A DNA stretch of 64,000 nt from the NCBI RefSeq assembly GCF_020217465.1, contig NZ_CP084115.1, positions 310,001 to 374,000 of the forward strand, given 5' to 3'. Source of the stretch: Cobetia amphilecti. Lineage in GTDB: Bacteria; Pseudomonadota; Gammaproteobacteria; Pseudomonadales; Halomonadaceae. The notes under the pieces are model-generated. The model had not been told where the DNA came from, did not search any database, and saw only the letters and a program-made list of their open reading frames with translations. Position 1 is the first letter of the stretch. The number at the start of each line of letters is the position of its first letter. Shown in pieces: positions 1-64,000 of the stretch. Made by a program: the position numbers and the translations under genes.

Positions 1-2
1 CG

Positions 3-104
3 CATGGTCAGCTGACCTACGACCTCGCAGGCCTGGTCATCTTCCTGGGCGTGCTGACCTACAGCGTGCGTCAGAGTGGCCGGCAGGAAGCGCTGGCGCA
101 CTGA
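3..104 (+). CDS. C-terminal end of a membrane protein (5' end outside window)
   Basis: The frame is open from the window edge to a TGA at 102-104. The 33 visible residues are a hydrophobic stretch (DLAGLVIFLGVLTYSV) followed by a short basic and polar tail (RQSGRQEALAH). This looks like the last transmembrane helix and cytoplasmic tail of an inner-membrane protein, perhaps a transporter. The family cannot be identified from this fragment. Confidence 0.5.
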   Translation, partial: HGQLTYDLAGLVIFLGVLTYSVRQSGRQEALAH

Positions 105-308
105 GCCAGGCGTGTCGGATGAGCGCCAGACGCGTCAGTCGATGTGGCTGAAGCAGGCGTGACGCGACGCGATATGCTATGAACGATGCCCGGCATCACT
201 TTCCCCCGCTCAGTCACGCGAGGGTGGTGTGTCGGGCATCGCGCGCTCTGGGGCCTGTCCGCCTCGGGCGTCTTCACTCAACGGGATGGCGGGACAAGGA
301 ATGTCGGC

Positions 309-1088
309 ATGATGTCGGATGTTGCAGGGCTGACCAGCGGCCTTGATCTGATCAGCGTAGTGGCGCTGATCGCACTGGGTGGCGTGGCCGGTTTCATCAA
401 TGTGCTGTCGGCGGGTGGCTCGATGCTGACGCTGCCATTGCTGATGTTTCTCGGCCTGCCGCCTGCGCAGGCCAATGCCACCAACCGCGTGGCGATCGCG
501 CTGCAGAGTGCGACCGCGACCAGCACCTTCCTCAAGGCGGGCGCTCACAACATGGGGGTGGCCTGGCGGCTGGCCGTACCCGCCGTGGCAGGCGCCATGC
601 TGGGCGCCTGGCTGGCGACCCGCATCAGTGCCGAGGCCTTCGAGAGCGTCCTGATCGTGGTGATGGTGGTGTGCTCGATCATGATGCTGCTGCCGACGCC
701 GCGCATCGACACCCGTGAACTGACGCCGGAGCGCATCACGCCCGTGGTGTTGCTGGCGATGTTCGGCATCGGCATTTATGGTGGCTTCATCCAGGTCGGT
801 GTCGGCGTGCTGTTCATCGTGGTGCTCTACCGGCTGCTCAAGATCGACCTGACCCAGGTCAACGTCTTCAAGGTCTTCATCGTGTTGATGTATACCCTGC
901 CGGCGCTGGCGGTGTTCGTGTTCGATGGTCAGGTGCGCTGGGCCTACGGTCTGGTGCTGGCGGTCGGCAACATGAGCGGTGCCTTCCTCGGCGCGCGGGT
1001 CAACATGAGTCCCGCGGGCGCGCGGTGGGTCAAGTGGCTGACGGTCGCGGTCATCTTCATCATCGTGCTCAAGCTGGCGCTGACCTGA
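309..1088 (+). CDS. TSUP (TauE/SafE) family inner-membrane permease
   Basis: The 259-residue protein is almost wholly hydrophobic, with about seven to eight membrane segments. It opens with the TSUP signature (GGVAGFINVLSAGGSMLTLPLL, shown here only in part: GFINVLSAGGSML, then NATNRVAI) and repeats a related pattern in the second half (GIYGGFIQVGVGVLF). TSUP members export or import small organosulfur or organic anions such as sulfite or sulfoacetate; the substrate here is unknown. I start at ATG 309 because AAGGA lies 8 bases upstream; a longer reading frame from 186 has no ribosome site and a non-membrane-like extension. The next gene is on the same strand but 180 bp away, so it is probably monocistronic. 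Confidence 0.85.
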   Translation: MMSDVAGLTSGLDLISVVALIALGGVAGFINVLSAGGSMLTLPLLMFLGLPPAQANATNRVAIALQSATATSTFLKAGAHNMGVAWRLAVPAVAGAMLGAWLATRISAEAFESVLIVVMVVCSIMMLLPTPRIDTRELTPERITPVVLLAMFGIGIYGGFIQVGVGVLFIVVLYRLLKIDLTQVNVFKVFIVLMYTLPALAVFVFDGQVRWAYGLVLAVGNMSGAFLGARVNMSPAGARWVKWLTVAVIFIIVLKLALT

Positions 1089-1117
1089 TGCTGGCCTGAT
1101 GCTGAGCTGATGCTGAC
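1085..1117 (+). repeat. Three 11-bp tandem repeats overlapping a stop codon
   Basis: CTGATGCTGGC, CTGATGCTGAG and CTGATGCTGAC follow one another. The TGA stop of the TSUP gene lies within the first unit. Similar short duplications follow other genes in this window. Confidence 0.8.
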
Positions 1118-1268
1118 CTTATGTTAGACACGGAGTAAGCTCGCGGTAATCTGAGCGAAATGCCAGTCTGTCCTGTCGACACACCGGCACGCCGCTCACC
1201 CCCCTATTCATGATGGCGCCGAGCCCGGCTATGGCGTCTCTTCCTTCATCGTTCAGGAGTCTTTCCTC

Positions 1269-2264
1269 ATGCAAGCCATGGTCATCGAGCAGTACGGCGG
1301 TCCCGAAGTGTTCGTCGAGCGCGAACTGGAGACCCCGACACCGGCGCGGGGGCAGGTGCGTATCAAGGTGACGGCTTCCAGCATCAACCCCATCGAGGCC
1401 AAGCTGCGCAGCGGGCTGGTCAAGTCGCACCCGGAATTCCCGGCCATTCTCAATGGCGATGTCTCCGGGGTGATCGATGCCGTCGGCGAAGGCGTATCGG
1501 ACTTCTCCGTCGGGGATGAAGTGCTGGGTTGTGCCGGTGGCGTGAAGGGCTGGCAGGGTGCTCTGGCCGATTATATGATCGCCGACACCCGTGTGATCGT
1601 GAAGCGCCCGAGCCTGGCGGCGCTGACGCTGGAAGAGTGCGCGGCCTTGCCGCTGGTGTTCCTGACGGCCTGGACAGCGTTGGTCTCGCGCGGTCAGATC
1701 AAGGAAGGCGAGCACGTGCTGATCCACGCCGGCACCGGCGGCGTCGGCCATGTCGCGGTACAGATCGCCAAGTATCTCGGCGCGCATGTCACCACCACCG
1801 TGTCCAGCGAAGCCAAGGCGGACCTGGCACGCCAGCTGGGCGCCGACGAGATCATCAACTACCGCGAGGAAGCGGTCGCGGACTACGTGACGCGCCTGAC
1901 CTCCGGGCGTGGCTTCGATCTGGTCTTCGACACCGTCGGTGGTGACAACCTGGATCGCTCCATCGAGGCCACCGCGACCTCCGGTCGTCTGTGCTCCATC
2001 AATACCCGCTCGACCCACGACCTGACCCAGCTGCACTCCAAGAACCTGTCGCTGCACGTCATCTTCCGCTCGGTACCGCTGCTGACCGGTATCGGCATGG
2101 ACGACCAGCCGGAGCTGCTCAACGCCCTGAGCGAGATGCTGGAGGCCGGTGCGGTTCGTCCGCTGCTCGACGAGCACCAGTTCAGCTTCCGTGACGTCGC
2201 CAAGGCGCATGAGCTGCTGGAGTCCGGCGAGGCGCTGGGCAAGATTCTGCTGGTAAATCGTTGA
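1269..2264 (+). CDS. NADPH:quinone oxidoreductase-like MDR family dehydrogenase
   Basis: The protein has 331 residues, the usual length of the zinc-free medium-chain dehydrogenase/reductase (zeta-crystallin-like) group. The N-terminal GroES-like domain (about 1-125) shows GEGVSDFSVGDEVLG. The nucleotide-binding fold follows with HAGTGGVGHVAVQIAK near 155-170 and the dinucleotide-sensing LGADEIINY. The structural zinc cysteine cluster of alcohol dehydrogenases is absent, so it probably uses NAD(P)H to reduce quinones or alpha,beta-unsaturated carbonyls in the cytoplasm. AGGAG precedes ATG 1269 by a normal distance. The substrate cannot be told from the sequence. Confidence 0.85.
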   Translation: MQAMVIEQYGGPEVFVERELETPTPARGQVRIKVTASSINPIEAKLRSGLVKSHPEFPAILNGDVSGVIDAVGEGVSDFSVGDEVLGCAGGVKGWQGALADYMIADTRVIVKRPSLAALTLEECAALPLVFLTAWTALVSRGQIKEGEHVLIHAGTGGVGHVAVQIAKYLGAHVTTTVSSEAKADLARQLGADEIINYREEAVADYVTRLTSGRGFDLVFDTVGGDNLDRSIEATATSGRLCSINTRSTHDLTQLHSKNLSLHVIFRSVPLLTGIGMDDQPELLNALSEMLEAGAVRPLLDEHQFSFRDVAKAHELLESGEALGKILLVNR

Positions 2265-2329
2265 GTATTGGCACCTTCGGTCAGTGAGGGTGTCTTACCT
2301 TCATTGGCCGTTGATCAGGAAGAGAAGTG

Positions 2330-2461
2330 ATGAGAATGACGCGTTTGATGGTGGCTGCCCTGTTGGTGGCCAGTGTGAGTCTGGCCGGCTGCAATACCGT
2401 GGCCGGTTTCGGCAAGGACCTGGAGCATCTGGGCGGTTCGATCGACAACGCCGCCAGCTGA
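2330..2461 (+). CDS. Entericidin-type small lipoprotein, copy 1
   Basis: A 43-residue protein with a basic start (MRMTRLM), a hydrophobic segment and a lipobox SLAGC with the lipidated cysteine at 21, followed by NTVAGFGKDLEHLGGSIDNAAS. This is the layout of the entericidin EcnA/EcnB family, small cell-envelope lipoproteins. It is the first of three tandem copies, all exactly 43 residues. AGGAAGAG lies just upstream of ATG 2330. In Escherichia coli ecnA and ecnB act as an antidote/toxin pair; nothing here shows which role each copy plays. Confidence 0.8.
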   Translation: MRMTRLMVAALLVASVSLAGCNTVAGFGKDLEHLGGSIDNAAS

Positions 2462-2484
2462 TTGCCCGAAAGAGAGGAATGCCC

Positions 2485-2616
2485 ATGCGACGATTCATGA
2501 TGATGACTGGCACCGCGCTGCTGTTCGGCCTGCTGTTGGGTGGCTGCAATACCGTGGAAGGTTTCGGGGAAGATCTCGAACACCTTGGGGGTTCCATCGA
2601 GGAATCGGCCAGTTGA
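2485..2616 (+). CDS. Entericidin-type small lipoprotein, copy 2
   Basis: It begins 23 bp after copy 1 and also has 43 residues (MRRFMMMTGTALLFGLLLGG, then CNTVEGFGEDLEHLGGSIEE). The lipobox is LLGGC and the mature part is almost the same as copy 1, with more acidic residues near the end. I chose ATG 2485 over ATG 2479 because AGAGAGGA (2471-2478) is then at a normal 6-base distance. It is probably cotranscribed with copy 1. Confidence 0.8.
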   Translation: MRRFMMMTGTALLFGLLLGGCNTVEGFGEDLEHLGGSIEESAS

Positions 2617-2767
2617 TGGCACTGTCCATGACATGGGCGGCGAGTGAACAAAACATGAATCTCACCCCTTGAAAGCCCATGGGGCGGCCCAAGGTATGAG
2701 GGTAGAGGCGCAGGAGCTGGCGCCTTTACGAGATTTTTCGATATTCACTACCGCAAGGAGCATGACC

Positions 2768-2899
2768 ATGTCCCGCACCATTGCACTCATCTTCGCCTCT
2801 TTCTTCACTCTGGCCGCGCTTTCCGGCTGCAACACCGTTGACGGTGCCGGCCAGGATGTCGAGCATGCCGGCGAAGCTGTCCAGGACGCCGCTCAATAA
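2768..2899 (+). CDS. Entericidin-type small lipoprotein, copy 3
   Basis: The third 43-residue copy lies about 150 bp after copy 2. The lipobox is ALSGC (Cys21) and the mature part is NTVDGAGQDVEHAGEAVQDAAQ, closer in style to entericidin B (DGxGxDxxxAG) than the first two. Start ATG 2768 is preferred to ATG 2762 because AGGAG at 2756-2760 leaves 7 bases. The gap may carry its own promoter. A clear terminator follows at 2929. Confidence 0.8.
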   Translation: MSRTIALIFASFFTLAALSGCNTVDGAGQDVEHAGEAVQDAAQ

Positions 2900-2928
2900 G
2901 CGACGCCCCGGATAGTGGTGATATCCAA

Positions 2929-2954
2929 CGCCCGGCCATTGTGCCGGGCGTTTT
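2929..2954 (+). terminator. Rho-independent terminator after the entericidin genes
   Basis: A perfect 8-bp stem (CGCCCGGC / GCCGGGCG, 2929-2936 with 2943-2950), a 6-base loop and TTTT. It ends transcription of the three lipoprotein genes. Confidence 0.8.
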
Positions 2955-3066
2955 CGTGTCTGGTCGCCGCTCAGGCTGACTGACGGGCCGCCTTGCGTCA
3001 TCATAGCGCTGACGACATGCGCCCTCAGCGTACGTCACTCCCGCCACCGCGAGCCAAGGGCCCGAC

Positions 3067-3954
3067 ATGGATCATCGACAGTTGAGTTTTCTGGTCGCAC
3101 TGGCCAGTGAGCGCCATTTCGGTCGCGCAGCGCGGGTCTGTCATGTAACCCAGCCGACGCTGTCGGCGCGCCTCAAGCAGCTCGAGGAGGAGCTGGGCAC
3201 GGCGCTGATATTGCGCGGCCACCGCTTCGAGGGCTTCACGCCCGAAGGGGAGCGCGTGCTGACCCACGCACGGCGCATTCTCGCCGAGCTGGATGAGCTG
3301 AAGGGAGACCTGTCGCCGGACGCGGTGCTGACCGGCCGCCTGTCACTGGGCGTGGTGCCGTCGGCGCTGGCGGCGGTCGGTGAGTTTCTGCCGCGGCTGC
3401 GCGAGGCCTTTCCGCAGCTCTCGCTGCGCCTGCGTGAGCTGTCGACCTCATCGCTGGCCCAGGGACTCGAGGATGGCGAGCTGGATCTCGCAGTCGGCTA
3501 CCCCGCGGCGCCCGCGATGAGCGGCTTTGCCTGTCGACCGCTCTATCCGGAGCATTCGGCCTTGATCGCCAGTCAGACGCATTTCCGCCTGCCCGACGCG
3601 CCGCAGTGGGAGTGCCTGCGTGACTATCCGCTGGTGTTGCTGACGCCGGAGATGCAGCAGCGGCGACGCCTCAATCAGCAGTTCGAGCTGCTGGGACTGC
3701 AGCCCTCGCCCTTGTTGGAGGCCAATTCGATTTCCGGCCTCGGCGTGATGCTGGAGGCTGGCCTGGGGGTCAGCGTGCTGGCGGAAAACCTGGCCGATTC
3801 GCGGCTTGGTGAAGGGCTGATCGCGCGTCGGCTGCCCGGTGAGGGCGAGACGGTCGGGTTGTTGTGGCGCAGTGGTCAGCAGCGTAGCCGACGGCTAAAT
3901 GCCGTGCTGGAGCTGCTGCGTTCGCTGCCTCACTCGGCGGGTGTGGCCGATTGA
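3067..3954 (+). CDS. LysR-family transcriptional regulator
   Basis: The length of 295 residues is typical of the family. The N-terminal winged helix-turn-helix is clear: HFGRAARVCHVTQPTLSARL at about 17-37 followed by LEEELG. A linker helix and the two-lobed periplasmic-binding-like effector domain follow (GRLSLGVVPSALAAVG, LDLAVGY, GLGVSVLAE). No OxyR-type redox cysteine pair is evident. The gene is convergent with trhO, and the fdhD/ydeP pair lies beyond that; whether it controls any neighbour is unknown. AAGGG lies before ATG 3067. Confidence 0.88.
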   Translation: MDHRQLSFLVALASERHFGRAARVCHVTQPTLSARLKQLEEELGTALILRGHRFEGFTPEGERVLTHARRILAELDELKGDLSPDAVLTGRLSLGVVPSALAAVGEFLPRLREAFPQLSLRLRELSTSSLAQGLEDGELDLAVGYPAAPAMSGFACRPLYPEHSALIASQTHFRLPDAPQWECLRDYPLVLLTPEMQQRRRLNQQFELLGLQPSPLLEANSISGLGVMLEAGLGVSVLAENLADSRLGEGLIARRLPGEGETVGLLWRSGQQRSRRLNAVLELLRSLPHSAGVAD

Positions 3955-3970
3955 GCGAGCCTGCAACGCA

Positions 3971-3996
3971 GAACACCCCGTCGAGACGGGGTGTTC
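3971..3996. terminator. Hairpin between convergent LysR gene and trhO
   Basis: A perfect 10-bp stem (GAACACCCCG / CGGGGTGTTC) with a 6-base loop lies between the two convergent stop codons. There is no good T-run on either strand, so it is a weak or assisted terminator. Confidence 0.5.
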
Positions 3997-4023
3997 AGGT
4001 AGCGAAAGCGGCGTTGGCTGCTA

Positions 4024-5118
4024 TCAGCTCTTCTTGCTGGCTTCCAGCGCGGCACGGCGGGCGGCTTCACGCTGCTGCTGCTTGGCATCGCGCCGCGCCT
4101 GCATCTGGGCGACGGCATCCATGCCCAGGTGGGCTTCGCCACGTTCTCTGGCGAGGCGAATCTGGTTCTCGCGCTCGGCGAAGCGCGCCTTCTGGGCATC
4201 GCTCAGCTTGTCGTAGCAACGCGGGCAGCTGACGCCTTTCTGGTAGCGCTCGCTCTGCTTGTCTTCCTCGGTGATCGGCAGGCGGCAGGCATGGCACTGA
4301 TCGTACTGGCCGGGGCGCAGCTGATGGTCGACGGTGACGCGCTCATCGAACACGAAGCACTCGCCCTGCCACAGCGTCTCTTCCTCGGGCACCTCTTCCA
4401 GATACTTCAGGATACCGCCCTTGAGGTGATAGACCTCATCGAAGCCCTGCTCCTTGAGATAGGCCGTGGACTTCTCGCAGCGGATGCCGCCGGTGCAGAA
4501 CATCGCCACCTTGCGGTACTGTGCCGGGTCCAGCTCACGCGAGACGTAGTCCGGGAAATCACGGAAGGCAGTGGTGTTCGGGTTGACGGCACCGGCGAAG
4601 GTCCCCACTTCCACTTCATAGTCATTGCGCGTGTCGATCAGCAGCACCTCAGGATCGGAAATCAGCGCATTCCAGTCCTTCGGCTCCACATAGGTCCCGA
4701 CGGTGTGACGTGGGTCGATGCCCTCGACGCCCATGGTGACGATCTCGCGCTTGAGCTTGACCTTGGCGCGCAGGAAGGGCGCCTGCTCGGCCAGTGACTG
4801 CTTGGTGTCGAGCTCGGCCAGGCGCGGGTCGCTGGTCAGCCAGGCGAGCAGCGCATCGATGCCCGCGCGTGAACCGGACACGGTGCCGTTGATGCCTTCG
4901 CGGGCCAGCAGCAGGGTGCCGCGGATGGCGTGCTCGTTCATCACCGCCAGCAGCGGGTCGCGTAGCGCCTCGAAGTCCTCGAGGGTGACGAACTTGTAAA
5001 GCGCGCAGACCACATGCTGCGGCGCCAGCGGGCTGGGGCGGCTGGAGGCAGACGTGCTGGTCAGCTGCGGGGCGCTGGCCTGATCAGACGCGGCGGTCAG
5101 GTCGGGAGTGTCGGTCAT
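4024..5118 (-). CDS. trhO: tRNA uridine(34) hydroxylase, rhodanese family
   Basis: The 364-residue protein is full length for TrhO (YceA). The N-terminal acylphosphatase-like domain ([11 protein letters not shown]) is followed by a rhodanese domain whose active-site loop CTGGIRC has Cys208 and Cys214, then [16 protein letters not shown]-terminal zinc-type motif CHACRLP...CPRCYDKL follows. TrhO makes 5-hydroxyuridine at the wobble position of several tRNAs using oxygen, the first step towards cmo5U/mo5U. The first 30 residues are a Ser/Ala/Thr-rich extension. The gene stands alone, convergent with the LysR gene and divergent from fdhD. Confidence 0.93.
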
Positions 5119-5454
5119 GCGAAGGTCCTCATGCGGGCCGGAACGTAAATCCGGAGCAGGATGATCGAGAGATGAGAGCGGCCGGCGGGCGGGTGATAGC
5201 GCGACAGCAGGAGCACCCTCAAGGGTCGGCGACGCATTTTACGCGACTCGCGCGCGAATTTCTCGCCCACTGCGATGGCCCGCATGCCTGTCACCGGCCG
5301 GACGCCATCTTCATTGGTGGTGTCTATCAATTGGCGGCTCGGCTCAATTGGTCGCCCTCACGGCATGACGGTAGGATATTCCCATATTGCGCAGAGGTCG
5401 GCTGAGGGTTGCGCGCGCCATTCTCGCCACGCATCTGCGCCACGGAGAGCCGTA
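5119..5454. other. Divergent intergenic region between trhO and fdhD
   Basis: I see no gene in these 336 bp. They must hold both promoters, but none is clear. An exact direct repeat TCAATTGG occurs at 5327-5334 and 5344-5351 (17 bp apart, each containing the palindrome CAATTG), a possible regulator site on the fdhD side. Confidence 0.4.
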
Positions 5455-6246
5455 ATGAAAGATTCGCTCTATCAACAGGCGCCAGGCGCTGCAGGCTATG
5501 CGGATGCCCGCGAGGTGCCGCTGCGCGAGCTGGATGGCCCATCGGAGCTGCCGGTAAGTCTGGCGCTCAATGACACCGCGATGGGCACCTTGCTGGCCAG
5601 TCCAGAGGCCCTTGAGCCGCTGGCGCTGGGGCATGCCTTCACCGCGGGCTGGATCACGCGGCGTGACGAGGTCTCGGCGATCCATCTCTCGCGGCTCCGT
5701 CATGGGCTGGCGGTGCGTCTTGAGGTCAGTGACTCGCTGGCGCGCAAGGCCGAGCGTCATCAGCGGCGTGAGAGCAGTGTCTCGAGTTGCGGCGCCTGTG
5801 GCGTGCAGGACGAAGCGGAGCTGATGGCGGGACTCATGCGTCTGCCGCCACGGGCAGCGCTGGCACCCGACGCGCTGATGCGCGGGCTGGAACGCCTGGA
5901 GCGCGCCACGCGCCGCGGCATGCATCTGGCGCTGGGGTTGGACGCCGAAGGCGGTCTGATCTCGCAGGGCGCCGATATCGGTCGCCACAATGCGCTGGAC
6001 CGCGTGATCGGCATGAGCCTCGACAGCGGTGTGTGGCCCGAGGCGTTGCTGGTGTCGAGCCGCTGCAGCCTGGAGCTGGTGCAGAAGACCATCCGTGCGC
6101 GCATTCCGACCCTGATCACCCTGGCGGTGCCCTCGCGACTCGCCGTCGAGACCGCCCGCGCCTGCGACCTCAATCTGATCTGTGCCCACCGCGGGCGTCG
6201 ACTCGAATTGCTCAGCGGTCACGCTGATCGCCCCCGTTCATCCTAG
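5455..6246 (+). CDS. fdhD: Formate dehydrogenase accessory sulfurtransferase FdhD
   Basis: The 263-residue protein carries the FdhD signature SCGACG with the sulfur-relay cysteines at 112 and 115, then GLDAEGGLISQGADIGRHNALD and the SSRCSLELVQK segment. FdhD takes sulfur from IscS and adds it to the bis-MGD molybdenum cofactor of formate dehydrogenase-type enzymes. The start at ATG 5455 follows GGAGAGCCGTA; an upstream extension in frame is not FdhD-like. The molybdoenzyme gene begins 15 bp after the stop, so the pair is an operon and FdhD probably serves that enzyme. Confidence 0.93.
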   Translation: MKDSLYQQAPGAAGYADAREVPLRELDGPSELPVSLALNDTAMGTLLASPEALEPLALGHAFTAGWITRRDEVSAIHLSRLRHGLAVRLEVSDSLARKAERHQRRESSVSSCGACGVQDEAELMAGLMRLPPRAALAPDALMRGLERLERATRRGMHLALGLDAEGGLISQGADIGRHNALDRVIGMSLDSGVWPEALLVSSRCSLELVQKTIRARIPTLITLAVPSRLAVETARACDLNLICAHRGRRLELLSGHADRPRSS

Positions 6247-6261
6247 CCAGTGGATCCTGAC

Positions 6262-8649
6262 ATGACCGACATTGCTGCCCCCGAGATCGAGACGCCTGCG
6301 TCTGCCAGCCTGCCCCGCGAGGATGCGCAACAGACGCGTCATCCGCGCATTGCCGCCTATTCCGGGCCGGCGGGTGGCTGGGGCGCACTCAAGAGCGTCG
6401 GTCAGCATGTCAGTCACTCCAGGGCGCCGTGGAAGAGCGTGCGCTCCCTGCTCAAGGCCAATCAGGACAAGGGCTTCGACTGCCCCGGCTGTGCCTGGGG
6501 AGACCCGGAACACGGCTCCTCCTTCGAATTCTGCGAGAACGGCGCCAAGGCGGTGGCCTGGGAAGTGACCGCCAAGCGTGTCACGCCGCGCTTCTTCGCG
6601 CAGCACACCGTCACGGAGCTGCTGGGTTGGGACGACTTCATGCTCGAGGATCAGGGGCGTCTGACCGAACCGATGCGCTACGACGCGGCCAGTGATCGCT
6701 ATATGCCGATCAGCTGGGACGCGGCCTTCGAGCTTGTCGCCGAGCACCTCAGCGCGCTGACGTCGCCGGATGAGGCGCTGTTCTATACCTCGGGGCGTGC
6801 CAGCAACGAGGCGGCCTATCTCTACCAGTTGTTCGTGCGTCTGTTCGGCACCAACAATTTCCCCGACTGCTCCAACATGTGCCACGAGGCCAGCGGTGTC
6901 GGCATGAAGGCGAGTCTCGGCGTCGGCAAGGGCACGGTGCTGCTGGAGGACTTCGAGCACGCCGATGCCATCTTCGTGTTCGGTCAGAACCCCGGCACCA
7001 ATCACCCGCGCATGCTGGGCGATCTGCGGCGTGCCTCACGGCGTGGCGCGCGCATCGTCAGCTTCAATCCGCTGCGTGAGAGGGGGCTGGAGCGCTTTGC
7101 CGACCCGCAGTCGCCGCTGGAGATGATGACCCTCTCCAGCCAGCCCATCAGCCATCGCTATTACCAGCCGCGCATGGGCGGCGACATGGCGGCGGTGCGC
7201 GGCATGGCCAAGGCGCTGTTCGCGATGGAGGCGCGGGGCGAATTCACGCGCGCCGCCAGCTTCATCGCGGCGCATACCCGCGGCGTCGAGGCCTGGCAGG
7301 CGCTGGTCGAGGCGACCGAGTGGGCAACCCTCGAGGACCAGTCCGGCCTGACGCGCGCTCAGCTCGAGGAGGCAGCAGCCATCTTCGCGGGCGCCGACAA
7401 CGTCATCTGCACCTGGGCGATGGGCATCACCCAGCATCTGCATGCCGTCGAGAGTGTGCGCGAGATCGTCAATCTGCTGTTGCTCGGCGGGCATTTCGGC
7501 CGTCCCGGCGCCGGGGCCTGTCCGGTGCGTGGCCATTCCAACGTCCAGGGCGATCGCACCATGGGTATCGACGAGAAGGCGCCCGCCTGGCTGATCGATG
7601 CGCTGGAAGCGCGCTACGGCGTCAGCATGCCGCGTACGCCGGGCTACAACACCGTGGAGAGCCTAGCGGCGCTGGAGCAGGGCAAGGCGAAGACCTTCAT
7701 CGCGCTGGGCGGCAACTTCACGCGCGCCACGCCGGACAGCGAGCGGACCGAGGCCGCGATGCGCAACCTCGAGCTCAACGTCCAGATCAGCACCAAGCTC
7801 AACCGCAGTCATCTGGTGATGGGCAAGCAGACCGATGCACTGATTCTGCCGTGTCTCGGTCGCAGCGAGATCGATCGCTCCTCACAGGTGGCTTCCCAGC
7901 ACATCAGCGTCGAGGACTCGATGTCGATGGTGCACTCCAGCGCCGGCATCAAGGCACCGGCCAGCCCTGAATTGCGCTCCGAGCCCGGCATCATCGCGGC
8001 GATCGCGCGTGCCACCCTGGCGCGCGTGCTGCCGGCGCGAGGTATCAGTGATCCGGTCGATTGGCAGGCCCTGAGCGAGAACTATGATCTGATCCGTGAC
8101 GAGATCGCGGTGGTCATTCCCGGCTTCGCGGACTTCAATTCACGGCTGGCACACAAGCGCGGCTTCCACCTCGCCAATCCGGTACGCGAGCTTGCCTTCC
8201 CGACCTCCAGCGGCCTGGCCGAGTTCTCGCACATGCCGCTGCCGGAGTCGGTGATGCATCAACAGCTGGCGCGGCGTGACGGCTGGCTGACGCTGCAGAC
8301 CATGCGCAGTCACGATCAGTACAACACCACCGTCTACGGCTACAACGACCGCTATCGCGGCGTGTCGGGTCAGCGGCGGGTGATCTTCATCAATGGTGAA
8401 GACCTGGCGCGGCTGGGGCTGGCCGACGGTGATTGGGTCGACATGCTCGGCGAGCCGCGTCCGGACGGCAGCGAGCGACGTGCGCCACAGTTCCGTCTGG
8501 TCGAGTACGACATCCCGGCCGGTTGCATCGGGGCCTACTATCCGGAAACCAACGTGCTGGTCGCGTTGGAAAGCCACGGCGCTGATACCGGTACGCCATC
8601 CTCCAAGGCGGTGCCCGTGCGTCTGGAGCGCAGTTCACGCATCGCCTGA
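6262..8649 (+). CDS. FdhF/YdeP-type molybdopterin oxidoreductase alpha subunit
   Basis: A 795-residue cytoplasmic protein with no signal peptide. It matches the YdeP branch of the DMSO reductase/formate dehydrogenase superfamily: CPGCAWGDPE near 75, TSGRASNEAAYLYQLFVR, NFPDCSNMCHEASG, VFGQNPGTNHPRML, RGHSNVQGDRTMG, and the C-terminal cofactor-binding MRSHDQYNTTVYGYNDRYRG. The usual four-cysteine [4Fe-4S] motif at the N-terminus is not evident, only the CxxC. Substrate and redox partner are unknown; E. coli YdeP contributes to acid resistance. I start at ATG 6262; a GTG at 6250 is possible but has no ribosome site. Confidence 0.88.
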   Translation: MTDIAAPEIETPASASLPREDAQQTRHPRIAAYSGPAGGWGALKSVGQHVSHSRAPWKSVRSLLKANQDKGFDCPGCAWGDPEHGSSFEFCENGAKAVAWEVTAKRVTPRFFAQHTVTELLGWDDFMLEDQGRLTEPMRYDAASDRYMPISWDAAFELVAEHLSALTSPDEALFYTSGRASNEAAYLYQLFVRLFGTNNFPDCSNMCHEASGVGMKASLGVGKGTVLLEDFEHADAIFVFGQNPGTNHPRMLGDLRRASRRGARIVSFNPLRERGLERFADPQSPLEMMTLSSQPISHRYYQPRMGGDMAAVRGMAKALFAMEARGEFTRAASFIAAHTRGVEAWQALVEATEWATLEDQSGLTRAQLEEAAAIFAGADNVICTWAMGITQHLHAVESVREIVNLLLLGGHFGRPGAGACPVRGHSNVQGDRTMGIDEKAPAWLIDALEARYGVSMPRTPGYNTVESLAALEQGKAKTFIALGGNFTRATPDSERTEAAMRNLELNVQISTKLNRSHLVMGKQTDALILPCLGRSEIDRSSQVASQHISVEDSMSMVHSSAGIKAPASPELRSEPGIIAAIARATLARVLPARGISDPVDWQALSENYDLIRDEIAVVIPGFADFNSRLAHKRGFHLANPVRELAFPTSSGLAEFSHMPLPESVMHQQLARRDGWLTLQTMRSHDQYNTTVYGYNDRYRGVSGQRRVIFINGEDLARLGLADGDWVDMLGEPRPDGSERRAPQFRLVEYDIPAGCIGAYYPETNVLVALESHGADTGTPSSKAVPVRLERSSRIA

Positions 8650-8823
8650 CGGCGCGAGATGTCAGCAGCAGGGTGCATGCATCACCACACTGCCGTGCCG
8701 CGAGGAGACTCGTCGCGCGGCAGTCGTGTGTCTAGAATATTCCCGTGCGCCGAGCCAGCTACGCTCGGCACACGTCTTTTCCGTCCTCAGTGCTGCCCCA
8801 ACCACCGTTCAAGAGAGTGATCC

Positions 8824-9264
8824 ATGCAATATCTGCACACCATGCTGCGTATCCGTGATGTCGACGCTTCACTGCATTTCTTCCGTGACCTGCTCGGCAT
8901 GGTCGAGATCTCGCGCAAGGATTCCGAGAAGGGCCGCTTCACGCTGATCTTCCTGGCAGCCCCGCAGGATGCCGAACGTGCCCGCGAGATGCAGGCGCCG
9001 ATGCTGGAACTGACCCATAACTGGGACCCGGAAGAATACGAAGGTGGGCGCAACTTCGGCCATCTGGCCTATCGCGTCGAGGATATCTACGCCACCTGTC
9101 AGCATCTGATGGACAACGGCGTGACCATCAATCGCCCGCCGCGTGACGGCCACATGGCGTTCGTGAAGAGCCCGGATGGGATTTCGCTGGAGCTGCTGCA
9201 GGCCGGTGACGCCCTTGCGCCGCAGGAACCCTGGGCCTCCATGAGCAACACGGGCAGCTGGTAA
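8824..9264 (+). CDS. Glyoxalase I-like VOC metalloprotein
   Basis: 146 residues forming two vicinal-oxygen-chelate half-domains. All four metal ligands of glyoxalase I can be placed: His5 (YLHTML), Glu62 (MLELTHNWD), His80 (NFGHLAYRV) and Glu123 (GISLELLQ). The lack of the long eukaryotic insert suggests the nickel-type bacterial enzyme that isomerises the methylglyoxal-glutathione hemithioacetal to S-lactoylglutathione. Compared with E. coli GloA it has an insert near residues 46-56 (AAPQDAERARE), so a related substrate is possible. It appears monocistronic. Confidence 0.82.
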   Translation: MQYLHTMLRIRDVDASLHFFRDLLGMVEISRKDSEKGRFTLIFLAAPQDAERAREMQAPMLELTHNWDPEEYEGGRNFGHLAYRVEDIYATCQHLMDNGVTINRPPRDGHMAFVKSPDGISLELLQAGDALAPQEPWASMSNTGSW

Positions 9265-9350
9265 GCAAGCAAGGTCGCATGTTGACGTGTGCGTAAACGT
9301 CGCATTCAGGCAACGCAATAGCCGAATTATGACTGGTGCATCGCCCAGCA

Positions 9351-9381
9351 GGGCTTATGATGTAATGAAGTTCATAAGCCC
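9351..9381. other. Inverted repeat before the GGDEF gene
   Basis: Perfect 10-bp arms GGGCTTATGA / TCATAAGCCC separated by 11 bases. It has no T-run. It could be an operator or an mRNA hairpin in the 285-bp gap between the glyoxalase and GGDEF genes. Confidence 0.5.
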
Positions 9382-9549
9382 CGCAGCATGATGTGTGACA
9401 TGTCGTGCTCGGCCTTTGTGGAGTGTCATCGCGGCAGGCAGCTATACCTTCTTCCTTTCTCTTGCTGCCCGCCTGCCGCGATGTTGCACCTCCTTGAGTC
9501 GCGTGAGGGACCGCCACGCGGACACTGCCTAGCTGGCAAGGACTGCCTG

Positions 9550-10776
9550 ATGCCGAGAGTCATAAGCGCCTGGCTACGTCATGAACCACGATTGCTCGCC
9601 GTGGAGCATCGTCGTTTCTACCATGCCTATCTTTGGGTCTATCTGATGCTGATGGGCCTCTTCGTGGTGTGGGTTCCCTTCTTCACTCTCTTCAACGAGC
9701 CGCGGCTGGCATTCGTCAGCGGCATCATGGCGCTCGTGTCCGTGCTGGGCGTGATGCTGCACCGGGCGCATCAGTTGACGCTGGGCCTGGCCCTGATGAT
9801 GAGCGCCTTGACGCTGATGGCCTGGCTCTCGGTTTTCTGTTTCGGGCTCTCGGCGGGCTATGAGTACTATTTCTTCATCGTGATGGCCGGTATTCACCTG
9901 GCCCCGCTGGCGGCGCGTGTTCGAGTGGTGACGACCCTGATGCTGTTCATGGCGGCTGTCTCGGCACTGATGGTCTCGCCAGTCCTGCATGAGGGCGGCG
10001 TCCTGTCGGCCTGGGTGCTGCAATCGACCAATCTGTTCGCGGTCTTCCTGATGATGGTCACCTTCCTGTGGCGCATGCTGGCGCTTACCGAACATTTCGA
10101 GCGCCAGTATCTGAAGGATGCCAGTCGTGATGAGTTGACCGAATTGCTCAATCGCCGCCAGATATTGCGCCACGCCGAGGACTGGTGGCGTGACGGAGTG
10201 CCCTGTGCGGTCTTGATGCTGGATGCGGACAACTTCAAGCGCGTCAATGACCTGCATGGCCATGCCGTCGGTGATGAAGTGCTGCGTCATCTGGGCCGCC
10301 TGCTGACGGCTACGCTTCGTCAGGGCGATCGCGCCGGGCGTGTCGGTGGCGAGGAGTTCCTGGTGCTGCTGCCACGTATCGGGCGCACCGAGGCCATTTC
10401 CGTGGCGGGACGCATGCGCTCCCTGCTGGCCAAGTCTCCTCCGGTCTTCGCCGGCACGCCGGTGCCGGTCACGGTTTCCATCGGCGTTGCCATCAGTCAT
10501 GAGGTCGATTCGCTGGATGAGCTGATGCAGCTGGCCGACAGGCGGCTGTATCACGCCAAGCACAATGGGCGTGATCAGGTGGTGGCCGGTGGGGAACACG
10601 AGATGACAGGCTTTGCCACGCCCGATGTCAGCCCCCCGCCCCCCGGCAATGACGGCGGCGGGCTTGGCAAGGCAGAGGCCGTGGAGGAGGGCGCTCGCGA
10701 CAAGGAGGATGACCGCCAGGAAAAGCGGCACCACAAGGATTCCAGCCCTTTCTCGCGGACACCCCTCGCCGGCTGA
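9550..10776 (+). CDS. Membrane-bound diguanylate cyclase (GGDEF)
   Basis: 408 residues. The first half holds about six hydrophobic segments, roughly residues 25-190. A catalytic GGDEF domain follows: RDELTELLNRR, the metal-binding MLDADNFKRVND, RVGGEEF as the active-site loop, and VSIGVAISHE. The intact GGEEF loop suggests real c-di-GMP synthesis, which would control attachment or motility. No RxxD inhibitory site is obvious ahead of the loop. After the domain comes a low-complexity Pro/Gly- then Lys/Asp/Glu-rich tail of about 60 residues that is not part of the fold. Start ATG 9550 has AAGGA 7 bases upstream; a longer frame from 9388 lacks one. Confidence 0.88.
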   Translation: MPRVISAWLRHEPRLLAVEHRRFYHAYLWVYLMLMGLFVVWVPFFTLFNEPRLAFVSGIMALVSVLGVMLHRAHQLTLGLALMMSALTLMAWLSVFCFGLSAGYEYYFFIVMAGIHLAPLAARVRVVTTLMLFMAAVSALMVSPVLHEGGVLSAWVLQSTNLFAVFLMMVTFLWRMLALTEHFERQYLKDASRDELTELLNRRQILRHAEDWWRDGVPCAVLMLDADNFKRVNDLHGHAVGDEVLRHLGRLLTATLRQGDRAGRVGGEEFLVLLPRIGRTEAISVAGRMRSLLAKSPPVFAGTPVPVTVSIGVAISHEVDSLDELMQLADRRLYHAKHNGRDQVVAGGEHEMTGFATPDVSPPPPGNDGGGLGKAEAVEEGARDKEDDRQEKRHHKDSSPFSRTPLAG

Positions 10777-10778
10777 CC

Positions 10779-10806
10779 TGAGTTCAGGTTCTTGAGTGCA
10801 GGTTCA
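10779..10806 (+). repeat. Two 14-bp tandem repeats after the GGDEF stop
   Basis: TGAGTTCAGGTTCT and TGAGTGCAGGTTCA lie 2 bp after the stop codon of the GGDEF gene and before the convergent PAP2 gene. Confidence 0.7.
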
Positions 10807-10817
10807 CGAATGCTGCT

Positions 10818-11654
10818 TCAGGAGCGCTGCTTCAATCGGGCCAGCGCGTTCTCCATGCCACGGGCAACGGTGGTCGCCAGTGGTGTGCACAGCACCCAGG
10901 GCAACGCGATCAGTGCAATGCTGAGCGAGCCCAGATAGACATCGCTGAACCAGTGAGCGCCGACCATGATCCGCGGAGCGCTCAGCAGTACCACGAACGC
11001 CAGGCTGCACAGGGCGATGCGGCGCGGTGCGAAGGCCAGCATGAAACTCGCGAATACCATCAGCATCAGGCCGTGATCCCCCGGGAAGCTGTTCGACGCC
11101 GAATCCTTGGTCTTGAAGGACACCAGTTCGGAGAGATGCTGTGCGTGGCTGAAGAAGCGCGTCGGGCTGGCATGGCCATAGCTGATGGCACGCAGCACGA
11201 ACAGCGAGAGCAGGCCCGCCGTCAGCAGCATGGTGATGCCGATGCTGGTCCAGCGGCGATAGCGGGCAGGCTGCTGATCATTGAGCATCGCCCAGCAGAA
11301 CAATACCCCCATCATGGCGAAGGCCACGGCGTCGAAGGCGCGCGTGTTCAGAATGCCGAGCAGCGTGTCCCAGTGCGGATTGAGCGGTGTGATGAACTGG
11401 TTGAAGTCCCAGAAGACATCGCTGTCGAGGGTGGGCCAGAAATTCAGCGCCGGTACCCACCAGCACGCCAGCAGCGCCACTCCCAGCGAATTCAGGAGCA
11501 CCAGTCGTCGCAGGTTGAATCCTGTCTTCGACCTCTGCGAGCGGGGCGGGGGTGAGGGTTGCACGTGCGGGGCCTGCTGCGAACCACTGACTCGCTGTGA
11601 AGACGCAGTATCAGCGGCGTGCAAGGAAGGACTGTCGGGGGCGGCGGGAGTCAT
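10818..11654 (-). CDS. PAP2-superfamily membrane phosphatase
   Basis: 278 residues with a Ser/Pro/Gln-rich N-terminal tail of about 45 residues, then about six membrane helices. PAP2 motifs are visible: NSFPGDHG (the PSGH-type motif) and SAPRIMVGAHWFSDV (motif 3 with catalytic His and Asp). Motif 1 may be the lysine/arginine around FKTKDSASN. Members remove or transfer phosphate on lipids such as undecaprenyl diphosphate, phosphatidylglycerophosphate or lipid A at the periplasmic face. The exact lipid cannot be told. A sigma70-like -10 (TAGAAT on this strand, 11769-11774) and a palindrome over the -35 lie upstream. Confidence 0.8.
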   Translation of the reverse strand: MTPAAPDSPSLHAADTASSQRVSGSQQAPHVQPSPPPRSQRSKTGFNLRRLVLLNSLGVALLACWWVPALNFWPTLDSDVFWDFNQFITPLNPHWDTLLGILNTRAFDAVAFAMMGVLFCWAMLNDQQPARYRRWTSIGITMLLTAGLLSLFVLRAISYGHASPTRFFSHAQHLSELVSFKTKDSASNSFPGDHGLMLMVFASFMLAFAPRRIALCSLAFVVLLSAPRIMVGAHWFSDVYLGSLSIALIALPWVLCTPLATTVARGMENALARLKQRS

Positions 11655-11768
11655 GTCGTGTCAGCTCTGCGGGGCTCATGTCGGTATAGGCTCACTCAGG
11701 CCGGTAGCTCGTTGGCTCGGTGGCCAGAGGACTCGAGACAGGCGACGCTGAGTGGCGATCTGGTCGAA

Positions 11769-11809
11769 ATTCTAGTGCAGGCTTTGCTTTGAAAACACTG
11801 TTTTCAAAG
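11769..11809 (-). promoter_or_regulatory. 23-bp palindromic operator candidate over the PAP2 promoter
   Basis: At 11787-11809 the arms CTTTGAAAACA and TGTTTTCAAAG form a perfect 11-bp inverted repeat around a single C. On the minus strand a -10 (TAGAAT, 11769-11774) sits 17 bp from a weak -35 (TGTTTT, 11792-11797) that is inside the palindrome. This is what a repressor operator for the PAP2 gene would look like. The META lipoprotein gene on the other side starts 225 bp away and may share it. Apart from this the 379-bp region 11655-12033 shows no gene. Confidence 0.6.
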
Positions 11810-12033
11810 TTGGCGAGGTGGACAGATGGTTGCGTCCATCGCGCTGGTGGCAAGCCTGCAGCAGTCCGGCAGGTGACACTCAGGCGCATGTCGTGAGGGC
11901 CTGTCGTTCATGACAGCCGTGCGCATGATCGCTACCCTTGCTGTCATGTCCGTTCCTTACCCACCGTTCTTTCCGTCTGCCGGGTGACTGCCGTTGCCGG
12001 CAATGCCACTGGCGGGCGCCACAGGAGTCATCC

Positions 12034-12540
12034 ATGTCCATTACCGTGCGTCGTCTATCGCGTTATACCTCCGTGGGGTTCGCTATCTCCTTGCTGGCTG
12101 GCTGCGCGGCCATGACACAGCCTCCGCAGGGCAGTGACTCATCGGGTGCCGCTGCTCCTGCTCTGGTGGGCACCCAATGGAGTTTCTCCGCCACGGATGC
12201 CAGTGAAGAGGCCGCCAACTTCCTGCTGCAGCCTCCCAGTCAGCAGCAGCTGGCAGACGAGGAGGATGACCGTCTGCGTCTGGTCGGCAGCAATGGTTGC
12301 AACCGCCTGATGGGGCCGGTGGTGCTGGATGAGTCGCGTCAGACGCTGGATATCGGTCCGCTGGCCTCGACCATGAAGATGTGCCCCAACCCTGAGCAGT
12401 CCAACGCCTTCAATCGTATGCTCGAGGATGTGGCCAGTTATCAGATCATCGGCAGCGGTGAGAGCGCTCGGCTGCGCGTGATGGATGACACCGGCTATCT
12501 GCTGGCGACCTTCATGCCGCTGGAAGGCCCCGCCGAGTAA
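12034..12540 (+). CDS. META-domain outer-membrane lipoprotein (HslJ-like)
   Basis: 168 residues. The signal peptide ends in lipobox SLLAGC with lipidated Cys24, followed by a Ser/Gly/Ala linker. The META domain shows WSFSATD, the signature GSNGCNRLMG and ASTMKMCP. This is the layout of HslJ-type heat-inducible lipoproteins. The residue after the lipidated cysteine is Ala, so the protein should go to the outer membrane. Start ATG 12034 has AGGAG 7 bases upstream. The role is envelope-related but not known in detail. Confidence 0.85.
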   Translation: MSITVRRLSRYTSVGFAISLLAGCAAMTQPPQGSDSSGAAAPALVGTQWSFSATDASEEAANFLLQPPSQQQLADEEDDRLRLVGSNGCNRLMGPVVLDESRQTLDIGPLASTMKMCPNPEQSNAFNRMLEDVASYQIIGSGESARLRVMDDTGYLLATFMPLEGPAE

Positions 12541-12556
12541 TTGCTCGGCGCGCTTT

Positions 12557-12584
12557 TCTCGATGAGCTCATCTCGATGCGCTCA
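12557..12584 (+). repeat. Two 14-bp tandem repeats after the META gene
   Basis: TCTCGATGAGCTCA and TCTCGATGCGCTCA (13 of 14 identical) lie 16 bp after the stop codon and before the terminator. Confidence 0.75.
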
Positions 12585-12632
12585 TCCGGCGTGCCTGGGA
12601 GGGCGATTCGCGAGCGGGCTGCCAGAAACGAG

Positions 12633-12667
12633 AAAGCCCCCTGCACCGTTCGGTGCAGGGGGCTTTT
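12633..12667. terminator. Bidirectional terminator, META gene and valS
   Basis: A perfect 16-bp stem (12633-12648 with 12651-12666; core AGCCCCCTGCACC) flanked by A and T runs lies between convergent stop codons. Confidence 0.9.
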
Positions 12668-12691
12668 GCTTGCGTGAAGCGCGTGCGTGAC

Positions 12692-15535
12692 TTACAGCGC
12701 TTCGATCTTGACGCGCTGGCTTTCCAGCAGCGCAAGTTCCGCCTGGGCGTCGGCCAGCTTGGCGCGCTCCTTCTCGACCACATCAGCCGGTGCACGACCG
12801 ACGAACTTCTCGTTGCCGAGCTTGTTCTCGAGGCCGGTGATGACCTTCTGCTGCTTCTCGTGCTCCTTGTCGATGCGCTTGAGCTCGGCTTCCTTGTCGA
12901 TCAGGCCTGCCATCGGCACCAGCACTTCCAGCTCACCGACGCGCTGGATGGCGGACATCGGGGCTTCGTCGCCTGCCGCCAGGAAGGTGATGCTTTCCAG
13001 ACGTGCCAGTTTGGAGAGGAACAGGCGGTTGGCTTCCAGACGCTCGGCATCGCCAGCCGCGCCGTTCTGCAGGAAGACTTCCAGCGGCTTGGCCGGTGAC
13101 AGGTTGAGCTCGCCGCGCACGTTGCGGATGGCGATGATGATGCCTTTCAGCCACTCGATATCGCGGATGGCCTGCTCATCGATCCGGTCGGCTTCGGCCT
13201 GCGGCCACGCCTGGCTCATGATGCTCTCGCCTTCCACCGGCTTGCCCGCGTGCGGTGCGATACGCTGCCAGATCTCCTCGGAGATGAACGGCATCATCGG
13301 GTGGATCAGGCGCAGGATGGTCTCGAGGGCGCGCACCAGGGTGCGACGCGTGCCGCGCTTGGCTTCGATGCTGGCGTTGTCGTCCCACAGAACCGGCTTG
13401 GACAGCTCCAGATACCAGTCGCAGTACTCGTTCCAGATGAACTCGTAGAGCGCCTGGGAGGCGTGGTCGAAGCGGAACTCTTCCAGCGCGCGGGTGACCT
13501 GCTGCTCGGTCTGCTGCAGGCGCGCGATGATCCAGCGATCGGCCAGCGACAGTTCGACGGCTTCGCCGTTGACGCCGCAATCCTGGTCCTCGGCATTCAT
13601 CAGCACGTAGCGCGCCGCATTCCACAGCTTGTTGCAGAAGTTGCGATAGCCATCGAGACGGCCCATGTCGAACTTCACGTCACGCCCGGTGGAGGCGAGT
13701 GACAGCAGGGTGTAGCGCAGCGCATCGGTACCGTGAGGCTCGATGCCCTCCGGGAACTCGTTGCGCGTGGCCTTGGCGATCGCCTTGGCCTTCTTCGGCT
13801 GCATCATGTTGCCGGTACGCTTCTCGACCAGCTCCTCGATGCCGATGCCGTCGATCAGGTCGATGGGATCAAGCACGTTGCCCTTGGACTTGGACATCTT
13901 CTGACCGAGGCTGTCGCGCACCAGACCATGCACGTAGACCTTGCGGAACGGTACTTCACCCTTGAACTTCAGGGTGAACATGATCATCCGCGCCACCCAG
14001 AAGAAGATGATGTCGAAGCCGGTGACCAGCACGTCGGTGGAGTGGAAGGTCTTGAGCTCTTCCGTGTCCGCCGGCCAGCCGAGGGTACCGAAGGTCCACA
14101 GCGCGGAGCTGAACCAGGTGTCGAGGACGTCTTCGTCCTGACGCAGTTCGACGTCGGCACCCAGGTTGTTCTCGGCGCGGACTTCCTCTTCATTGCGGCC
14201 GACATAGACGTTGCCGTCGTTGTCGTACCAGGCCGGAATGCGGTGGCCCCACCACAGCTGACGCGAGATGCACCAGTCCTGCAGGTCGCGCATCCACGCG
14301 AAGTACATGTTCTCGTAGTTCTTGGGCACGAACTCGATGTCGCCGTTCTCGACCGCTTCGATGGCCGGACGCGCCAGCTCCTCTACGGCCACGAACCACT
14401 GGTCCGTCAGCAGCGGCTCGATGACATCGCCGGAGCGGTCACCGTGCGGCAGGGTGTTGTTGACGGCCTCGACCTGCTCCAGCAGGCCCAGCGCGTCCAT
14501 GTCGGCGACCAGCTTCTCGCGGGCGACGAAGCGATCCAGACCGGCGTAGGCGGCCGGTAGGCTGGCATCTTCTTCAGGCTGCGGACGGCCCTGGAGGTCA
14601 TAGATCTCGGCGCGATCCAGGATGGTGGCATCCTGGCTCATCACGTTGATCAGCAGATGGCCCTGACGCTTGCCGACTTCGTAGTCATTGAAGTCATGGG
14701 CTGGGGTGATCTTGACGCAACCGGAGCCCTTTTCGATGTCGGCGTGCTCATCGGCGACGATGGGGATACGACGGCCGACCAGCGGCAGTTCGATGAACTT
14801 GCCGACCAGGCTTGCGTAGCGCTCGTCCTTGGGATTGACGGCCACGCCGGTATCACCCAGCAGGGTTTCCGGGCGCGTGGTGGCGACGGTGACGTAGTCC
14901 TTGCCATCGGCGGTCTTGACGCCATCGGCCAGCGGATAGCGGAAGTGCCAGAAGCTGCCCTGCTGATCGCGGTTCTCGACTTCGAGATCGGAAATCGCGG
15001 TGTGCAGGGTCGGGTCCCAGTTGACCAGACGCTTGCCGCGGTAGATCAGGTCTTCCTTGTGCAGGCGCACGAAGACTTCCTGCACCGCCTTGTAGAAGCC
15101 GTCATCCATGGTGAAGCGCTCGCGCTTCCAGTCGATGCTGGTGCCCATGCGACGCAGCTGGCGGGTGATGTTGCCGCCGGACTCTTCCTTCCACTCCCAG
15201 ATCTTGTCGGTGAAGGCTTCGCGGCCGAGATCATGGCGGGTCTTGCCTTCTTCGGCGGCGACCTTGCGCTCGACCAGCATCTGGGTGGCGATACCGGCGT
15301 GGTCGGTGCCTACCTGCCACAGGGTGTTGCGACCCTGCATGCGGCGCCAGCGGACCAGGGTGTCCATGATGGAATCCTGGAAGGCGTGGCCCATGTGCAG
15401 GGAGCCGGTGACGTTGGGCGGCGGGATGACAAGTGAGAAGCTCTCGCCCTGGCCTGACGGCGCAAAGCGGTTGTCGGATTCCCAGCGCTCGTACCAGCGC
15501 GTCTCGATGGCGTTCGGTTGGTAGGTCTTGTCCAT
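12692..15535 (-). CDS. valS: Valyl-tRNA synthetase
   Basis: 947 residues, full length for class Ia ValRS. The HIGH motif is HMGH at 47-50 and the KMSKS motif is at 546-550. The large CP1 editing domain lies between them, with [17 protein letters not shown] marking its entry, and the C-terminal coiled-coil arm ([20 protein letters not shown]) is present. It charges tRNA-Val. In many gammaproteobacteria valS directly follows holC; here a sensor kinase gene on the opposite strand separates them. A promoter lies at 15614-15642. Confidence 0.98.
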
Positions 15536-15613
15536 GGGTCTGCATTGATCCGGTTGGGCGGGGCGTCCCGCGCCGGCTCAAGGAGCGGTCAGCGCAGGCA
15601 GAAAATGGGCTCG

Positions 15614-15642
15614 ATTATAGCGCCGCTGATGACGGGCGTCAT
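15614..15642 (-). promoter_or_regulatory. Sigma70-type promoter for valS
   Basis: On the minus strand a perfect -10 TATAAT (15614-15619) is 17 bp from ATGACG (15637-15642). It is about 80 bp upstream of the valS start. Confidence 0.6.
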
Positions 15643-15797
15643 TCGGTCTTGGCGGGCAGGCACTCGTGGCGTCTGGCAGACGCTGTTTTCACAAAGCAGG
15701 CAACATCCACGCACTGATGCCGTATCCTGTTGCGACCTCATGAGCCGAGGCTTGCCGCCTCGCACACTTCCCATTCTCTCACGCTCGCGGAGCCGCA

Positions 15798-18752
15798 ATG
15801 TCCAAGCCTCGCCCCACGGACGGTGCCCCTCGTCCGACACGTCGTTGGGTCTGGCATGAACTGCTGCGTCATGCGCTGGTGCCATTGCTGGTGCTCGAGG
15901 TGGCGCTGCTGGGCTGCTATCTGGTGTTGCACTGGCTGGTCTCCGGGCAGCAGGACTCCACGCGCAGTGAGCTGGTGAATACCCAGCTCGAGCAGCTGAC
16001 CCATTACGAGGCAGAGCACATCAGCCTGCTGGCGGACGACTGGCGCAGCGATGCCCGCCAGCTGGCGCGCAGCACTCTGCGTCACATGGACACCCCCGTG
16101 ACGTCCCGCCAGCGCGAGCAGGAGCTAAAGCGTCACATGAGCGCGGGCGACGGCACCCTGTACGTCGCCGAGAACGATGGTGGCGCCGGCTCCTATTACT
16201 CCTCGCTGGTGCCCAGCTATCTGCAGGACCACGACAAGGTGGTGCGCCTCTCGGCAATGGATGCCCAGGTGTCGGACATGCTCGCCACGCAATCCGAGCT
16301 GCGCCAGATCTGGTTCTCCGGCTACGACGGCTACTTCCGCATATCGCCGTGGACCGATACCCGCAACATCTTCACGCCCGGTGTAGACCTCACCAGCTAC
16401 GGCTTCTACTACCTGGCGGATGACCGCAACAACCCGAGTCGTGGCGCCGTCATCACGCCGCCCTACCAGGATCCGGTCGGCAGCGGTTGGCTGGTCTCGA
16501 CGCTGATGCCGGTCCATCGCGGCGACTTCCTCGAAGGCGTGGTCGGCATCGACGTCACCCTCGATTCTCTGGTCGAGCGGCTCGAGAATGCCGAGCTGCC
16601 CTGGGGCGCCTATCTGATTCTGGTGAGTGACGATGTCGTCATGGCCATGCCGCGTGTCGGCGAGCAGGATTTCGGCCCCCAGCCCGCCCCTGAAGTGGTG
16701 CCGATGCCGCTGCTGCACGATCGCTTCCTCGATACGGCGCATGATGTCGAGAACTCCCCGGCCATGGCGCACCTGCTGCGCAGCATCTCGGATGAGGCGC
16801 AGGGCGTGCGCAGCGTTTCCTTGCTCGCCGGTGAGCGGCTGGTCGGCTGGCAATCGGTGCCGGGCACCGACTGGCGGTTGTTGGCGGTGGTGGATGCGCA
16901 GCAGGTCAACAGCGGCATCGATATCTGGAATGAACGCTTCAATCAGCTGGGCTACGTGATGCTGGTGGGACTGATTCTGTTCTTCTTCGCCCTGCTGGTA
17001 GTGATGCGGTGGCGGGCCGAGGCCATGGCGGCCACCCTGTCCGAATCACTGGCACGCCTCAGCGACATGGCGCTGCGCATCGGTCGCGGTCAGCCCGTGG
17101 TGCGCGAGCGCTTCCAGCTGCAGGAGCTGGATCAGGCCGGTGAGGCGCTGCGCGAAGCGGCTCAGCGGCGCGACCAGATCGAGCTTGAACGCGCCGAAGG
17201 TGCGCGGCACGTCGAGATGGTGATGGCGGCCTCCGGCGATGCCACCTGGCGCTATGACTTCGATCAGGACGATCTCTACCTGCACGAGAATTTCTTCCTG
17301 ATGCTGGGGCTGCCGGTCCGCGCCAGCATGCATCTGGCGGACCTTGACGCCATGACGCACCCGGAAGACCTCGTCGGCCTGCTCGAGGCGCGCTGGCGAG
17401 TCATGCACGGTGAGAGCTGGGCCGAGGCACGTGACGTGCGCTATCGGCATGCGCGTGGTCACTGGGTCTGGGTGCAGATTCGCGGCCAGATCACCCGGCG
17501 TGATCATGAGGGGCGGCCACAGCGCGCCACCGGGCTTGCGCTGGATATCCAGCGCCACAAGCAGTCACTCAAGCTGCTGGAGGCGGCCCGCGACAGTGCC
17601 ACCGAGGCCAGCCAGTCCAAGTCGCGTTTCTTCTCGAGTTTCAGTCACGAGATTCGCACGCCGCTCAACGCCATCATGGGCTTCACGGATCTGCTCTGCG
17701 AGGAAGCCGATCTGACCCGCGAGCAGCGCCGCTACGTGGATGAGGCCAGTCATGCGGCGGCACAGCTGTCGGCGCTGATCGAGGACGTGCTGCAGATGTC
17801 GAGTCTGGAAGCCGGTGATCTGCCGCTGGACTGCCAACCTCTCTCGGTGGGCCAGAAGCTGATCCGGCTGGCAGGGCAATATCAGCCGCGTCTGGAGAGC
17901 GCCAACCTGACGCTATCGCTGGCACTGGAAGGCGAGTCACTGTGGCTGAATGCCGACCAGCGTCGCCTGGATCAGATTCTCGGCAACCTGATGGGCAACG
18001 CCATCAAGTACAACCGCGAGGGGGGCTGGATCCGCCTGGCCATCGGCCAGGAGCGCAATGCCAGCGGAGTGGAGATGGGCTGGGTGGAAATCACCGATGG
18101 CGGCTTCGGCTTTGATTCCGCGCAGGCGGTCCAGCTGTTCCAGCCGTTCTCGCGTCTGGGACGAGAAGATTCAGGCATCGAGGGCACCGGGCTCGGGCTG
18201 GCGCTGTCGCGGGAGCTCGCCCGCCGCATGGGCGGTGACATCACGGCGCGGGGCGAGCTGGGCGAGGGCGCCAGCTTCCGGGTCTGGTTGCCGCTGGCGG
18301 ATGTCAGCGCCCATGAGCGCGTTGTCCAGGCGGCGTGGTCGGCGGAGAAGGTGCTGCCGGTGCCCTGTCGCTGGCTGGTGATCAGCACGCGGGCGCAGGA
18401 CCGTCTGCGCCTCGAGGTGATCGGCAGTCACGTCGCCAATCTGGAGATCATCATCGCCAGCAGTGCGGCCCAGGCGTTGCGCCTGGTGCGAGATGTCAGC
18501 CCGTGTCTGGTCATCTTCGGCGATGTGCCGGACATGAACGTGGTAGCGCTGTTCGCCGAAATCCAGCGCATGCCGCGCGAACTGCCTTTGTGGGCCGTGC
18601 GTATCGGGGAGCGTGACGCCAGCGAGACCGCAGGCGGCCTGCCCGAGGCCTTCTTCGACAGCGGTGAGAGCCCGCCGAGCATGGCCGATATCGAGCGCTG
18701 GCTTTCGCATCTGCAGGATAACTTCAAGCTTGCCCAGGCTCTGGGAATGTAA
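15798..18752 (+). CDS. Sensor histidine kinase, dCache-PAS-HisKA-HATPase with C-terminal pseudo-receiver
   Basis: 984 residues. After a basic tail there is a membrane helix (about 22-45), then a large periplasmic double-Cache-like sensor (about 46-380), a second helix (about 385-406) and a PAS domain (about 470-580, WRYDFDQDDLYLHENFF). HisKA follows with SFSHEIRTPLNAIMGF and phospho-acceptor His617. The HATPase domain has its N-box Asn734 and GTGLGLALSREL near 796. The last 120 residues are receiver-like (LVISTRAQDRLRLEVI...PCLVIFGDVPDMN) but lack the acidic pair after strand 1 and probably the phospho-acceptor Asp. No response regulator gene is adjacent. It sits between holC and valS on the opposite strand. 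Confidence 0.88.
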   Translation: MSKPRPTDGAPRPTRRWVWHELLRHALVPLLVLEVALLGCYLVLHWLVSGQQDSTRSELVNTQLEQLTHYEAEHISLLADDWRSDARQLARSTLRHMDTPVTSRQREQELKRHMSAGDGTLYVAENDGGAGSYYSSLVPSYLQDHDKVVRLSAMDAQVSDMLATQSELRQIWFSGYDGYFRISPWTDTRNIFTPGVDLTSYGFYYLADDRNNPSRGAVITPPYQDPVGSGWLVSTLMPVHRGDFLEGVVGIDVTLDSLVERLENAELPWGAYLILVSDDVVMAMPRVGEQDFGPQPAPEVVPMPLLHDRFLDTAHDVENSPAMAHLLRSISDEAQGVRSVSLLAGERLVGWQSVPGTDWRLLAVVDAQQVNSGIDIWNERFNQLGYVMLVGLILFFFALLVVMRWRAEAMAATLSESLARLSDMALRIGRGQPVVRERFQLQELDQAGEALREAAQRRDQIELERAEGARHVEMVMAASGDATWRYDFDQDDLYLHENFFLMLGLPVRASMHLADLDAMTHPEDLVGLLEARWRVMHGESWAEARDVRYRHARGHWVWVQIRGQITRRDHEGRPQRATGLALDIQRHKQSLKLLEAARDSATEASQSKSRFFSSFSHEIRTPLNAIMGFTDLLCEEADLTREQRRYVDEASHAAAQLSALIEDVLQMSSLEAGDLPLDCQPLSVGQKLIRLAGQYQPRLESANLTLSLALEGESLWLNADQRRLDQILGNLMGNAIKYNREGGWIRLAIGQERNASGVEMGWVEITDGGFGFDSAQAVQLFQPFSRLGREDSGIEGTGLGLALSRELARRMGGDITARGELGEGASFRVWLPLADVSAHERVVQAAWSAEKVLPVPCRWLVISTRAQDRLRLEVIGSHVANLEIIIASSAAQALRLVRDVSPCLVIFGDVPDMNVVALFAEIQRMPRELPLWAVRIGERDASETAGGLPEAFFDSGESPPSMADIERWLSHLQDNFKLAQALGM

Positions 18753-18767
18753 CGAAAGCCGGTCCGC

Positions 18768-19238
18768 TCAGCTGACGCCCTTGAGCTGATGCGAGCGCAC
18801 GGCATAGCCGCGTGACTTGTAGGTGCGCCAGCATTCGCGTTTGGTGACCAGAACATCCTGATGCTGATTGATGATCTCGGCGACGCGCTCGAAGCGTGAG
18901 AACCACTCGGGAATCTCGGGGTGCAGGTTGAGCAGCGCCTCGATACCCGGCGCCGGGGCGTCCTGCCAGCCGATGGTGACCGGCGGGCGCGGCACGTCAT
19001 CGGCGTGTTCGGCCTCGCGGGCGGCCATGTCGAGATCGATATCCAGCGCATGGGGCACGAAGCTTTCCGGGCGGAACTGCCACAGATGCTCATCGAACTG
19101 ACGCGCCATCGCCTCGTCCTCGACATGCACATGCAGGCGAAAGCCCTTGGCGTGGATGGTCTCGGCCAGCCGGCAGGCGAATTCCAGCCGGGCTTCCAGC
19201 GTGGTGTCGGGCAGGATGTAGAAGTCGATCTGGGTCAT
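18768..19238 (-). CDS. holC: DNA polymerase III chi subunit
   Basis: 156 residues beginning MTQIDFYILPDTTLEARL, characteristic of HolC. Chi joins psi in the clamp-loader complex and links it to SSB. The central LPD, HVHVEDEAMARQFDEHLWQF and PVTIGWQ patterns match the family. It is somewhat longer than E. coli chi (147). The start ATG at 19238 is the one that gives the family N-terminus. It lies in a pepA-ilvE-holC-...-valS order; the usual order is pepA-holC-valS. The stop is only 15 bp from the end of the converging kinase gene. Confidence 0.92.
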   Translation of the reverse strand: MTQIDFYILPDTTLEARLEFACRLAETIHAKGFRLHVHVEDEAMARQFDEHLWQFRPESFVPHALDIDLDMAAREAEHADDVPRPPVTIGWQDAPAPGIEALLNLHPEIPEWFSRFERVAEIINQHQDVLVTKRECWRTYKSRGYAVRSHQLKGVS

Positions 19239-19352
19239 GGGCACCGCTCGGGCAAGGAATTCTCGAGCGCTCAGGATACCGCACTCGCCGCGCGGCTTCG
19301 ATGCAGCCTGCCTCCCGTGACATTTTTCCGCAGTCAGATATCCGTGCGCCAG

Positions 19353-19394
19353 AAACCCCAAGGCCCGCCTCTTTCGAGGCGGGCCTTGGGGTTT
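19353..19394 (-). terminator. Strong terminator downstream of ilvE
   Basis: A perfect 19-bp stem (19353-19371 with 19376-19394, core CCAAGGCCCGCCTC) with a 4-base loop TTTC on the plus strand. It lies between the ilvE stop and the holC start, so holC is probably transcribed separately. T residues flank it on both strands. Confidence 0.85.
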
Positions 19395-19472
19395 TGGTCA
19401 TCCTTCAAGCCACAGGGGCAGGCTCGAGGGCTTGTTCCCGTGCACTGATACCAGAGCACTTATTTCAGCCAC

Positions 19473-20567
19473 CTATGCCAGGCGCGTCATCCAGCCACGC
19501 GTGTCTTCGGCGCGACCGTATTGCAGATCCAGCAGCTGGCTGCGCAGACGCATGGCGACATCACCGGCGTTGGCGGTCAGGTCGAGGCGGCCTTCTTCAC
19601 TGACCAGCTCGCCCACCGGCGTGATGACGGCAGCGGTACCGCAGGCGAACACCTCGGTGATCTCGCCGGAGGCGATGCCTTCACGCCACTCGTCGATGCT
19701 GATAGGGCGCTCTTCCGGCGTCAGGCCCAGATCGGTCGCCATGGTCAGGATGGAGTCACGGGTGACACCTTCCAGAATGGTGCCGGTCAGGCGCGGCGTG
19801 ACCAGACGGCCGTCCTTGAAGACGAAGAACAGGTTCATGCCGCCCAATTCCTCGACCCACTTGTTCTCGGCGGCGTCCAGGAACACGACCTGGTCACAGC
19901 CATTGGCGGAAGCTTCGCTCTGCGCGGCCAGTGAGCCCGCGTAGTTGCCGCCGCACTTGGCGAAACCGGTACCGCCGGCGGCCGCACGGTTGTAGTGCGA
20001 GGACAGCCAGATGGAGACCGGCTTGATGCCGCCCTTGAAGTAGGCCGCCACCGGTGAGGCGATCACGTAGTAATCGACTTCACGCGACGGACGCACGCCG
20101 AGGAAGGCTTCACTGGCGATCATGAACGGGCGCAGATAGAGGCTGCATTCGTCACTGACGCTGGCCGGAGTCGGCACCCAGGCGCTGTCCTGCGCGAGCA
20201 GGGCCTTGAGCGAGCCGACGAAGTCCTCGTCGGACAGCTCCGGCAGTGCCAGACGGCGGGCGGAGTTGCGGAAACGTGCGGCGTTCTTCTCGGGGCGGAA
20301 GGTCCACACCGAGCCGTCTTCATGACGGTAGGCCTTGATGCCTTCGAAGATTTCCTGGGCGTAGTGCAGTACCGAGGCGGCGGGGTCGAGGCTCAGCGGG
20401 CCGTAGGGGCGGACTTCATGGCCGTGCCAGCCGCCGTCGGCGGTCCAGCGTACATGGGCCATGTGATCGCTGAAGTGACGGCCGAAGCCGGGATTGGCCA
20501 GAATGGTGTCACGAACGGCAGCATCCGCCGGTTGCGTGGACGCGCGGACGTCGAAGCCTTTGGTCAC
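19473..20567 (-). CDS. ilvE: Branched-chain amino acid aminotransferase
   Basis: 364 residues, the long BCAT form found in eukaryotes and some bacteria rather than the about 309-residue E. coli IlvE. Key segments are HYAQEIFEGIKAYR, RPEKNAARFRNSARRL, the PLP lysine Lys204 in GFAKCGGNYAGSLAAQ, and VEELGGMNLFFVF. It transfers the amino group between glutamate and the keto acids of leucine, isoleucine and valine. It lies between pepA and holC on the same strand with a terminator after it, and a 146-bp gap with a hairpin separates it from pepA. Confidence 0.95.
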   Translation of the reverse strand: MTKGFDVRASTQPADAAVRDTILANPGFGRHFSDHMAHVRWTADGGWHGHEVRPYGPLSLDPAASVLHYAQEIFEGIKAYRHEDGSVWTFRPEKNAARFRNSARRLALPELSDEDFVGSLKALLAQDSAWVPTPASVSDECSLYLRPFMIASEAFLGVRPSREVDYYVIASPVAAYFKGGIKPVSIWLSSHYNRAAAGGTGFAKCGGNYAGSLAAQSEASANGCDQVVFLDAAENKWVEELGGMNLFFVFKDGRLVTPRLTGTILEGVTRDSILTMATDLGLTPEERPISIDEWREGIASGEITEVFACGTAAVITPVGELVSEEGRLDLTANAGDVAMRLRSQLLDLQYGRAEDTRGWMTRLA

Positions 20568-20589
20568 GTGGGTGTCTCCGTAGCAGCGA

Positions 20590-20616
20590 GACCCCCGACG
20601 CGGAACGCCGGGGGTC
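20590..20616 (-). other. Hairpin in the ilvE upstream leader
   Basis: An 8-bp perfect stem (GACCCCCG / CGGGGGTC) with an 11-base loop lies 23 bp upstream of the ilvE start. Read on the plus strand it is followed by ATTTTT, on the minus strand it is not, so it is more likely a leader hairpin or pepA 3' processing site than a terminator. No leader peptide rich in Leu/Ile/Val is evident. Confidence 0.4.
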
Positions 20617-20712
20617 GAATCATTTTTATAGGACCTCTCGGGTCAGCGGTGCCGAGTGGCGTCGCGACCCGCGTGTCTCAACGCTAGCACGCTATCGAGA
20701 GCATGCGAAGCC

Positions 20713-22233
20713 TCAGACGGTCTCTTCCTGCGGGGCGCTGAGTTCCGCTTCGCGATCCAGCAGGTATTGGGTCAGAAGGCCCACCGGGCGGCCGCTGGCG
20801 CCTTTCTGCTTGCCGGACATCCAGGCGGTGCCGGCGATGTCCAGATGCGCCCACGGGAATGTGTCCGCGAAGCGGGACAGGAAGCAACCTGCGGTGATCA
20901 TGCCGGCTTCGCGACCGCCGATGTTGGCGATGTCGGCGAAGTTGGAATCCAGCTGCGTCTGATACTCGTCCCACAGCGGCATGTGCCAGGCGCGGTCCCA
21001 GGCTTCTTCGCCGGCGTCGAGCAGGTCGAGCGCCAGGTCATCATCGTTGGAGATCAGACCGGTGGCGTGATTGCCCAGCGCGATGACGCAGGCGCCGGTC
21101 AGGGTGGCGATGTCGACGACGCTGGCCGGCTCGAAGCGCTCGGCGTAGGTCAGCGCATCACACAGCACCAGACGGCCTTCGGCGTCGGTGTTGAGGACTT
21201 CGACGGTCAGGCCCTTCAGGGTCTTGATGATGTCGCCCGGCTTGGTAGCGCGGCCGTCCGGCATGTTCTCGGCGCTGGCCACGATGGCCACCACGTTGAG
21301 CTTGGGCTTGAGTTCCAGCACGGTGCGCATGGTGCCGAACACGCTGGCCGCGCCGCCCATGTCGTACTTCATCTCGTCCATGCCGGCGCCCGGCTTGAGC
21401 GAGATGCCGCCGGTATCGAAGGTGATGCCCTTGCCGACCAGCACGTGCGGGGCTTCGTTCTCGTCTTCCGCGCCGCGGTATTCCATCACGATCAGGCGGC
21501 TCGGCTCTTCACTGCCGCGGCCGACCGACAGCAGGGACAGGGCGCCGAGCTCCTCGAGCTCTTCCTCGCCGAGCACGGTCACTTTCAGGGCGCCATCGGA
21601 GGCAGCACCCAGTTGCTCGGCACGCTCGCCGAGGTAGCGCGGCGTGCAGATGTTGCCCGGCAGATTGCCCAGCGTGCGCGCTTCATTGACGCCCATGCCG
21701 ATGGCGGCACCGACGCGCAGGCCGGCTTCCAGTTCGGCCTGACGCTGCTTGTCGGCACTAACCACGCTCAGGCGGGTCAGAGAGACGGGCTCGCCCGGCT
21801 TGCTCTTCATCTCGGTGAAGCGATAGGCAGTGCGCAGCGCGCTCTCGGCGATCATGCGCGCCATCCAGTCAGCCTCGCGCAGCTCGAGATTCAGCTCGAG
21901 GCCAGCGAAGGCCGCGTCTTCGATGGGCAGCTTGAGCAGAGCGGTCATGGCGGCGTCGAGGCCACGCTTGTAACGGCTTTCGTCGAGCTTTTCCTCACTG
22001 CCGAAACCGGCCAGCAGCAGGCGCTGAGCGCCGAGGCCCGGAGCGAAGGGCACCAGCAGGGTATTGCCGAGCTCGGGCTTGAAGTCGCCGCGCTCGATCA
22101 GCTGGGAAATCAGCTTCTCGCTGGCATCGTCGAGTCGTGCCGCAGCACCGGTGAGGTCGCCCTCGATGACAGGTACCACGATGCAGGCGGTTTCAAGCTG
22201 GGCCGGATTGGCAGTGACTACAGGAAATTCCAT
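20713..22233 (-). CDS. pepA: Leucyl aminopeptidase (cytosol aminopeptidase)
   Basis: 506 residues in the M17 family. The catalytic domain carries the signature NTDAEGRLVL, with metal ligands in GITFDTGGISLKP and MKYDMGGAASVFG. It removes N-terminal residues from peptides; in E. coli the same protein also binds DNA in carAB regulation and plasmid recombination. The start MEFPVVTANP at 22233 has GGAG just upstream; a longer frame to 22335 lacks family similarity. It is divergent from lptF, a conserved arrangement. Confidence 0.96.
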   Translation of the reverse strand: MEFPVVTANPAQLETACIVVPVIEGDLTGAAARLDDASEKLISQLIERGDFKPELGNTLLVPFAPGLGAQRLLLAGFGSEEKLDESRYKRGLDAAMTALLKLPIEDAAFAGLELNLELREADWMARMIAESALRTAYRFTEMKSKPGEPVSLTRLSVVSADKQRQAELEAGLRVGAAIGMGVNEARTLGNLPGNICTPRYLGERAEQLGAASDGALKVTVLGEEELEELGALSLLSVGRGSEEPSRLIVMEYRGAEDENEAPHVLVGKGITFDTGGISLKPGAGMDEMKYDMGGAASVFGTMRTVLELKPKLNVVAIVASAENMPDGRATKPGDIIKTLKGLTVEVLNTDAEGRLVLCDALTYAERFEPASVVDIATLTGACVIALGNHATGLISNDDDLALDLLDAGEEAWDRAWHMPLWDEYQTQLDSNFADIANIGGREAGMITAGCFLSRFADTFPWAHLDIAGTAWMSGKQKGASGRPVGLLTQYLLDREAELSAPQEETV

Positions 22234-22645
22234 GGCAACTCCACGCGCGCGAGTGAGGGTACGAAGATGAACAGTACAAGGATGAAGGATGTCGTCAGGC
22301 CAGGCGTGCCCGGCTCGCGGCGACATCGGGGTCATGGTCTGGATGGGGGCGCAGACCGCTCATGACAAGCTGAGCTGGCATGCACGAGTGAGGGCAGTCC
22401 ATCATGTCAGGCTGTCCACGTGCAATGCCTGGAGCCGCGACAAGGCAGCATCCTTTCTGGATAATGCTGCTGCATGAGGGGGAGCCGCTCCCGTCCAGTC
22501 TTCAGACCCGTGCCGCCAGTGTACGCAAAGGCTGCGCACCATGCATGAGGGGGATGATGCCTTCATGTGATCACGACCATTCCTCCACCGGCTATCATCG
22601 ATCTGGTCAACACGCTCGCTTGCGAGCGGGAAACAGGAGTTCCAC
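22234..22645. other. Divergent promoter region between pepA and lptF
   Basis: 412 bp with no gene that I can support. It must contain the promoters of pepA and of the essential lptFG operon. I do not see a convincing -35/-10 pair. Confidence 0.5.
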
Positions 22646-23740
22646 TTGATCATCTTCCGCTACCTGACACGCGAGATACTCACCACCATGGCCGCCGTGG
22701 CCGGGGTGCTGATGCTTGTCATCATGGGCAGCCGATTCATCCGCTATTTCAGTGATGCGGCGGAGGGGGATTTCCCGGCGTCGATACTCGGCAGCCTGAT
22801 GCTCTATCACCTGCCGGGTTTCTTTGAACTGCTGCTGCCGCTGTCCTTCTTCCTCGCCGTGTTGCTGGCCTTCGGTCAGCTGTACATGAACAGCGAGATC
22901 ACCGTGTTGGTCGCCTGTGGCGTCGGCCCGGAGCGCCTGCTGCGTGTCACCCTGCTGCCGGCGCTGTTGATCACGGCGCTGGTCGCGGCCTGCAGCCTCT
23001 ATCTGACGCCTGCCGGCGCACTCAAGAATGAGCTGTTGCTCGAGCAGCAGAAGCAGAAGACCGACTTCTCGATTCTCGGCGCGGGACGCTTCCAGGAGAT
23101 CGGCAATCGCACCGTCTATGCCGAGAGCATGAGCGATGACAACAGCGAGCTGGAAAACGTCTTCATCGCCGAGGCAGGTGACAGCAATGCCGCCAGCACG
23201 CCCGATAGCGAACCGAGCCAATCGGTGGTGCGCGCCGAGCGTGCCTTCCAGGAAGTCAGCCCCGAGACCGGCAGCCGCTATCTGGTGTTGAGCGACGGCA
23301 CGCGCTACGGGGTGGAGCCGGGCAAGGCGATCGCCCAGCGACTGGGCTTTGATCGTTACGGCGTGCGCATCACCGAGGGGCAGGACGCCGCGGCCCTCAA
23401 GGAGGACATCGAGCTTGCGACCACGGCGCAGCTCTGGGCTTCCGATCTCCCGGAGGCCAAGGCCCAGCTGCAGTGGCGCATCTCGCTGCCGTTGATGGTG
23501 CCGATCCTGATGCTGATCGGCCTGCCGCTGGCACGCGTCAATCCGCGTCAGGGGCGTTTCGCGCGTCTGCTGCCGGCCATCTTCGTGCACATCACCTATC
23601 TCAGCCTGTTGATCGCGGCGCAGAATGCCGTCGCATCCGAGAAGTACCCGGCCGCCATCGGCCTGTGGCCCATTCACGGCGTCTATCTGGCGCTCGGCAT
23701 CTGGCTGAGCTGGCGCGACAACCGCGGAGGTGGCCGCTGA
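22646..23740 (+). CDS. lptF: LPS export ABC transporter permease LptF
   Basis: 364 residues beginning MIIFRYLTREILTTMAAVAG, typical of LptF (YjgP). Three membrane helices precede and three follow a periplasmic beta-jellyroll domain (about 125-260). With LptG and the LptB ATPase it extracts LPS from the inner membrane and feeds it to the LptC-A-DE bridge. The start codon is TTG at 22646 with AGGAG 6 bases upstream, and no ATG fits. The periplasmic part carries an extra Ser/Pro-rich loop (NAASTPDSEPSQSV). Its stop overlaps the lptG start. Confidence 0.95.
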   Translation: MIIFRYLTREILTTMAAVAGVLMLVIMGSRFIRYFSDAAEGDFPASILGSLMLYHLPGFFELLLPLSFFLAVLLAFGQLYMNSEITVLVACGVGPERLLRVTLLPALLITALVAACSLYLTPAGALKNELLLEQQKQKTDFSILGAGRFQEIGNRTVYAESMSDDNSELENVFIAEAGDSNAASTPDSEPSQSVVRAERAFQEVSPETGSRYLVLSDGTRYGVEPGKAIAQRLGFDRYGVRITEGQDAAALKEDIELATTAQLWASDLPEAKAQLQWRISLPLMVPILMLIGLPLARVNPRQGRFARLLPAIFVHITYLSLLIAAQNAVASEKYPAAIGLWPIHGVYLALGIWLSWRDNRGGGR

Positions 23741-24822
23741 TGCTGCTTGATCGTCTCGACCGTTACATCGCCCGCAATGTGCTGGTGGCCATGCTGGTGG
23801 TGCAGGTACTGATTCTCGGGCTCGACCTGATGATCACCTACATCAATGATCTGGGGGACGTGAAAGGCGACTACGGCGCCTTTGAAGTACTCCTCTATCT
23901 GCTGATGCGTCTGCCATCGCGCTTCTACGAATTCGTGCCGGTTGGCGTACTGCTGGGCGCCCTGATCGGGCTGGGCAGCATGGCCTCGAGCAATGAGCTG
24001 ACCATCATGCGCGCCGCCGGTCGTTCACTGACGCGCATTCTGTGGGGCGTGATGAAGCCGCTGGGGCTGGTCATCGCCATCACCATGGCGGTCGGTGAAT
24101 ATGTCGCCCCCGTTACCGAACTGCAGGCCGACGCCTGGCGCGCCGAGAAGCAGCAGGGCGCAGGCGCCGTCTATGCCGAGGGTGGCGGCTGGCAGCGCGA
24201 GGGCAACGACTACTACCGATTCGGCTCGATACGCAGCGATGATGTGGTGCTCAACGTCACCCGCTATCGCTTCGATGACGAGCGCCATCTGACCCAGGCG
24301 CTCTACGCCAGGCGCGCCGTCTGGCAGGACGATGGCTGGACGCTGGAGGCGGTGCAGACCACCACCTTCGAGTCCCAGAATGGCGAGCCGAGCGCCACCA
24401 CGGTGGCTCAGCAGGAGACCCGCGAGTGGGACACCCAGCTGACGCCGGACCTGCTCAAGCTGGTCATCAGCGACCCCAAGCAGCAGTCAGCCTCCGACTT
24501 GTGGCGCTATTCCCGCTACCTGCAGGACCAGGGGCTGTCGGCCAATCAGCCGCTGCTCTACTTCTGGCAGAAGATTCTGCAGCCGCTGACGCTGGCGGCG
24601 CTGGTGCTGGTGGCCGCCTCCTTCGTCTTCGGGCCCTTGCGCACGGTGGCGGCGGGGACACGGGTCTTCTACGGCATCGTGGTCGGCCTGCTGTTCAAGT
24701 ATCTGCAGGACCTGCTCGCCCCGGCTTCGGTGGTGTTCGGCTTCGCGCCCATCTGGGCGGTGCTGGCGCCGATGCTGGCCTGTTATGTGATCGGCCTGCT
24801 GCTGATCCGGCGCAGTGGCTAA
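23740..24822 (+). CDS. lptG: LPS export ABC transporter permease LptG
   Basis: 360 residues with the LptG pattern MLLDRLDRYIARNVLVAMLVV, FYEFVPVGVLLGALIGLGSMASSNEL near 65-90, a central periplasmic domain, and C-terminal helices (FVFGPLRTVAAGTRVFYGI). It is the partner of LptF in the LptB2FG transporter. It begins at an ATGA overlap with lptF, so translation is coupled. Confidence 0.95.
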   Translation: MLLDRLDRYIARNVLVAMLVVQVLILGLDLMITYINDLGDVKGDYGAFEVLLYLLMRLPSRFYEFVPVGVLLGALIGLGSMASSNELTIMRAAGRSLTRILWGVMKPLGLVIAITMAVGEYVAPVTELQADAWRAEKQQGAGAVYAEGGGWQREGNDYYRFGSIRSDDVVLNVTRYRFDDERHLTQALYARRAVWQDDGWTLEAVQTTTFESQNGEPSATTVAQQETREWDTQLTPDLLKLVISDPKQQSASDLWRYSRYLQDQGLSANQPLLYFWQKILQPLTLAALVLVAASFVFGPLRTVAAGTRVFYGIVVGLLFKYLQDLLAPASVVFGFAPIWAVLAPMLACYVIGLLLIRRSG

Positions 24823-25279
24823 GGGCGCCCCGCACTCTCGCCGCCGTCTCGACCCGCAGGGTGCGCGCCCTGCGGGCCTGATGCGGCGTCTGGGCGGCGT
24901 GGTCTATGACGCCTTCCTCGTGATGGCGTTGTTGATCGTGCTGGGTTTCATCGGGGTTGCCGTCAATGGCGGTGAGGCCAATCAGTCACCGCTGTTCCGC
25001 AGTCTGTTGCTGGTGGCGATGTTCGCCTTCTTCGGCGGCTGCTGGAGCCGCAGTGGCATGACGCTGGGCATGCAGGCCTGGCGGCTGCGCATCGAGACGC
25101 CACAGGGTCATGTCCCGACGCTGCAGCAGTGCCTGATACGCTTCGTGGTTGCCGGGCTGTCATTGGGCGCCTGCGGGCTGGGGTACGTCTGGCAGCTGTG
25201 GGACCCTGAGCAGCGCAGCTGGCAGGACATCGCCTCCGGCACTCGTGTGGTGGTGGTGCCCAAGCTGCGGCGCGAGTGA
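24815..25279 (+). CDS. RDD family membrane protein
   Basis: 154 residues. After a basic lead comes RRLGGVVYDAFLVMALL, where the usual RDD Arg-Asp pattern is recognisable, then membrane helices at about 32-55 and 62-80, and WRLRIETPQGHVPTLQQCLIRFVV. The function of RDD proteins is poorly known. The GTG start at 24815 overlaps the last codons of lptG by 8 bases, so it is the third gene of the lptFG operon; ATG 24881 (MRRLGGVVYD) is a possible alternative start. Confidence 0.8.
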   Translation: MAKGAPHSRRRLDPQGARPAGLMRRLGGVVYDAFLVMALLIVLGFIGVAVNGGEANQSPLFRSLLLVAMFAFFGGCWSRSGMTLGMQAWRLRIETPQGHVPTLQQCLIRFVVAGLSLGACGLGYVWQLWDPEQRSWQDIASGTRVVVVPKLRRE

Positions 25280-25298
25280 GGCACCGTGCATGAAGACA

Positions 25299-25330
25299 GT
25301 GACCTCAGCCAGACGTGATCTCAGCCAGAT
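25299..25330 (+). repeat. Two 16-bp tandem repeats after the RDD gene
   Basis: GTGACCTCAGCCAGAC and GTGATCTCAGCCAGAT (14 of 16 identical) lie between the stop codon and the terminator. Confidence 0.75.
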
Positions 25331-25374
25331 AAAAAAACGCCCCGCCAGTCGATGACTGGCGGGGCGTTGTGTTT
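25331..25374. terminator. Bidirectional terminator, lptFG operon and converging gene
   Basis: A 15-bp perfect stem (AACGCCCCGCCAGTC and its complement, 25336-25350 with 25354-25368). Seven A on the left make a strong T-run for the minus strand; the plus side has a split T-run. Confidence 0.9.
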
Positions 25375-25394
25375 TCCGCGAGTGCAGGGCGTGA

Positions 25395-26219
25395 TCAGAC
25401 GCCCAGCAGGCCATCCAGGCGCGTGATGATGCGTTCCACGCTGGTGCGTGACACCACCAGGCTGTCTTCCTGTGCCGCCGTCTCGGGCAGCTCGCGCGGC
25501 AGGTCGATCACCGCGGTACCCATGCCTTCCAGACGCACGCCCTCGCGATAGCGCACGAAGGACAGCTGACCGATCGGACGCTGGCCATCGTGATCGAGGC
25601 GCGCCAGACGCGTGAAGGCACTGACGGTATCGAGCACCGGCGCGCTGGTCAGCGGCAGGTGCGTCAGGCGCCATGCCAGCCAGCCATCGATGTCGACGGC
25701 TTCATCGCGCAGGGTGGCGAACCAGTGACGCGCCTGATCCAGGCGGTAGCGAGCACGGCCCTGCTTGTCGAGCCACAGCACGTCGGCGCTGGCTTGGCGC
25801 GGGCTTTCCAGCTCGCCCGGCAGGTACAGCCAGGATTCGGTCAGGCGCTGCAGGGCGCCCGGCAGCGGCTCATCCAGGGTGCGCTCATTGAGGGAGTCCA
25901 GCGCCGCGCTCAGGTCGCCCTGTTCCGTGCTCTCGCCGGTGTTGGAGTAACCGACGTTGTAGCGCCAGACACGGTCGGAAATTTCCTGGGTGACCACGTG
26001 GTCATGGGGCAGAGCGATATGGCTCATCAGTTCACGCGCGTTGCAATGCTCATCCACCAGGCCTTCACGGCGGGCTTCACGATAGAGATTGCGCAGCAGC
26101 GGGGTCAGCGGCAGACGGTGGTGGTCACCGAAGCAGCTGCCGGCGTCGCGGACGGCGTCCAGATCAAGTGGCAGGTGGGACGTGGCGTGATGATCGGCGG
26201 TGGCGAGTTGTACTGACAT
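25395..26219 (-). CDS. Conserved-looking protein of unknown function
   Basis: 274 residues, soluble, no signal peptide or membrane helix. I do not recognise the family. The codon use and GC content match the neighbours, so it is a real gene. The region around residues 70-125 (LTPLLRNLYREARREGLVDE, HCNARELMSHIALPHDHVVTQE) looks helical and histidine-containing; the last third has FVRYREGVRLEGMGTAVIDL. The start MSVQLATADH at 26219 is chosen because AAGGAG lies 9 bases upstream; a longer frame to 26423 runs through a better small ORF. It ends at a strong terminator. Confidence 0.7.
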   Translation of the reverse strand: MSVQLATADHHATSHLPLDLDAVRDAGSCFGDHHRLPLTPLLRNLYREARREGLVDEHCNARELMSHIALPHDHVVTQEISDRVWRYNVGYSNTGESTEQGDLSAALDSLNERTLDEPLPGALQRLTESWLYLPGELESPRQASADVLWLDKQGRARYRLDQARHWFATLRDEAVDIDGWLAWRLTHLPLTSAPVLDTVSAFTRLARLDHDGQRPIGQLSFVRYREGVRLEGMGTAVIDLPRELPETAAQEDSLVVSRTSVERIITRLDGLLGV

Positions 26220-26290
26220 GATATCGGGCTCCTTGCGGATTGGCGTTCGGAAATCGGCAGATAGGGCAACAGCAGACGGATTCAGGCCGG

Positions 26291-26386
26291 TCACGGCTTC
26301 AGCATGGCGCCCATCATCGGCATGCCGATGCGGGTCATGGCCATGAGGAGGCGGAGCGACGGAATCTCTTGCAGTGTCCTGTTCAT
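26291..26386 (-). CDS. Possible 31-residue small protein upstream of the unknown gene
   Basis: The ATG at 26386 has AGGAAAG 4-5 bases upstream, a good ribosome site. The product is MNRTLQEIPSLRLLMAMTRI followed by GMPMMGAMLKP, with eight methionines. The stop is 71 bp before the start of the 274-residue gene, so the two could be one transcript. The methionine-rich end might bind metal or simply be chance. No coding statistic can be applied to so short a frame. Confidence 0.4.
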   Translation of the reverse strand: MNRTLQEIPSLRLLMAMTRIGMPMMGAMLKP

Positions 26387-26836
26387 GTTCTTTCCTGATT
26401 GCCTGGCGGGGCGTGGCAGTCATTTGCCTTCATCGTGACGCGGCGCTTCCCGTGAGCGAGGAGCTGGGCTGCGTTCGAGTGACCCGCCTGAGTGATCGGC
26501 TAGCGATGACTCATTATGTTTTGGTGCGATTGTTTTTCGAATTGCATAAAAAATCGTTATACATACTAGCGGCCTCGTGTGAAATCGCAACCCTAGCTTT
26601 CTGTCAGCCACGGGCCATCATTCTTTATACGGTGCTGGCTTTCCCCACGGCAATCGCTTTGTGAGGCTGATATGGCTTGCTTATGACATCGTGTGTTCCG
26701 CAACCGCAAACCGGCCAGAAATCGCCTCGCTAAGTATTTGATATAACGTGTGAATGAGAATTTTTTGCAGTCAGGTGTTGCGCATGTTTCTGCGAATCAT
26801 TTACATTTGTCTCACTTGGAGTGAGCGAGGTGAGCC
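26387..26836. other. AT-rich intergenic region with bfd control sites
   Basis: This 450-bp region is clearly richer in A and T than its surroundings. It holds the promoter(s) of the minus-strand gene pair (for example a CATAAT near 26513-26525 on that strand) and the bfd promoter. No gene is supported. Confidence 0.45.
26779..26808 (+). promoter_or_regulatory. bfd promoter with Fur-box candidate
   Basis: TTGCGC (26779-26784) and TACATT (26803-26808) are spaced by 18 bp. The overlapping TGCGAATCATTTACA (26791-26805) matches 11 of the 14 defined positions of the 7-1-7 Fur consensus. A second weaker match (GTGAATGAGAAT) lies at about 26749. Iron repression of bfd by Fur is known in other gammaproteobacteria. 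Confidence 0.45.
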
Positions 26837-27040
26837 ATGTACGTCTGTCTGTGCAAAGGTGTGTCAGACCACAAGATCCGCGAAGTCGTGGAACAGGGAG
26901 CGCGCAGCTTCCGCGAAGTCCGTGAGCAGACCGGCTGCGCGACCCAGTGCGGCAAATGTGCCTGCATGGCCAAGACCATCACTCGCGAAGCGGTTGCGCG
27001 TGAAATGATGCCGGCAGAGGATCTCGCCTACGCGGTGTGA
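26837..27040 (+). CDS. bfd: Bacterioferritin-associated ferredoxin
   Basis: 67 residues with the Bfd cluster ligands Cys4, Cys6, Cys38 and Cys41 (MYVCLCKG...TQCGKCAC). The [2Fe-2S] protein docks on bacterioferritin and passes electrons to release stored iron. Extra cysteines at 34 and 43 are present. GAGGTGA precedes the ATG. bfr lies 400 bp downstream with its own leader after a terminator. Confidence 0.95.
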   Translation: MYVCLCKGVSDHKIREVVEQGARSFREVREQTGCATQCGKCACMAKTITREAVAREMMPAEDLAYAV

Positions 27041-27160
27041 TGCAGGCTCGAGCCGAGGCTCGCCTGCCGGCGACTGACACTCCAGTCGCCGCCCAGTCGC
27101 CGCGCTGCCCAGCTGCGTGATCTGTTCTCGTCGACTCCCGGCAAGTGCTCGCTTGCCTGA

Positions 27161-27200
27161 CGCCCGCCATCTGGTCTCAAGACCGGGTGGCGGGTGTTTT
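27161..27200 (+). terminator. Terminator after bfd
   Basis: A 16-bp stem with three G-T pairs (27161-27176 with 27181-27196), loop TCAA and TTTT. The remaining bases to the bfr start at 27449 hold its promoter, which is not clearly visible; no gene is seen there. Confidence 0.7.
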
Positions 27201-27448
27201 CGTATGGGCGCCAGGCAATCCGGTGTCGGTCGCCACATGACAACGCGGATACCAATCCTTCCCATTTGCGCCTAAAAGTCGATAACTTGTTGGTATGTCT
27301 CGAAAAATTCATGTTTTTGCGCCATACTTGCCGCACCTGATCGATAGGGCACGCCTGACGTGCCCGCGCTGCGGCTGATGCATGCCGTCATCAGGCGCAG
27401 CACAGAACCTGACGCAAGCAGCAACCCTGACAAGAGAGGAATGGCGAC

Positions 27449-27928
27449 ATGAAAGGCGATCCCAAGATCATCGAGCATCTCAACACCATACTGGCCAACG
27501 AACTGGTCGCCATAAATCAGTACTTCCTGCATGCGCGCATGTACAAGGACTGGGGCCTCAAGCGCCTGGCCAAGTGGGAATACGACGAGTCCATCGAAGA
27601 GATGCGTCACGCCGACACCCTGATCGAGCGCATCCTGTTCCTGGAAGGTCTGCCCAACCTGCAGGACCTCGGCAAGCTGCGCATCGGCGAGAACACCAAG
27701 GAAATGCTCGAGTGCGATCTGGCGCTGGAGCACCAGGCACATGGTGATCTGAAGGAAGCGATCGCCTACGCCGAACAGGTTCGCGATTACACCTCGCGTG
27801 ACCTGTTCCGCAAGATCCTCGACGACGAGGAAGAGCACATCGATCACCTGGAGACCGAGCTGGGCCTGATCGAGAAGGTCGGCATCGAGCTCTACCTGCA
27901 GAAGCAGATCCACCACGAGATCGACTGA
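27449..27928 (+). CDS. bfr: Bacterioferritin
   Basis: 159 residues, full length. Ferroxidase ligands are Glu18, Glu51, His54, Glu93, Glu126 and His129, and the heme ligand Met52 is present (EEMRHAD). It forms a 24-subunit shell that oxidises and stores iron, with heme at subunit interfaces. With Met52 and all ferroxidase ligands it belongs to the catalytic Bfr type. AGAGAGGAA lies ahead of the ATG. Confidence 0.96.
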
Positions 27929-27961
27929 TTCCGTGGCGGCTCGCTGAGTCGTGCAGAAACG

Positions 27962-27999
27962 AAAACGCCCCCGCTGCCGATGGCAGCGGGGGCGTTTTG
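27962..27999. terminator. Bidirectional terminator, bfr and purK
   Basis: A 17-bp perfect stem (core ACGCCCCCGCTGCC, 27962-27978 with 27982-27998) with A and T runs on each side, between convergent genes. Confidence 0.9.
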
Positions 28000-28021
28000 T
28001 CTTCAGTGGCGCAGAACCGGC

Positions 28022-29143
28022 TTACTTGCCCAGTTCATTGACCAGCAGCGCTTCGACAGCCGCGATGCGGGCGTCGAGGCTCGCCTTGTCGGCGGCCAGA
28101 ACCGTGATGTGGCCGATCTTGCGCCCCGCACGCGGCGCCTTGCCGTAGTCGTGCAGACGCGCGCCGGGGATGGCGAGCACGGCGTCACGTTCCGGCATGC
28201 GGCCGATGATGTTGAGCATCGCGCAGGGTGTGAGCAGTGTGGTCTCGCCCAGCGGCATGCCGGCGACGGCACGCAGGTGATTCTCGAACTGGCTGGTGAC
28301 GGCGCCTTCGATGCTCCAGTGACCCGAGTTGTGCACACGCGGTGCGATCTCGTTGGCCAGCAGGCGCTCGCTGCCATCGTCGTTTCTGACGACGAAGAAC
28401 TCGAAGGCCATCACGCCGACATAGTCGAGCTCGTGCATCACCTTGAAGGCAGCCGCCTCGGCTTCGGCCTGCAGGCCGTGGGAGTCGAGCGGCGTTGAGC
28501 AGTGCAGGATGCCGCTGCGATGTTCATTGCGTGACAGCGGCCAGGCGCGTGTCTCGCCATCGCGACCGCGTACCGCGATCACCGAGACTTCGTGATCGAA
28601 GGCGATGAAGCCTTCCAGGATCAGCGGCACGCTGCCGAGTTCGGCGAAGGTGTCGGCGACGTCGGCCATCTCGCGCAGCACTTTCTGGCCCTTGCCGTCA
28701 TAGCCCAGCGTGCGTGTCTTGAGCACGGCGGGCAGACCGATGGTCGCGACGCCCGCTTCAAGGTCAGCCTGGCTGTCGACCAGCGCCAGCGGCGGCACCT
28801 CGATGCCAAGACGCATGAACAGCGACTTCTCGCTCCAGCGGTCACGCGCGGTATCCAGTGCGCCAGCCGGTGGGAAGGTCGGGCGCTCGGCCGCCAGACG
28901 CGCGACGGCGTCCGCCGGCACGTTCTCGAACTCGAAGGTGATGGCATCAGAGGCCGCCACCAGCTGCGTCAGGGCCGCATCATCCTGCCAATCGGCACAG
29001 AGATGATGACCGTGGACGCGACCGCAGGGCGAATCCGAAGGATCAAGGAAGGTGAAGCGGGCATTCAGGGCGGCGCCGGCCTGAGCCAACATGCGGCCCA
29101 GCTGACCGCCGCCGACGATACCGAAGCGGAACGGCTGGCTCAT
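28022..29143 (-). CDS. purK: N5-carboxyaminoimidazole ribonucleotide synthase
   Basis: 373 residues in the ATP-grasp fold. The N-terminus FGIVGGGQLGRMLAQAG, KTRTLGYDGKGQ, EGFIAFDHEVSVIAVRG and NEIAPRVHNSGHWSIEG are PurK hallmarks. It joins bicarbonate to AIR using ATP, and PurE then rearranges the product. It begins 3 bp after the purE stop, forming a purEK operon that ends at the terminator near 27980. Confidence 0.97.
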   Translation of the reverse strand: MSQPFRFGIVGGGQLGRMLAQAGAALNARFTFLDPSDSPCGRVHGHHLCADWQDDAALTQLVAASDAITFEFENVPADAVARLAAERPTFPPAGALDTARDRWSEKSLFMRLGIEVPPLALVDSQADLEAGVATIGLPAVLKTRTLGYDGKGQKVLREMADVADTFAELGSVPLILEGFIAFDHEVSVIAVRGRDGETRAWPLSRNEHRSGILHCSTPLDSHGLQAEAEAAAFKVMHELDYVGVMAFEFFVVRNDDGSERLLANEIAPRVHNSGHWSIEGAVTSQFENHLRAVAGMPLGETTLLTPCAMLNIIGRMPERDAVLAIPGARLHDYGKAPRAGRKIGHITVLAADKASLDARIAAVEALLVNELGK

Positions 29144-29146
29144 GGC

Positions 29147-29665
29147 TTACTCGCCTCCGTGGGACAGGCTGGGTGCGTCGGGGCGCGGGTCCGGGTTGTC
29201 GAGCACACGGTCGGTCTGCTCGGCACGGAAGTTGATCAGCGCGGTGCGGATGGCCGGGTACTTGTTGGCCAGCTGGCTGGCGGCCAGCAGCGCGGCATTC
29301 ACGGCGCCGGCGCGGCCGATGGCCAGCGTGCCGGTGGGGATGCCGGCGGGCATCTGCACGATGGAGAGCAGGGAATCGACACCTGACAGCATGCTGGACT
29401 GCACCGGCACGCCCAGCACCGGCAGCCAGGTCTTGGCGGCACACATGCCCGGCAGATGCGCCGCGCCACCGGCACCGGCGATGATGACCTCGAGGCCACG
29501 CTCGGCAGCGGTATCGGCATAGTCGAACAGCAGGTCGGGCGTGCGATGGGCAGAGACGACCTTGACCTCGTGTTCGATCCCCAGCGCTTCCAGGGTTTCG
29601 ACCGTATGGCACATGGTCGCCCAATCCGATTTTGATCCCATGATGACACCAACCAGTGCGCTCAT
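29147..29665 (-). CDS. purE: N5-carboxyaminoimidazole ribonucleotide mutase
   Basis: 172 residues, class I PurE. The active-site [10 protein letters not shown] and [13 protein letters not shown] are present, with the [11 protein letters not shown] loop. It moves the carboxyl group from N5-CAIR to C4 to give CAIR in purine synthesis. AGGAAG lies just before the ATG. It is the first gene of the purEK operon. Confidence 0.97.
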
Positions 29666-29886
29666 GCTTCCTCCGCTCTTGACGTGGTATGAACCAGCTC
29701 ACAGTGCCTGCCAGACGTGCCGGGCAGTGCGCTGTGTGGGCGTGGCCGAGCCGCGCGGGCAGATCATGCCCGCAAGCGGCTCAATGCGTATGTCTGGAAA
29801 AACAAGCGGCGCAGTATAGCACCGCGACCGACAGGCGGCATGTACCTGTCTGGTCGGTCAGGATGTGGGCGCGGCAAGGCCGCGGA

Positions 29887-30144
29887 TCAGCAGGACCAAG
29901 CCGAGATCAGCGCGAAGCGTGGCACCGGCTCGCCCTGGATCTCGACGTTCTCCATGAACATGCTCAGCGGACGCACCCACAGCCCGCATTCACCATAAAG
30001 AGCACGATAGACCACCAGCAGCTCTTCGGTCTCGCTGTGGCGACTGGTGCCGATCACTTCGTACTGCGCGCCCTTGTAGTGGCGGTAGAGGCCCGGCACG
30101 GGACGATTTTCCGGCAGCGGCGGCATGGCAGGCAGGTCAGTCAT
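29887..30144 (-). CDS. DUF1653 family protein
   Basis: 85 residues. The pattern PVPGLYRHYKGAQYEVIGTSRHSETEE is shown here as two pieces: GLYRHYKGAQYEVIG and SETEELLVVYRALYG, ending LWVRPLSMFMENVE. This is the small DUF1653 domain, of unknown role. AAGGAAAT lies upstream. It follows tcdA by about 70 bp and may be in its operon. The 200 bp between it and purE hold no gene I can see. Confidence 0.85.
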   Translation of the reverse strand: MTDLPAMPPLPENRPVPGLYRHYKGAQYEVIGTSRHSETEELLVVYRALYGECGLWVRPLSMFMENVEIQGEPVPRFALISAWSC

Positions 30145-30160
30145 GGCGATTTCCTTGAGG

Positions 30161-30211
30161 GTGAAGCCAAAAGCGAGAAGCAAGAAGCGGTGAAGCCAAC
30201 AGCGAGAAGCA
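30161..30211 (-). repeat. Direct repeat of 29-bp period after tcdA
   Basis: Two 22-bp cores, 21 of 22 identical, start at 30161 and 30190 (sharing GTGAAGCCAA and GCGAGAAGCA). They lie just after the tcdA stop and upstream of the DUF1653 ribosome site. Confidence 0.8.
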
Positions 30212-30217
30212 GGCGTA

Positions 30218-31267
30218 TCAGTCGGCAGCGTTCGGCGTATCAGCCACAGACGTTTCATCAGCGACAGGCGTGGCCTTGGCACCGCGGCGTGCGATGCGCG
30301 CCAGCACGCGGGCAGCGGCGGTGAAGCCGAAGCTGCCGGTGACGAAGGTAGCCGCGCCGAAGCCGCCAGCGCAATCCAGGCGCGTGGCGCTGTCGCCGGG
30401 CTTGGTGGCACACACCTCGCCGTCGGCGCCGGGGTAGGTCAGCTGCTCGTCGGAATAGACGCACTCGACATCGAACCGGCGCTTCAGGTTGCGACTGAAA
30501 TTGTAGTCGCGACGCAGCAGTGAGCGAACGCGCGCCAGCAGCGGGTCCTGCTCGGTGCGGGCGAGATCACCGATCTGGATGCGCGTCGGGTCGAGCTGGC
30601 CACCGGCGCCGCCCGTCACGGTCAGGCCCAGCTTGCGCCGCTTGCACCAGGCGATCAGCGCTGTCTTGGCGGGCACGCTGTCGATGGCGTCGATGACGTG
30701 ATCGAGGTCGTCGTGGATCAGCTCGGCGAGGTTGTCCGGCGTGACGAAGGCCGAGATGGCGTGGATCTTCATCTGCGGCGCGATCAGCTGGCAGCGCTCG
30801 GCCAGCACCTCGACCTTGGGACGACCGATCTGGCCATCCAGCGCATGCAGCTGACGATTGACGTTGGAGACGCAGACATCATCGAGATCGATCAGCGTCA
30901 TCTCACCGATGCCGGAGCGAGCCAGTGCCTCGGCGCTCCAGCTGCCGACACCGCCGACCCCGATCACCGCGACATGCGCGTGGCGGAAGTGGGCGAAGGC
31001 GCTGGCACCGTAAAGGCGGCGGATGCCACCGAAGCGGAAGTCGTAGTCGTCTTCTGCAGGGGCCTGGCTGGCAGCGCCGGCCGCAAAGAAGCTCTCCAGC
31101 ATCCGTTCGCTGGCGGAGGGCGTGCTGTCGTGGGTTGACGGCTCGCCTGAGGGCTTGCGGTCAGGGCTCTGTTCTTCAGAGCTTTTGCTTTCAGAGCTTT
31201 TATTTTCAGAGCTCTGCTGTTCTGGGCTCATGTCGGTCGAGTCCGGGGTGTCGGAAGAGGTGGTCAT
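30218..31267 (-). CDS. tcdA: tRNA threonylcarbamoyladenosine dehydratase
   Basis: 349 residues, of which about 75 at the N-terminus are a Ser/Glu/Lys/Pro-rich extension not present in E. coli TcdA (268). The E1-like domain shows RFGGIRRLYG, the ATP site VIGVGGVGSWSAEALARSG and DLDDVCVSNVNRQ, and GGAGGQLDPTRI. TcdA cyclises t6A37 to ct6A in ANN-reading tRNAs, usually with CsdA/CsdE as sulfur partners, which are not seen nearby. The extension is made partly of 15-bp DNA repeats (SSENK, SSESK, SSEEQ). An internal start after it, near residue 57 (MLESFF), would give a normal-size protein. Confidence 0.9.
   Translation of the reverse strand: MTTSSDTPDSTDMSPEQQSSENKSSESKSSEEQSPDRKPSGEPSTHDSTPSASERMLESFFAAGAASQAPAEDDYDFRFGGIRRLYGASAFAHFRHAHVAVIGVGGVGSWSAEALARSGIGEMTLIDLDDVCVSNVNRQLHALDGQIGRPKVEVLAERCQLIAPQMKIHAISAFVTPDNLAELIHDDLDHVIDAIDSVPAKTALIAWCKRRKLGLTVTGGAGGQLDPTRIQIGDLARTEQDPLLARVRSLLRRDYNFSRNLKRRFDVECVYSDEQLTYPGADGEVCATKPGDSATRLDCAGGFGAATFVTGSFGFTAAARVLARIARRGAKATPVADETSVADTPNAAD
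31172..31231 (-). repeat. 15-bp tandem repeats inside tcdA
   Basis: Three clear units and a fourth decayed one (consensus on the plus strand NYTTTCAGAGCTTTT) encode the pentapeptides SSENK, SSESK and SSEEQ in the tcdA N-terminal extension. Confidence 0.8.
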
Positions 31268-31317
31268 GCGCAGCTCGCGAATCTCGGGGGAACGGGTGGC
31301 AGTCGGCAGGGACGCGC

Positions 31318-32262
31318 TCAGTCAGCCGGGTCGTCGGCGGATGCATCGAGCCAGTGTCTGGTCGGGCGCTCTGCCAGATGTTCAGCGTAGCGTTCGGGCA
31401 GATGGCCCAGCCAGCCGAAGCGCTCCATCAGTGCCGCGTAGGCACCTTCTGGCGGACACGACAGGCTCAGCCAGCCACCTTCGGGATGAGGAAGCTCAAG
31501 CCCGACAGCCGCCAGCAGCAGGCGGGGGCATTCCAGTGTCGTGGCGAAGTAGCGATTGTAGTTGCCCTTGCCATGCTTGGCGTCGCCGATGATCGGGTAG
31601 CCACGGCGTGACAGGTGACGGCGAATCTGGTGGCGGCGACCGGTCAGCGGATGGGCCTCGACCAGCGAGAAGCGCGACTGCGGGTAGCGATCGATGGCGA
31701 TGGGCAGCTCGACCTGTGCCAGGCGGCGCGTGTCGGTGATGGCTTCCTGCTCCGGCATCTCGGCCTTGGGCAGCTTGCCATCTTCCTTGCGCAGGCCGTA
31801 ATCGAGGCGTTGCTGCTCGGGCGCGACACCGCGCACTATCGCCAGATAGCGCTTGCTGACCTGCTGCTCCTCGAAGGCGGTGCTCAGCTTGCGCGCCGCC
31901 TGGGGCGAGAGGCCGAACACCATCAGCCCTGATGTCGGACGATCGAGGCGATGCACGGGGAAGACATGCTGGCCGATCTGGTCGCGCAGACGCTGAAGCA
32001 GAAACTCGGTCTCGTGCTTGTCTATGGGGCTGCGGTGCACCAGCAGGCCCGATGGCTTGTGGACCACCACCAGCACCTCATCCTGGAACAGGATGTCGAG
32101 TGGCTCGGCGGGTTCAGTCAGCTCAACAGGCTCAGCCGGCTCAGTCACCTCAGCAGACTTGGCCTCGAGAGACGTGGGCGTGGCGTCCGCCATCGGCGCA
32201 GGTGTCTGAGGCGCCGTCGGCGCCTCGGAGTGCGGAGCATCAGAAGAAGAGGGCATGGGCAT
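31318..32262 (-). CDS. truC: tRNA pseudouridine(65) synthase TruC
   Basis: 314 residues. The RluA/TruC catalytic motif HRLDRPTSGL with its Asp is present, preceded by VVHKPSGLLVHRSPIDKHETEF, a TruC feature, and followed by HPLTGRRHQIRRHL and GDAKHGKG. It makes pseudouridine at position 65 of several tRNAs. The first 50 residues are a Pro/Ala/Glu/Thr extension with EPAEP repeats, absent from the 260-residue E. coli protein. ATG 32262 is used because the upstream ATG 32292 lies within a hairpin; neither has a good ribosome site. Confidence 0.88.
   Translation of the reverse strand: MPMPSSSDAPHSEAPTAPQTPAPMADATPTSLEAKSAEVTEPAEPVELTEPAEPLDILFQDEVLVVVHKPSGLLVHRSPIDKHETEFLLQRLRDQIGQHVFPVHRLDRPTSGLMVFGLSPQAARKLSTAFEEQQVSKRYLAIVRGVAPEQQRLDYGLRKEDGKLPKAEMPEQEAITDTRRLAQVELPIAIDRYPQSRFSLVEAHPLTGRRHQIRRHLSRRGYPIIGDAKHGKGNYNRYFATTLECPRLLLAAVGLELPHPEGGWLSLSCPPEGAYAALMERFGWLGHLPERYAEHLAERPTRHWLDASADDPAD
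32101..32154 (-). repeat. 9-bp repeats inside truC
   Basis: Six imperfect 9-mers in tandem (for example AGGCTCAGC, CGGCTCAGT) encode the repeating EPA/EPV/TEP tripeptides of the TruC N-terminal extension. Confidence 0.65.
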
Positions 32263-32278
32263 CACGGCAGCAGGAAGA

Positions 32279-32327
32279 CGAAAGCCGACCATCGCAATGA
32301 GGGTCGGCGTGTATTGTCCGGCTTTCG
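32279..32327 (-). terminator. Two mutually exclusive hairpins between bufC and truC
   Basis: An inner stem GCCGACC/GGTCGGC (32284-32290 with 32302-32308) and an outer stem CGAAAGCCG/CGGCTTTCG (32279-32287 with 32319-32327) share the bases 32284-32287, so only one can form. Read on the minus strand the inner one is followed by TTTC, a weak terminator for the buf operon; the outer one would replace it. Confidence 0.5.
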
Positions 32328-32376
32328 CCGCTGGCTGTCATGTCCGGCGTGGTGTTGGGCGCGCGGATGCCTGATG

Positions 32377-33213
32377 TCAGGGCCTGATCAGCAGGCCGGC
32401 GGCGAGCCACTGCACCAGCAGGTTGACCGCGATACCCGGGGCTTGCTCTGCCCCCACCTGCGGCGTCAGCAGCTTCCCTAGCCGGCCGAAGCTCAGGCCC
32501 TCGGCACCGGCCGCGAGGATGGCGCCGAGAGCCAGGTCTTCCAGCGGTTCGAGAGAGCGATAGTGCACCTCGGGCGCGCCAGCGGTGGGCTGGCGCCAGA
32601 CGATCCAGGGCGTGGGCGCGTCCGACTCGACCGGCGCGCGTGGTGGCTCATCGTTGTCGATGGCCTTCCAGATGGCCGGCGTATCGAAGTGGAACAAGAA
32701 GCGCTTGAGGGACGGGTGCGCTGCCAGGGCCAGCTCGGGCCACTCCTCGGGGGCCAGCGTCTGCAGGGGCTCGACACTCAGCGGGGTGCTGTCCACCACA
32801 TCCAGCGCCAGCCCCAAAGCCCACTCGAAGGCGGCCATCTCGGTGACCAGGGAGCGCTCGGGTTCGCGCGCCGCGACGAAGGCCGGGAAATGCTGGCCTG
32901 CCCAGCGAATCGAATAATGACTCGGCGGGTGGGCCGCGAGGTAGTCACGACACAGCAGCCCGAAGGCGTCATCGCCGATCAGGGTGTGCACGGCCTCGAA
33001 ATCCCCGCCGAAGACCTCGAAGAGCCGCAGCCGATAGGCCATCGCGTAGATGTCGAGGCGCTCCTCGGCGCTGGCAAGCTGATCACTGATGACGGCCTCG
33101 GCCGCCGCGCTGCGGGTGTCAGGGCTCGGTGTCGCGAGGTAGGCGCCCGTGGTCTCCTGCAGTTGCATCAAGGCGCTGCGATCAGCACCGCCTGCAGGGC
33201 TCGCTTGCGTCAT
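32377..33213 (-). CDS. bufC: BufC/HvfC-type (DUF2063) partner protein
   Basis: 278 residues. The N-terminal DUF2063 domain is recognisable: RLDIYAMAYRLRLFEVFGGDFEAVHTLIGDDAF, here LDIYAMAYRLRLFEVFGG, and CRDYLAAHPPSHYSIRWAG. In bufferin/Hvf systems this protein works with the DUF692 enzyme to bind and modify the small precursor peptide. Its ATG overlaps the bufB stop (ATGA), so the two are coupled. The C-terminal half is variable and acidic. Confidence 0.85.
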   Translation of the reverse strand: MTQASPAGGADRSALMQLQETTGAYLATPSPDTRSAAAEAVISDQLASAEERLDIYAMAYRLRLFEVFGGDFEAVHTLIGDDAFGLLCRDYLAAHPPSHYSIRWAGQHFPAFVAAREPERSLVTEMAAFEWALGLALDVVDSTPLSVEPLQTLAPEEWPELALAAHPSLKRFLFHFDTPAIWKAIDNDEPPRAPVESDAPTPWIVWRQPTAGAPEVHYRSLEPLEDLALGAILAAGAEGLSFGRLGKLLTPQVGAEQAPGIAVNLLVQWLAAGLLIRP

Positions 33214-34199
33214 GCGCGCAGCCCTCCGTGGTCTGGCGTCTGGTTCTCGCGCGCAGCATCCGCCAGCGGACGACCACTGCGGCGGCGCAGCTCGGCGTAC
33301 TCCTGCATCAACTCCGACCAGGGCGGGAAGTTGTCGTCACGCTCGATCATGGTGGCGACATCGCCGAAGCGCTCCCGCGCGGCGTCATACAGCGTCCACA
33401 CGGTGTCCGGGACGGGCTGGTCATGGGTGTCGATGCATAGCTCGCCGCCGGAGACCTCCTGCCGGATATGCCCGGCCAGATGGTGCTGCCAGACGCGCTC
33501 TGCCGGCATGGCGTCCAGATAGGTCAGCGGGTCGAAGCCATGGTTGTGGCTCGAGACGATGACGTTGTTCAGGTCGAGCAGGATCAGGCAGTCGGCGCGG
33601 CGGCTGACCTCGGCCAGAAACTCCCATTCGCTCATCTCGTCAGGGCGCCAGGTCAGATAGCTGGAGACATTTTCCAGCAATAATTGACGGCCGAGCGCGT
33701 TCTGGACCTGATCGATGCGTTCGGCCAGATGGTCGATGGTGGCATCGGTATAAGGCAGCGGCAGCAGGTCGTGGAACTGATGCGCGCCGGTACGCGTCCA
33801 GCACAGGTGGTCGGAGACCCACAGCGGTTCGATGCGCTCGCACAGGGCGCGCAGCTCGCGCAGGTAACGGCTGTCGATGGGGTGGCTGCCACCGATGGAC
33901 AGTGAGACGCCATGCAAGGCGATGGGGTAGTGCTCGCGGACTCGCTCGAGATGATGAAGTGGCTTGCCGCCGGCACTCAGACCACCGGTACTCAGGCCAC
34001 CAGTACTCAGGCCACCAGTACTCAGGCCACCGTATTCTCTGGCGCCGTGGCCCATGTAGTTCTCGCTGATGGCCTCGAACCAGTCGATGTCCGGCAGCGT
34101 CGTCAGAATCTCGTGATAGTACTCGGGGCGCAGGCCCAGCCCTTGGCCGATGCCGGCGCTGGCGGGCGTGGGCAGGCGAGCGGTGACAGCTGTCGTCAT
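33210..34199 (-). CDS. bufB: DUF692 multinuclear-iron enzyme (BufB/HvfB)
   Basis: 329 residues forming a TIM-barrel of the DUF692/MbnB family. Metal-binding segments are visible: ISENYMGHG, ALHGVSLSIG, WVSDHLCW, LLENVSSYLTW, LDLNNVIVSSHNHGFDP and QHHLAGH. Relatives use two or three iron atoms with MbnC-type partners to turn cysteines into oxazolone-thioamide or related groups; HvfB and BufB act on BufA/HvfA peptides. An unusual insertion of four GGLST pentapeptides interrupts residues 57-76, right after NYMGHGAREY, encoded by 15-bp DNA repeats. The gene lies between bufA and bufC. Confidence 0.9.
   Translation of the reverse strand: MTTAVTARLPTPASAGIGQGLGLRPEYYHEILTTLPDIDWFEAISENYMGHGAREYGGLSTGGLSTGGLSTGGLSAGGKPLHHLERVREHYPIALHGVSLSIGGSHPIDSRYLRELRALCERIEPLWVSDHLCWTRTGAHQFHDLLPLPYTDATIDHLAERIDQVQNALGRQLLLENVSSYLTWRPDEMSEWEFLAEVSRRADCLILLDLNNVIVSSHNHGFDPLTYLDAMPAERVWQHHLAGHIRQEVSGGELCIDTHDQPVPDTVWTLYDAARERFGDVATMIERDDNFPPWSELMQEYAELRRRSGRPLADAARENQTPDHGGLRA
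33972..34031 (-). repeat. Four 15-bp tandem repeats inside bufB
   Basis: Consensus on the plus strand RGTACTCAGGCCACC, with units at 33972, 33987, 34002 and 34017; the last two are identical. Each encodes GGLST or a close variant in frame, so changes in copy number would not shift the frame. Confidence 0.9.
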
Positions 34200-34332
34200 G
34201 CGTGAGTCCTCTTCTGAGCGAAGGCAGAGGGTGCGGAAAAGGGCGAGGCAGAGGGCGAGTCAGGAGAGCTGAAAGACACCCGCCAGGCTTCCCGGACAGA
34301 AACCGAGCCAGAGCCAGAACCAGAATCAGGAA

Positions 34333-34358
34333 CGGGAGGACGGTGTGCCGTCCTCCCG
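34333..34358 (-). other. Hairpin between bufA and bufB
   Basis: A perfect 11-bp stem (CGGGAGGACGG / CCGTCCTCCCG) with a 4-base loop, followed on the minus strand by TTCCTGATTC and 6-bp repeats (TGGTTC, TGGCTC). It may act as a partial terminator or 3' stabiliser, giving more bufA than bufBC transcript. Confidence 0.6.
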
Positions 34359-34412
34359 TCGGTAATTCGCCAGAGGCGCCTGCCAGGGCAGACGCCTCTG
34401 CGTGCCTGAGGA

Positions 34413-34679
34413 TCAGCCCTCGACGACAGTACCACCTTCGCCGACACAGGATTCAGCGCTGGCAGTGTACGACCAGCCCTGGCCCTTGCAGGCGTTGTGG
34501 CCCTTGCAGGCGCTGTTGGCGGTCGCGCATTCGGAGGTGCCCTTGCAGGAGTTGATGCCGGAGCACTTCACGGCATTGTCACCGGCGTGCACCGGCAGCG
34601 AGGTCAGGGCGGCAGTGGAGAACAGCGCGGCGGCAGCGGCGGCGAAGGTGGCAGCAGTAACGGTCTTCTTCATGGTCAT
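34413..34679 (-). CDS. bufA: Bufferin-type precursor peptide (BufA/HvfA, DUF2282-like)
   Basis: 88 residues. A signal peptide (KKTVTAATFAAAAAALFSTA) probably cleaves after Val-His-Ala at 32. The mature part has six cysteines at 39, 45, 51, 58, 64 and 78, in the repeated pattern KCSGINSCKG...SACKGHNACKGQGW that is typical of bufferins. Known members are exported peptides, modified on cysteines by BufB/BufC, that bind copper. It is the first gene of bufA-bufB-bufC; no DoxX-type fourth gene follows. AGGAAG precedes the ATG. Confidence 0.87.
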   Translation of the reverse strand: MTMKKTVTAATFAAAAAALFSTAALTSLPVHAGDNAVKCSGINSCKGTSECATANSACKGHNACKGQGWSYTASAESCVGEGGTVVEG

Positions 34680-34862
34680 GATGGCTTCCTATCGGGCAGG
34701 GCCCGTATTTTTTGAATTATGGATCAGGAACATCGTGGCACCCGCTTGCGTCAGACAGCTCGTTCAGGCGGGTCATGAAGTCATACGCCGTCAAAATACA
34801 GTTGGATGCGGAAACGCCAAAAAAATCTGACATCATTGTTCACTATGCTTGGAAAGGCAGTC

Positions 34863-34890
34863 TTGCCGAATTAGTGAGCCTGCTTATGGT
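34863..34890 (+). promoter_or_regulatory. Candidate promoter of the cti gene
   Basis: TTGCCG (34863-34868) and TATGGT (34885-34890) are 16 bp apart and lie 58 bp before the start codon. Confidence 0.35.
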
Positions 34891-34948
34891 ACGCTTTCGC
34901 CATCATCTGCCCGATTGCCGATATCCCTTCCTCTTGCTGGAGTTCCCC

Positions 34949-37447
34949 ATGCCGGACCTACTTCGACGCCTGTGGCGCATACCGCGCTGGCGCTGGAGCA
35001 TCGTGCTCGTTCTACTGTTGGGGGGCTGCAGTGCCGTCGCGATTCATCAGCTCGATGAGCGTTTCGGCCCCGCGTCACCGCGTGAGCGGGTGGTGTCACA
35101 CGACAGTCTTGCCGGGCGCCAGTGGGAGGATGAGGTCAAGCCGGTGATCGAGACGCGCTGCGTGGTCTGTCATGGCTGCTACGACGCTCCCTGTCAGCTC
35201 AAGATGTCATCGGCCGCCGGGATCGATCGCGGCATGAATCCGGCGCCGGTCTACGATGGCACGCGCTTGCTGGCGGCCAATCTGACGCGCATGTTCGAGG
35301 ACGCGGACACCACCGAACAGTGGCGCAGCATGGACTTCTCGCCGGTGCTCAATGAGCGCTTCGACTCTCCGGCCGCCAATCTGGAGGGCAGTGTGCTGTT
35401 CCGTGCGCTCAGCCAGAAGCGCAAGGCGCCGCTGCCGGTGACGGAAGATGGCCTGCTGCCGGAAGACCGCTTCGACCTGTCGCTCAATCGCAGTCAGGTG
35501 TGTGCCCCCGTCGAGGGCTACGACAAGTTCGCCGAAGACCATCCTGACTGGGGCATGCCCTACGCCCTGCCACAGGTCAGCGATGAAGAGCACCGCACGC
35601 TGGTGAACTGGCTGGCCAAGGGTGGCGCGATGACCGGTCCGGCACCACTGCCCCAGGCGCTGATGCCGCACATCGAGCAGGCCGAGCGCTTCTTCAACGG
35701 CGACAGCCTCAAGCAGCGCCTGATGAATCGCTATATCTACGAGCATCTCTTCCTGAGCCATGTGTATTTCCCGGACATCAAGGGCGCGGATGGACGGCCG
35801 ATCTTCTTCAAGCTGGTGCGTTCCAGCACCCCGCCGGGCGAGCCGATCAAGCGCATCTCCACGCGCCGCCCCTACGATGCACCCTATGCCTCCTACACCG
35901 CCGATGAGCGCGCGAGCCTGCCCCACGATGACGCCGGACGCCCGCGGGTCTATTACCGTCTGTGGCAGGAGCGCGCGACGATCCTGGCCAAGAATCATCT
36001 GCCCTATGCGCTCGATGATGCTCGCTTCAAGCGCTGGCAGGCGCTGTTCCTGACACCGGATTACCCGGTGGATGACCTGCCGGATTACGACCTCAAGACG
36101 GCCTCGAATCCTTTCCTGACCTTCGAGGCCATCCCGGCCGAGTCACGCTATCGCTTCATGCTGGATGAGTCGCAGAACACCATCATGGGCTTCATCAAGG
36201 GGCCGGTCTGTCGCGGTCAGGTCGCGGTGGATGTGATCAATGATCACTTCTGGGTCGGCTTCACCGATCCGAAGATGTTCAGCCACCCGGAAGTGGAACG
36301 CACCCTGGCCGAGGAAGGGAAGAATCTCAGCCTGCCCGCCGAGCAGAGCAGCAATGCGTTGCCGATCAGCTCCTGGGTCAAGTTCGAGCGCAAGCAGACC
36401 GCCTACCTCAAGGCCAAGCAGCGCCTGATGTCCCAGGCCTATCTCGATGGCGATCTGCGCCTGGATGAGCGAGTGCTGTGGGACGGCAGCGGCTGGACCG
36501 ACGGCCCCGGCCAGGGGCGCAATCCCAACGCGGCCCTGACCATCTATCGCCACTTCGACAATGCGGCGGTGATGAAGGGGTTGGTCGGTGGCGTGCCCAA
36601 GACGGGCTGGATCATCGATTACCCGATGCTGGAGCGCATCCACTATCTGCTGGTCGCCGGCTTCGATGTCTATGGCAATCTCGGCCATCAGCTGGTCACC
36701 CGTCTGTACATGGACTTCCTGCGCATGGAAGGCGAGAACAACCTGCTGGTGCTGTTGCCGGCGGGCGAGCGCCAGGCGGTGCATGACAGCTGGTATCGCG
36801 ACGTCAGCCCCGGGCTTGTCGAGCTGCTGTTCAAGAAGCCGCCGCAGTTCGATGCACCCAGTGGCATCGTCTGGACACCGCAGGAGCTGTCATCCCCGAA
36901 CCAGGCTCGCCTTGGTCTGATGCGGCGCATGCAGGAGCGCCTCGCGCCGGAACTCGGCCATGAGCGCAGCCTGAGCAATGTCGAGGACGAGCACGTGCGA
37001 CATGAGCTGCAGGCCCTCGCTGCGGTGCAGGGAGTCTCGGCCAGCCTGATGCCGGAGGTGACGATCGTTGCGCTGGAGGATGGCACTGATGACTCGCCGC
37101 GCCTTTACAGCGTGCTGCGCAATTCCGCCCACGCCAACATCACCAGCCTGTTCGATGAGGAGGTAAATCGCCGTCCTGAGCAAGACACTCTCGATGTCTT
37201 GCGTGGCGTGGCGGGCGATTACCCGAATGCCTTCTGGCGTCTGACGGCTGACACCCTGACGGGGCTGGCAGAGCGGGTGGCGGCACTCGAGACCGAAGAG
37301 GACTATCGCGCCCTGCAGGCCGATATCGGGGTGCGCCGGACTGATCCGCGCTTCTGGGAGTTTTCCGACAGCGTGCTGCGCACCAACTATGCTGATCGCC
37401 CTGTCGAAGCGGGCCTGCTGGACTATAACCGCCTCGAGAACCGCTGA
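34949..37447 (+). CDS. cti: Fatty acid cis/trans isomerase
   Basis: 832 residues. The N-terminus carries a lipobox LGGC with Cys27, so this copy looks like a lipoprotein facing the periplasm. The heme c motif CVVCH (Cys71, Cys74, His75) follows at once and leads into GCYDAPCQLKMSS, which is typical of Cti. The rest is the large Cti catalytic part. Cti changes cis unsaturated fatty acids of membrane phospholipids into trans ones without new synthesis, a fast reply to solvents, heat or salt. The start ATG 34949 has TGGAG upstream; the frame to 34712 is too long and unlike the family. Confidence 0.93.
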   Translation: MPDLLRRLWRIPRWRWSIVLVLLLGGCSAVAIHQLDERFGPASPRERVVSHDSLAGRQWEDEVKPVIETRCVVCHGCYDAPCQLKMSSAAGIDRGMNPAPVYDGTRLLAANLTRMFEDADTTEQWRSMDFSPVLNERFDSPAANLEGSVLFRALSQKRKAPLPVTEDGLLPEDRFDLSLNRSQVCAPVEGYDKFAEDHPDWGMPYALPQVSDEEHRTLVNWLAKGGAMTGPAPLPQALMPHIEQAERFFNGDSLKQRLMNRYIYEHLFLSHVYFPDIKGADGRPIFFKLVRSSTPPGEPIKRISTRRPYDAPYASYTADERASLPHDDAGRPRVYYRLWQERATILAKNHLPYALDDARFKRWQALFLTPDYPVDDLPDYDLKTASNPFLTFEAIPAESRYRFMLDESQNTIMGFIKGPVCRGQVAVDVINDHFWVGFTDPKMFSHPEVERTLAEEGKNLSLPAEQSSNALPISSWVKFERKQTAYLKAKQRLMSQAYLDGDLRLDERVLWDGSGWTDGPGQGRNPNAALTIYRHFDNAAVMKGLVGGVPKTGWIIDYPMLERIHYLLVAGFDVYGNLGHQLVTRLYMDFLRMEGENNLLVLLPAGERQAVHDSWYRDVSPGLVELLFKKPPQFDAPSGIVWTPQELSSPNQARLGLMRRMQERLAPELGHERSLSNVEDEHVRHELQALAAVQGVSASLMPEVTIVALEDGTDDSPRLYSVLRNSAHANITSLFDEEVNRRPEQDTLDVLRGVAGDYPNAFWRLTADTLTGLAERVAALETEEDYRALQADIGVRRTDPRFWEFSDSVLRTNYADRPVEAGLLDYNRLENR

Positions 37448-37480
37448 TTGCCAGCAAGGCTTGAGCGGCTGAGGCAAGGC

Positions 37481-37534
37481 CTGCTGTCAGGACTGTCTGG
37501 GCTGCCAGAACTGTCAGGGTTATCAGGACTGTCA
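37481..37534 (+). repeat. Six imperfect 9-bp tandem repeats after cti
   Basis: CTGCTGTCA, GGACTGTCT, GGGCTGCCA, GAACTGTCA, GGGTTATCA and GGACTGTCA lie between the cti stop and the terminator. Confidence 0.7.
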
Positions 37535-37556
37535 TGACGACTGGCCTGACAGAAGG

Positions 37557-37596
37557 AAGAAGCCCGCCACGCACATTGCGTGGCGGGCTTCTTCTT
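37557..37596. terminator. Bidirectional terminator, cti and fnr
   Basis: A perfect 17-bp stem (37557-37573 with 37577-37593; core GCCCGCCACGCA) with a 3-base loop, between converging genes. Confidence 0.85.
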
Positions 37597-37672
37597 GTGT
37601 AGTGCCAAAATGGCGCCCTGGCGGCTGATCAGCGCAGTGTCGCGCTGCGTGATGTGCTGTCAGCAGGCGTCA

Positions 37673-38422
37673 TCAGCGACCGCCCTGACACTCGCCTTCG
37701 GCCAGTTCGATCAGGCCATCCAGATGCAGGATATGCACCTCGCGGGCACGAATGTCGACCAGCCCCTGGGTCTGGAAGCGGGTCAGGATACGGCTGATGG
37801 TTTCGACGGCAAGCCCCAGATAGTTGCCGATATCGGCGCGTGCCATCGACAGGCGGAAGCTGTACGGCGAATAGCCACGACGACGGAAGCGCTGTGACAG
37901 GTTGACCAGGAAGCTCGCCAGTCGCTCATCGGCTGTCTTGCGCGACAGCAGCATCATCATGCGGCGATCTTCGTGCAACTCCTTGCTCAGGCTCTTGAAC
38001 AGCTGGGTTCTCAGTTCCGGCATCTGCTCCGAGAGCGCATTGAGGCGGTCGAAGGGAATCTCGCAGACGGTGGTGGTCTCCAGCGCCACCGCAGTGCCGG
38101 GATAGCAATTGCTGTCGATGGCATCCAGCCCGGCCAGCTCGCTGGGCAGGTAGAAGCCGGTCAGCTGCTCCATGCCGCTGTTTTCATTGGTGATCTGCTT
38201 GAGACTTCCGGAGCGCACCGTGAAGACGCAATCGAAGGCATCGCCCTGGGTGAAGAGTACTTCCCCTTTTCTGAGTGGCGCGCGACGGCGGATGATGGCG
38301 TCAAACTGGTCGATATCTTCCATGTTCAGTGCCAGTGGCAGGCACAGTGAACTCAGCGAACAGGTCTGGCAGCGGGCTTCATGGGCGCGCAAGCGGTGTG
38401 ATGCCTGTGCATTGGCCGTCAT
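37673..38422 (-). CDS. fnr: FNR/ANR-type oxygen-sensing transcription regulator
   Basis: 249 residues, almost the length of E. coli FNR. The four [4Fe-4S] cysteines are at 18, 21, 27 and 120 (RCQTCSLSSLC and TTVCEIPF). The cAMP-receptor-like domain and the C-terminal recognition helix GNYLGLAVETISRIL, with the E..SR residues that read TTGAT half-sites, are intact. It should switch genes when oxygen is low. The start ATG 38422 has AGGAGAG upstream. The cbb3-like cluster lies 290 bp upstream on the same strand; that gap is AT-rich near 38600-38630 and holds the fnr promoter. Confidence 0.94.
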   Translation of the reverse strand: MTANAQASHRLRAHEARCQTCSLSSLCLPLALNMEDIDQFDAIIRRRAPLRKGEVLFTQGDAFDCVFTVRSGSLKQITNENSGMEQLTGFYLPSELAGLDAIDSNCYPGTAVALETTTVCEIPFDRLNALSEQMPELRTQLFKSLSKELHEDRRMMMLLSRKTADERLASFLVNLSQRFRRRGYSPYSFRLSMARADIGNYLGLAVETISRILTRFQTQGLVDIRAREVHILHLDGLIELAEGECQGGR

Positions 38423-38710
38423 GGTGACTCTCCTGAGGAATGTCACCGCTACCCCTGGGGCAGGGCAGCGGGAGGGGTCTTTCGGGCGCAACAACGGTGG
38501 GGCGGGGCCTTGTCGCCCGCCGCTACCCTGCCTAGCCGAATTGAATCGAGCGGCCAGAGTCTGAGCGCTTATCGGCTAATGCAGTGCAATTTCGTGGCGC
38601 CATAATATTAGATTTTATTAATTCATTATCCTGCCCAACCCATGGGCGTTGCAAGGTGTGTGAACTTTAGGCCGGGTTGGCCCCGCATGACCATACCGCG
38701 ACGACCTGCC

Positions 38711-38989
38711 TCAGCCAGCTGCGCCGAGCAGCAGGATCAGTGCGGCGGCCAGCGTCGCCAGTGCCAGTATGCCCCAGGCACGTGGTGCTGGTGTGCCAGG
38801 CTGACGTACGCCGTTGATGCGATGTTCCTGCATGGGGCCATCGCCTTCGCGCTCGTCGCTGTCAGCGCTTGCAGCGCGCGAAAGGCTGCCCAGCGCCAGC
38901 ATGGCGAACAGCACCAGGCTGCCCAGCGTGAGGGCCAGCACCCAGAGATTCCAGAACAGGGGGAGTCCAGTTGTCTCCAGCAGATTCAT
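38711..38989 (-). CDS. CcoP-like two-helix membrane stub without cytochrome domains
   Basis: 92 residues. LPLFWNLWVLALTLGSLVLF resembles the first helix of cbb3 subunit CcoP (FWxxYxxxLxLGT), then HRINGVRQPGTPAPRAWGIL resembles its HxxDGIxExxNPLPRWW turn, followed by a second helix ending LILLLGAAG. The protein stops where the two cytochrome c domains should begin, and no heme motif is present. It is probably an assembly or anchor subunit of the complex encoded by the two genes upstream. GGAGA lies before the start; the gap to the ccoO-like gene is 25 bp. Confidence 0.65.
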   Translation of the reverse strand: MNLLETTGLPLFWNLWVLALTLGSLVLFAMLALGSLSRAASADSDEREGDGPMQEHRINGVRQPGTPAPRAWGILALATLAAALILLLGAAG

Positions 38990-39014
38990 GTCGTGTCTCC
39001 TGAGCGGTGTCCTG

Positions 39015-39632
39015 TCATGGGCCACGGCTGGCGATGTCGCTCGCGGGGGCGGCCTGCTGCAGGTAGGCGAGCAGCGCCGTGATTTCGGCAGTGCCACGCA
39101 CGTCATTGGGGGCGGCGAGAATCTCGTCTTCCGCGTAGGGCACGCCCAGGCCTTGCAGGGCTCGCATGCGTGCCGCGATGCCTTCACCGCTCAATGCCCG
39201 CTCGAACAGCCACGGGTAGGCGGGCATCGCTGAGCCCGGCACCTGACTGCGCGGGTCATGCAGATGCAGGCGCTGCCAGGCATCGTCATGCTGCGCAGGC
39301 AGCTTGCTCAAATCCGTCCCCCAGCGCTCGACGCCCCACAGCGAAGGGCGGTCGTAATAGCGCTCTCGGGCGGTCGTCGCATCACCGTGGCGCGCCGTGT
39401 CGCCCGGTAGATCGCGCACCATGCGTGTGTGGCACTGCTGACAGCCCTCGCGTTGGTAGATGCGCTGGCCCTCCAGCGCCAGGGCGCTCAGCGGTTTGAG
39501 GTCTTCGGGTGCGCTGGCGAGGCTGGGGTGAGCCCCGAGCGGCACCAGCTGGGCGAGGGCGCCGAGGCTCATGGTGAGCAGGCATAGTGCCGTCATCAGG
39601 CCGGCGTGACGTTCGAGCAGGACATGTCTCAT
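39015..39632 (-). CDS. CcoO-like monoheme cytochrome c of a cbb3-type complex
   Basis: 205 residues. An N-terminal helix (ERHAGLMTALCLLTMSLGALAQLVPL, here in part GLMTALCLLTMSLG) is followed by EGQRIYQREGCQQCHTRMVR with heme c site Cys64, Cys67 and His68, then DPRSQVPGSAMPAYPW with the likely axial Met136. These match cbb3 subunit II CcoO closely, so heme attachment is expected. The protein faces the periplasm. Its ATG overlaps the stop of the CcoN-like gene (ATGA). Confidence 0.85.
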   Translation of the reverse strand: MRHVLLERHAGLMTALCLLTMSLGALAQLVPLGAHPSLASAPEDLKPLSALALEGQRIYQREGCQQCHTRMVRDLPGDTARHGDATTARERYYDRPSLWGVERWGTDLSKLPAQHDDAWQRLHLHDPRSQVPGSAMPAYPWLFERALSGEGIAARMRALQGLGVPYAEDEILAAPNDVRGTAEITALLAYLQQAAPASDIASRGP

Positions 39633-41197
39633 GCGTAGTGCCCTCCCGAGGATGTGGCAGGGGGCGTGGTAGAGGGGGACGCAGAGTGCATGGCAGGTTC
39701 TGATGATGCCTTGTGCGAGCCGGAGCTCAGGCGCTGACGCTCATGAGCGGCTTGGCGTTCGCTCTTTTGATCAGCCAGGGTGCGCGTCACATTGAGGAGC
39801 ATCAGCAGCAAGCCGAGCGCCCAGCAGGCGAGCCCGCCCAGCGAGATCATCATCGGCATGCGGGCCGCTTCCAGCACCTCGCTCAAGGTGTATAGCGGCC
39901 TGCCGTCATTTGCCAGCACATGCCACATGCTGCCTTGAAGCAGCGTGGTCGCCCAGCTGGCGGCAACGCACAGCAGGGTGCCGATGATGACCAGCAGGGC
40001 GTGAGTCTTGAGCAGCGCGAGGGAGCGCATCGGGGGCAGCAGGTGATAGGCCATCACGATGGCGACTGTCGCGACCACTCCCAGGCTTGCTGCCGGCGAC
40101 AGACTGTTGGCGGCACTGAAGGTCAGGGCATTGAGGGTCGGCAGTGACAGCAGGCTGTATTCAAGAACCGCCAGGGCATAACTGACCAGAGCTGCCGCCA
40201 GCAGGCAGATCAGCGGATCCCGGCGCAATGAGTGCCAATCCTCCTTGAGTGTCATCAGGCCATTGAGGCTGAGTGCCAGCCCCGGCGCCAGCAGCAGGAG
40301 GCCCATCGCCATGCCCAGCGTCTGGCTCCAGGCCGGCAGGGCGCTCGCGAACAGCAGCGGAGCACCTCCCCATGTCGCCAGCAGCACCAGCATCCAGAAG
40401 CTGGTGGCGGCCAGCCGATGCGAGTAGAGCGGCAGCCGTGAGCGGCTCGTCACCATGTGATGGAGCAGGGCAATGACGCCGAATGCGAACATGCCGCCGG
40501 GGAGTGGCCCTGCCTGCCAGCGCTGAATCAGTGCCTCGAGGCTGCCCGTGAAGAGCGGTATCGATTCCAGCAGGCCGATCGGCACGCTGAGCGAGATCAA
40601 CACATGCTGTATCAACACCAGCATCAGGCCGGCGATGAAGTACCAGCAGGCCACCGGCAGGCGGCGCAGCGTGCGCTGTTCCAGCACTGTGAAGAAGACC
40701 CACGCCACGGCCAGCCAGACGAGGGTCATCAGGAGATCGACGAGCCAGGGCGCTTCGGCCATGTATTGGCCCGAGGAGTAGCCTGCGACAATCGCCAGTG
40801 CGCCGAGCGCGACCACGGCCTGCCAGCCGAGGAAGGTGAAATGCATCAACTTGAGCGTGAAGGGGGGCAGTGCGATATCCGCTATCGCCGTCTCGGCGTC
40901 CGTGCGTGATTCGCGTTGCAGGACACTGTGCATGGCGATGGAGTAGCCGCCGGCGATCACTGCCGAGCCGCCCAGACCGTAGAGCAGCAGGTGGTGCTGC
41001 AAGGGAGCGAGGCGGCCGTAGCTCAGCCAGGCCACTTCCGGCCCCAGTGATGGCCATAGCCAGATGAGGTTGAGCCACACCGCCAGACAGAGGCTGAGCA
41101 GGCCCCAGATGACGGCCATGCGAGAAAAATCATGGCTTGCGTGATGATGATGGTTCACGCGGGGATGACAGGCCGAAGCCTCAAGAGCTGTACGCAT
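39629..41197 (-). CDS. CcoN-like cbb3 subunit I homologue lacking all heme and copper ligands
   Basis: 522 residues with about twelve helices that match CcoN along the full length: YGRLAPLQHHLLLYGLGG, FLGWQAVVALGALAIVAGY, WQAGPLPGG, FWMLVLLATWGGAPLLF, SALPAWSQTLGM, SLNGLMTL and LNALTF. By alignment from memory with characterised CcoN, the low-spin heme ligand of RPLHTN becomes Gln67 (His68 and His69 are next to it), the CuB ligand of WYGHN becomes Gly/Pro near 230, the HH pair becomes Pro280-Leu281, the cross-linked Tyr becomes Ala, and the GHVH pair is gone: there is no His between 323 and 384. The N-terminus has a His-rich patch (HPRVNHHHHASH). It is the first gene of the cluster. Confidence 0.8.
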   Translation of the reverse strand: MRTALEASACHPRVNHHHHASHDFSRMAVIWGLLSLCLAVWLNLIWLWPSLGPEVAWLSYGRLAPLQHHLLLYGLGGSAVIAGGYSIAMHSVLQRESRTDAETAIADIALPPFTLKLMHFTFLGWQAVVALGALAIVAGYSSGQYMAEAPWLVDLLMTLVWLAVAWVFFTVLEQRTLRRLPVACWYFIAGLMLVLIQHVLISLSVPIGLLESIPLFTGSLEALIQRWQAGPLPGGMFAFGVIALLHHMVTSRSRLPLYSHRLAATSFWMLVLLATWGGAPLLFASALPAWSQTLGMAMGLLLLAPGLALSLNGLMTLKEDWHSLRRDPLICLLAAALVSYALAVLEYSLLSLPTLNALTFSAANSLSPAASLGVVATVAIVMAYHLLPPMRSLALLKTHALLVIIGTLLCVAASWATTLLQGSMWHVLANDGRPLYTLSEVLEAARMPMMISLGGLACWALGLLLMLLNVTRTLADQKSERQAAHERQRLSSGSHKASSEPAMHSASPSTTPPATSSGGHYA

Positions 41198-41440
41198 ATC
41201 ACGACCTCGTCGGCAGTGGGCGAAAGCGCAGTGCTGGTGGTGACGGTGCTGGAAGCGGCGCTGCGGAAGCGGTCATGTCATCGACGCCCCTGTCAGGGCG
41301 GCAGGGCTGGCGCTGACCGATATCACGCGCGACCATGACCGACTGACAGGCCATCCCTCGCGCTGGAATGCAGCGTTTACCCCTCATCGGTTCCAGCGTT
41401 GTCTGGCGCGAGCCGTACGAGATCAACAGGAGAATTTCGC

Positions 41441-42307
41441 TTGCCCGCCGTCACTTCATCATCGGACGAAGATGCCAATGCGTCCAATACGGCTGAGGTC
41501 CCCAGCCCTTACGCCGAGGAAGGCTTTCGTGTCGCCAGCCTGGCCGATGTCGCCTCGGAGCTTGCTGCTCGCCAGACCATGTCCCACGACGCGCTGGCCG
41601 CGCGAGGGCCGTGGCGAGGCTGGTTGGCGGAACTGGGGCCGCTTGAAATCCATGGACGACCGGGGCGTGCCCTGCTATTGCATGCGCATGGTGCCGGCGC
41701 CGGGCGTGAGACCGACTTCCATCAACAGTTCGGCGCTGCCTGCCTGATGCAGGACATGGCGTGGCTGGCATTCGATTTCGGCTATCTCGTCAGGATGCGC
41801 TGCGAAAGCCGCCGCCGACCGCCGCCCCGGCTGCCCGGGCTGATCGAGGAGATGGCGCGCTGGTGTCAGGCGCTGATGGTGTGTGTGGCGGCCGTCGACT
41901 CCTTGCGATCGCTGCCCTGGCTGGTCGGCGGCAAGTCGATGGGCAGTCGTGTGGCCTCCCATCTGCTGGTGGAGTTGACCCGGGCGGCGCATGCGCCGTT
42001 GCCGGTCGGGTGGTACGCGCTGGGCTATCCGTTTCATCCCACGGGCAAGCCCGACAAGTTGCGTATCGACCATCTGCCGGATATCCCGATGGCCGGCTTG
42101 ATCTGTCAGGGCAGCCGCGATCCCTTCGGAACTCGCGAGGAAGTGACGGAATATCCGTTGCCGGAAAGCCTTACATTGCTTTGGCTGAATGATGGCGAAC
42201 ATGATTTCAAGCCACGAAAAGCGAGTGGCGAGACGCGTGAAGGACTGATTTCGCGTGCGGCGCAGGCCTTGGCCAATCACCCGGCGCTGGGCGGAAAACG
42301 GCAGTGA
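41441..42307 (+). CDS. Alpha/beta-hydrolase of the KANL3/Tex30-like family
   Basis: 288 residues. The fold is shown by RALLLHAHGAGAGRETDF, the nucleophile elbow GGKSMGSR (Ser), LICQGSRDPFG (Asp) and NDGEHDFKP (His). This family (COG3571) has few characterised members; it may be an esterase or thioesterase. The first 60 residues are an acidic lead. I use the TTG at 41441 because AGGAGA lies 7 bases upstream; the only upstream start in frame (ATG-like at 41399) has no ribosome site. It is divergent from the CcoN-like gene and followed by the tRNA array. Confidence 0.8.
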   Translation: MPAVTSSSDEDANASNTAEVPSPYAEEGFRVASLADVASELAARQTMSHDALAARGPWRGWLAELGPLEIHGRPGRALLLHAHGAGAGRETDFHQQFGAACLMQDMAWLAFDFGYLVRMRCESRRRPPPRLPGLIEEMARWCQALMVCVAAVDSLRSLPWLVGGKSMGSRVASHLLVELTRAAHAPLPVGWYALGYPFHPTGKPDKLRIDHLPDIPMAGLICQGSRDPFGTREEVTEYPLPESLTLLWLNDGEHDFKPRKASGETREGLISRAAQALANHPALGGKRQ

Positions 42308-42477
42308 ATCGCCACCATGCGAGGGGCATTACCCTGGCCTTCGATGGCGACAGCGGCATGTCAGAATGATGACGCAACGCTGATGTTTACTGGCCTGCAG
42401 GCGAGATGCAGCGGGAAAGTCCTGTCTTATCAATACTCTGTCGCGGGCGATTGCTGAAATTGTGCGCAAAAAAAGTA

Positions 42478-42505
42478 TTGACTCATGGGCCGGATTCCGT
42501 AGAAT
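42478..42505 (+). promoter_or_regulatory. Promoter of the Val/Asp tRNA array
   Basis: TTGACT (42478-42483), a 16-bp spacer and TAGAAT (42500-42505), followed by the GC-rich discriminator GCAGCGCC, as expected for a stringently controlled tRNA promoter. The first tRNA begins 19 bp later. Confidence 0.8.
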
Positions 42506-42523
42506 GCAGCGCCAACGAGACAG

Positions 42524-42599
42524 GGGTGGTTAGCTCAGTTGGTAGAGCACCAGCCTTACAAGCTGGGGGTCACTGGTTCGAACCCAGTACCACCCACCA
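42524..42599 (+). tRNA. tRNA-Val (anticodon UAC)
   Basis: A 76-nt cloverleaf with the acceptor GGGTGGT paired to ACCACCC, TTCGAAC in the T loop, anticodon loop CTTACAA and encoded CCA end. Confidence 0.97.
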
Positions 42600-42677
42600 T
42601 TTGAAAAAAGTCATTGCTTTTCAAAGCGTTACTTGATTAAATGGCCTGGTTCGTGAGCAGAAGCAAGCGATTGTCGT

Positions 42678-42754
42678 GGACCGGTAGTTCAGTTGGTTAG
42701 AATGCCGGCCTGTCACGCCGGAGGTCGCGGGTTCGAGTCCCGTCCGGTCCGCCA
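42678..42754 (+). tRNA. tRNA-Asp (anticodon GUC), copy 1
   Basis: 77 nt, acceptor GGACCGG paired to CCGGTCC, anticodon loop CTGTCAC, T loop TTCGAGT, encoded CCA. Confidence 0.97.
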
Positions 42755-42795
42755 TTCTCGTTTGTCATGCGCCCGATGTTGAGTTGTTCTGAAGT

Positions 42796-42872
42796 GGACC
42801 GGTAGTTCAGTTGGTTAGAATGCCGGCCTGTCACGCCGGAGGTCGCGGGTTCGAGTCCCGTCCGGTCCGCCA
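42796..42872 (+). tRNA. tRNA-Asp (anticodon GUC), copy 2
   Basis: Identical to copy 1 over all 77 nt, including CCA; the flanks differ. Confidence 0.97.
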
Positions 42873-42921
42873 TCAGAATCGCGAGATATCACCGCTGCTT
42901 GCAGCAAAGATCGTTTGTGTT

Positions 42922-42998
42922 GGGTGATTAGCTCAGTTGGTTAGAGCACAAGCTTCACATGCTTGGGGTCACTGGTTCGAATCCAGTATCACCCACCA
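42922..42998 (+). tRNA. tRNA-Val (anticodon CAC)
   Basis: 77 nt, acceptor GGGTGAT paired to ATCACCC, anticodon loop TTCACAT (anticodon CAC, reading GUG), T loop TTCGAAT, encoded CCA. Confidence 0.95.
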
Positions 42999-43002
42999 AT
43001 GC

Positions 43003-43079
43003 GGACCGGTAGTTCAGTTGGTTAGAATGCCGGCCTGTCACGCCGGAGGTCGCGGGTTCGAGTCCCGTCCGGTCCGCCA
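43003..43079 (+). tRNA. tRNA-Asp (anticodon GUC), copy 3
   Basis: Identical to the other two Asp copies. It starts only 4 bp after the tRNA-Val(CAC) CCA end, so the array must be processed from one transcript. Confidence 0.97.
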
Positions 43080-43100
43080 TTCGATCTCATAGAATTCGTG

Positions 43101-43128
43101 AAACCCGAGCTTTCGAGCTCGGGTTTTT
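43101..43128 (+). terminator. Terminator of the tRNA array
   Basis: An 11-bp perfect stem (AAACCCGAGCT / AGCTCGGGTTT) with a TTCG loop and a T5 run. Confidence 0.9.
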
Positions 43129-45577
<2,449 letters not shown>

Positions 45578-45644
45578 GTTGACCGCGATCACGCATGGGG
45601 ATATTCAGCGTTGAGCTGAGCCTGACCACTGCCTAGACTGATGG

Positions 45645-45695
45645 AAGCCACCGCGGACGCCGTGCCTTTGCTGCATGTGCCTCCGTGGTGGCTTT
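45645..45695 (+). terminator. Possible terminator after fadH
   Basis: A 13-bp stem with one G-T pair (AAGCCACCGCGGA with TCCGTGGTGGCTT), a 24-base loop and a short TTT. Confidence 0.45.
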
Positions 45696-45780
45696 GTCGT
45701 CTTCAGAGTTTGCCTCGGGCGCCGCGCCAGCGGCTCGATGCGCTCTGATCTCTGCCTTGCCGCCACGATGGGATCTGCTC

Positions 45781-46854
45781 ATGTCACCGCACGCTGCCGC
45801 CTCACGCCATGCCACCGCTGAGGCTCTGATGCCGGACACCGAGGACAGTCCTTTGCCGCCTCACAGGGAGGATGCTCGGACTTCATCATCGCTGGCCGCC
45901 TCCCCGCCGGTAGCCGAGACACTGGACAGCCTGATGGATCTGTTCACGCCGCCAGCGGTCGAGCGCCTGGCGTGGCCGCTGGCCGATGAGGCCGGTGTGA
46001 TCGTCGAGTGCCTGCGCGCCGACACGCTGGACAGCGAGATTTCCGGCAACAAGGCCTGGAAGTTGCGTCTGCCGCTGGCCAGGGCGTTGAGCGAGAAGCG
46101 GGGCATCATCAGCTGTGGGGGTGGTTGGTCGAACCATCTGCATGCGCTGGCGGCGGCGGGTGCCAGATTGGGCATCGAGACGCATGGCCTGGTGCGCGGG
46201 CATCCCGAAGCGCCGCTGACGCCCACGCTCGCCGATGCGCGCGACAATGGCATGCGCTTGAGTTTCGTCTCGCGAGCCGAGTACCGGCAGCGCGACCAGC
46301 CTGATTTTGCCAGGCGCCATGGCGAGGGGGTATGGATTCCCGAGGGTGGCGGTTGCGTGGAAGGCGTCGCCGGGCTGGCGCCGTTGGCTCAGGCGCTGGC
46401 CGAGCCGGTGCCGGGCGAATCTGCGCCGCAGCTGGTGCTGCTGGCCTGTGGCAGCGGCACGACGCTTGCCGGGGTGCTGAGTGCGCTGGGCGAGCGCGAT
46501 GGGCTGCGGGTCATCGGGGTGCCGACCATGAATCATGGCGATCAGCTCTATCATCGTGTGCGTCGCCTGCTGGCGGAAAGTGGCGGCAGCCAGCAGAAGA
46601 CGCCGGAGTGGGGCCTGTGGCTGGGGGCGCAGGCCGGCGGCTTTGCCAAGGCGCCTGACTGGTTGATCCAGTTCATTCAGCGCTTCGAGGCCGAGACCGG
46701 CGTTGCGGTGGAGCCGGTCTACACCGCCAAGCTGTTTGCGGCGCTGGCGCATCATCTGGCCAATGGTCTGATCGCACGCGGTACGCGCATTCGCGTGCTG
46801 CACAGCGGGGGCTTGCAGGGGCGGCGAGGTTATCCGGCGTTGCAGGCCATCTGA
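45781..46854 (+). CDS. ACC deaminase/D-cysteine desulfhydrase-like PLP enzyme
   Basis: 357 residues of the tryptophan-synthase-beta fold. SGNKAWKLRLPLARAL carries the PLP lysine, CGGGWSNHLHALAAAGARLG the substrate loop, and ACGSGTTLAGVLSAL the phosphate-binding loop. These match the 1-aminocyclopropane-1-carboxylate deaminase/D-cysteine desulfhydrase group; which substrate is used cannot be judged. The first 50 or so residues are a loose Ala/Pro/Ser lead, and the true start may be later (ATG 45830 or 45934). It precedes ltaE by 200 bp on the same strand. Confidence 0.82.
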   Translation: MSPHAAASRHATAEALMPDTEDSPLPPHREDARTSSSLAASPPVAETLDSLMDLFTPPAVERLAWPLADEAGVIVECLRADTLDSEISGNKAWKLRLPLARALSEKRGIISCGGGWSNHLHALAAAGARLGIETHGLVRGHPEAPLTPTLADARDNGMRLSFVSRAEYRQRDQPDFARRHGEGVWIPEGGGCVEGVAGLAPLAQALAEPVPGESAPQLVLLACGSGTTLAGVLSALGERDGLRVIGVPTMNHGDQLYHRVRRLLAESGGSQQKTPEWGLWLGAQAGGFAKAPDWLIQFIQRFEAETGVAVEPVYTAKLFAALAHHLANGLIARGTRIRVLHSGGLQGRRGYPALQAI

Positions 46855-47053
46855 GGGTGCTGGCGAGGCGAGTGTCATCTGGCTCGTCTCCTCTCGCGAG
46901 GCGCCCTCCGGTGGCTTGCGTGCAGCCTTCACCTGCCACTGGCGGCGGCGTGCAGCGCTGTTATGATGGAGTTTCTGCAGCGGCTCCTGCCATCCGGGAG
47001 CCGTGTCTGTTTCACCGGACAGGGTGATCCCCTGTCCCGCTCTGGAAATTCCC

Positions 47054-48139
47054 ATGACGACTGACGCCATTGCCCCGACCCCCGCTGCGACCTCTGCTGC
47101 CGATGAAGCGTGCACTTCACGCTTTCTGGCCAGTGACAACACGTCCGGTATCTGTCCCGAGGCGATGGCGTACATGATGCAGGCCAATCGTGATGATGAT
47201 CTCGCCTACGGCAATGACCGCTGGACACAGCAGGTCACCGACAGCTTCCGTCAGCTGTTCGAGACCGAGTGTGAGGTGTTCTTCGTCTTCAATGGCACCG
47301 CCGCCAACTCCCTGTCGCTGGCCCACCTGTGCCAGTCCTACCACAGTGTCATCTGCCACGAACTGGCCCATATCGAGACCGATGAATGCGGCGGGCCGGA
47401 GTTCTTCTCCAACGGCTCCAAGTTGCTCAACGCGCCGGGCCCCAACGGCAAGCTGACGCCGGAAGGCATCGAGCAGCTGGTCACCAAGCGCAGCGATATC
47501 CACTATCCGCGTCCGCGCGTGATCTCCCTGACCCAGTGCACCGAGGTCGGCACCGTCTACAGCCTGGAAGAGCTGCAGGCGATTCGTGAAGTGGCGGACC
47601 GTCATGATCTGCAGATCCATATGGATGGCGCCCGTTTCGCCAATGCCTGCGCCGCGCTGAATGTCTCGCCGGCTGAGCTGACCTGGAAGGCGGGTGTGGA
47701 CGTGCTGTGCTTCTCCGGCACCAAGAATGGTCTGGCCATGGGGGAGGCGGTGATCTTCTTCGATCGCAAGCTGGCACGCGATTTCGATTACCGCTGCAAG
47801 CAGGCCGGTCAGCTGGCCTCCAAGATGCGCTTCATCGCGGCGCCCTGGATGGGGCTGCTGGAAAATGATGTCTGGCTGAACAACGCCCGCCATGCGAACG
47901 GCATGGCGCAGTATCTGGCCGAGCGTCTCGAGGCGCTGGAGGGAATCGAGCTGCTGTTCCCCGGCGAGGCCAACAGCGTGTTCGCCAGCTTCCCCGAGCA
48001 TGTGCTGGCGGCACTGCGTGAGCGTGGCTGGACCTTCTATACCTTCATCGGTGCGGGTGGCGCACGCTTCGTCTGCTCCTGGAACACCACCACCGAGTTG
48101 CTCGACGCCCTGCTCAAGGATATTCGCGACGTGCTGTGA
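47054..48139 (+). CDS. ltaE: Low-specificity L-threonine aldolase
   Basis: 361 residues of PLP fold type I. FLASDNTSGICPEAMAYM, YGNDRWTQQVTD, the FNGTAANSLSLAHLC helix, HMDGARFANACAALN and the PLP lysine in CFSGTKNGLAMGEAV are family features. It cleaves L-threonine or L-allo-threonine to glycine and acetaldehyde. Start ATG 47054 (MTTDAIAP) has GGAA upstream; a short Ala/Thr-rich lead is present. It ends at a strong terminator. Confidence 0.93.
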   Translation: MTTDAIAPTPAATSAADEACTSRFLASDNTSGICPEAMAYMMQANRDDDLAYGNDRWTQQVTDSFRQLFETECEVFFVFNGTAANSLSLAHLCQSYHSVICHELAHIETDECGGPEFFSNGSKLLNAPGPNGKLTPEGIEQLVTKRSDIHYPRPRVISLTQCTEVGTVYSLEELQAIREVADRHDLQIHMDGARFANACAALNVSPAELTWKAGVDVLCFSGTKNGLAMGEAVIFFDRKLARDFDYRCKQAGQLASKMRFIAAPWMGLLENDVWLNNARHANGMAQYLAERLEALEGIELLFPGEANSVFASFPEHVLAALRERGWTFYTFIGAGGARFVCSWNTTTELLDALLKDIRDVL

Positions 48140-48185
48140 GTCTCCTGATTCAGGCAGTCCCGAAGGCGTGAGCGCCTCCCTCGAG

Positions 48186-48218
48186 ATCCCCATCGCCCCG
48201 GCGGTGGGGATTTTTTTT
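48186..48218 (+). terminator. Terminator after ltaE
   Basis: A 12-bp stem with one G-T pair (ATCCCCATCGCC paired to GGCGGTGGGGAT) followed by eight T. Confidence 0.9.
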
Positions 48219-48843
48219 GTGGCCGGTTGTCCGGTCTTGTCAACGTCATGCGTGACTGAGGCAAGAGTCTGATCAGGTTGGTAGCCACTTCGTCGCCAGT
48301 CGTTGTTTTTATGGTCTTTGTGGTGAGCCAGGAGGCTGTATGAAGCGTGGCGGAGGTGGTCGGGAGTGAAGTGTGGGCGCGGCCATTCTTGCTCGACTGG
48401 CTGGTATGCAGTGTCGTCTGGGCGTGAGAGTGACTGGCGTCAACCGTCAGTCTGTTCCTATGCTCAAGGTGTGCTGCAGTGCAACATGACATGAGTGAAT
48501 CACCCGCGACAGCAGAAGCATTGGTCGAGTTTTCGCGTCTTTCGAAGCTTTCTTCAACGCGTTGTCAGAGGTGTTCAGGCGCCATCGAAGTGTCTGCTGA
48601 CCCACTGGCTGCCGTAGATCCTGCGGTGCTTGGCAGAACTGGCTCCGCCGGCGGAAAGTTCGTTGAATGCATTCATTCACTGTATTGGACACCAGCACCC
48701 TATATCGACCTATGCTGATAAACACGCCGAGGCAGTCGTCCTGCGTACGCTTTTCAGGCTGAGCGGACGAACGAATTTTGCGGTCTTACCTGAGTGGGCC
48801 CGGCGATGGTCCCAGCGACTGATGTCGCGACAAGGAGGCTTCC
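48219..48843. other. 625-bp region before the yeaG operon, no gene seen
   Basis: Lower GC than the neighbours. No frame has both a start signal and a plausible protein. It contains a perfect palindrome GAATGCATTC (48665-48674) and, further on, TATATC and TATGCT elements that could be stress-sigma -10 boxes. The long leader is probably regulatory for yeaG. Confidence 0.4.
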
Positions 48844-50766
48844 ATGAGCATCTTCGATCACGTGCAGAGCCGCTACGAGCGGATTCAGCAAGAAGAGATG
48901 AGTCTCCAGGAGTACCTGGAGTTGTGCCGGCAGGACACTACTGCCTACGCCAGCGCTGCCGAGCGCATGCTGGCGGCCATCGGTGAACCGGAGGTCATCG
49001 ATACCGCCAAGGACCCCAGTCTTTCCCGTATCTTTTCCAACAAGCTGATCCGCCGTTATCCAAGCTTTGCCGAGTTCTATGGCATGGAAGAGGCTATCGA
49101 GCAGATCGTTTCCTACTTCCGGCATGCGGCGCAGGGACTGGAGGAGCGCAAGCAGATCCTGTATCTGCTCGGCCCGGTGGGCGGCGGCAAGTCGTCTCTG
49201 GCGGAGCGTCTCAAGCTGCTGATGGAGCAGATTCCCTTCTATGCCATCAAGGGCTCGCCGGTCTTCGAGTCTCCGCTGGGGCTGTTCTCGCCGGAGGAAG
49301 ATGGCGAGCTGATCGAGAAGGAGTACGGCATTCCCCAGCGCTGCATGCGCAGTGCCATGTCACCGTGGGCCGCCAAGCGCCTCAAGGAATATGGCGGTGA
49401 TATCAGCAAGTTCCGCGTGGTCAAGCTCTACCCCTCGCGCCTCAATCAGATCGGTATCTCCAAGACCGAGCCGGGCGATGACAACAACCAGGACATTTCC
49501 GCGCTGGTCGGCAAGGTCGATATCCGTCAGCTGGAGCTCTATGCCCAGGACGACCCGGATGCCTACAGCTTCTCCGGCGGGCTGTGCAAGGCCAACCAGG
49601 GGCTGATGGAATTCGTCGAGATGTTCAAGGCGCCGATCAAGGTGCTGCATCCGCTGCTGACCGCGACCCAGGAGGGCAATTACAACCCGACGGAAGGCAT
49701 GGGCGCGATTCCCTTCGATGGCGTGGTGCTGGCGCACTCCAACGAGAGCGAATGGCAGGCATTTCGCAACAATCGCAACAATGAGGCCTTCCTCGATCGC
49801 GTCTATATCGTCAAGGTGCCTTACTGCCTGCGCGCCTCCGAGGAGGTCAAGATCTACGCCAAGCTGCTGGAACATTCGTCGCTGAATCAGGCGCCCTGTG
49901 CCCCGGATACGCTGCGCATGCTGTCCCAGTTCATCGTGCTGTCGCGTCTGCGTGAGCCGGAGAATTCCAGCGTCTACTCGAAGATGCGCATCTATGATGG
50001 CGAGAACCTCAAGGATACCGATCCGCGCGCCAAGTCGATCCAGGAATACCGCGATAGCGCCGGTGTCGACGAGGGGATGGATGGGCTCTCGACACGCTTT
50101 GCCTTCAAGATTCTCTCCAAGGTCTTCAACTTCGATGCCAGTGAGGTCGCGGCCAACCCGGTCCATCTGCTCTACGTGCTGGAGCAGCGCCTCGATCAGG
50201 AGCAGCTGCCCAAGGAAACCCACGAGCGCTACCTGCGCTATATCAAGGAATACCTGGCGCCCCGCTATGTCGATTTCATCGGCAAGGAGATCCAGACCGC
50301 CTACCTCGAGTCCTATTCCGAGTATGGGCAGAACATCTTCGATCGCTATGTGACCTATGCCGACTTCTGGATCCAGGAGCAGGAGTATCGCGATCCCGAG
50401 ACCGGCGAACTGCTGGACCGTCAGTCACTCAACGAGGAACTGGAGAAGATCGAGAAGCCCGCGGGCATCTCCAACCCGAAGGATTTCCGTCACGAGGTGG
50501 TCAACTTCGTGCTGCGCGCACGGGCGCAGAACAACGGTACCAACCCGAGCTGGCAGTCCTACGAGAAGCTGCGTGCGGTGATCGAGAAGAAGATGTTCGC
50601 CAATACCGAAGAGCTGCTGCCGGTCATCTCCTTCAATGCCAAGGCCTCGGCATCCGACCAGCGCAAGCACGAGGACTTCGTGGCGCGCATGGTGGATCGC
50701 GGCTACACCGAGAAGCAGGTGCGCCTGTTGTCCGAATGGTATCTGCGCGTACGCAAGTCGCAGTAA
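48844..50766 (+). CDS. yeaG: PrkA-family serine protein kinase YeaG
   Basis: 640 residues, typical length. The AAA-like PrkA domain has the Walker A loop LLGPVGGGKSSLAE near 109-120 and the KGSPVFESPLGLFSPEEDGE segment; the C-terminal kinase-like PrkA region follows. YeaG in E. coli is induced by stationary phase and nitrogen starvation and acts with YeaH. AAGGAGGC is just before the ATG. It heads a three-gene operon with yeaH and spoVR. Confidence 0.95.
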   Translation: MSIFDHVQSRYERIQQEEMSLQEYLELCRQDTTAYASAAERMLAAIGEPEVIDTAKDPSLSRIFSNKLIRRYPSFAEFYGMEEAIEQIVSYFRHAAQGLEERKQILYLLGPVGGGKSSLAERLKLLMEQIPFYAIKGSPVFESPLGLFSPEEDGELIEKEYGIPQRCMRSAMSPWAAKRLKEYGGDISKFRVVKLYPSRLNQIGISKTEPGDDNNQDISALVGKVDIRQLELYAQDDPDAYSFSGGLCKANQGLMEFVEMFKAPIKVLHPLLTATQEGNYNPTEGMGAIPFDGVVLAHSNESEWQAFRNNRNNEAFLDRVYIVKVPYCLRASEEVKIYAKLLEHSSLNQAPCAPDTLRMLSQFIVLSRLREPENSSVYSKMRIYDGENLKDTDPRAKSIQEYRDSAGVDEGMDGLSTRFAFKILSKVFNFDASEVAANPVHLLYVLEQRLDQEQLPKETHERYLRYIKEYLAPRYVDFIGKEIQTAYLESYSEYGQNIFDRYVTYADFWIQEQEYRDPETGELLDRQSLNEELEKIEKPAGISNPKDFRHEVVNFVLRARAQNNGTNPSWQSYEKLRAVIEKKMFANTEELLPVISFNAKASASDQRKHEDFVARMVDRGYTEKQVRLLSEWYLRVRKSQ

Positions 50767-50863
50767 GCCCTGCCGACTGACGACAGGCCTGCCGGCGGGC
50801 ACGATTGCCGCCGGCACTTGCCATCCGGCCATCCGCTGAGGGCGGGGCCGGCAAGGAGGGCGA

Positions 50864-52147
50864 ATGAGTTATTTCATTGATCGACGCAGCAATGCACGCA
50901 ACAAGAGTGCAGTGAATCGACAGCGCTTCATTCGGCGCTATCGCAGTCATATCAAGCGGGCGGTGGAGGATGCCGTCAATCGGCGCTCCATCACCGACAT
51001 GGAGCGCGGCGAGGAAGTCTCCATTCCGACGCGTGACATTTCCGAGCCGGTCTTCCAGCACGGACAGGGCGGCAAGCGGCGTGTGATCAATCCCGGCAAC
51101 AAGGAATTTGTCGAAGGGGACCGCATGCGCCGTCCCAGTGGCGGTGGTGGGGGAGGTGGCAGTGGCGAGGGCCAGGCCTCCAACCAGGGCGAGGGGGAAG
51201 ATGACTTTGCCTTCACCCTGTCGCGTGAGGAATTTCTCGAGTTCGTCTTCGACGGGCTGGAACTGCCGCATCTGGAACGCAAGCAGATCGCGGACATGGA
51301 AGAGGTGCGTCCGGTGCGCGCGGGGATCGCGCGTGACGGTACACCGGCACGTATCAACATCGTGCGCTCGATGCGTTCAGCGCAGGCGCGGCGCATCGCG
51401 ATGCGTTCCCCGATCAAGCGGGCGCTGAAGGAGGCTGTCGAAGCGCTGGAGCAGGAGGAGCGCAAGGACCCGGTGCTGCGCAACAAGGTGCGCATCAGTG
51501 AGCTCAAGGCGGAAATCGAGCGGCTCGAGGCGCGCCTCAAGGCGGTGCCGTTCCTCGATACCTATGATCTGCGCTACAACCACCTCATCAATCAGCCGAT
51601 GCCGTCCAACAAGGCGGTGATGTTCTGCGTGATGGATGTCTCGGGGTCGATGACCCAGGCGCACAAGGACATCGGCAAGCGTTTCTTCCTGTTGCTGTAT
51701 CTGTTTCTGGAGCGCAACTACGAGAAGGTCGAGCTGGTCTTCATCCGTCACCACACCGCTGCCAAGGAAGTCGACGAGGAGGAGTTCTTCTACTCCCGCG
51801 AGACCGGCGGCACCATCGTATCCAGTGCCCTCACGCTGCTCGATGAGGTGATCGAATCGCGCTATCCGGCCGGCGAGTGGAATCTCTACGTGGCGCAGGC
51901 CTCGGATGGCGACAACTGGGATGACGATTCCACCAACTGTCGCGAACTGATGATCAAGAAGCTGATGCCGCGCCTGCAGTACTACGCCTATGTGGAGATC
52001 ACGCCGCATGCCCATCAGGCGCTATGGGAGGAGTACGAGCGGGTCGAGGCGGAATTTCCGGAACGCTTTGCCATGCAGCAGATCGTCGAGGCAGGCGATA
52101 TCTACCCGGTATTCCGCGAGCTGTTCAAGCGCCGCATCAGCGCCTGA
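50864..52147 (+). CDS. yeaH: DUF444 VWA-like protein YeaH
   Basis: 427 residues. [20 protein letters not shown] starts the DUF444 domain; a Gly-rich linker (about 90-105) follows, and a von Willebrand A-like domain carries the MIDAS sequence DVSGSM at 258-263. It is the usual partner of the YeaG kinase. It starts about 100 bp after yeaG with GGAGG upstream. Confidence 0.95.
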
Positions 52148-52194
52148 TCACATCATGCGACGTGCCCGGCAGTCGCGCCGGGCCAGGAGGCCTC

Positions 52195-53796
52195 ATGAGT
52201 CATGGTCTTGATGGCGGTCTTGATGACCGAATGAGCAAGCGCATCGATAGCCGGCTGGAAGACACCCAGCCGGCCAGCGGGTCGGATTGGACCTTCGAAT
52301 TGCTCGAGCATTTCGAAAGCGAGATCGCGCGCATCGCCGCGCAGTACAAGCTGGATATCTACCCCAACCAGATCGAGGTGATCACGTCCGAGCAGATGAT
52401 GGATGCCTACGCCAGCATCGGCATGCCGGTCGGCTACCATCACTGGTCGTTCGGCAAGCAGTTCCTGTCGGTGGAGCAGGCGTATCGGCGAGGGCAGATG
52501 GGGCTGGCCTATGAGCTGGTGATCAACTCCGACCCTTGCATCGCCTATCTGATGGAAGAGAACACCCTGATGATGCAGATTCTAGTCATGGCGCATGCTT
52601 GCTATGGCCACAACAGCTTCTTCAAGGGCAATTATCTGTTCCGCACCTGGACGGATGCCTCGGCGATCATCGACTACCTCGTCTTCGCGCGGAAATACGT
52701 GTCCGAGTGCGAGGAGCGTCATGGCGTGGACGCCGTCGAGCAGCTGCTCGACGCCTGCCATGCACTGCAGAACTATGGCGTGGATCGCTACAAGCGCCCT
52801 TCGGCCATCTCGCCGGAAGAGGAGGTCCAGCGTCAGCAGGAGCGTGAAGCCTACCTGCAGGCCCAGGTGAATGCGCTGTGGACCACGATCCCCCAGGCGG
52901 GCGAAGAGGATGAGGTGATCGATGAGGTCAATGATCCTCTCGGTCTGCATCGCCGCGGCCGCTATCCGCCGGAGCCGCAGGAGAACCTGCTCTATTTCAT
53001 CGAGAAGAATGCCCCGTTGCTGGAGCCCTGGCAGCGTGAGCTGGTGCGTATCGTGCGCAAGCTGGCGCAGTACTTCTATCCGCAGCGCCAGACGCAGGTG
53101 ATGAATGAGGGCTGGGCGTGTTTCTGGCACTACACCATCATGAATCAGCTCTACGATGAGGGGTTGATCGGCGAGGGCGTGATCCTCGAGTTCCTGCAGT
53201 CGCATACCTCGGTGGTGCAGCAGCCCGGCTTCGATCACCCGCATTACAACGGCATCAATCCCTATGCGCTGGGCTTCGCGATGTTCACCGATATCAAGCG
53301 TATCTGTGAGCACCCCGACGATGAGGATCGTGAGTGGTTCCCGGATATCGCCGGCAGCGACTGGTTGGAAACGGTGCACTTCGCGATGCGCAACTTCAAG
53401 GATGAGTCCTTCATCCAGCAATTCCTGTCGCCCAAGGTGATCCGGGATCTCAAGCTGTTCTCGCTGGTCGATGACGACAGCGATGAGCATCTCGTCATCG
53501 ACGCCATTCACGACAGTCGTGGTTACAAGCGCATTCGTGAGGCGCTGTGCGTACAGTACGCACTGAGCCACCGTGAGCCGAATATCCAGGTGTGGGCCGC
53601 CAACATTCGCGGTGATCGCTCGCTGACCCTGCGCCATGTGCAGGATGATCGGCGCCCGCTGGCGCGCAGCGTCTACCCCGTGATGCGCTATCTGCATCAG
53701 CTGTGGGGCTTTCCTGTCCATCTGGAGTCGATGGAGAACGATGAGGTGGCAAGGCGCTACCAGTGGCCACTGCCGGAGGATGCCAATCCCGGCTGA
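52195..53796 (+). CDS. ycgB: SpoVR family protein (YcgB)
   Basis: 533 residues. SpoVR hallmarks are GMPVGYHHWSFGKQFL, NSDPCIAYLMEENTLMMQ, MAHACYGHNSFFKGNYLF and NEGWACFWHYTIMNQLYDEG, rich in His and Glu, which suggests a metal site. The family works with PrkA/YeaG and YeaH; its biochemical role is unsettled. CCAGGAGG is 4-5 bases before ATG 52195. The operon ends at the hairpin at 53888. Confidence 0.93.
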   Translation: MSHGLDGGLDDRMSKRIDSRLEDTQPASGSDWTFELLEHFESEIARIAAQYKLDIYPNQIEVITSEQMMDAYASIGMPVGYHHWSFGKQFLSVEQAYRRGQMGLAYELVINSDPCIAYLMEENTLMMQILVMAHACYGHNSFFKGNYLFRTWTDASAIIDYLVFARKYVSECEERHGVDAVEQLLDACHALQNYGVDRYKRPSAISPEEEVQRQQEREAYLQAQVNALWTTIPQAGEEDEVIDEVNDPLGLHRRGRYPPEPQENLLYFIEKNAPLLEPWQRELVRIVRKLAQYFYPQRQTQVMNEGWACFWHYTIMNQLYDEGLIGEGVILEFLQSHTSVVQQPGFDHPHYNGINPYALGFAMFTDIKRICEHPDDEDREWFPDIAGSDWLETVHFAMRNFKDESFIQQFLSPKVIRDLKLFSLVDDDSDEHLVIDAIHDSRGYKRIREALCVQYALSHREPNIQVWAANIRGDRSLTLRHVQDDRRPLARSVYPVMRYLHQLWGFPVHLESMENDEVARRYQWPLPEDANPG

Positions 53797-53887
53797 CAGG
53801 GCGTCAGGTGACGCTCATGGCGGATCGAGGGGGGTGCCGAGAGGATGCCAGCCCTGACCGGCGCGCAATCGGCATAAGGCAGGCATG

Positions 53888-53924
53888 AAAAAACCGCCGT
53901 GAGGACACCCTCGCGGCGGTTTTC
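53888..53924. terminator. Bidirectional terminator, spoVR operon and HiPIP
   Basis: A 14-bp stem with one G-T pair (AAACCGCCGTGAGG with CCTCGCGGCGGTTT), loop ACAC, and A/T runs on both sides. Confidence 0.88.
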
Positions 53925-53987
53925 TTGTCTCAATCGGCTCTCGTGCTCATGCTCGTGCTCTCAGCCAGAGGGTTCCGGTTGCGCACC

Positions 53988-54305
53988 TCAGGCCGGGCGC
54001 TTGGTCCAGGACTGACACCAGCCCTTCGGCTCGACGCTATGGCTTGGGAAAAGCTGGCAGCCTTCGTTCTCGGGCTTGTAGAACATGCAGTTGGCGCAGT
54101 CCGAACCCGGCTTGAAGGCGGGGTGGTCCTTGGCTTCACTGGCGACTTCCACGTAGTTGAGCGCCTTGGCTTGCGGATTGGAGGTATCCAGTCGCGGCAG
54201 GTCGGCGGCAAGGGCGCGGGGTGAGAGTATGGCGGCGCCCAGCGGCAGGGCAGCGAGCCCCAGCAGACTATTGCGCATGAAGTTACGGCGGCTCTGATTG
54301 GCCAT
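53988..54305 (-). CDS. High-potential iron-sulfur protein (HiPIP), Tat-exported
   Basis: 105 residues. The N-terminus has the twin-arginine motif SRRNFM, a hydrophobic stretch and a cleavage site near Ala-Leu-Ala at 33. The cluster ligands are Cys70, Cys73, Cys83 and Cys97 (SDCANCMF, EGCQLF, GWCQSW), the exact HiPIP spacing. It carries electrons in the periplasm, in many bacteria to a terminal oxidase or a photosynthetic centre. Start ATG 54305 has AAGGAAT upstream. The neighbours do not show its partner; the ligand-less cbb3-like cluster lies 13 kb away. Confidence 0.95.
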   Translation of the reverse strand: MANQSRRNFMRNSLLGLAALPLGAAILSPRALAADLPRLDTSNPQAKALNYVEVASEAKDHPAFKPGSDCANCMFYKPENEGCQLFPSHSVEPKGWCQSWTKRPA

Positions 54306-54753
54306 GGTCGGATTCCTTCTCATCAATGGAGCACAACCGTCGGGATGTGCTGCGGTCACGGCTCGCCTGTCAGGAGGCGCTTGCATGTCAGTCGTTGCAG
54401 TGTCGCGGGTGCCACCGGCACCTTGATGGGTACTCTGTGTGGCATTGCTGACCGCTTGCTGGCATTCATGGATGCAGATGGCATGCCAGATACTGAACAT
54501 GTGGTCAGGTTCTGCGCCATCAGTATTCGGGCAGATTTGTCAGGAGGTCTCTGCTCGCCGATGGTGCATCAAGCGGGTGCTGCCTGCTTATTGTGGCTTG
54601 AGTTGGGGCAACCGTCAGCCTCGCTGGCAGAACTCTGGCATGATGGAATCGACGCAGGAACGTGAATGACGTCGCTGTGGCCCGCGAGCCATGGCGAAAT
54701 GATGGATGCATGCCTTGCCGAGGTAACTGCAACGACAAGAAGGAAATGGCGGG
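54306..54753. other. Intergenic region between HiPIP and the nuclease gene
   Basis: 448 bp, divergent. No supported gene; promoters for both sides must lie here but I cannot name them. Confidence 0.4.
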
Positions 54754-55620
54754 ATGCTGGATGTGATGGACGATATTCGCTCGGCCGGCCGCAAGCTGTG
54801 GCGGGGCTTCGGGGTCAGCGTGGTGTTTGCACTGGTAGGGGGTGGGCTCTGGTGGTGGCAGGAGCGCGACTACCAGCAGTTCTACGTCTGGCAGGGCGTG
54901 CCGCAGGCGCGTGCACTGGATTGGAAGACGCTGGCGCGCGGCTTGCGCAGCGATGCCTATCTGGTGGGCTGGTCTGATCTGCGCGCCAACCCGCTGTGGG
55001 TGACATGGCGGCTCGAGAATACTCAAGGGTCGCGGCTGGGGGAGCGTCCTGACGAGTTCGAGCGCGACTGGCGCTCGCTGTGGCCCGTCACGCCGGATAG
55101 CTATCGCAACAGTGGCTACGACCGCGGACACCTGGCGCCCAACTACGCCATCGGCAAGATCTACGGCGTCAAGGCGCAGCATCAGACCTTTCGCATGACG
55201 AATATCTCGCCACAGACACCGGCGCTCAATCGCAAGCTCTGGCAACGGCTGGAAGCCGCCATCATGGACAGCATCCTTCCGCGCGAAGGCGCACTATGGA
55301 TCACGGCAGGGCCGGTCTTCAGCGGCAGTATCGAGCGGCTGCCCAATCTGATCGAGATTCCCGATGCCTTCTACAAGATCATCATCTCGCCCGGCTCGGG
55401 TCGGCAGGCACCGCGTGCGCTGGCCTTTCTCTTCCCGCAGCAGGTGAGGGGAGATGAGCCGCTGGACCGTTTTCTGGTCAGCATCGATCGCATCGAGTCT
55501 CTGACAGGGTTGGACTTCTTCCATGAGCTTCCCGATGACGTCGAGCAGCGCCTCGAGGCGCAAGTCGTGCGCGATGGCTGGCAGGTCGACAGTTTCAGTC
55601 GTACGCCATCACGTTACTGA
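54754..55620 (+). CDS. DNA/RNA non-specific endonuclease (NUC1 family)
   Basis: 288 residues. A membrane anchor or signal at about 19-36 (FGVSVVFALVGGGLWWW) is followed by the beta-beta-alpha-metal nuclease domain with the catalytic DRGHLAPN (His126) and LNRKLWQRLEAAI. It should cut DNA and RNA in the periplasm. The C-terminus is intact. AGAAGGAAAT precedes the start. It stands alone, followed by the tRNA-Leu array on the other strand. Confidence 0.9.
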   Translation: MLDVMDDIRSAGRKLWRGFGVSVVFALVGGGLWWWQERDYQQFYVWQGVPQARALDWKTLARGLRSDAYLVGWSDLRANPLWVTWRLENTQGSRLGERPDEFERDWRSLWPVTPDSYRNSGYDRGHLAPNYAIGKIYGVKAQHQTFRMTNISPQTPALNRKLWQRLEAAIMDSILPREGALWITAGPVFSGSIERLPNLIEIPDAFYKIIISPGSGRQAPRALAFLFPQQVRGDEPLDRFLVSIDRIESLTGLDFFHELPDDVEQRLEAQVVRDGWQVDSFSRTPSRY

Positions 55621-55907
55621 GCGCGCTGCCAAGGTCCGACTGACAGGAACGTACTGAAGGAGTTCGGCGGACAGGTGCCGACTGAAGGGGTGCAGCTGAA
55701 AAGAGTTATCCACAGCGCCAGGCGTAGTAATGGGTGTGGACAAGTTGCGCATGAGGAGGGCGGTATTTTCTTCGCGACATGCGAAAGACAACGCAGGGCG
55801 CTGTGGGTCTGAGCAAAACAAGAGGGTGAGTCAGTCAGGATATAGCGAGGGAGAGTATCGCGATGTGAGCAGCAGGCGCTGCGAGGATGCATCGGATATC
55901 AATTTGA

Positions 55908-55994
55908 TGGTGCCCAGAAGAGGACTTGAACCTCCACGTCCATACGGACACTAGCACCTGAAGCTAGCGCGTCTACCAATTCCGCCATCTGGGC
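55908..55994 (-). tRNA. tRNA-Leu (anticodon CAG), copy 4 of the array
   Basis: 87 nt with the acceptor GCCCAGA paired to TCTGGGC, long variable arm, anticodon loop TTCAGGT, T loop TTCAAGT and encoded CCA. Confidence 0.97.
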
Positions 55995-56094
55995 ATCAAG
56001 TTGTGTGCTGAAGTCTCAAGAGCTGAGTCTTGCAGCTGAACGAGCATGAAATCCTTGGTAGTGGATGCCATGTTCCCTGTTCGAGTGCGCATCG

Positions 56095-56181
56095 TGGTGC
56101 CCAGAAGAGGACTTGAACCTCCACATCCTTACGGATACTAGCACCTGAAGCTAGCGCGTCTACCAATTCCGCCATCTGGGC
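56095..56181 (-). tRNA. tRNA-Leu (anticodon CAG), copy 3
   Basis: 87 nt with the same body as the others. The variable arm reads GTATCCGTAAGGAT where copies 1 and 4 read GTGTCCGTATGGAC. Confidence 0.97.
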
Positions 56182-56223
56182 GAAGCGCGATACAGGGGTC
56201 GTTCGTTGTGAGTCTGACGTCCG

Positions 56224-56310
56224 TGGTGCCCAGGAGAGGACTTGAACCTCCACATCCTTACGGATACTAGCACCTGAAGCTAGCGCGTCTACCAATTCCG
56301 CCACCTGGGC
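56224..56310 (-). tRNA. tRNA-Leu (anticodon CAG), copy 2
   Basis: 87 nt. The acceptor is GCCCAGG paired to CCTGGGC, a compensated change of the last pair (G-C instead of A-T) relative to the other three; the variable arm matches copy 3. Confidence 0.97.
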
Positions 56311-56433
56311 AGACATCAGAACTCGTTTCGGTCCGCAGACCCGGATCAGCAGTCAAGTTGTTGAAACTTAAATGCTTTACCCGTTTTCTGGTATCCATCT
56401 TAACGTGTGTCACGCCAACATGAAACCTGAAAT

Positions 56434-56520
56434 TGGTGCCCAGAAGAGGACTTGAACCTCCACGTCCATACGGACACTAGCACCTGAAGCTAGCGCGTCT
56501 ACCAATTCCGCCATCTGGGC
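56434..56520 (-). tRNA. tRNA-Leu (anticodon CAG), copy 1
   Basis: 87 nt, identical in body to copy 4. It is next to the array promoter. A 123-bp spacer separates it from copy 2. Confidence 0.97.
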
Positions 56521-56532
56521 AAGTGGTGCCGA

Positions 56533-56560
56533 ATAATACGGATGTACTGCGGGAATGCAA
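56533..56560 (-). promoter_or_regulatory. Promoter of the tRNA-Leu array
   Basis: On the minus strand TTGCAT (56555-56560), a 16-bp spacer and TATTAT (56533-56538), 12 bp from the first tRNA-Leu. Confidence 0.75.
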
Positions 56561-56632
56561 GCTTTTTCTTTCATGTCCTGCTGAGCGAGCCGCAGAAAGC
56601 CTCTCTCGCTTGATGAGGGAAGACAGAAGACA

Positions 56633-56671
56633 GGCAGAGGACAGACAGAGGACAGACAGAGAACAGACAGA
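56633..56671 (+). repeat. 11-bp tandem repeats between tRNA-Leu and rnr
   Basis: GGCAGAGGACA, GACAGAGGACA, GACAGAGAACA and a partial GACAGA follow one another in the noncoding gap. Confidence 0.8.
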
Positions 56672-56774
56672 TGAAGCTCATCAATTGGCGAGCTTTCAGA
56701 CTTGAGAGTCTGGCCTCGGGCCGCCATTGAGAGCACTGAATGGCCCCTCCGCCGTGATGAGTGGCGGGGAATGG

Positions 56775-56804
56775 TTGGGTCGGCCCAAGGGTAGAGGCTA
56801 TAAT
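56775..56804 (+). promoter_or_regulatory. Promoter of the rnr transcript
   Basis: TTGGGT (56775-56780), 18 bp and a perfect TATAAT (56799-56804). The expected start is 6-7 bases on, at or next to the ATG at 56811. Confidence 0.65.
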
Positions 56805-56810
56805 GCGCGG

Positions 56811-56879
56811 ATGAGAGACAACCTGTCATTCCGTGCCGCGATCGCTGCCCGTCTCGAATTCATCGTCAAGGAATCCTGA
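56811..56879 (+). CDS. Possible 22-codon leader ORF before rnr
   Basis: ATG 56811 opens a frame MRDNLSFRAAIAARLEFIVKES ended by TGA 3 bp before the rnr ATG; written in two parts it is MRDNLSFRAAI and AARLEFIVKES. It lies about 6 bases after a TATAAT, so the message may begin at this AUG (leaderless). The rnr ribosome site AAGGAA is inside its last codons, which would couple the two. It may also be chance. Confidence 0.4.
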   Translation: MRDNLSFRAAIAARLEFIVKES

Positions 56880-56882
56880 TTA

Positions 56883-59597
56883 ATGACCCAATGGACGCTC
56901 AGCGACGACCCGCACGCGGAACGCGAAGCCCATAAGTACGACAAGCCCATCCCCAGCCGAGAGTTCTTGCTCGACAAGCTGGAAGAGTATGGCAAGCCCA
57001 TTACCCACGAGAACATGAGCCGCATGCTCGGTTTCGAGGACGAGGAGCAGCAGGAAGCTGTGCGCCGTCGCCTCAATGCCATGGAGCGTGATGGTCAGGT
57101 GCTGCGCAATCGTCGCGGTGCCTATGCCCTGATCGACAAGCTGGATCTGATCCGTGGCCGCGTCGTCGGTCATCGCGACGGCTTCGGCTTTCTGGCGCGC
57201 GAAGATGGCGTCAAGCCGGACCTCGCCGTGCCGCCGCGCCAGATGCGTCGCGTCTTCCATGGTGATCAGGTGCTGGCTCGCGTCAGTGGCCGTGACCGTC
57301 GTGGCCGCGACGAGATCACCATCGTCGAGGTGCTAGCGCGCAACACCCAGACCCTGGTCGGCATCTATCGTCAGTCCGAGCCGGACTTCGGTGTGCTGAT
57401 TCCCGAGAACTCGCGCATCGCGCAGGAAGTCATCATCCCCAACCGCGTGGCCAATGGTGCCAAGGACGGTCAGGTGGTGTCCGTGCGCATCACTCAGCAG
57501 CCCGCCACACGCGTGCAGCCGGTGGGTGAAGTGGTCGAGGTGCTCGGTGAGCGCATGGATCCGGGCATGGAAATCGATATCGCGATCCGCTCGCACGATA
57601 TTCCCAGTGAATTCCCGCCGGAAGTCGAAGACCAGATCTCGACCATCTCCGCCGAGGTGCTGGAAGAAGACAAGAAGGGCCGTATCGACCTGCGCGAGAC
57701 GCCGCTGGTCACCATCGATGGCGAAGACGCGAAGGACTTCGATGACGCCGTCTGTGCCTGGCAGGACGACAACGGCAACTGGAAGCTGCTGGTCGCCATC
57801 GCCGACGTCTCCCACTACGTGCGTGGCGGCAGCCCGCTGGATCAGGAAGGCTATGTGCGCGGCAACTCGGTGTATTTCCCGGGTCAGGTCGTGCCGATGC
57901 TGCCGGAACTGCTCTCCAACGGTCTGTGCTCGCTCAACCCGCATGTCGATCGTCTGACGCTGGTCTGTGAGCTGACCATCTCTGCCAGCAGTGGCGAGAT
58001 GCTCGACTATCGCTTCTTTGAAGCCGTGATCCGTTCACATGCTCGCCTGACCTACGAGAAGGTCGGCACCATGCTGACCGACCCGGAAAGTGAGGAAGGT
58101 CAGGCACTGTGCCAGCAGTACAACGAACTGCTGCCGTCGCTGCACAACCTGCACGCGCTGTACGGCGTGCTGCGCAAGGCGCGTGACAAGCGCGGTGCCA
58201 TCGACTTCGAGACCACCGAAACGCAGATCCTGTTCAACGATGAGCGCAAGATCGAGCAGATCGTGCCGCGTACCCGCAACGACGCGCACAAGCTGATCGA
58301 GGAATGCATGCTGGCGGCCAACGTCGCGACGGCACGCTTCCTGGATGAGCACGATCTCCCGGCCCTCTATCGTGTCCACAAGCAGCCGGCACCGGAGCGT
58401 CTGAACAACCTGCGCGCCTTCCTGGGTGAGCTGGGGCTGACGCTGGAAGGTGGCGACGAGCCGGCACCCAAGGACTTCCAGGCACTGCGTGCCTCGATCG
58501 CCGAGCGTCCGGACCTCGACATCATCCAGACCGTGATGCTGCGCAGTATGACCCAGGCGGTCTACTCGCCGCAGAACGAAGGTCACTTCGGTCTGGCCTA
58601 CGATGCCTACGCGCACTTTACCTCGCCGATCCGTCGCTATCCGGATCTGCTGGTGCACCGTGCGATTCGTTCCGTCATCCGTGGTCCGCGCAAGACCGAC
58701 ACCGTGCTGCGCGCTGAAGATGCCGTGACCGAGCGCCCGACCAAGTGGTGCCCGTACACCTTCGAGCAGATGCTCGAGCTGGGTGAGCACTGCTCGATGA
58801 CCGAGCGCCGCGCCGATGAGGCTACGCGTGACGTCAACGACTGGCTCAAGTGCGAGTTCATGAAGGACAAGGTCGGGGAAGTGCTGGAAGGCACCGTCGC
58901 GGCAGTCACCCAGTTCGGCCTGTTCGTGCGTCTGGATGCCTACTACGTCGAAGGCCTGCTGCACATCTCCTCGCTGCCGTCCGACTACTATCACTACGAG
59001 GCCGAGAAGCATCGCCTCAAGGGTGAGCGTGCCGGCGTCAGCTATGGTCTCGGCGATGGCGTCACCGTCCAGGTGGCCCGTGTCGACATGGATGAGCGCA
59101 AGATCGACTTCATGCTCAGTGACCCGACGCCGCGCCCCAAGCGCAAGCCGCGCAAGGCGCGCAGCAGCGAGGGCGACAAGCCGGCAGCCGGCAAGAGTGG
59201 TTCCACTGCCAGCAAGGAATCCGCCGCCAAGGGACGTCCCGGCAAGCGTGAGCGCGAACGCCTCAAGTCCCTGACCGAGGAAGTCAGTCAGGAAGGCAAT
59301 GGCAACGCGGCTGCGGCTGAAAAACCGGTAGGTGAGCGTCCGCCGCGCAAGCCGCGCGGTGAGCGTGGCGAGCGCAGTGATCGCTCGGGCCGTGGAGAGC
59401 GCAAGGCCGCCGCTGGCAATGAGCAGCAGCCCGCCGCAGAGGCGCCGGCTGCGGCGCGTCCGGCCGTGCCGAGTGGTCCAGAAGCTGCCGACAGCCCGTT
59501 CGCGCCGGTCGCGCCGATGGGTGCCGCAGGCAAGGACGACCCGTCGCGCAAGCGGGGTTCGCGCTCGCGCGGGCGTCGCGGTAACGGCCGTAGCTGA
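56883..59597 (+). CDS. rnr: Ribonuclease R
   Basis: 904 residues. N-terminal helix-turn-helix-like region (about 20-85), cold-shock domains, the RNB catalytic domain with IDGEDAKDFDDAV (Asp279, Asp285, Asp287, Asp288), and an S1 domain near 655-735 (GTVAAVTQFGLFVRLDAYYVEGLLH, in part TQFGLFVRL). The last 165 residues are Lys/Arg/Ala/Pro-rich and basic, longer than in E. coli RNase R (813). RNase R degrades structured RNA from the 3' end and takes part in rRNA and tmRNA quality control. AAGGAATCC lies before the ATG. rlmB follows, as in E. coli. Confidence 0.97.
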   Translation: MTQWTLSDDPHAEREAHKYDKPIPSREFLLDKLEEYGKPITHENMSRMLGFEDEEQQEAVRRRLNAMERDGQVLRNRRGAYALIDKLDLIRGRVVGHRDGFGFLAREDGVKPDLAVPPRQMRRVFHGDQVLARVSGRDRRGRDEITIVEVLARNTQTLVGIYRQSEPDFGVLIPENSRIAQEVIIPNRVANGAKDGQVVSVRITQQPATRVQPVGEVVEVLGERMDPGMEIDIAIRSHDIPSEFPPEVEDQISTISAEVLEEDKKGRIDLRETPLVTIDGEDAKDFDDAVCAWQDDNGNWKLLVAIADVSHYVRGGSPLDQEGYVRGNSVYFPGQVVPMLPELLSNGLCSLNPHVDRLTLVCELTISASSGEMLDYRFFEAVIRSHARLTYEKVGTMLTDPESEEGQALCQQYNELLPSLHNLHALYGVLRKARDKRGAIDFETTETQILFNDERKIEQIVPRTRNDAHKLIEECMLAANVATARFLDEHDLPALYRVHKQPAPERLNNLRAFLGELGLTLEGGDEPAPKDFQALRASIAERPDLDIIQTVMLRSMTQAVYSPQNEGHFGLAYDAYAHFTSPIRRYPDLLVHRAIRSVIRGPRKTDTVLRAEDAVTERPTKWCPYTFEQMLELGEHCSMTERRADEATRDVNDWLKCEFMKDKVGEVLEGTVAAVTQFGLFVRLDAYYVEGLLHISSLPSDYYHYEAEKHRLKGERAGVSYGLGDGVTVQVARVDMDERKIDFMLSDPTPRPKRKPRKARSSEGDKPAAGKSGSTASKESAAKGRPGKRERERLKSLTEEVSQEGNGNAAAAEKPVGERPPRKPRGERGERSDRSGRGERKAAAGNEQQPAAEAPAAARPAVPSGPEAADSPFAPVAPMGAAGKDDPSRKRGSRSRGRRGNGRS

Positions 59598-59624
59598 TTT
59601 CGGCTCTGCTCCTCGCGCGTCACT

Positions 59625-59656
59625 GCATCAGCCCCGGCTCCGGTCGGGGCTGATGC
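59625..59656 (+). other. Hairpin between rnr and rlmB
   Basis: A perfect 12-bp stem (GCATCAGCCCCG / CGGGGCTGATGC) with an 8-base loop and no T-run; a partial terminator or a processing or stabilising hairpin. Confidence 0.5.
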
Positions 59657-59761
59657 GTTGGGCAGTCGTCAGGCTGCACGATTTCAAGGCTGTCGCGTCG
59701 GCGGCAGCTCAGTTTCCGTCAATGTGACAGGGCCCGTCGGGTCATCAGTCAGGAAGGCACA

Positions 59762-60673
59762 ATGAGTCAGGACAAGGGGCGCAAGCCCGGCCGCGGCAAG
59801 CCCGCCGGCGAGCGTGCTAGTCACGCCAGAAGTGAGCATTCCCGAGGTGAGCGCAGCGGCGCTCAGCGTCACGAGCGTGGCGGGGCACGCAAGGGTGGCG
59901 CTCGCGCCGCCGCGCCGAAGATTCCCGGTGGCCTGGAAGCCGTCTATGGCGTGCACGCCGTGGAAGCCTTGCTGGCACGTGACCGCGCACCCAGCGAGCT
60001 GTGGGTGCAGGCGGGCGAGGCCGAGCTGCGCCTGAGCGAGATCATCGAGCAGGCGCGTGCCGCCGGCTCGCGCGTCACCCTCAAGGGGCGCGAGGAGCTG
60101 GATGCACTGGCCGTCGGCGGTGGCGCCCATCAGGGGCTGGTCGCGCTGTGCGCGCCGCTGGCCACCGAGAACGAGACCGGCCTCAAGCTGCGTCTCGATG
60201 GCTGGTCCCACGCAGAAGCTCCGCTGTTTCTGGTGCTGGACTCCGTCACGGATCCGCACAACCTCGGTGCCTGCCTGCGCAGTGCCGATGCCGCGGGCGC
60301 CCATGGCGTCATCGTGCCCAAGGACAAGTCGGCTTCACTGAATGCGACCGTGCGCAAGGTGGCCTGTGGGGCAGCGGAAGTGGTGCCGGTCTATCAGGTC
60401 ACCAACCTGGTCCGCACGCTGGACGCCATGAAGGAAGCCGGTGTCTGGGTGCTGGGCACGGCGGGCGAAGCCGAATCCATGGCCTTCGAAGCCGATTTCA
60501 CCGGCCCGGTCGCCATCGTGATGGGCGCCGAGGGCAAAGGCATGCGTCGTCTGACCCGCGAGCATTGCGACAGCCTGATCAAGCTGCCGATGGCGGGCAG
60601 CGTCTCCAGCCTCAATGTCTCGGTTGCCGCGGGCATCTGCCTGTTCGAGGCCGTGCGTCAACGCCGCGGTTGA
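59762..60673 (+). CDS. rlmB: 23S rRNA (guanosine-2251-2'-O)-methyltransferase
   Basis: 303 residues, with a basic N-terminal extension of about 55 residues (Arg/Lys/Gly/Ser) not in the 243-residue E. coli protein. The L30e-like substrate domain (VYGVHAVEALLARD) and the SPOUT knot domain (VTDPHNLGACLRSADAAG, IVMGAEGKGMRRLTR, KLPMAGSVSSLNVSVAAG) are clear. It methylates G2251 in the ribosomal P-loop of 23S rRNA. The start ATG 59762 has CAGGAAGG upstream. It is linked to rnr by about 160 bp. Confidence 0.95.
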   Translation: MSQDKGRKPGRGKPAGERASHARSEHSRGERSGAQRHERGGARKGGARAAAPKIPGGLEAVYGVHAVEALLARDRAPSELWVQAGEAELRLSEIIEQARAAGSRVTLKGREELDALAVGGGAHQGLVALCAPLATENETGLKLRLDGWSHAEAPLFLVLDSVTDPHNLGACLRSADAAGAHGVIVPKDKSASLNATVRKVACGAAEVVPVYQVTNLVRTLDAMKEAGVWVLGTAGEAESMAFEADFTGPVAIVMGAEGKGMRRLTREHCDSLIKLPMAGSVSSLNVSVAAGICLFEAVRQRRG

Positions 60674-60705
60674 GGCAATTGTCGGCAGGGGATAGTCAGG
60701 GGACG

Positions 60706-60738
60706 GGCAAGAGAAAGGCAAGAGAGAGGCAAGAGAGC
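60706..60738 (+). repeat. Three 11-bp tandem repeats after rlmB
   Basis: GGCAAGAGAAA, GGCAAGAGAGA and GGCAAGAGAGC start 33 bp after the rlmB stop. Confidence 0.8.
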
Positions 60739-60778
60739 AGCGGCCGGTGGAACGGGCTGGCTGTCTTTCACGGGCCGC

Positions 60779-60807
60779 TTGCCAAGCCCTTGACTCCTCT
60801 CTACAAT
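60779..60807 (+). promoter_or_regulatory. Promoter of the rpsF operon
   Basis: TTGCCA (60779-60784), 17 bp and TACAAT (60802-60807), about 175 bp before the rpsF start. Confidence 0.75.
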
Positions 60808-60814
60808 ACTGCGG

Positions 60815-60986
60815 TTCTGTGAAGTGCAGTCTGCAGTGAATGCGCGGCATGGGGGCACCTGTCCTCGCCCGCGCGCGTCTTTCGTGGCCTTCGGGTCTGA
60901 ATGGCACAACCGTAGTAATCACTCCACTCCTTGCTTCCCGGCCCGAGACGCGCCGTGGGGGCTGTCAAACCGAAAGGAGCCAAGCC
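60815..60986 (+). promoter_or_regulatory. Long rpsF 5' leader, candidate S6:S18 control element
   Basis: The promoter implies an untranslated leader of about 170 nt. It contains CCG triplets in likely loops, at ACAACCGTAG (60905-60916) and in GGCTGTCAAACCGAAAGGAGCC, of which the core AAACCGAAAGG spans the ribosome site. A known motif in rpsF leaders binds the S6:S18 pair through a CCG bulge; whether either triplet is that motif is an inference. Confidence 0.4.
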
Positions 60987-61367
60987 ATGCGTCACTACGA
61001 GATCGTGTTCATGGTCCACCCGGACCAGAGCGAACAGGTTCCGGCCATGATCGAGCGTTACACCTCCATCGTGACCGAAGCCGGCGGTACTGTGCATCGT
61101 CTGGAAGATTGGGGTCGCCGTCACCTGGCCTACCCGATCAACAAGATCCACAAGGCCCACTACGTGCTGATGAACGTCGAAACTACCGGTGAGGTGGTCG
61201 AAGAACTCGAAACCATCTTCCGTTTCAACGACGCCGTCATCCGTAACCTGGTTGTGCGTTCAAAGGAAGCGGCCATCGAGCCGTCTCCGATGATGAAGCC
61301 GGCTGAAGAGAAGCGTCCGCGTCGCGAAGACAAGCGTGACGAATCCGAAGCTCAAGACGCTAACTGA
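60987..61367 (+). CDS. rpsF: Ribosomal protein bS6
   Basis: 126 residues beginning [18 protein letters not shown], the S6 fold, with [20 protein letters not shown]. The C-terminal tail ([20 protein letters not shown]) is charged and resembles the glutamate-tailed region of other S6 proteins. It binds S18 on the 30S platform. AAAGGAG precedes the ATG. rpsR follows after 26 bp. Confidence 0.98.
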
Positions 61368-61393
61368 TACCGCACCCCCAGGAGGTCATTGCA

Positions 61394-61621
61394 ATGGCAC
61401 GTTTTTTCCGTCGTCGCAAGTTCTGCCGCTTCACCGCTGAAGGCGTGAAGCAGATCGACTACAAGGACATCGAAGTCCTGAAGTCTTACATCACCGAGAC
61501 CGGCAAGATCGTCCCGAGCCGTATCACTGGCACCAAGGCACGCTACCAGCGTCAGCTGGCGACTGCCATCAAGCGTGCTCGCTACCTGGCTCTGCTGCCG
61601 TACAGCGACAGCCACCAGTAA
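61394..61621 (+). CDS. rpsR: Ribosomal protein bS18
   Basis: 75 residues beginning [20 protein letters not shown], with [20 protein letters not shown] and the basic [18 protein letters not shown]; a standard S18. AGGAGG lies before the ATG. The cysteine in RKFCRF is a single one, not a zinc-ribbon version. Confidence 0.98.
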
Positions 61622-61630
61622 GGCGACACC

Positions 61631-62488
61631 ATGATGCTGGCACTGGCACGCTGGGCCATGCGCGGCCCCCTGCAATGCATCGCGATTGCATTGCTGACGG
61701 GAATCGTGCCCTGGTTCTTCTGGTTCAGTGCCGCCATCAGTGCGCTGGTCACGCTTCGGCGTGGCCTTGCGCCTGCCGCACCCGTAGTCATCGCCGCCGC
61801 CGTTCCGGCCGGTTGGTGGTGGGTACAAGGCGATCCGGTGCCTCTGGCAACCGTATTGCTGGTCACCCTGATGGCAACCCTGTTGCGCGCTCGCGTGCGA
61901 TGGGGTGAGGCGCTGATAGGCGCCAGCCTGACGGCGGCACTGATGGTGCAGTCCGGGATATTCCTGCCACCAGGCGGAGCCGGTCCACTGCTTGAGAGCA
62001 TTCGCAAGAATGCCCCTGAGCTTGACGCACGCTTGAACGACTTTGCCGCTCAAGGTGTGCCGACTGAACAGCTCGCAGGGCTGGTCATCGGTGGTATTAC
62101 CGGGTTGGTGGTCCTGCTGGCCGCCACGGGCTGTCTGGCCCTGGCGCGCAGTTGGCAGTCCGGGCTCTACAATCCGGGTGGGTTTCGCAGCGAATTCCAT
62201 GCCTTTCGGCTGAGTTTGCCCGAAATCCTGATACTGGCAGCCTGCGGGATCATTGGCGTATTGCTCAATGTACCTGCAGTGCTCCTGCTGATCTGGATAC
62301 CGCTGCTGGTGGCGGGCATTGCCCTGGTACATGGTTACATCGGGTTAAAGGGGATGAGCGGGTTATGGCTCGTCGGCGTCTATTTCATGATGCTGACCAC
62401 CTGGCCCACGATTCTGATTTTGCTGCTGTTGGCGCTTGTGGACGTCTTTGCGGATTTTCGCGCACGTCTCGCCGGCAGTCATCGATAA
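61631..62488 (+). CDS. DUF2232 membrane protein in the rpsR-rplI operon
   Basis: 285 residues with about eight membrane segments (for example LQCIAIALLTGIVPWFFWF, VVIAAAVPAGWWWV, LILAACGIIGVLLNVPAVLLLIW). It lies 9 bp after rpsR and 12 bp before rplI, the same place that a DUF2232 gene takes in pseudomonads and relatives. The function is unknown. It has the shape of a small integral membrane protein and no known catalytic motif. Confidence 0.82.
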   Translation: MMLALARWAMRGPLQCIAIALLTGIVPWFFWFSAAISALVTLRRGLAPAAPVVIAAAVPAGWWWVQGDPVPLATVLLVTLMATLLRARVRWGEALIGASLTAALMVQSGIFLPPGGAGPLLESIRKNAPELDARLNDFAAQGVPTEQLAGLVIGGITGLVVLLAATGCLALARSWQSGLYNPGGFRSEFHAFRLSLPEILILAACGIIGVLLNVPAVLLLIWIPLLVAGIALVHGYIGLKGMSGLWLVGVYFMMLTTWPTILILLLLALVDVFADFRARLAGSHR

Positions 62489-62500
62489 GAGGTTTACGAG

Positions 62501-62947
62501 ATGCAAGTCATTCTGCTCGACAAGATTGGCAAGCTGGGCAACCTGGGTGACCAGGTTTCCGTCAAGGCTGGCTTCGGTCGCAACTACCTGCTGCCGTACG
62601 GCCTGGCAGTTCCGGCCACTGCTGAAAACCAGGCAGCTTTCGAAGCTCAGCGCGCTGAGCTGGAAGCACAGGTTGCAGAGCGCAAGACCGAAGCTGAAGC
62701 GCGTGCCGCTCAGCTGAACGAAATCGAACTGTCCCTGGTCGCCAAAGCTGGCGAAGAAGGCAAGCTGTTCGGTTCCATCGGTCCGCGTGATCTGGCCGAA
62801 GCTATCGCCCAGTCTGGCATCGACATCGCCAAGAGCGAAGTCCGCATGCCGGAAGGCCCGCTGCGCAACACTGGCGAATACGACATCGTGCTGCAGCTGC
62901 ACGCTGAAGTGACTGCCACTGTCCGTGTGGTCGTGGTCGGCGAGTAA
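62501..62947 (+). CDS. rplI: Ribosomal protein bL9
   Basis: 148 residues with the L9 pattern [37 protein letters not shown] and the long linking helix ([29 protein letters not shown]), then [16 protein letters not shown]. It stands on the 50S side and limits frameshifting. It ends the rpsF-rpsR-DUF2232-rplI group; a terminator follows. Confidence 0.98.
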
Positions 62948-63002
62948 TCGCTGATTTGCAGTGGCTGGCCGGTGATCCGGTGTAGCGACTGCTGCGGTAC
63001 CC

Positions 63003-63040
63003 AAGCCGCCTTTGCATCCTCGATGCGAAGGCGGTTTTTT
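63003..63040 (+). terminator. Terminator after rplI
   Basis: A 16-bp stem with two G-T pairs (AAGCCGCCTTTGCATC with GATGCGAAGGCGGTTT), loop CTC, and a T6-7 run. Confidence 0.85.
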
Positions 63041-63233
63041 CATGGGCGCGATTTGTCGTCGGTGTGGCATTTGCCTGGTCGCCGGCGAGGCGATGACGCA
63101 CAAAATCCGGTAGAATGCCTGCCCCCGTCAGGAAGAGGTTTCGGCGTGGGCGCGGCGGTTGGCAGGCTTGCGTCAATGCGTGAAACTAGAAGCCCCCGTG
63201 GGCATGTCAGTCATCAGCAGGAGTCAGCCAGGC

Positions 63234-64000
63234 ATGAGCGAGATTCAGGATCAGGATCGCGAGACGGCAGCGCTCAAGGTGCCGCCCAATTCGCTGGAGG
63301 CCGAGCAGTCGGTGCTTGGCGGCTTGATGCTGGACAACAGCGCCTGGGATACCGTCTCCGAGCGGCTGGTGGCCGACGACTTCTATCGCTATGAGCATCG
63401 TCTCATCTACAACGCCATGTCTCAGCTGGTCGGCGGCAGTCGCCCGCTGGATGTGGTGACGCTGTCCGAGCTGCTGGAAAGTCGTGACCAGCTCGAGTCG
63501 GTCGGCGGGCTGGCGACCCTCGCTGAGCTTGCGCGCAACACGCCCTCGGCCAGCAACATCAAGGCCTATGCCGACATCGTTCGCGAGCGCGCCACGCTGC
63601 GCAAGCTCATCCAGGCGGCCAACCAGATCGCCGAGAGCTCCTTCAGCCCGCAGGGCCGTGATGCCGATGAGCTGGTCAACGAGGCCGAGCGCCTGGTGTT
63701 CCAGATCAGCGAGTCGCGGCCCAAGAGCGGTGGCCCCAAGGGCATGAGTCAGCTGCTGACCGGCGCGGTGGACCGCATCGATGAGCTGTTCAATCTCAAG
63801 GGCCAGATGACGGGCCTGTCGACCGGCTTCCGTGATCTCGATGACATGACCTCCGGCCTGCAGCCGTCGGATCTGGTGATCATTGCCGGCCGTCCCTCGA
63901 TGGGCAAGACCACCTTCGCCATGAACCTGGTCGAGCATGCCGTGGTCTCCGGCGACAAGCCGGTCGCCGTGTTCTCGATGGAGATGCCCGCCGAATCGCT
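63234..64000 (+). CDS. dnaB: Replicative DNA helicase DnaB (3' end outside window)
   Basis: 255 residues are visible. The N-terminal domain (VPPNSLEAEQSVLGGLMLDN, DDFYRYEHRLIYNAM) is followed by the linker and the RecA-like domain with TGLSTGFRDLDDMTSGLQPSDLVIIAGRPSMGKTT, holding the Walker A loop GRPSMGKTT. It unwinds DNA at the replication fork. AGGAG lies 10 bases before ATG 63234; ATG 63204 is in frame but has no site. A -10-like TAGAAT is at 63111. Window end cuts the gene. Confidence 0.97.
   Translation, partial: MSEIQDQDRETAALKVPPNSLEAEQSVLGGLMLDNSAWDTVSERLVADDFYRYEHRLIYNAMSQLVGGSRPLDVVTLSELLESRDQLESVGGLATLAELARNTPSASNIKAYADIVRERATLRKLIQAANQIAESSFSPQGRDADELVNEAERLVFQISESRPKSGGPKGMSQLLTGAVDRIDELFNLKGQMTGLSTGFRDLDDMTSGLQPSDLVIIAGRPSMGKTTFAMNLVEHAVVSGDKPVAVFSMEMPAES

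What the first reader, a model, noticed from the sequence alone, without database searches (positions are those of the whole stretch)
38711..41197. cbb3-like three-gene cluster whose CcoN homologue has lost every metal-ligand histidine
The 522-residue product at 39629-41197 aligns end to end with cbb3 oxidase CcoN, but by alignment from memory none of the six heme b, heme b3 and CuB histidines, nor the cross-linked tyrosine, is present: Gln67, Gly/Pro near 230, Pro280-Leu281, and no His from 323 to 384. The CcoO-like protein downstream keeps CQQCH and the axial Met, and the CcoP-like protein ends before its cytochrome domains. Translation is coupled (ATGA), so it is a maintained operon with intact frames, not a decaying pseudogene. 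This suggests a cofactor-free CcoN paralogue paired with a heme c protein, possibly an electron-delivery, assembly or sensing complex. I do not know of a described function for such a complex. An FNR/ANR gene and a heme c Cti gene are next to it.
Basis: partly seen in the sequence, partly recalled or inferred. Interest (0 to 1): 0.85.

Follow-up and report, generated by a model that had tools for sequence, protein, structure and literature searches.

The report
Oxidase genes kept without metal sites
In marine bacteria of the genus Cobetia, a respiration enzyme (cbb3 oxidase) has lost the amino acids that held its catalytic hemes and copper, yet its stripped-down genes stay intact and under selection, which suggests that the empty protein shell now has another job, perhaps holding one remaining heme protein at the membrane.

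Summary
The CcoN-like protein (39629-41197, -) aligns end to end with CcoN, and all six ligand-His columns and the cross-link Tyr are lost. The same holds in 6 of 6 genomes of the genus (Cobetia), down to 53% identity, against 0 of 59 distinct comparison loci. It is not a paralogue: it sits where other Halomonadaceae carry ccoNO(Q)P-GHI(S)-hemN-fnr, and no other cbb3-type CcoN, and no CcoG, CcoH or CcoS, was found in the genus. CcoP is cut to its membrane part, and the FNR box seen upstream of ccoN in relatives is gone. Frames stay open; dN/dS is 0.15-0.41 (N) and 0.11-0.21 (O), so a dead pseudogene is unlikely. CcoO keeps its heme c site; in CcoN, W and G are kept better than H, Y, K and D. 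Best reading: a de-catalysed cbb3 shell retained as a membrane scaffold for the CcoO heme c, perhaps docking to bc1 or cytochrome c. Loss of the catalytic sites follows from sequence; the scaffold role is inferred. The FNR neighbour is ancestral gene order, not a regulatory clue.

The parts
39629..41197 (-). ccoN-like gene, 522 aa, cbb3 subunit I fold without the heme/CuB ligands
39015..39632 (-). ccoO-like gene, 205 aa, membrane helix plus mono-heme c domain (CQQCH, Met136); start overlaps ccoN stop (ATGA)
38711..38989 (-). mini-ccoP gene, 92 aa: the N-terminal membrane part of CcoP (two hydrophobic stretches), no cytochrome domains
41198..41440 (.). region upstream of the ccoN-like gene, without the FNR-box-like site seen in 7 of 8 relatives
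38495..38710 (.). gap between mini-ccoP and fnr; relatives carry the CcoP tail, ccoG, ccoH, ccoI and hemN here (names by reading); no CxxCH in any frame
37673..38494 (-). fnr/anr gene, ancestral neighbour
34949..37447 (+). cti, cis/trans fatty acid isomerase (heme c); neighbour in all 6 genus genomes, not shown to be part of the system
41399..42307 (+). alpha/beta hydrolase gene, divergent neighbour here and next to ccoN in 5 of 8 relatives and in L094; synteny marker

Best explanation
It is the cbb3 cytochrome c oxidase operon of the Halomonadaceae, de-catalysed in place in an ancestor of Cobetia. CcoN lost the sites for heme b, heme b3 and CuB, CcoP lost its cytochrome domains, and CcoG, CcoH, CcoS and the FNR box were lost, but the CcoN shell, the CcoO heme c protein and the CcoP membrane part were kept under purifying selection (this much follows from sequence). 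Most likely it works as a membrane scaffold without hemes b or copper that holds the CcoO heme c at the periplasmic face and keeps docking surfaces for the bc1 complex and cytochrome c, so that CcoO acts as a membrane-anchored cytochrome passing electrons from bc1 to another acceptor, such as the genome's caa3-type oxidase (inferred).
For: All 7 catalytic columns lost in 6 of 6 genus genomes, intact in 59 of 59 distinct near-full-length comparison loci (63 rows, 4 loci fetched twice). Synteny with genuine operons. One clade, CcoO placed among Halomonadaceae CcoO. FixS, ccoG, FixH 0 of 6; one FixO in the own genome. dN/dS N 0.15-0.41 (15 pairs), O 0.11-0.21 (10 pairs, G016 left out), bootstrap upper bounds at most 0.51 for 5 N pairs and 4 O pairs. 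With half of all sites substituted at random, 0/500 N, 0/500 O and 26/500 P frames stayed open. Of columns invariant in genuine CcoN, W 11/18 and G 16/32 are kept against H 2/12, Y 1/15, K 0/4, D 0/3. CcoO keeps CxxCH, the Met and 33 of 70 invariant columns. Cytochrome c1 (bc1) in 6 of 6; a caa3-type operon in the own genome by reading. In the R. capsulatus bc1-cbb3 structure the CcoP membrane helix and CcoN TMH8/9 delimit the bc1 interface, and 8 of 9 cross-links of cytochrome c2 to the oxidase fall on CcoO (PMC7876108, passages and section 8): these parts are kept. CcoN helix 8 is the most alike among the deep Cobetia lineages (0.82, mean 0.59).
Against: No expression, protein or electron-transfer data. 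Helix 9, also at the bc1 interface, is only average (0.59; 2 of 17 invariant columns kept), and by that second measure helix 4 (4 of 7) slightly exceeds helix 8 (9 of 17). CcoN dN/dS is several times that of genuine CcoN (0.04-0.09, 7 of 10 pairs countable, dS high), so constraint is partly relaxed. The acceptor of the electrons is not identified. The fold model is weak (pLDDT 57.6, pTM 0.56). The R. capsulatus supercomplex is an engineered fusion.
Confidence: 0.42

Rival explanations
1. Slowly decaying relic: the operon has no selected function, and the open frames are a lag after loss of oxidase activity.
For: Long stem branches (CcoN 6.98, CcoO 2.62 changes per column). CcoN dN/dS above that of genuine CcoN. 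The ccoO frame is broken in the draft C. crustatorum contig.
Against: dS near or above 1 between the three main lineages with N and P frames open in 6 of 6 and O in 5 of 6; dN/dS well below 1. On the C. crustatorum contig the cti and hydrolase frames are broken too, which points to draft errors. A true ccoN relic elsewhere (G312) is only a 5' fragment.
Confidence: 0.13
2. Redox or oxygen sensor: CcoO heme c reports the redox state of the cytochrome c pool through the empty CcoN shell to a regulator.
For: Genuine cbb3 oxidases signal to regulators in Rhodobacter (recalled). N and O carry columns that switched to a new invariant residue (55 of 239 and 9 of 70), as a new partner could cause.
Against: No room for a ccoQ gene between O and mini-P (25 bases); no sensor or kinase gene in the operon; the fnr neighbour is ancestral order; the FNR box is gone.
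Confidence: 0.16
3. Electron partner of the neighbouring Cti: CcoO keeps the Cti heme c reduced or resets it.
For: cti is in synteny in 6 of 6 genus genomes and otherwise rare in the family (8 of 275 in all). Pa-Cti heme c was isolated reduced, Em +245 to +403 mV (PMC11727003, abstract and passages).
Against: The abstract of that paper says that Cti works on phospholipids in liposomes without the need of protein (passage cut off there). The two other Halomonadaceae genomes with Cti have a CcoN match at the score of genuine ones.
Confidence: 0.12
4. New cofactor or transport site: the emptied CcoN binds a different metal or heme through new invariant His (H69, H260, H426), or works as a channel.
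For: H69, H260 and H426 are invariant in the 6 sequences where the 5 genuine rows show Asn, Tyr and Arg; H69 and H426 lie at helix ends on the same side by the model's helices (topology inferred).
Against: No His is back in the lost ligand columns; the model is too weak and no coordinates were at hand.
Confidence: 0.13

Closest known systems
cbb3-type cytochrome c oxidase (CcoNOQP; e.g. P. stutzeri 3mk7, P. aeruginosa 8smr)
   Same: CcoN and CcoO homologous end to end; gene order N-O-P; same genomic place as in relatives
   Different: Ligands for heme b, heme b3 and CuB and the Tyr missing; CcoP without heme domains; CcoG, CcoH, CcoS and the FNR box not found
CcoNOH sub-complex (PDB 9g6b, title seen only)
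   Same: CcoN and CcoO without the CcoP cytochromes, by its title
   Different: Its CcoN shows the ligand motifs in the printed alignment; ours does not
Membrane-anchored cytochromes c such as cyt cy or c552 (named in PMC7876108)
   Same: Proposed role: a heme c tethered at the membrane between bc1 and an oxidase
   Different: The anchor would be a 12-helix oxidase shell; the role is untested
Pseudoenzymes in general (recalled)
   Same: Fold kept, catalytic residues lost, selection kept
   Different: The searches listed no paper that by title or abstract start reports a ligand-less heme-copper oxidase subunit I

Membership tests
cbb3 cytochrome c oxidase | CcoN fold, 12 TM helices | tested here: met
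   3mk7_A E 1.3e-80 by sequence; Foldseek top hits are CcoN chains, 3mk7_D E 2.7e-16, TMt 0.69, on a model of low confidence
cbb3 cytochrome c oxidase | Low-spin heme b ligands (H60, H349) | tested here: not met
   Q and P in 6 of 6
cbb3 cytochrome c oxidase | Heme b3 ligand H347 and CuB ligands H207, H257, H258 | tested here: not met
   gap; G; P or A; L in 6 of 6
cbb3 cytochrome c oxidase | Cross-linked Tyr251 | tested here: not met
   A, V, T or L in 6 of 6
cbb3 cytochrome c oxidase | CcoO mono-heme c with CxxCH and axial Met | tested here: met
   C64, C67, H68, M136 invariant
cbb3 cytochrome c oxidase | CcoP with two heme c domains | tested here: not met
   89-92 aa in 6 of 6, no cytochrome domain, no CxxCH in the stretch downstream
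cbb3 cytochrome c oxidase | Assembly genes CcoG, CcoH, CcoS | tested here: not met
   0 of 6 genus genomes each; CcoI was not searched genome-wide
cbb3 cytochrome c oxidase | NCBIfam ccoN equivalog cut-off | tested here: not met
   237 bits against 583
cbb3 cytochrome c oxidase | Oxygen reduction | not testable with these tools
   needs biochemistry
Membrane-anchored electron carrier (works like) | Heme c held at the membrane and exchanging electrons with bc1 or an oxidase | not testable with these tools
   heme c motif and membrane anchors present; electron transfer untested

The most novel reading that the evidence does not exclude
A heme-copper oxidase catalytic subunit has become a membrane protein without its hemes and copper and with a new selected job, kept through the radiation of a genus: an emptied oxidase turned into a cytochrome docking platform (or sensor) that no longer touches oxygen.
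Probability: 0.6. Interest if true: 0.8.

Novelty: new variant of a known kind. Interest (0 to 1): 0.68.

Why it matters
Subunit I of heme-copper oxidases is normally recognised by its ligand histidines. A lineage that dropped them and kept the protein separates scaffold from catalysis by natural experiment. It would show which surfaces of a cbb3 oxidase have value without oxygen reduction, and it makes proposed non-catalytic roles (supercomplex building, cytochrome docking, signalling) testable in one environmental genus. It also warns annotation: the COX1 and FixO models score above their cut-offs on an operon that cannot form an ordinary cbb3 oxidase.

Tried and rejected
Frameshift or mis-called locus: rejected; frames open and alignable end to end in other genomes.

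Paralogue beside a genuine cbb3: rejected; one FixO in the own genome, three COX1 genes in each of 6 genomes, of which the other two in the own genome lie in caa3-type and bo3-type operons by reading (in the other five genomes judged by like scores only).

Alignment shift hiding His in the ligand columns: H69 lies two residues after the H60 column and is invariant, but no His comes back in the columns of helices VI, VII and X. A new site is kept as a rival.

Other ligand-less CcoN elsewhere: none found, in a partial look. One search drew 390 genomes of the order, 302 with a match; at ligand level I read its 30 fetched loci (the own one left out as a double) and 30 loci of 27 low-scoring genomes. 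In one search, 17 of 30 covered all seven columns in one piece and 2 in several pieces, all intact; 8 covered one to five columns, intact; 2 covered none; one (L122) shows Lys in the H60 column and is a 5' ccoN fragment run into other sequence. The genome-contig scan gave 4 loci: C. crustatorum, two genuine CcoN with 7 of 7 columns, and L059 with the 6 columns it covers. Ligand-less forms elsewhere are not excluded.

FNR box: consensus recalled. Seven of 8 genuine upstream regions score 8-9 of 10 at -83 to -89 (T45 does not); 6 of 6 Cobetia regions score at most 7. Against my reading: in shuffles the score is not rare for T42 (15 of 200), T43 (57) and T48 (20); the shared position is the stronger evidence. 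Cobetia scores are reached by 65 to 199 of 200 shuffles.

Trees are quick ones. The CcoN placement (joined to another family of the order by a stem of 6.98) is not trusted, and the program warns that long branches meet inside the Cobetia clade and that letter make-up differs. Only the clade and the CcoO placement are used; the fork that joins Cobetia CcoO to G154 has support 90, below the starred level. L059 is missing from the CcoN tree (too short).

dN/dS is my own Nei-Gojobori count, with dS near saturation in deep pairs. G016 was left out for O, Cti and hydrolase (broken frames); 3 of 10 genuine CcoN pairs gave no value. One search stopped with an error before mini-P, so P has no interval; redid the simulation only. 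Column counts used 63 (N) and 64 (O) genuine rows, 4 loci in twice.

Structure: 4 sequences, weak model; no coordinates, so no distances between His residues.

Papers: searches were seen as listings with abstract starts; passages of PMC11727003, PMC7876108 and PMC8475189 and one section of PMC7876108 were read. PMC8475189 was not used. Most subscription journals are not held.

Full report
What is there. On the minus strand the window holds three packed genes: a 522-aa CcoN homologue (39629-41197), a 205-aa CcoO homologue (39015-39632) whose ATG overlaps the ccoN stop, and a 92-aa protein (38711-38989) that aligns with the N-terminal membrane part of CcoP. CcoN matches COX1 (82.7 bits) and P. 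stutzeri CcoN over residues 20-479 (E 1.3e-80). Its ligand columns read Q, G, A, P, L, gap, P for H60, H207, Y251, H257, H258, H347, H349 (numbering recalled; columns).

It is a genus-wide state. In 275 genomes of the family (202 with a match), the 6 of the genus match at 54-100% identity, and the other rows listed at 33-36%. The genus is Cobetia: the locus taken from a Cobetia crustatorum JO1 record lies whole inside the G016 contig. All 6 have lost all 7 columns; 63 near-full-length comparison rows (59 distinct loci, 4 fetched twice) keep all 7. A profile of the 6 gives 892 bits to the window genome and at most 382 to any other of 390 genomes drawn from the order (no other Cobetia was in that draw).

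It is the ancestral operon, not a paralogue. In 8 relatives read around ccoN, N-O-P follow in the same order, and in 5 of the 8 the divergent hydrolase gene was found beside ccoN. In the longest stretch (L094, G133) the order is PrkA, threonine aldolase, FadH-like, hydrolase, then ccoN-O-P-G-(H)-I-hemN-fnr; fnr was found beyond the operon in 5 of 5 relatives read that far (names other than N, O, P, fnr and hydrolase by reading). The window has hydrolase, FadH-like, a PLP enzyme, aldolase and PrkA on one side and fnr on the other. Missing between mini-ccoP and fnr are the CcoP tail, ccoG, ccoH, ccoI and hemN. FixS, ccoG and FixH profiles find nothing in 6 of 6 genomes; FixO finds one gene in the own genome. 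Each genome has three COX1 genes; the other two in the own genome lie in a caa3-type and a bo3-type operon by reading.

It is maintained. Counted dN/dS is 0.15-0.41 for N, 0.11-0.21 for O and 0.09-0.49 for P, against 0.02-0.06 for fnr, 0.07-0.15 for cti, 0.16-0.27 for the hydrolase and 0.04-0.09 for genuine CcoN (7 of 10 pairs countable). Bootstrap upper bounds for 5 N and 4 O pairs are at most 0.51. With half of all sites substituted at random 0 of 500 N, 0 of 500 O and 26 of 500 P frames stay open. In C. crustatorum the ccoO frame is interrupted, as are cti and hydrolase on the same draft contig, most simply by draft errors. The genes do evolve faster than a genuine ccoN.

What was kept and what was dropped. 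Of 239 columns invariant in the genuine CcoN rows, 67 are kept, 55 are replaced by another invariant state and 117 vary. By residue: W 11/18, G 16/32, P 6/11 and E 2/4 kept, but H 2/12, Y 1/15, K 0/4, D 0/3, R 3/12. So the packing frame is kept better than the polar residues, among them the ligands. In CcoO 33 of 70 are kept, among them CxxCH and the Met; 9 switch to a new invariant residue, within 70-80 and 109-116. Helix 8 of CcoN is the most alike among the three deep Cobetia lineages (0.82 against a mean of 0.59; helix 9 is average at 0.59).

Regulation. Seven of 8 genuine ccoN upstream regions have an FNR-box-like site at -83 to -89; none of the 6 Cobetia regions has one (three of the seven sites are not rare in shuffles by score alone). 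The fnr gene next door is ancestral order, so the operon was probably uncoupled from low-oxygen control (inference).

How it most likely works. Without the ligands of heme b, heme b3 and CuB, CcoN should not reduce oxygen. The one cofactor site recognised is the CcoO heme c. In the R. capsulatus bc1-cbb3 structure the bc1 interface is delimited by the CcoP membrane helix and CcoN helices 8 and 9, and 8 of 9 cytochrome c2 cross-links to the oxidase fall on CcoO (PMC7876108, passages and section 8). The parts that Cobetia keeps are among the parts that do this, and cytochrome c1 is present in 6 of 6. I therefore propose a membrane cytochrome platform. From sequence: loss of ligands, retention of the heme c site, selection. 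Inferred: complex formation, docking, electron acceptor. Against it: that paper has cytochrome c2 deliver to the CcoP heme cp2, which is missing here; helix 9 is not specially conserved; no acceptor is identified.

Rivals are a slow relic, a redox sensor, a partner of Cti, and a new metal or transport site. Cti is in synteny in all 6 genomes and rare in the family (8 of 275), but the abstract of PMC11727003 has Cti act on phospholipids without the need of protein.

Known or new. The paper searches (listings only) listed no report of a heme-copper oxidase subunit I without ligands. It is a new variant of a known kind: cbb3 family by descent, but not a cbb3 oxidase, since defining features were tested and not met.

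Noticed in passing
window 32377-34679 (-): Cys-rich 88-aa precursor-like peptide (34413-34679), MbnB/TglH/ChrH-family enzyme (PF05114, 33210-34199) and DUF2063 protein (32377-33213): a RiPP cluster resembling bufferin-type copper peptides (resemblance recalled).
   Followed up: partly
window 34949-37447 (+): cti is found in only 8 of 275 Halomonadaceae genomes: the 6 Cobetia and 2 of one other genus.
   Followed up: partly
L038 / L056 (C. crustatorum JO1 contig): ccoO-like, cti and hydrolase frames are all interrupted on this draft contig while ccoN-like and mini-ccoP are intact; probably draft errors.
   Followed up: partly
L119 (G360): 466-residue open stretch encoding a heme-copper-oxidase-like protein 31% identical to CcoN with all seven ligand columns intact; perhaps a divergent oxidase or NO reductase type.
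   Followed up: no
L122 (G312): A 5' ccoN fragment run into a 207-residue frame with Lys in the H60 column: a true relic, in contrast to Cobetia.
   Followed up: partly
window 39632-41197 (-), residues H69, H260, H426: Histidines invariant in the six ligand-less CcoN where the 5 genuine rows show Asn, Tyr and Arg; possible new site.
   Followed up: no
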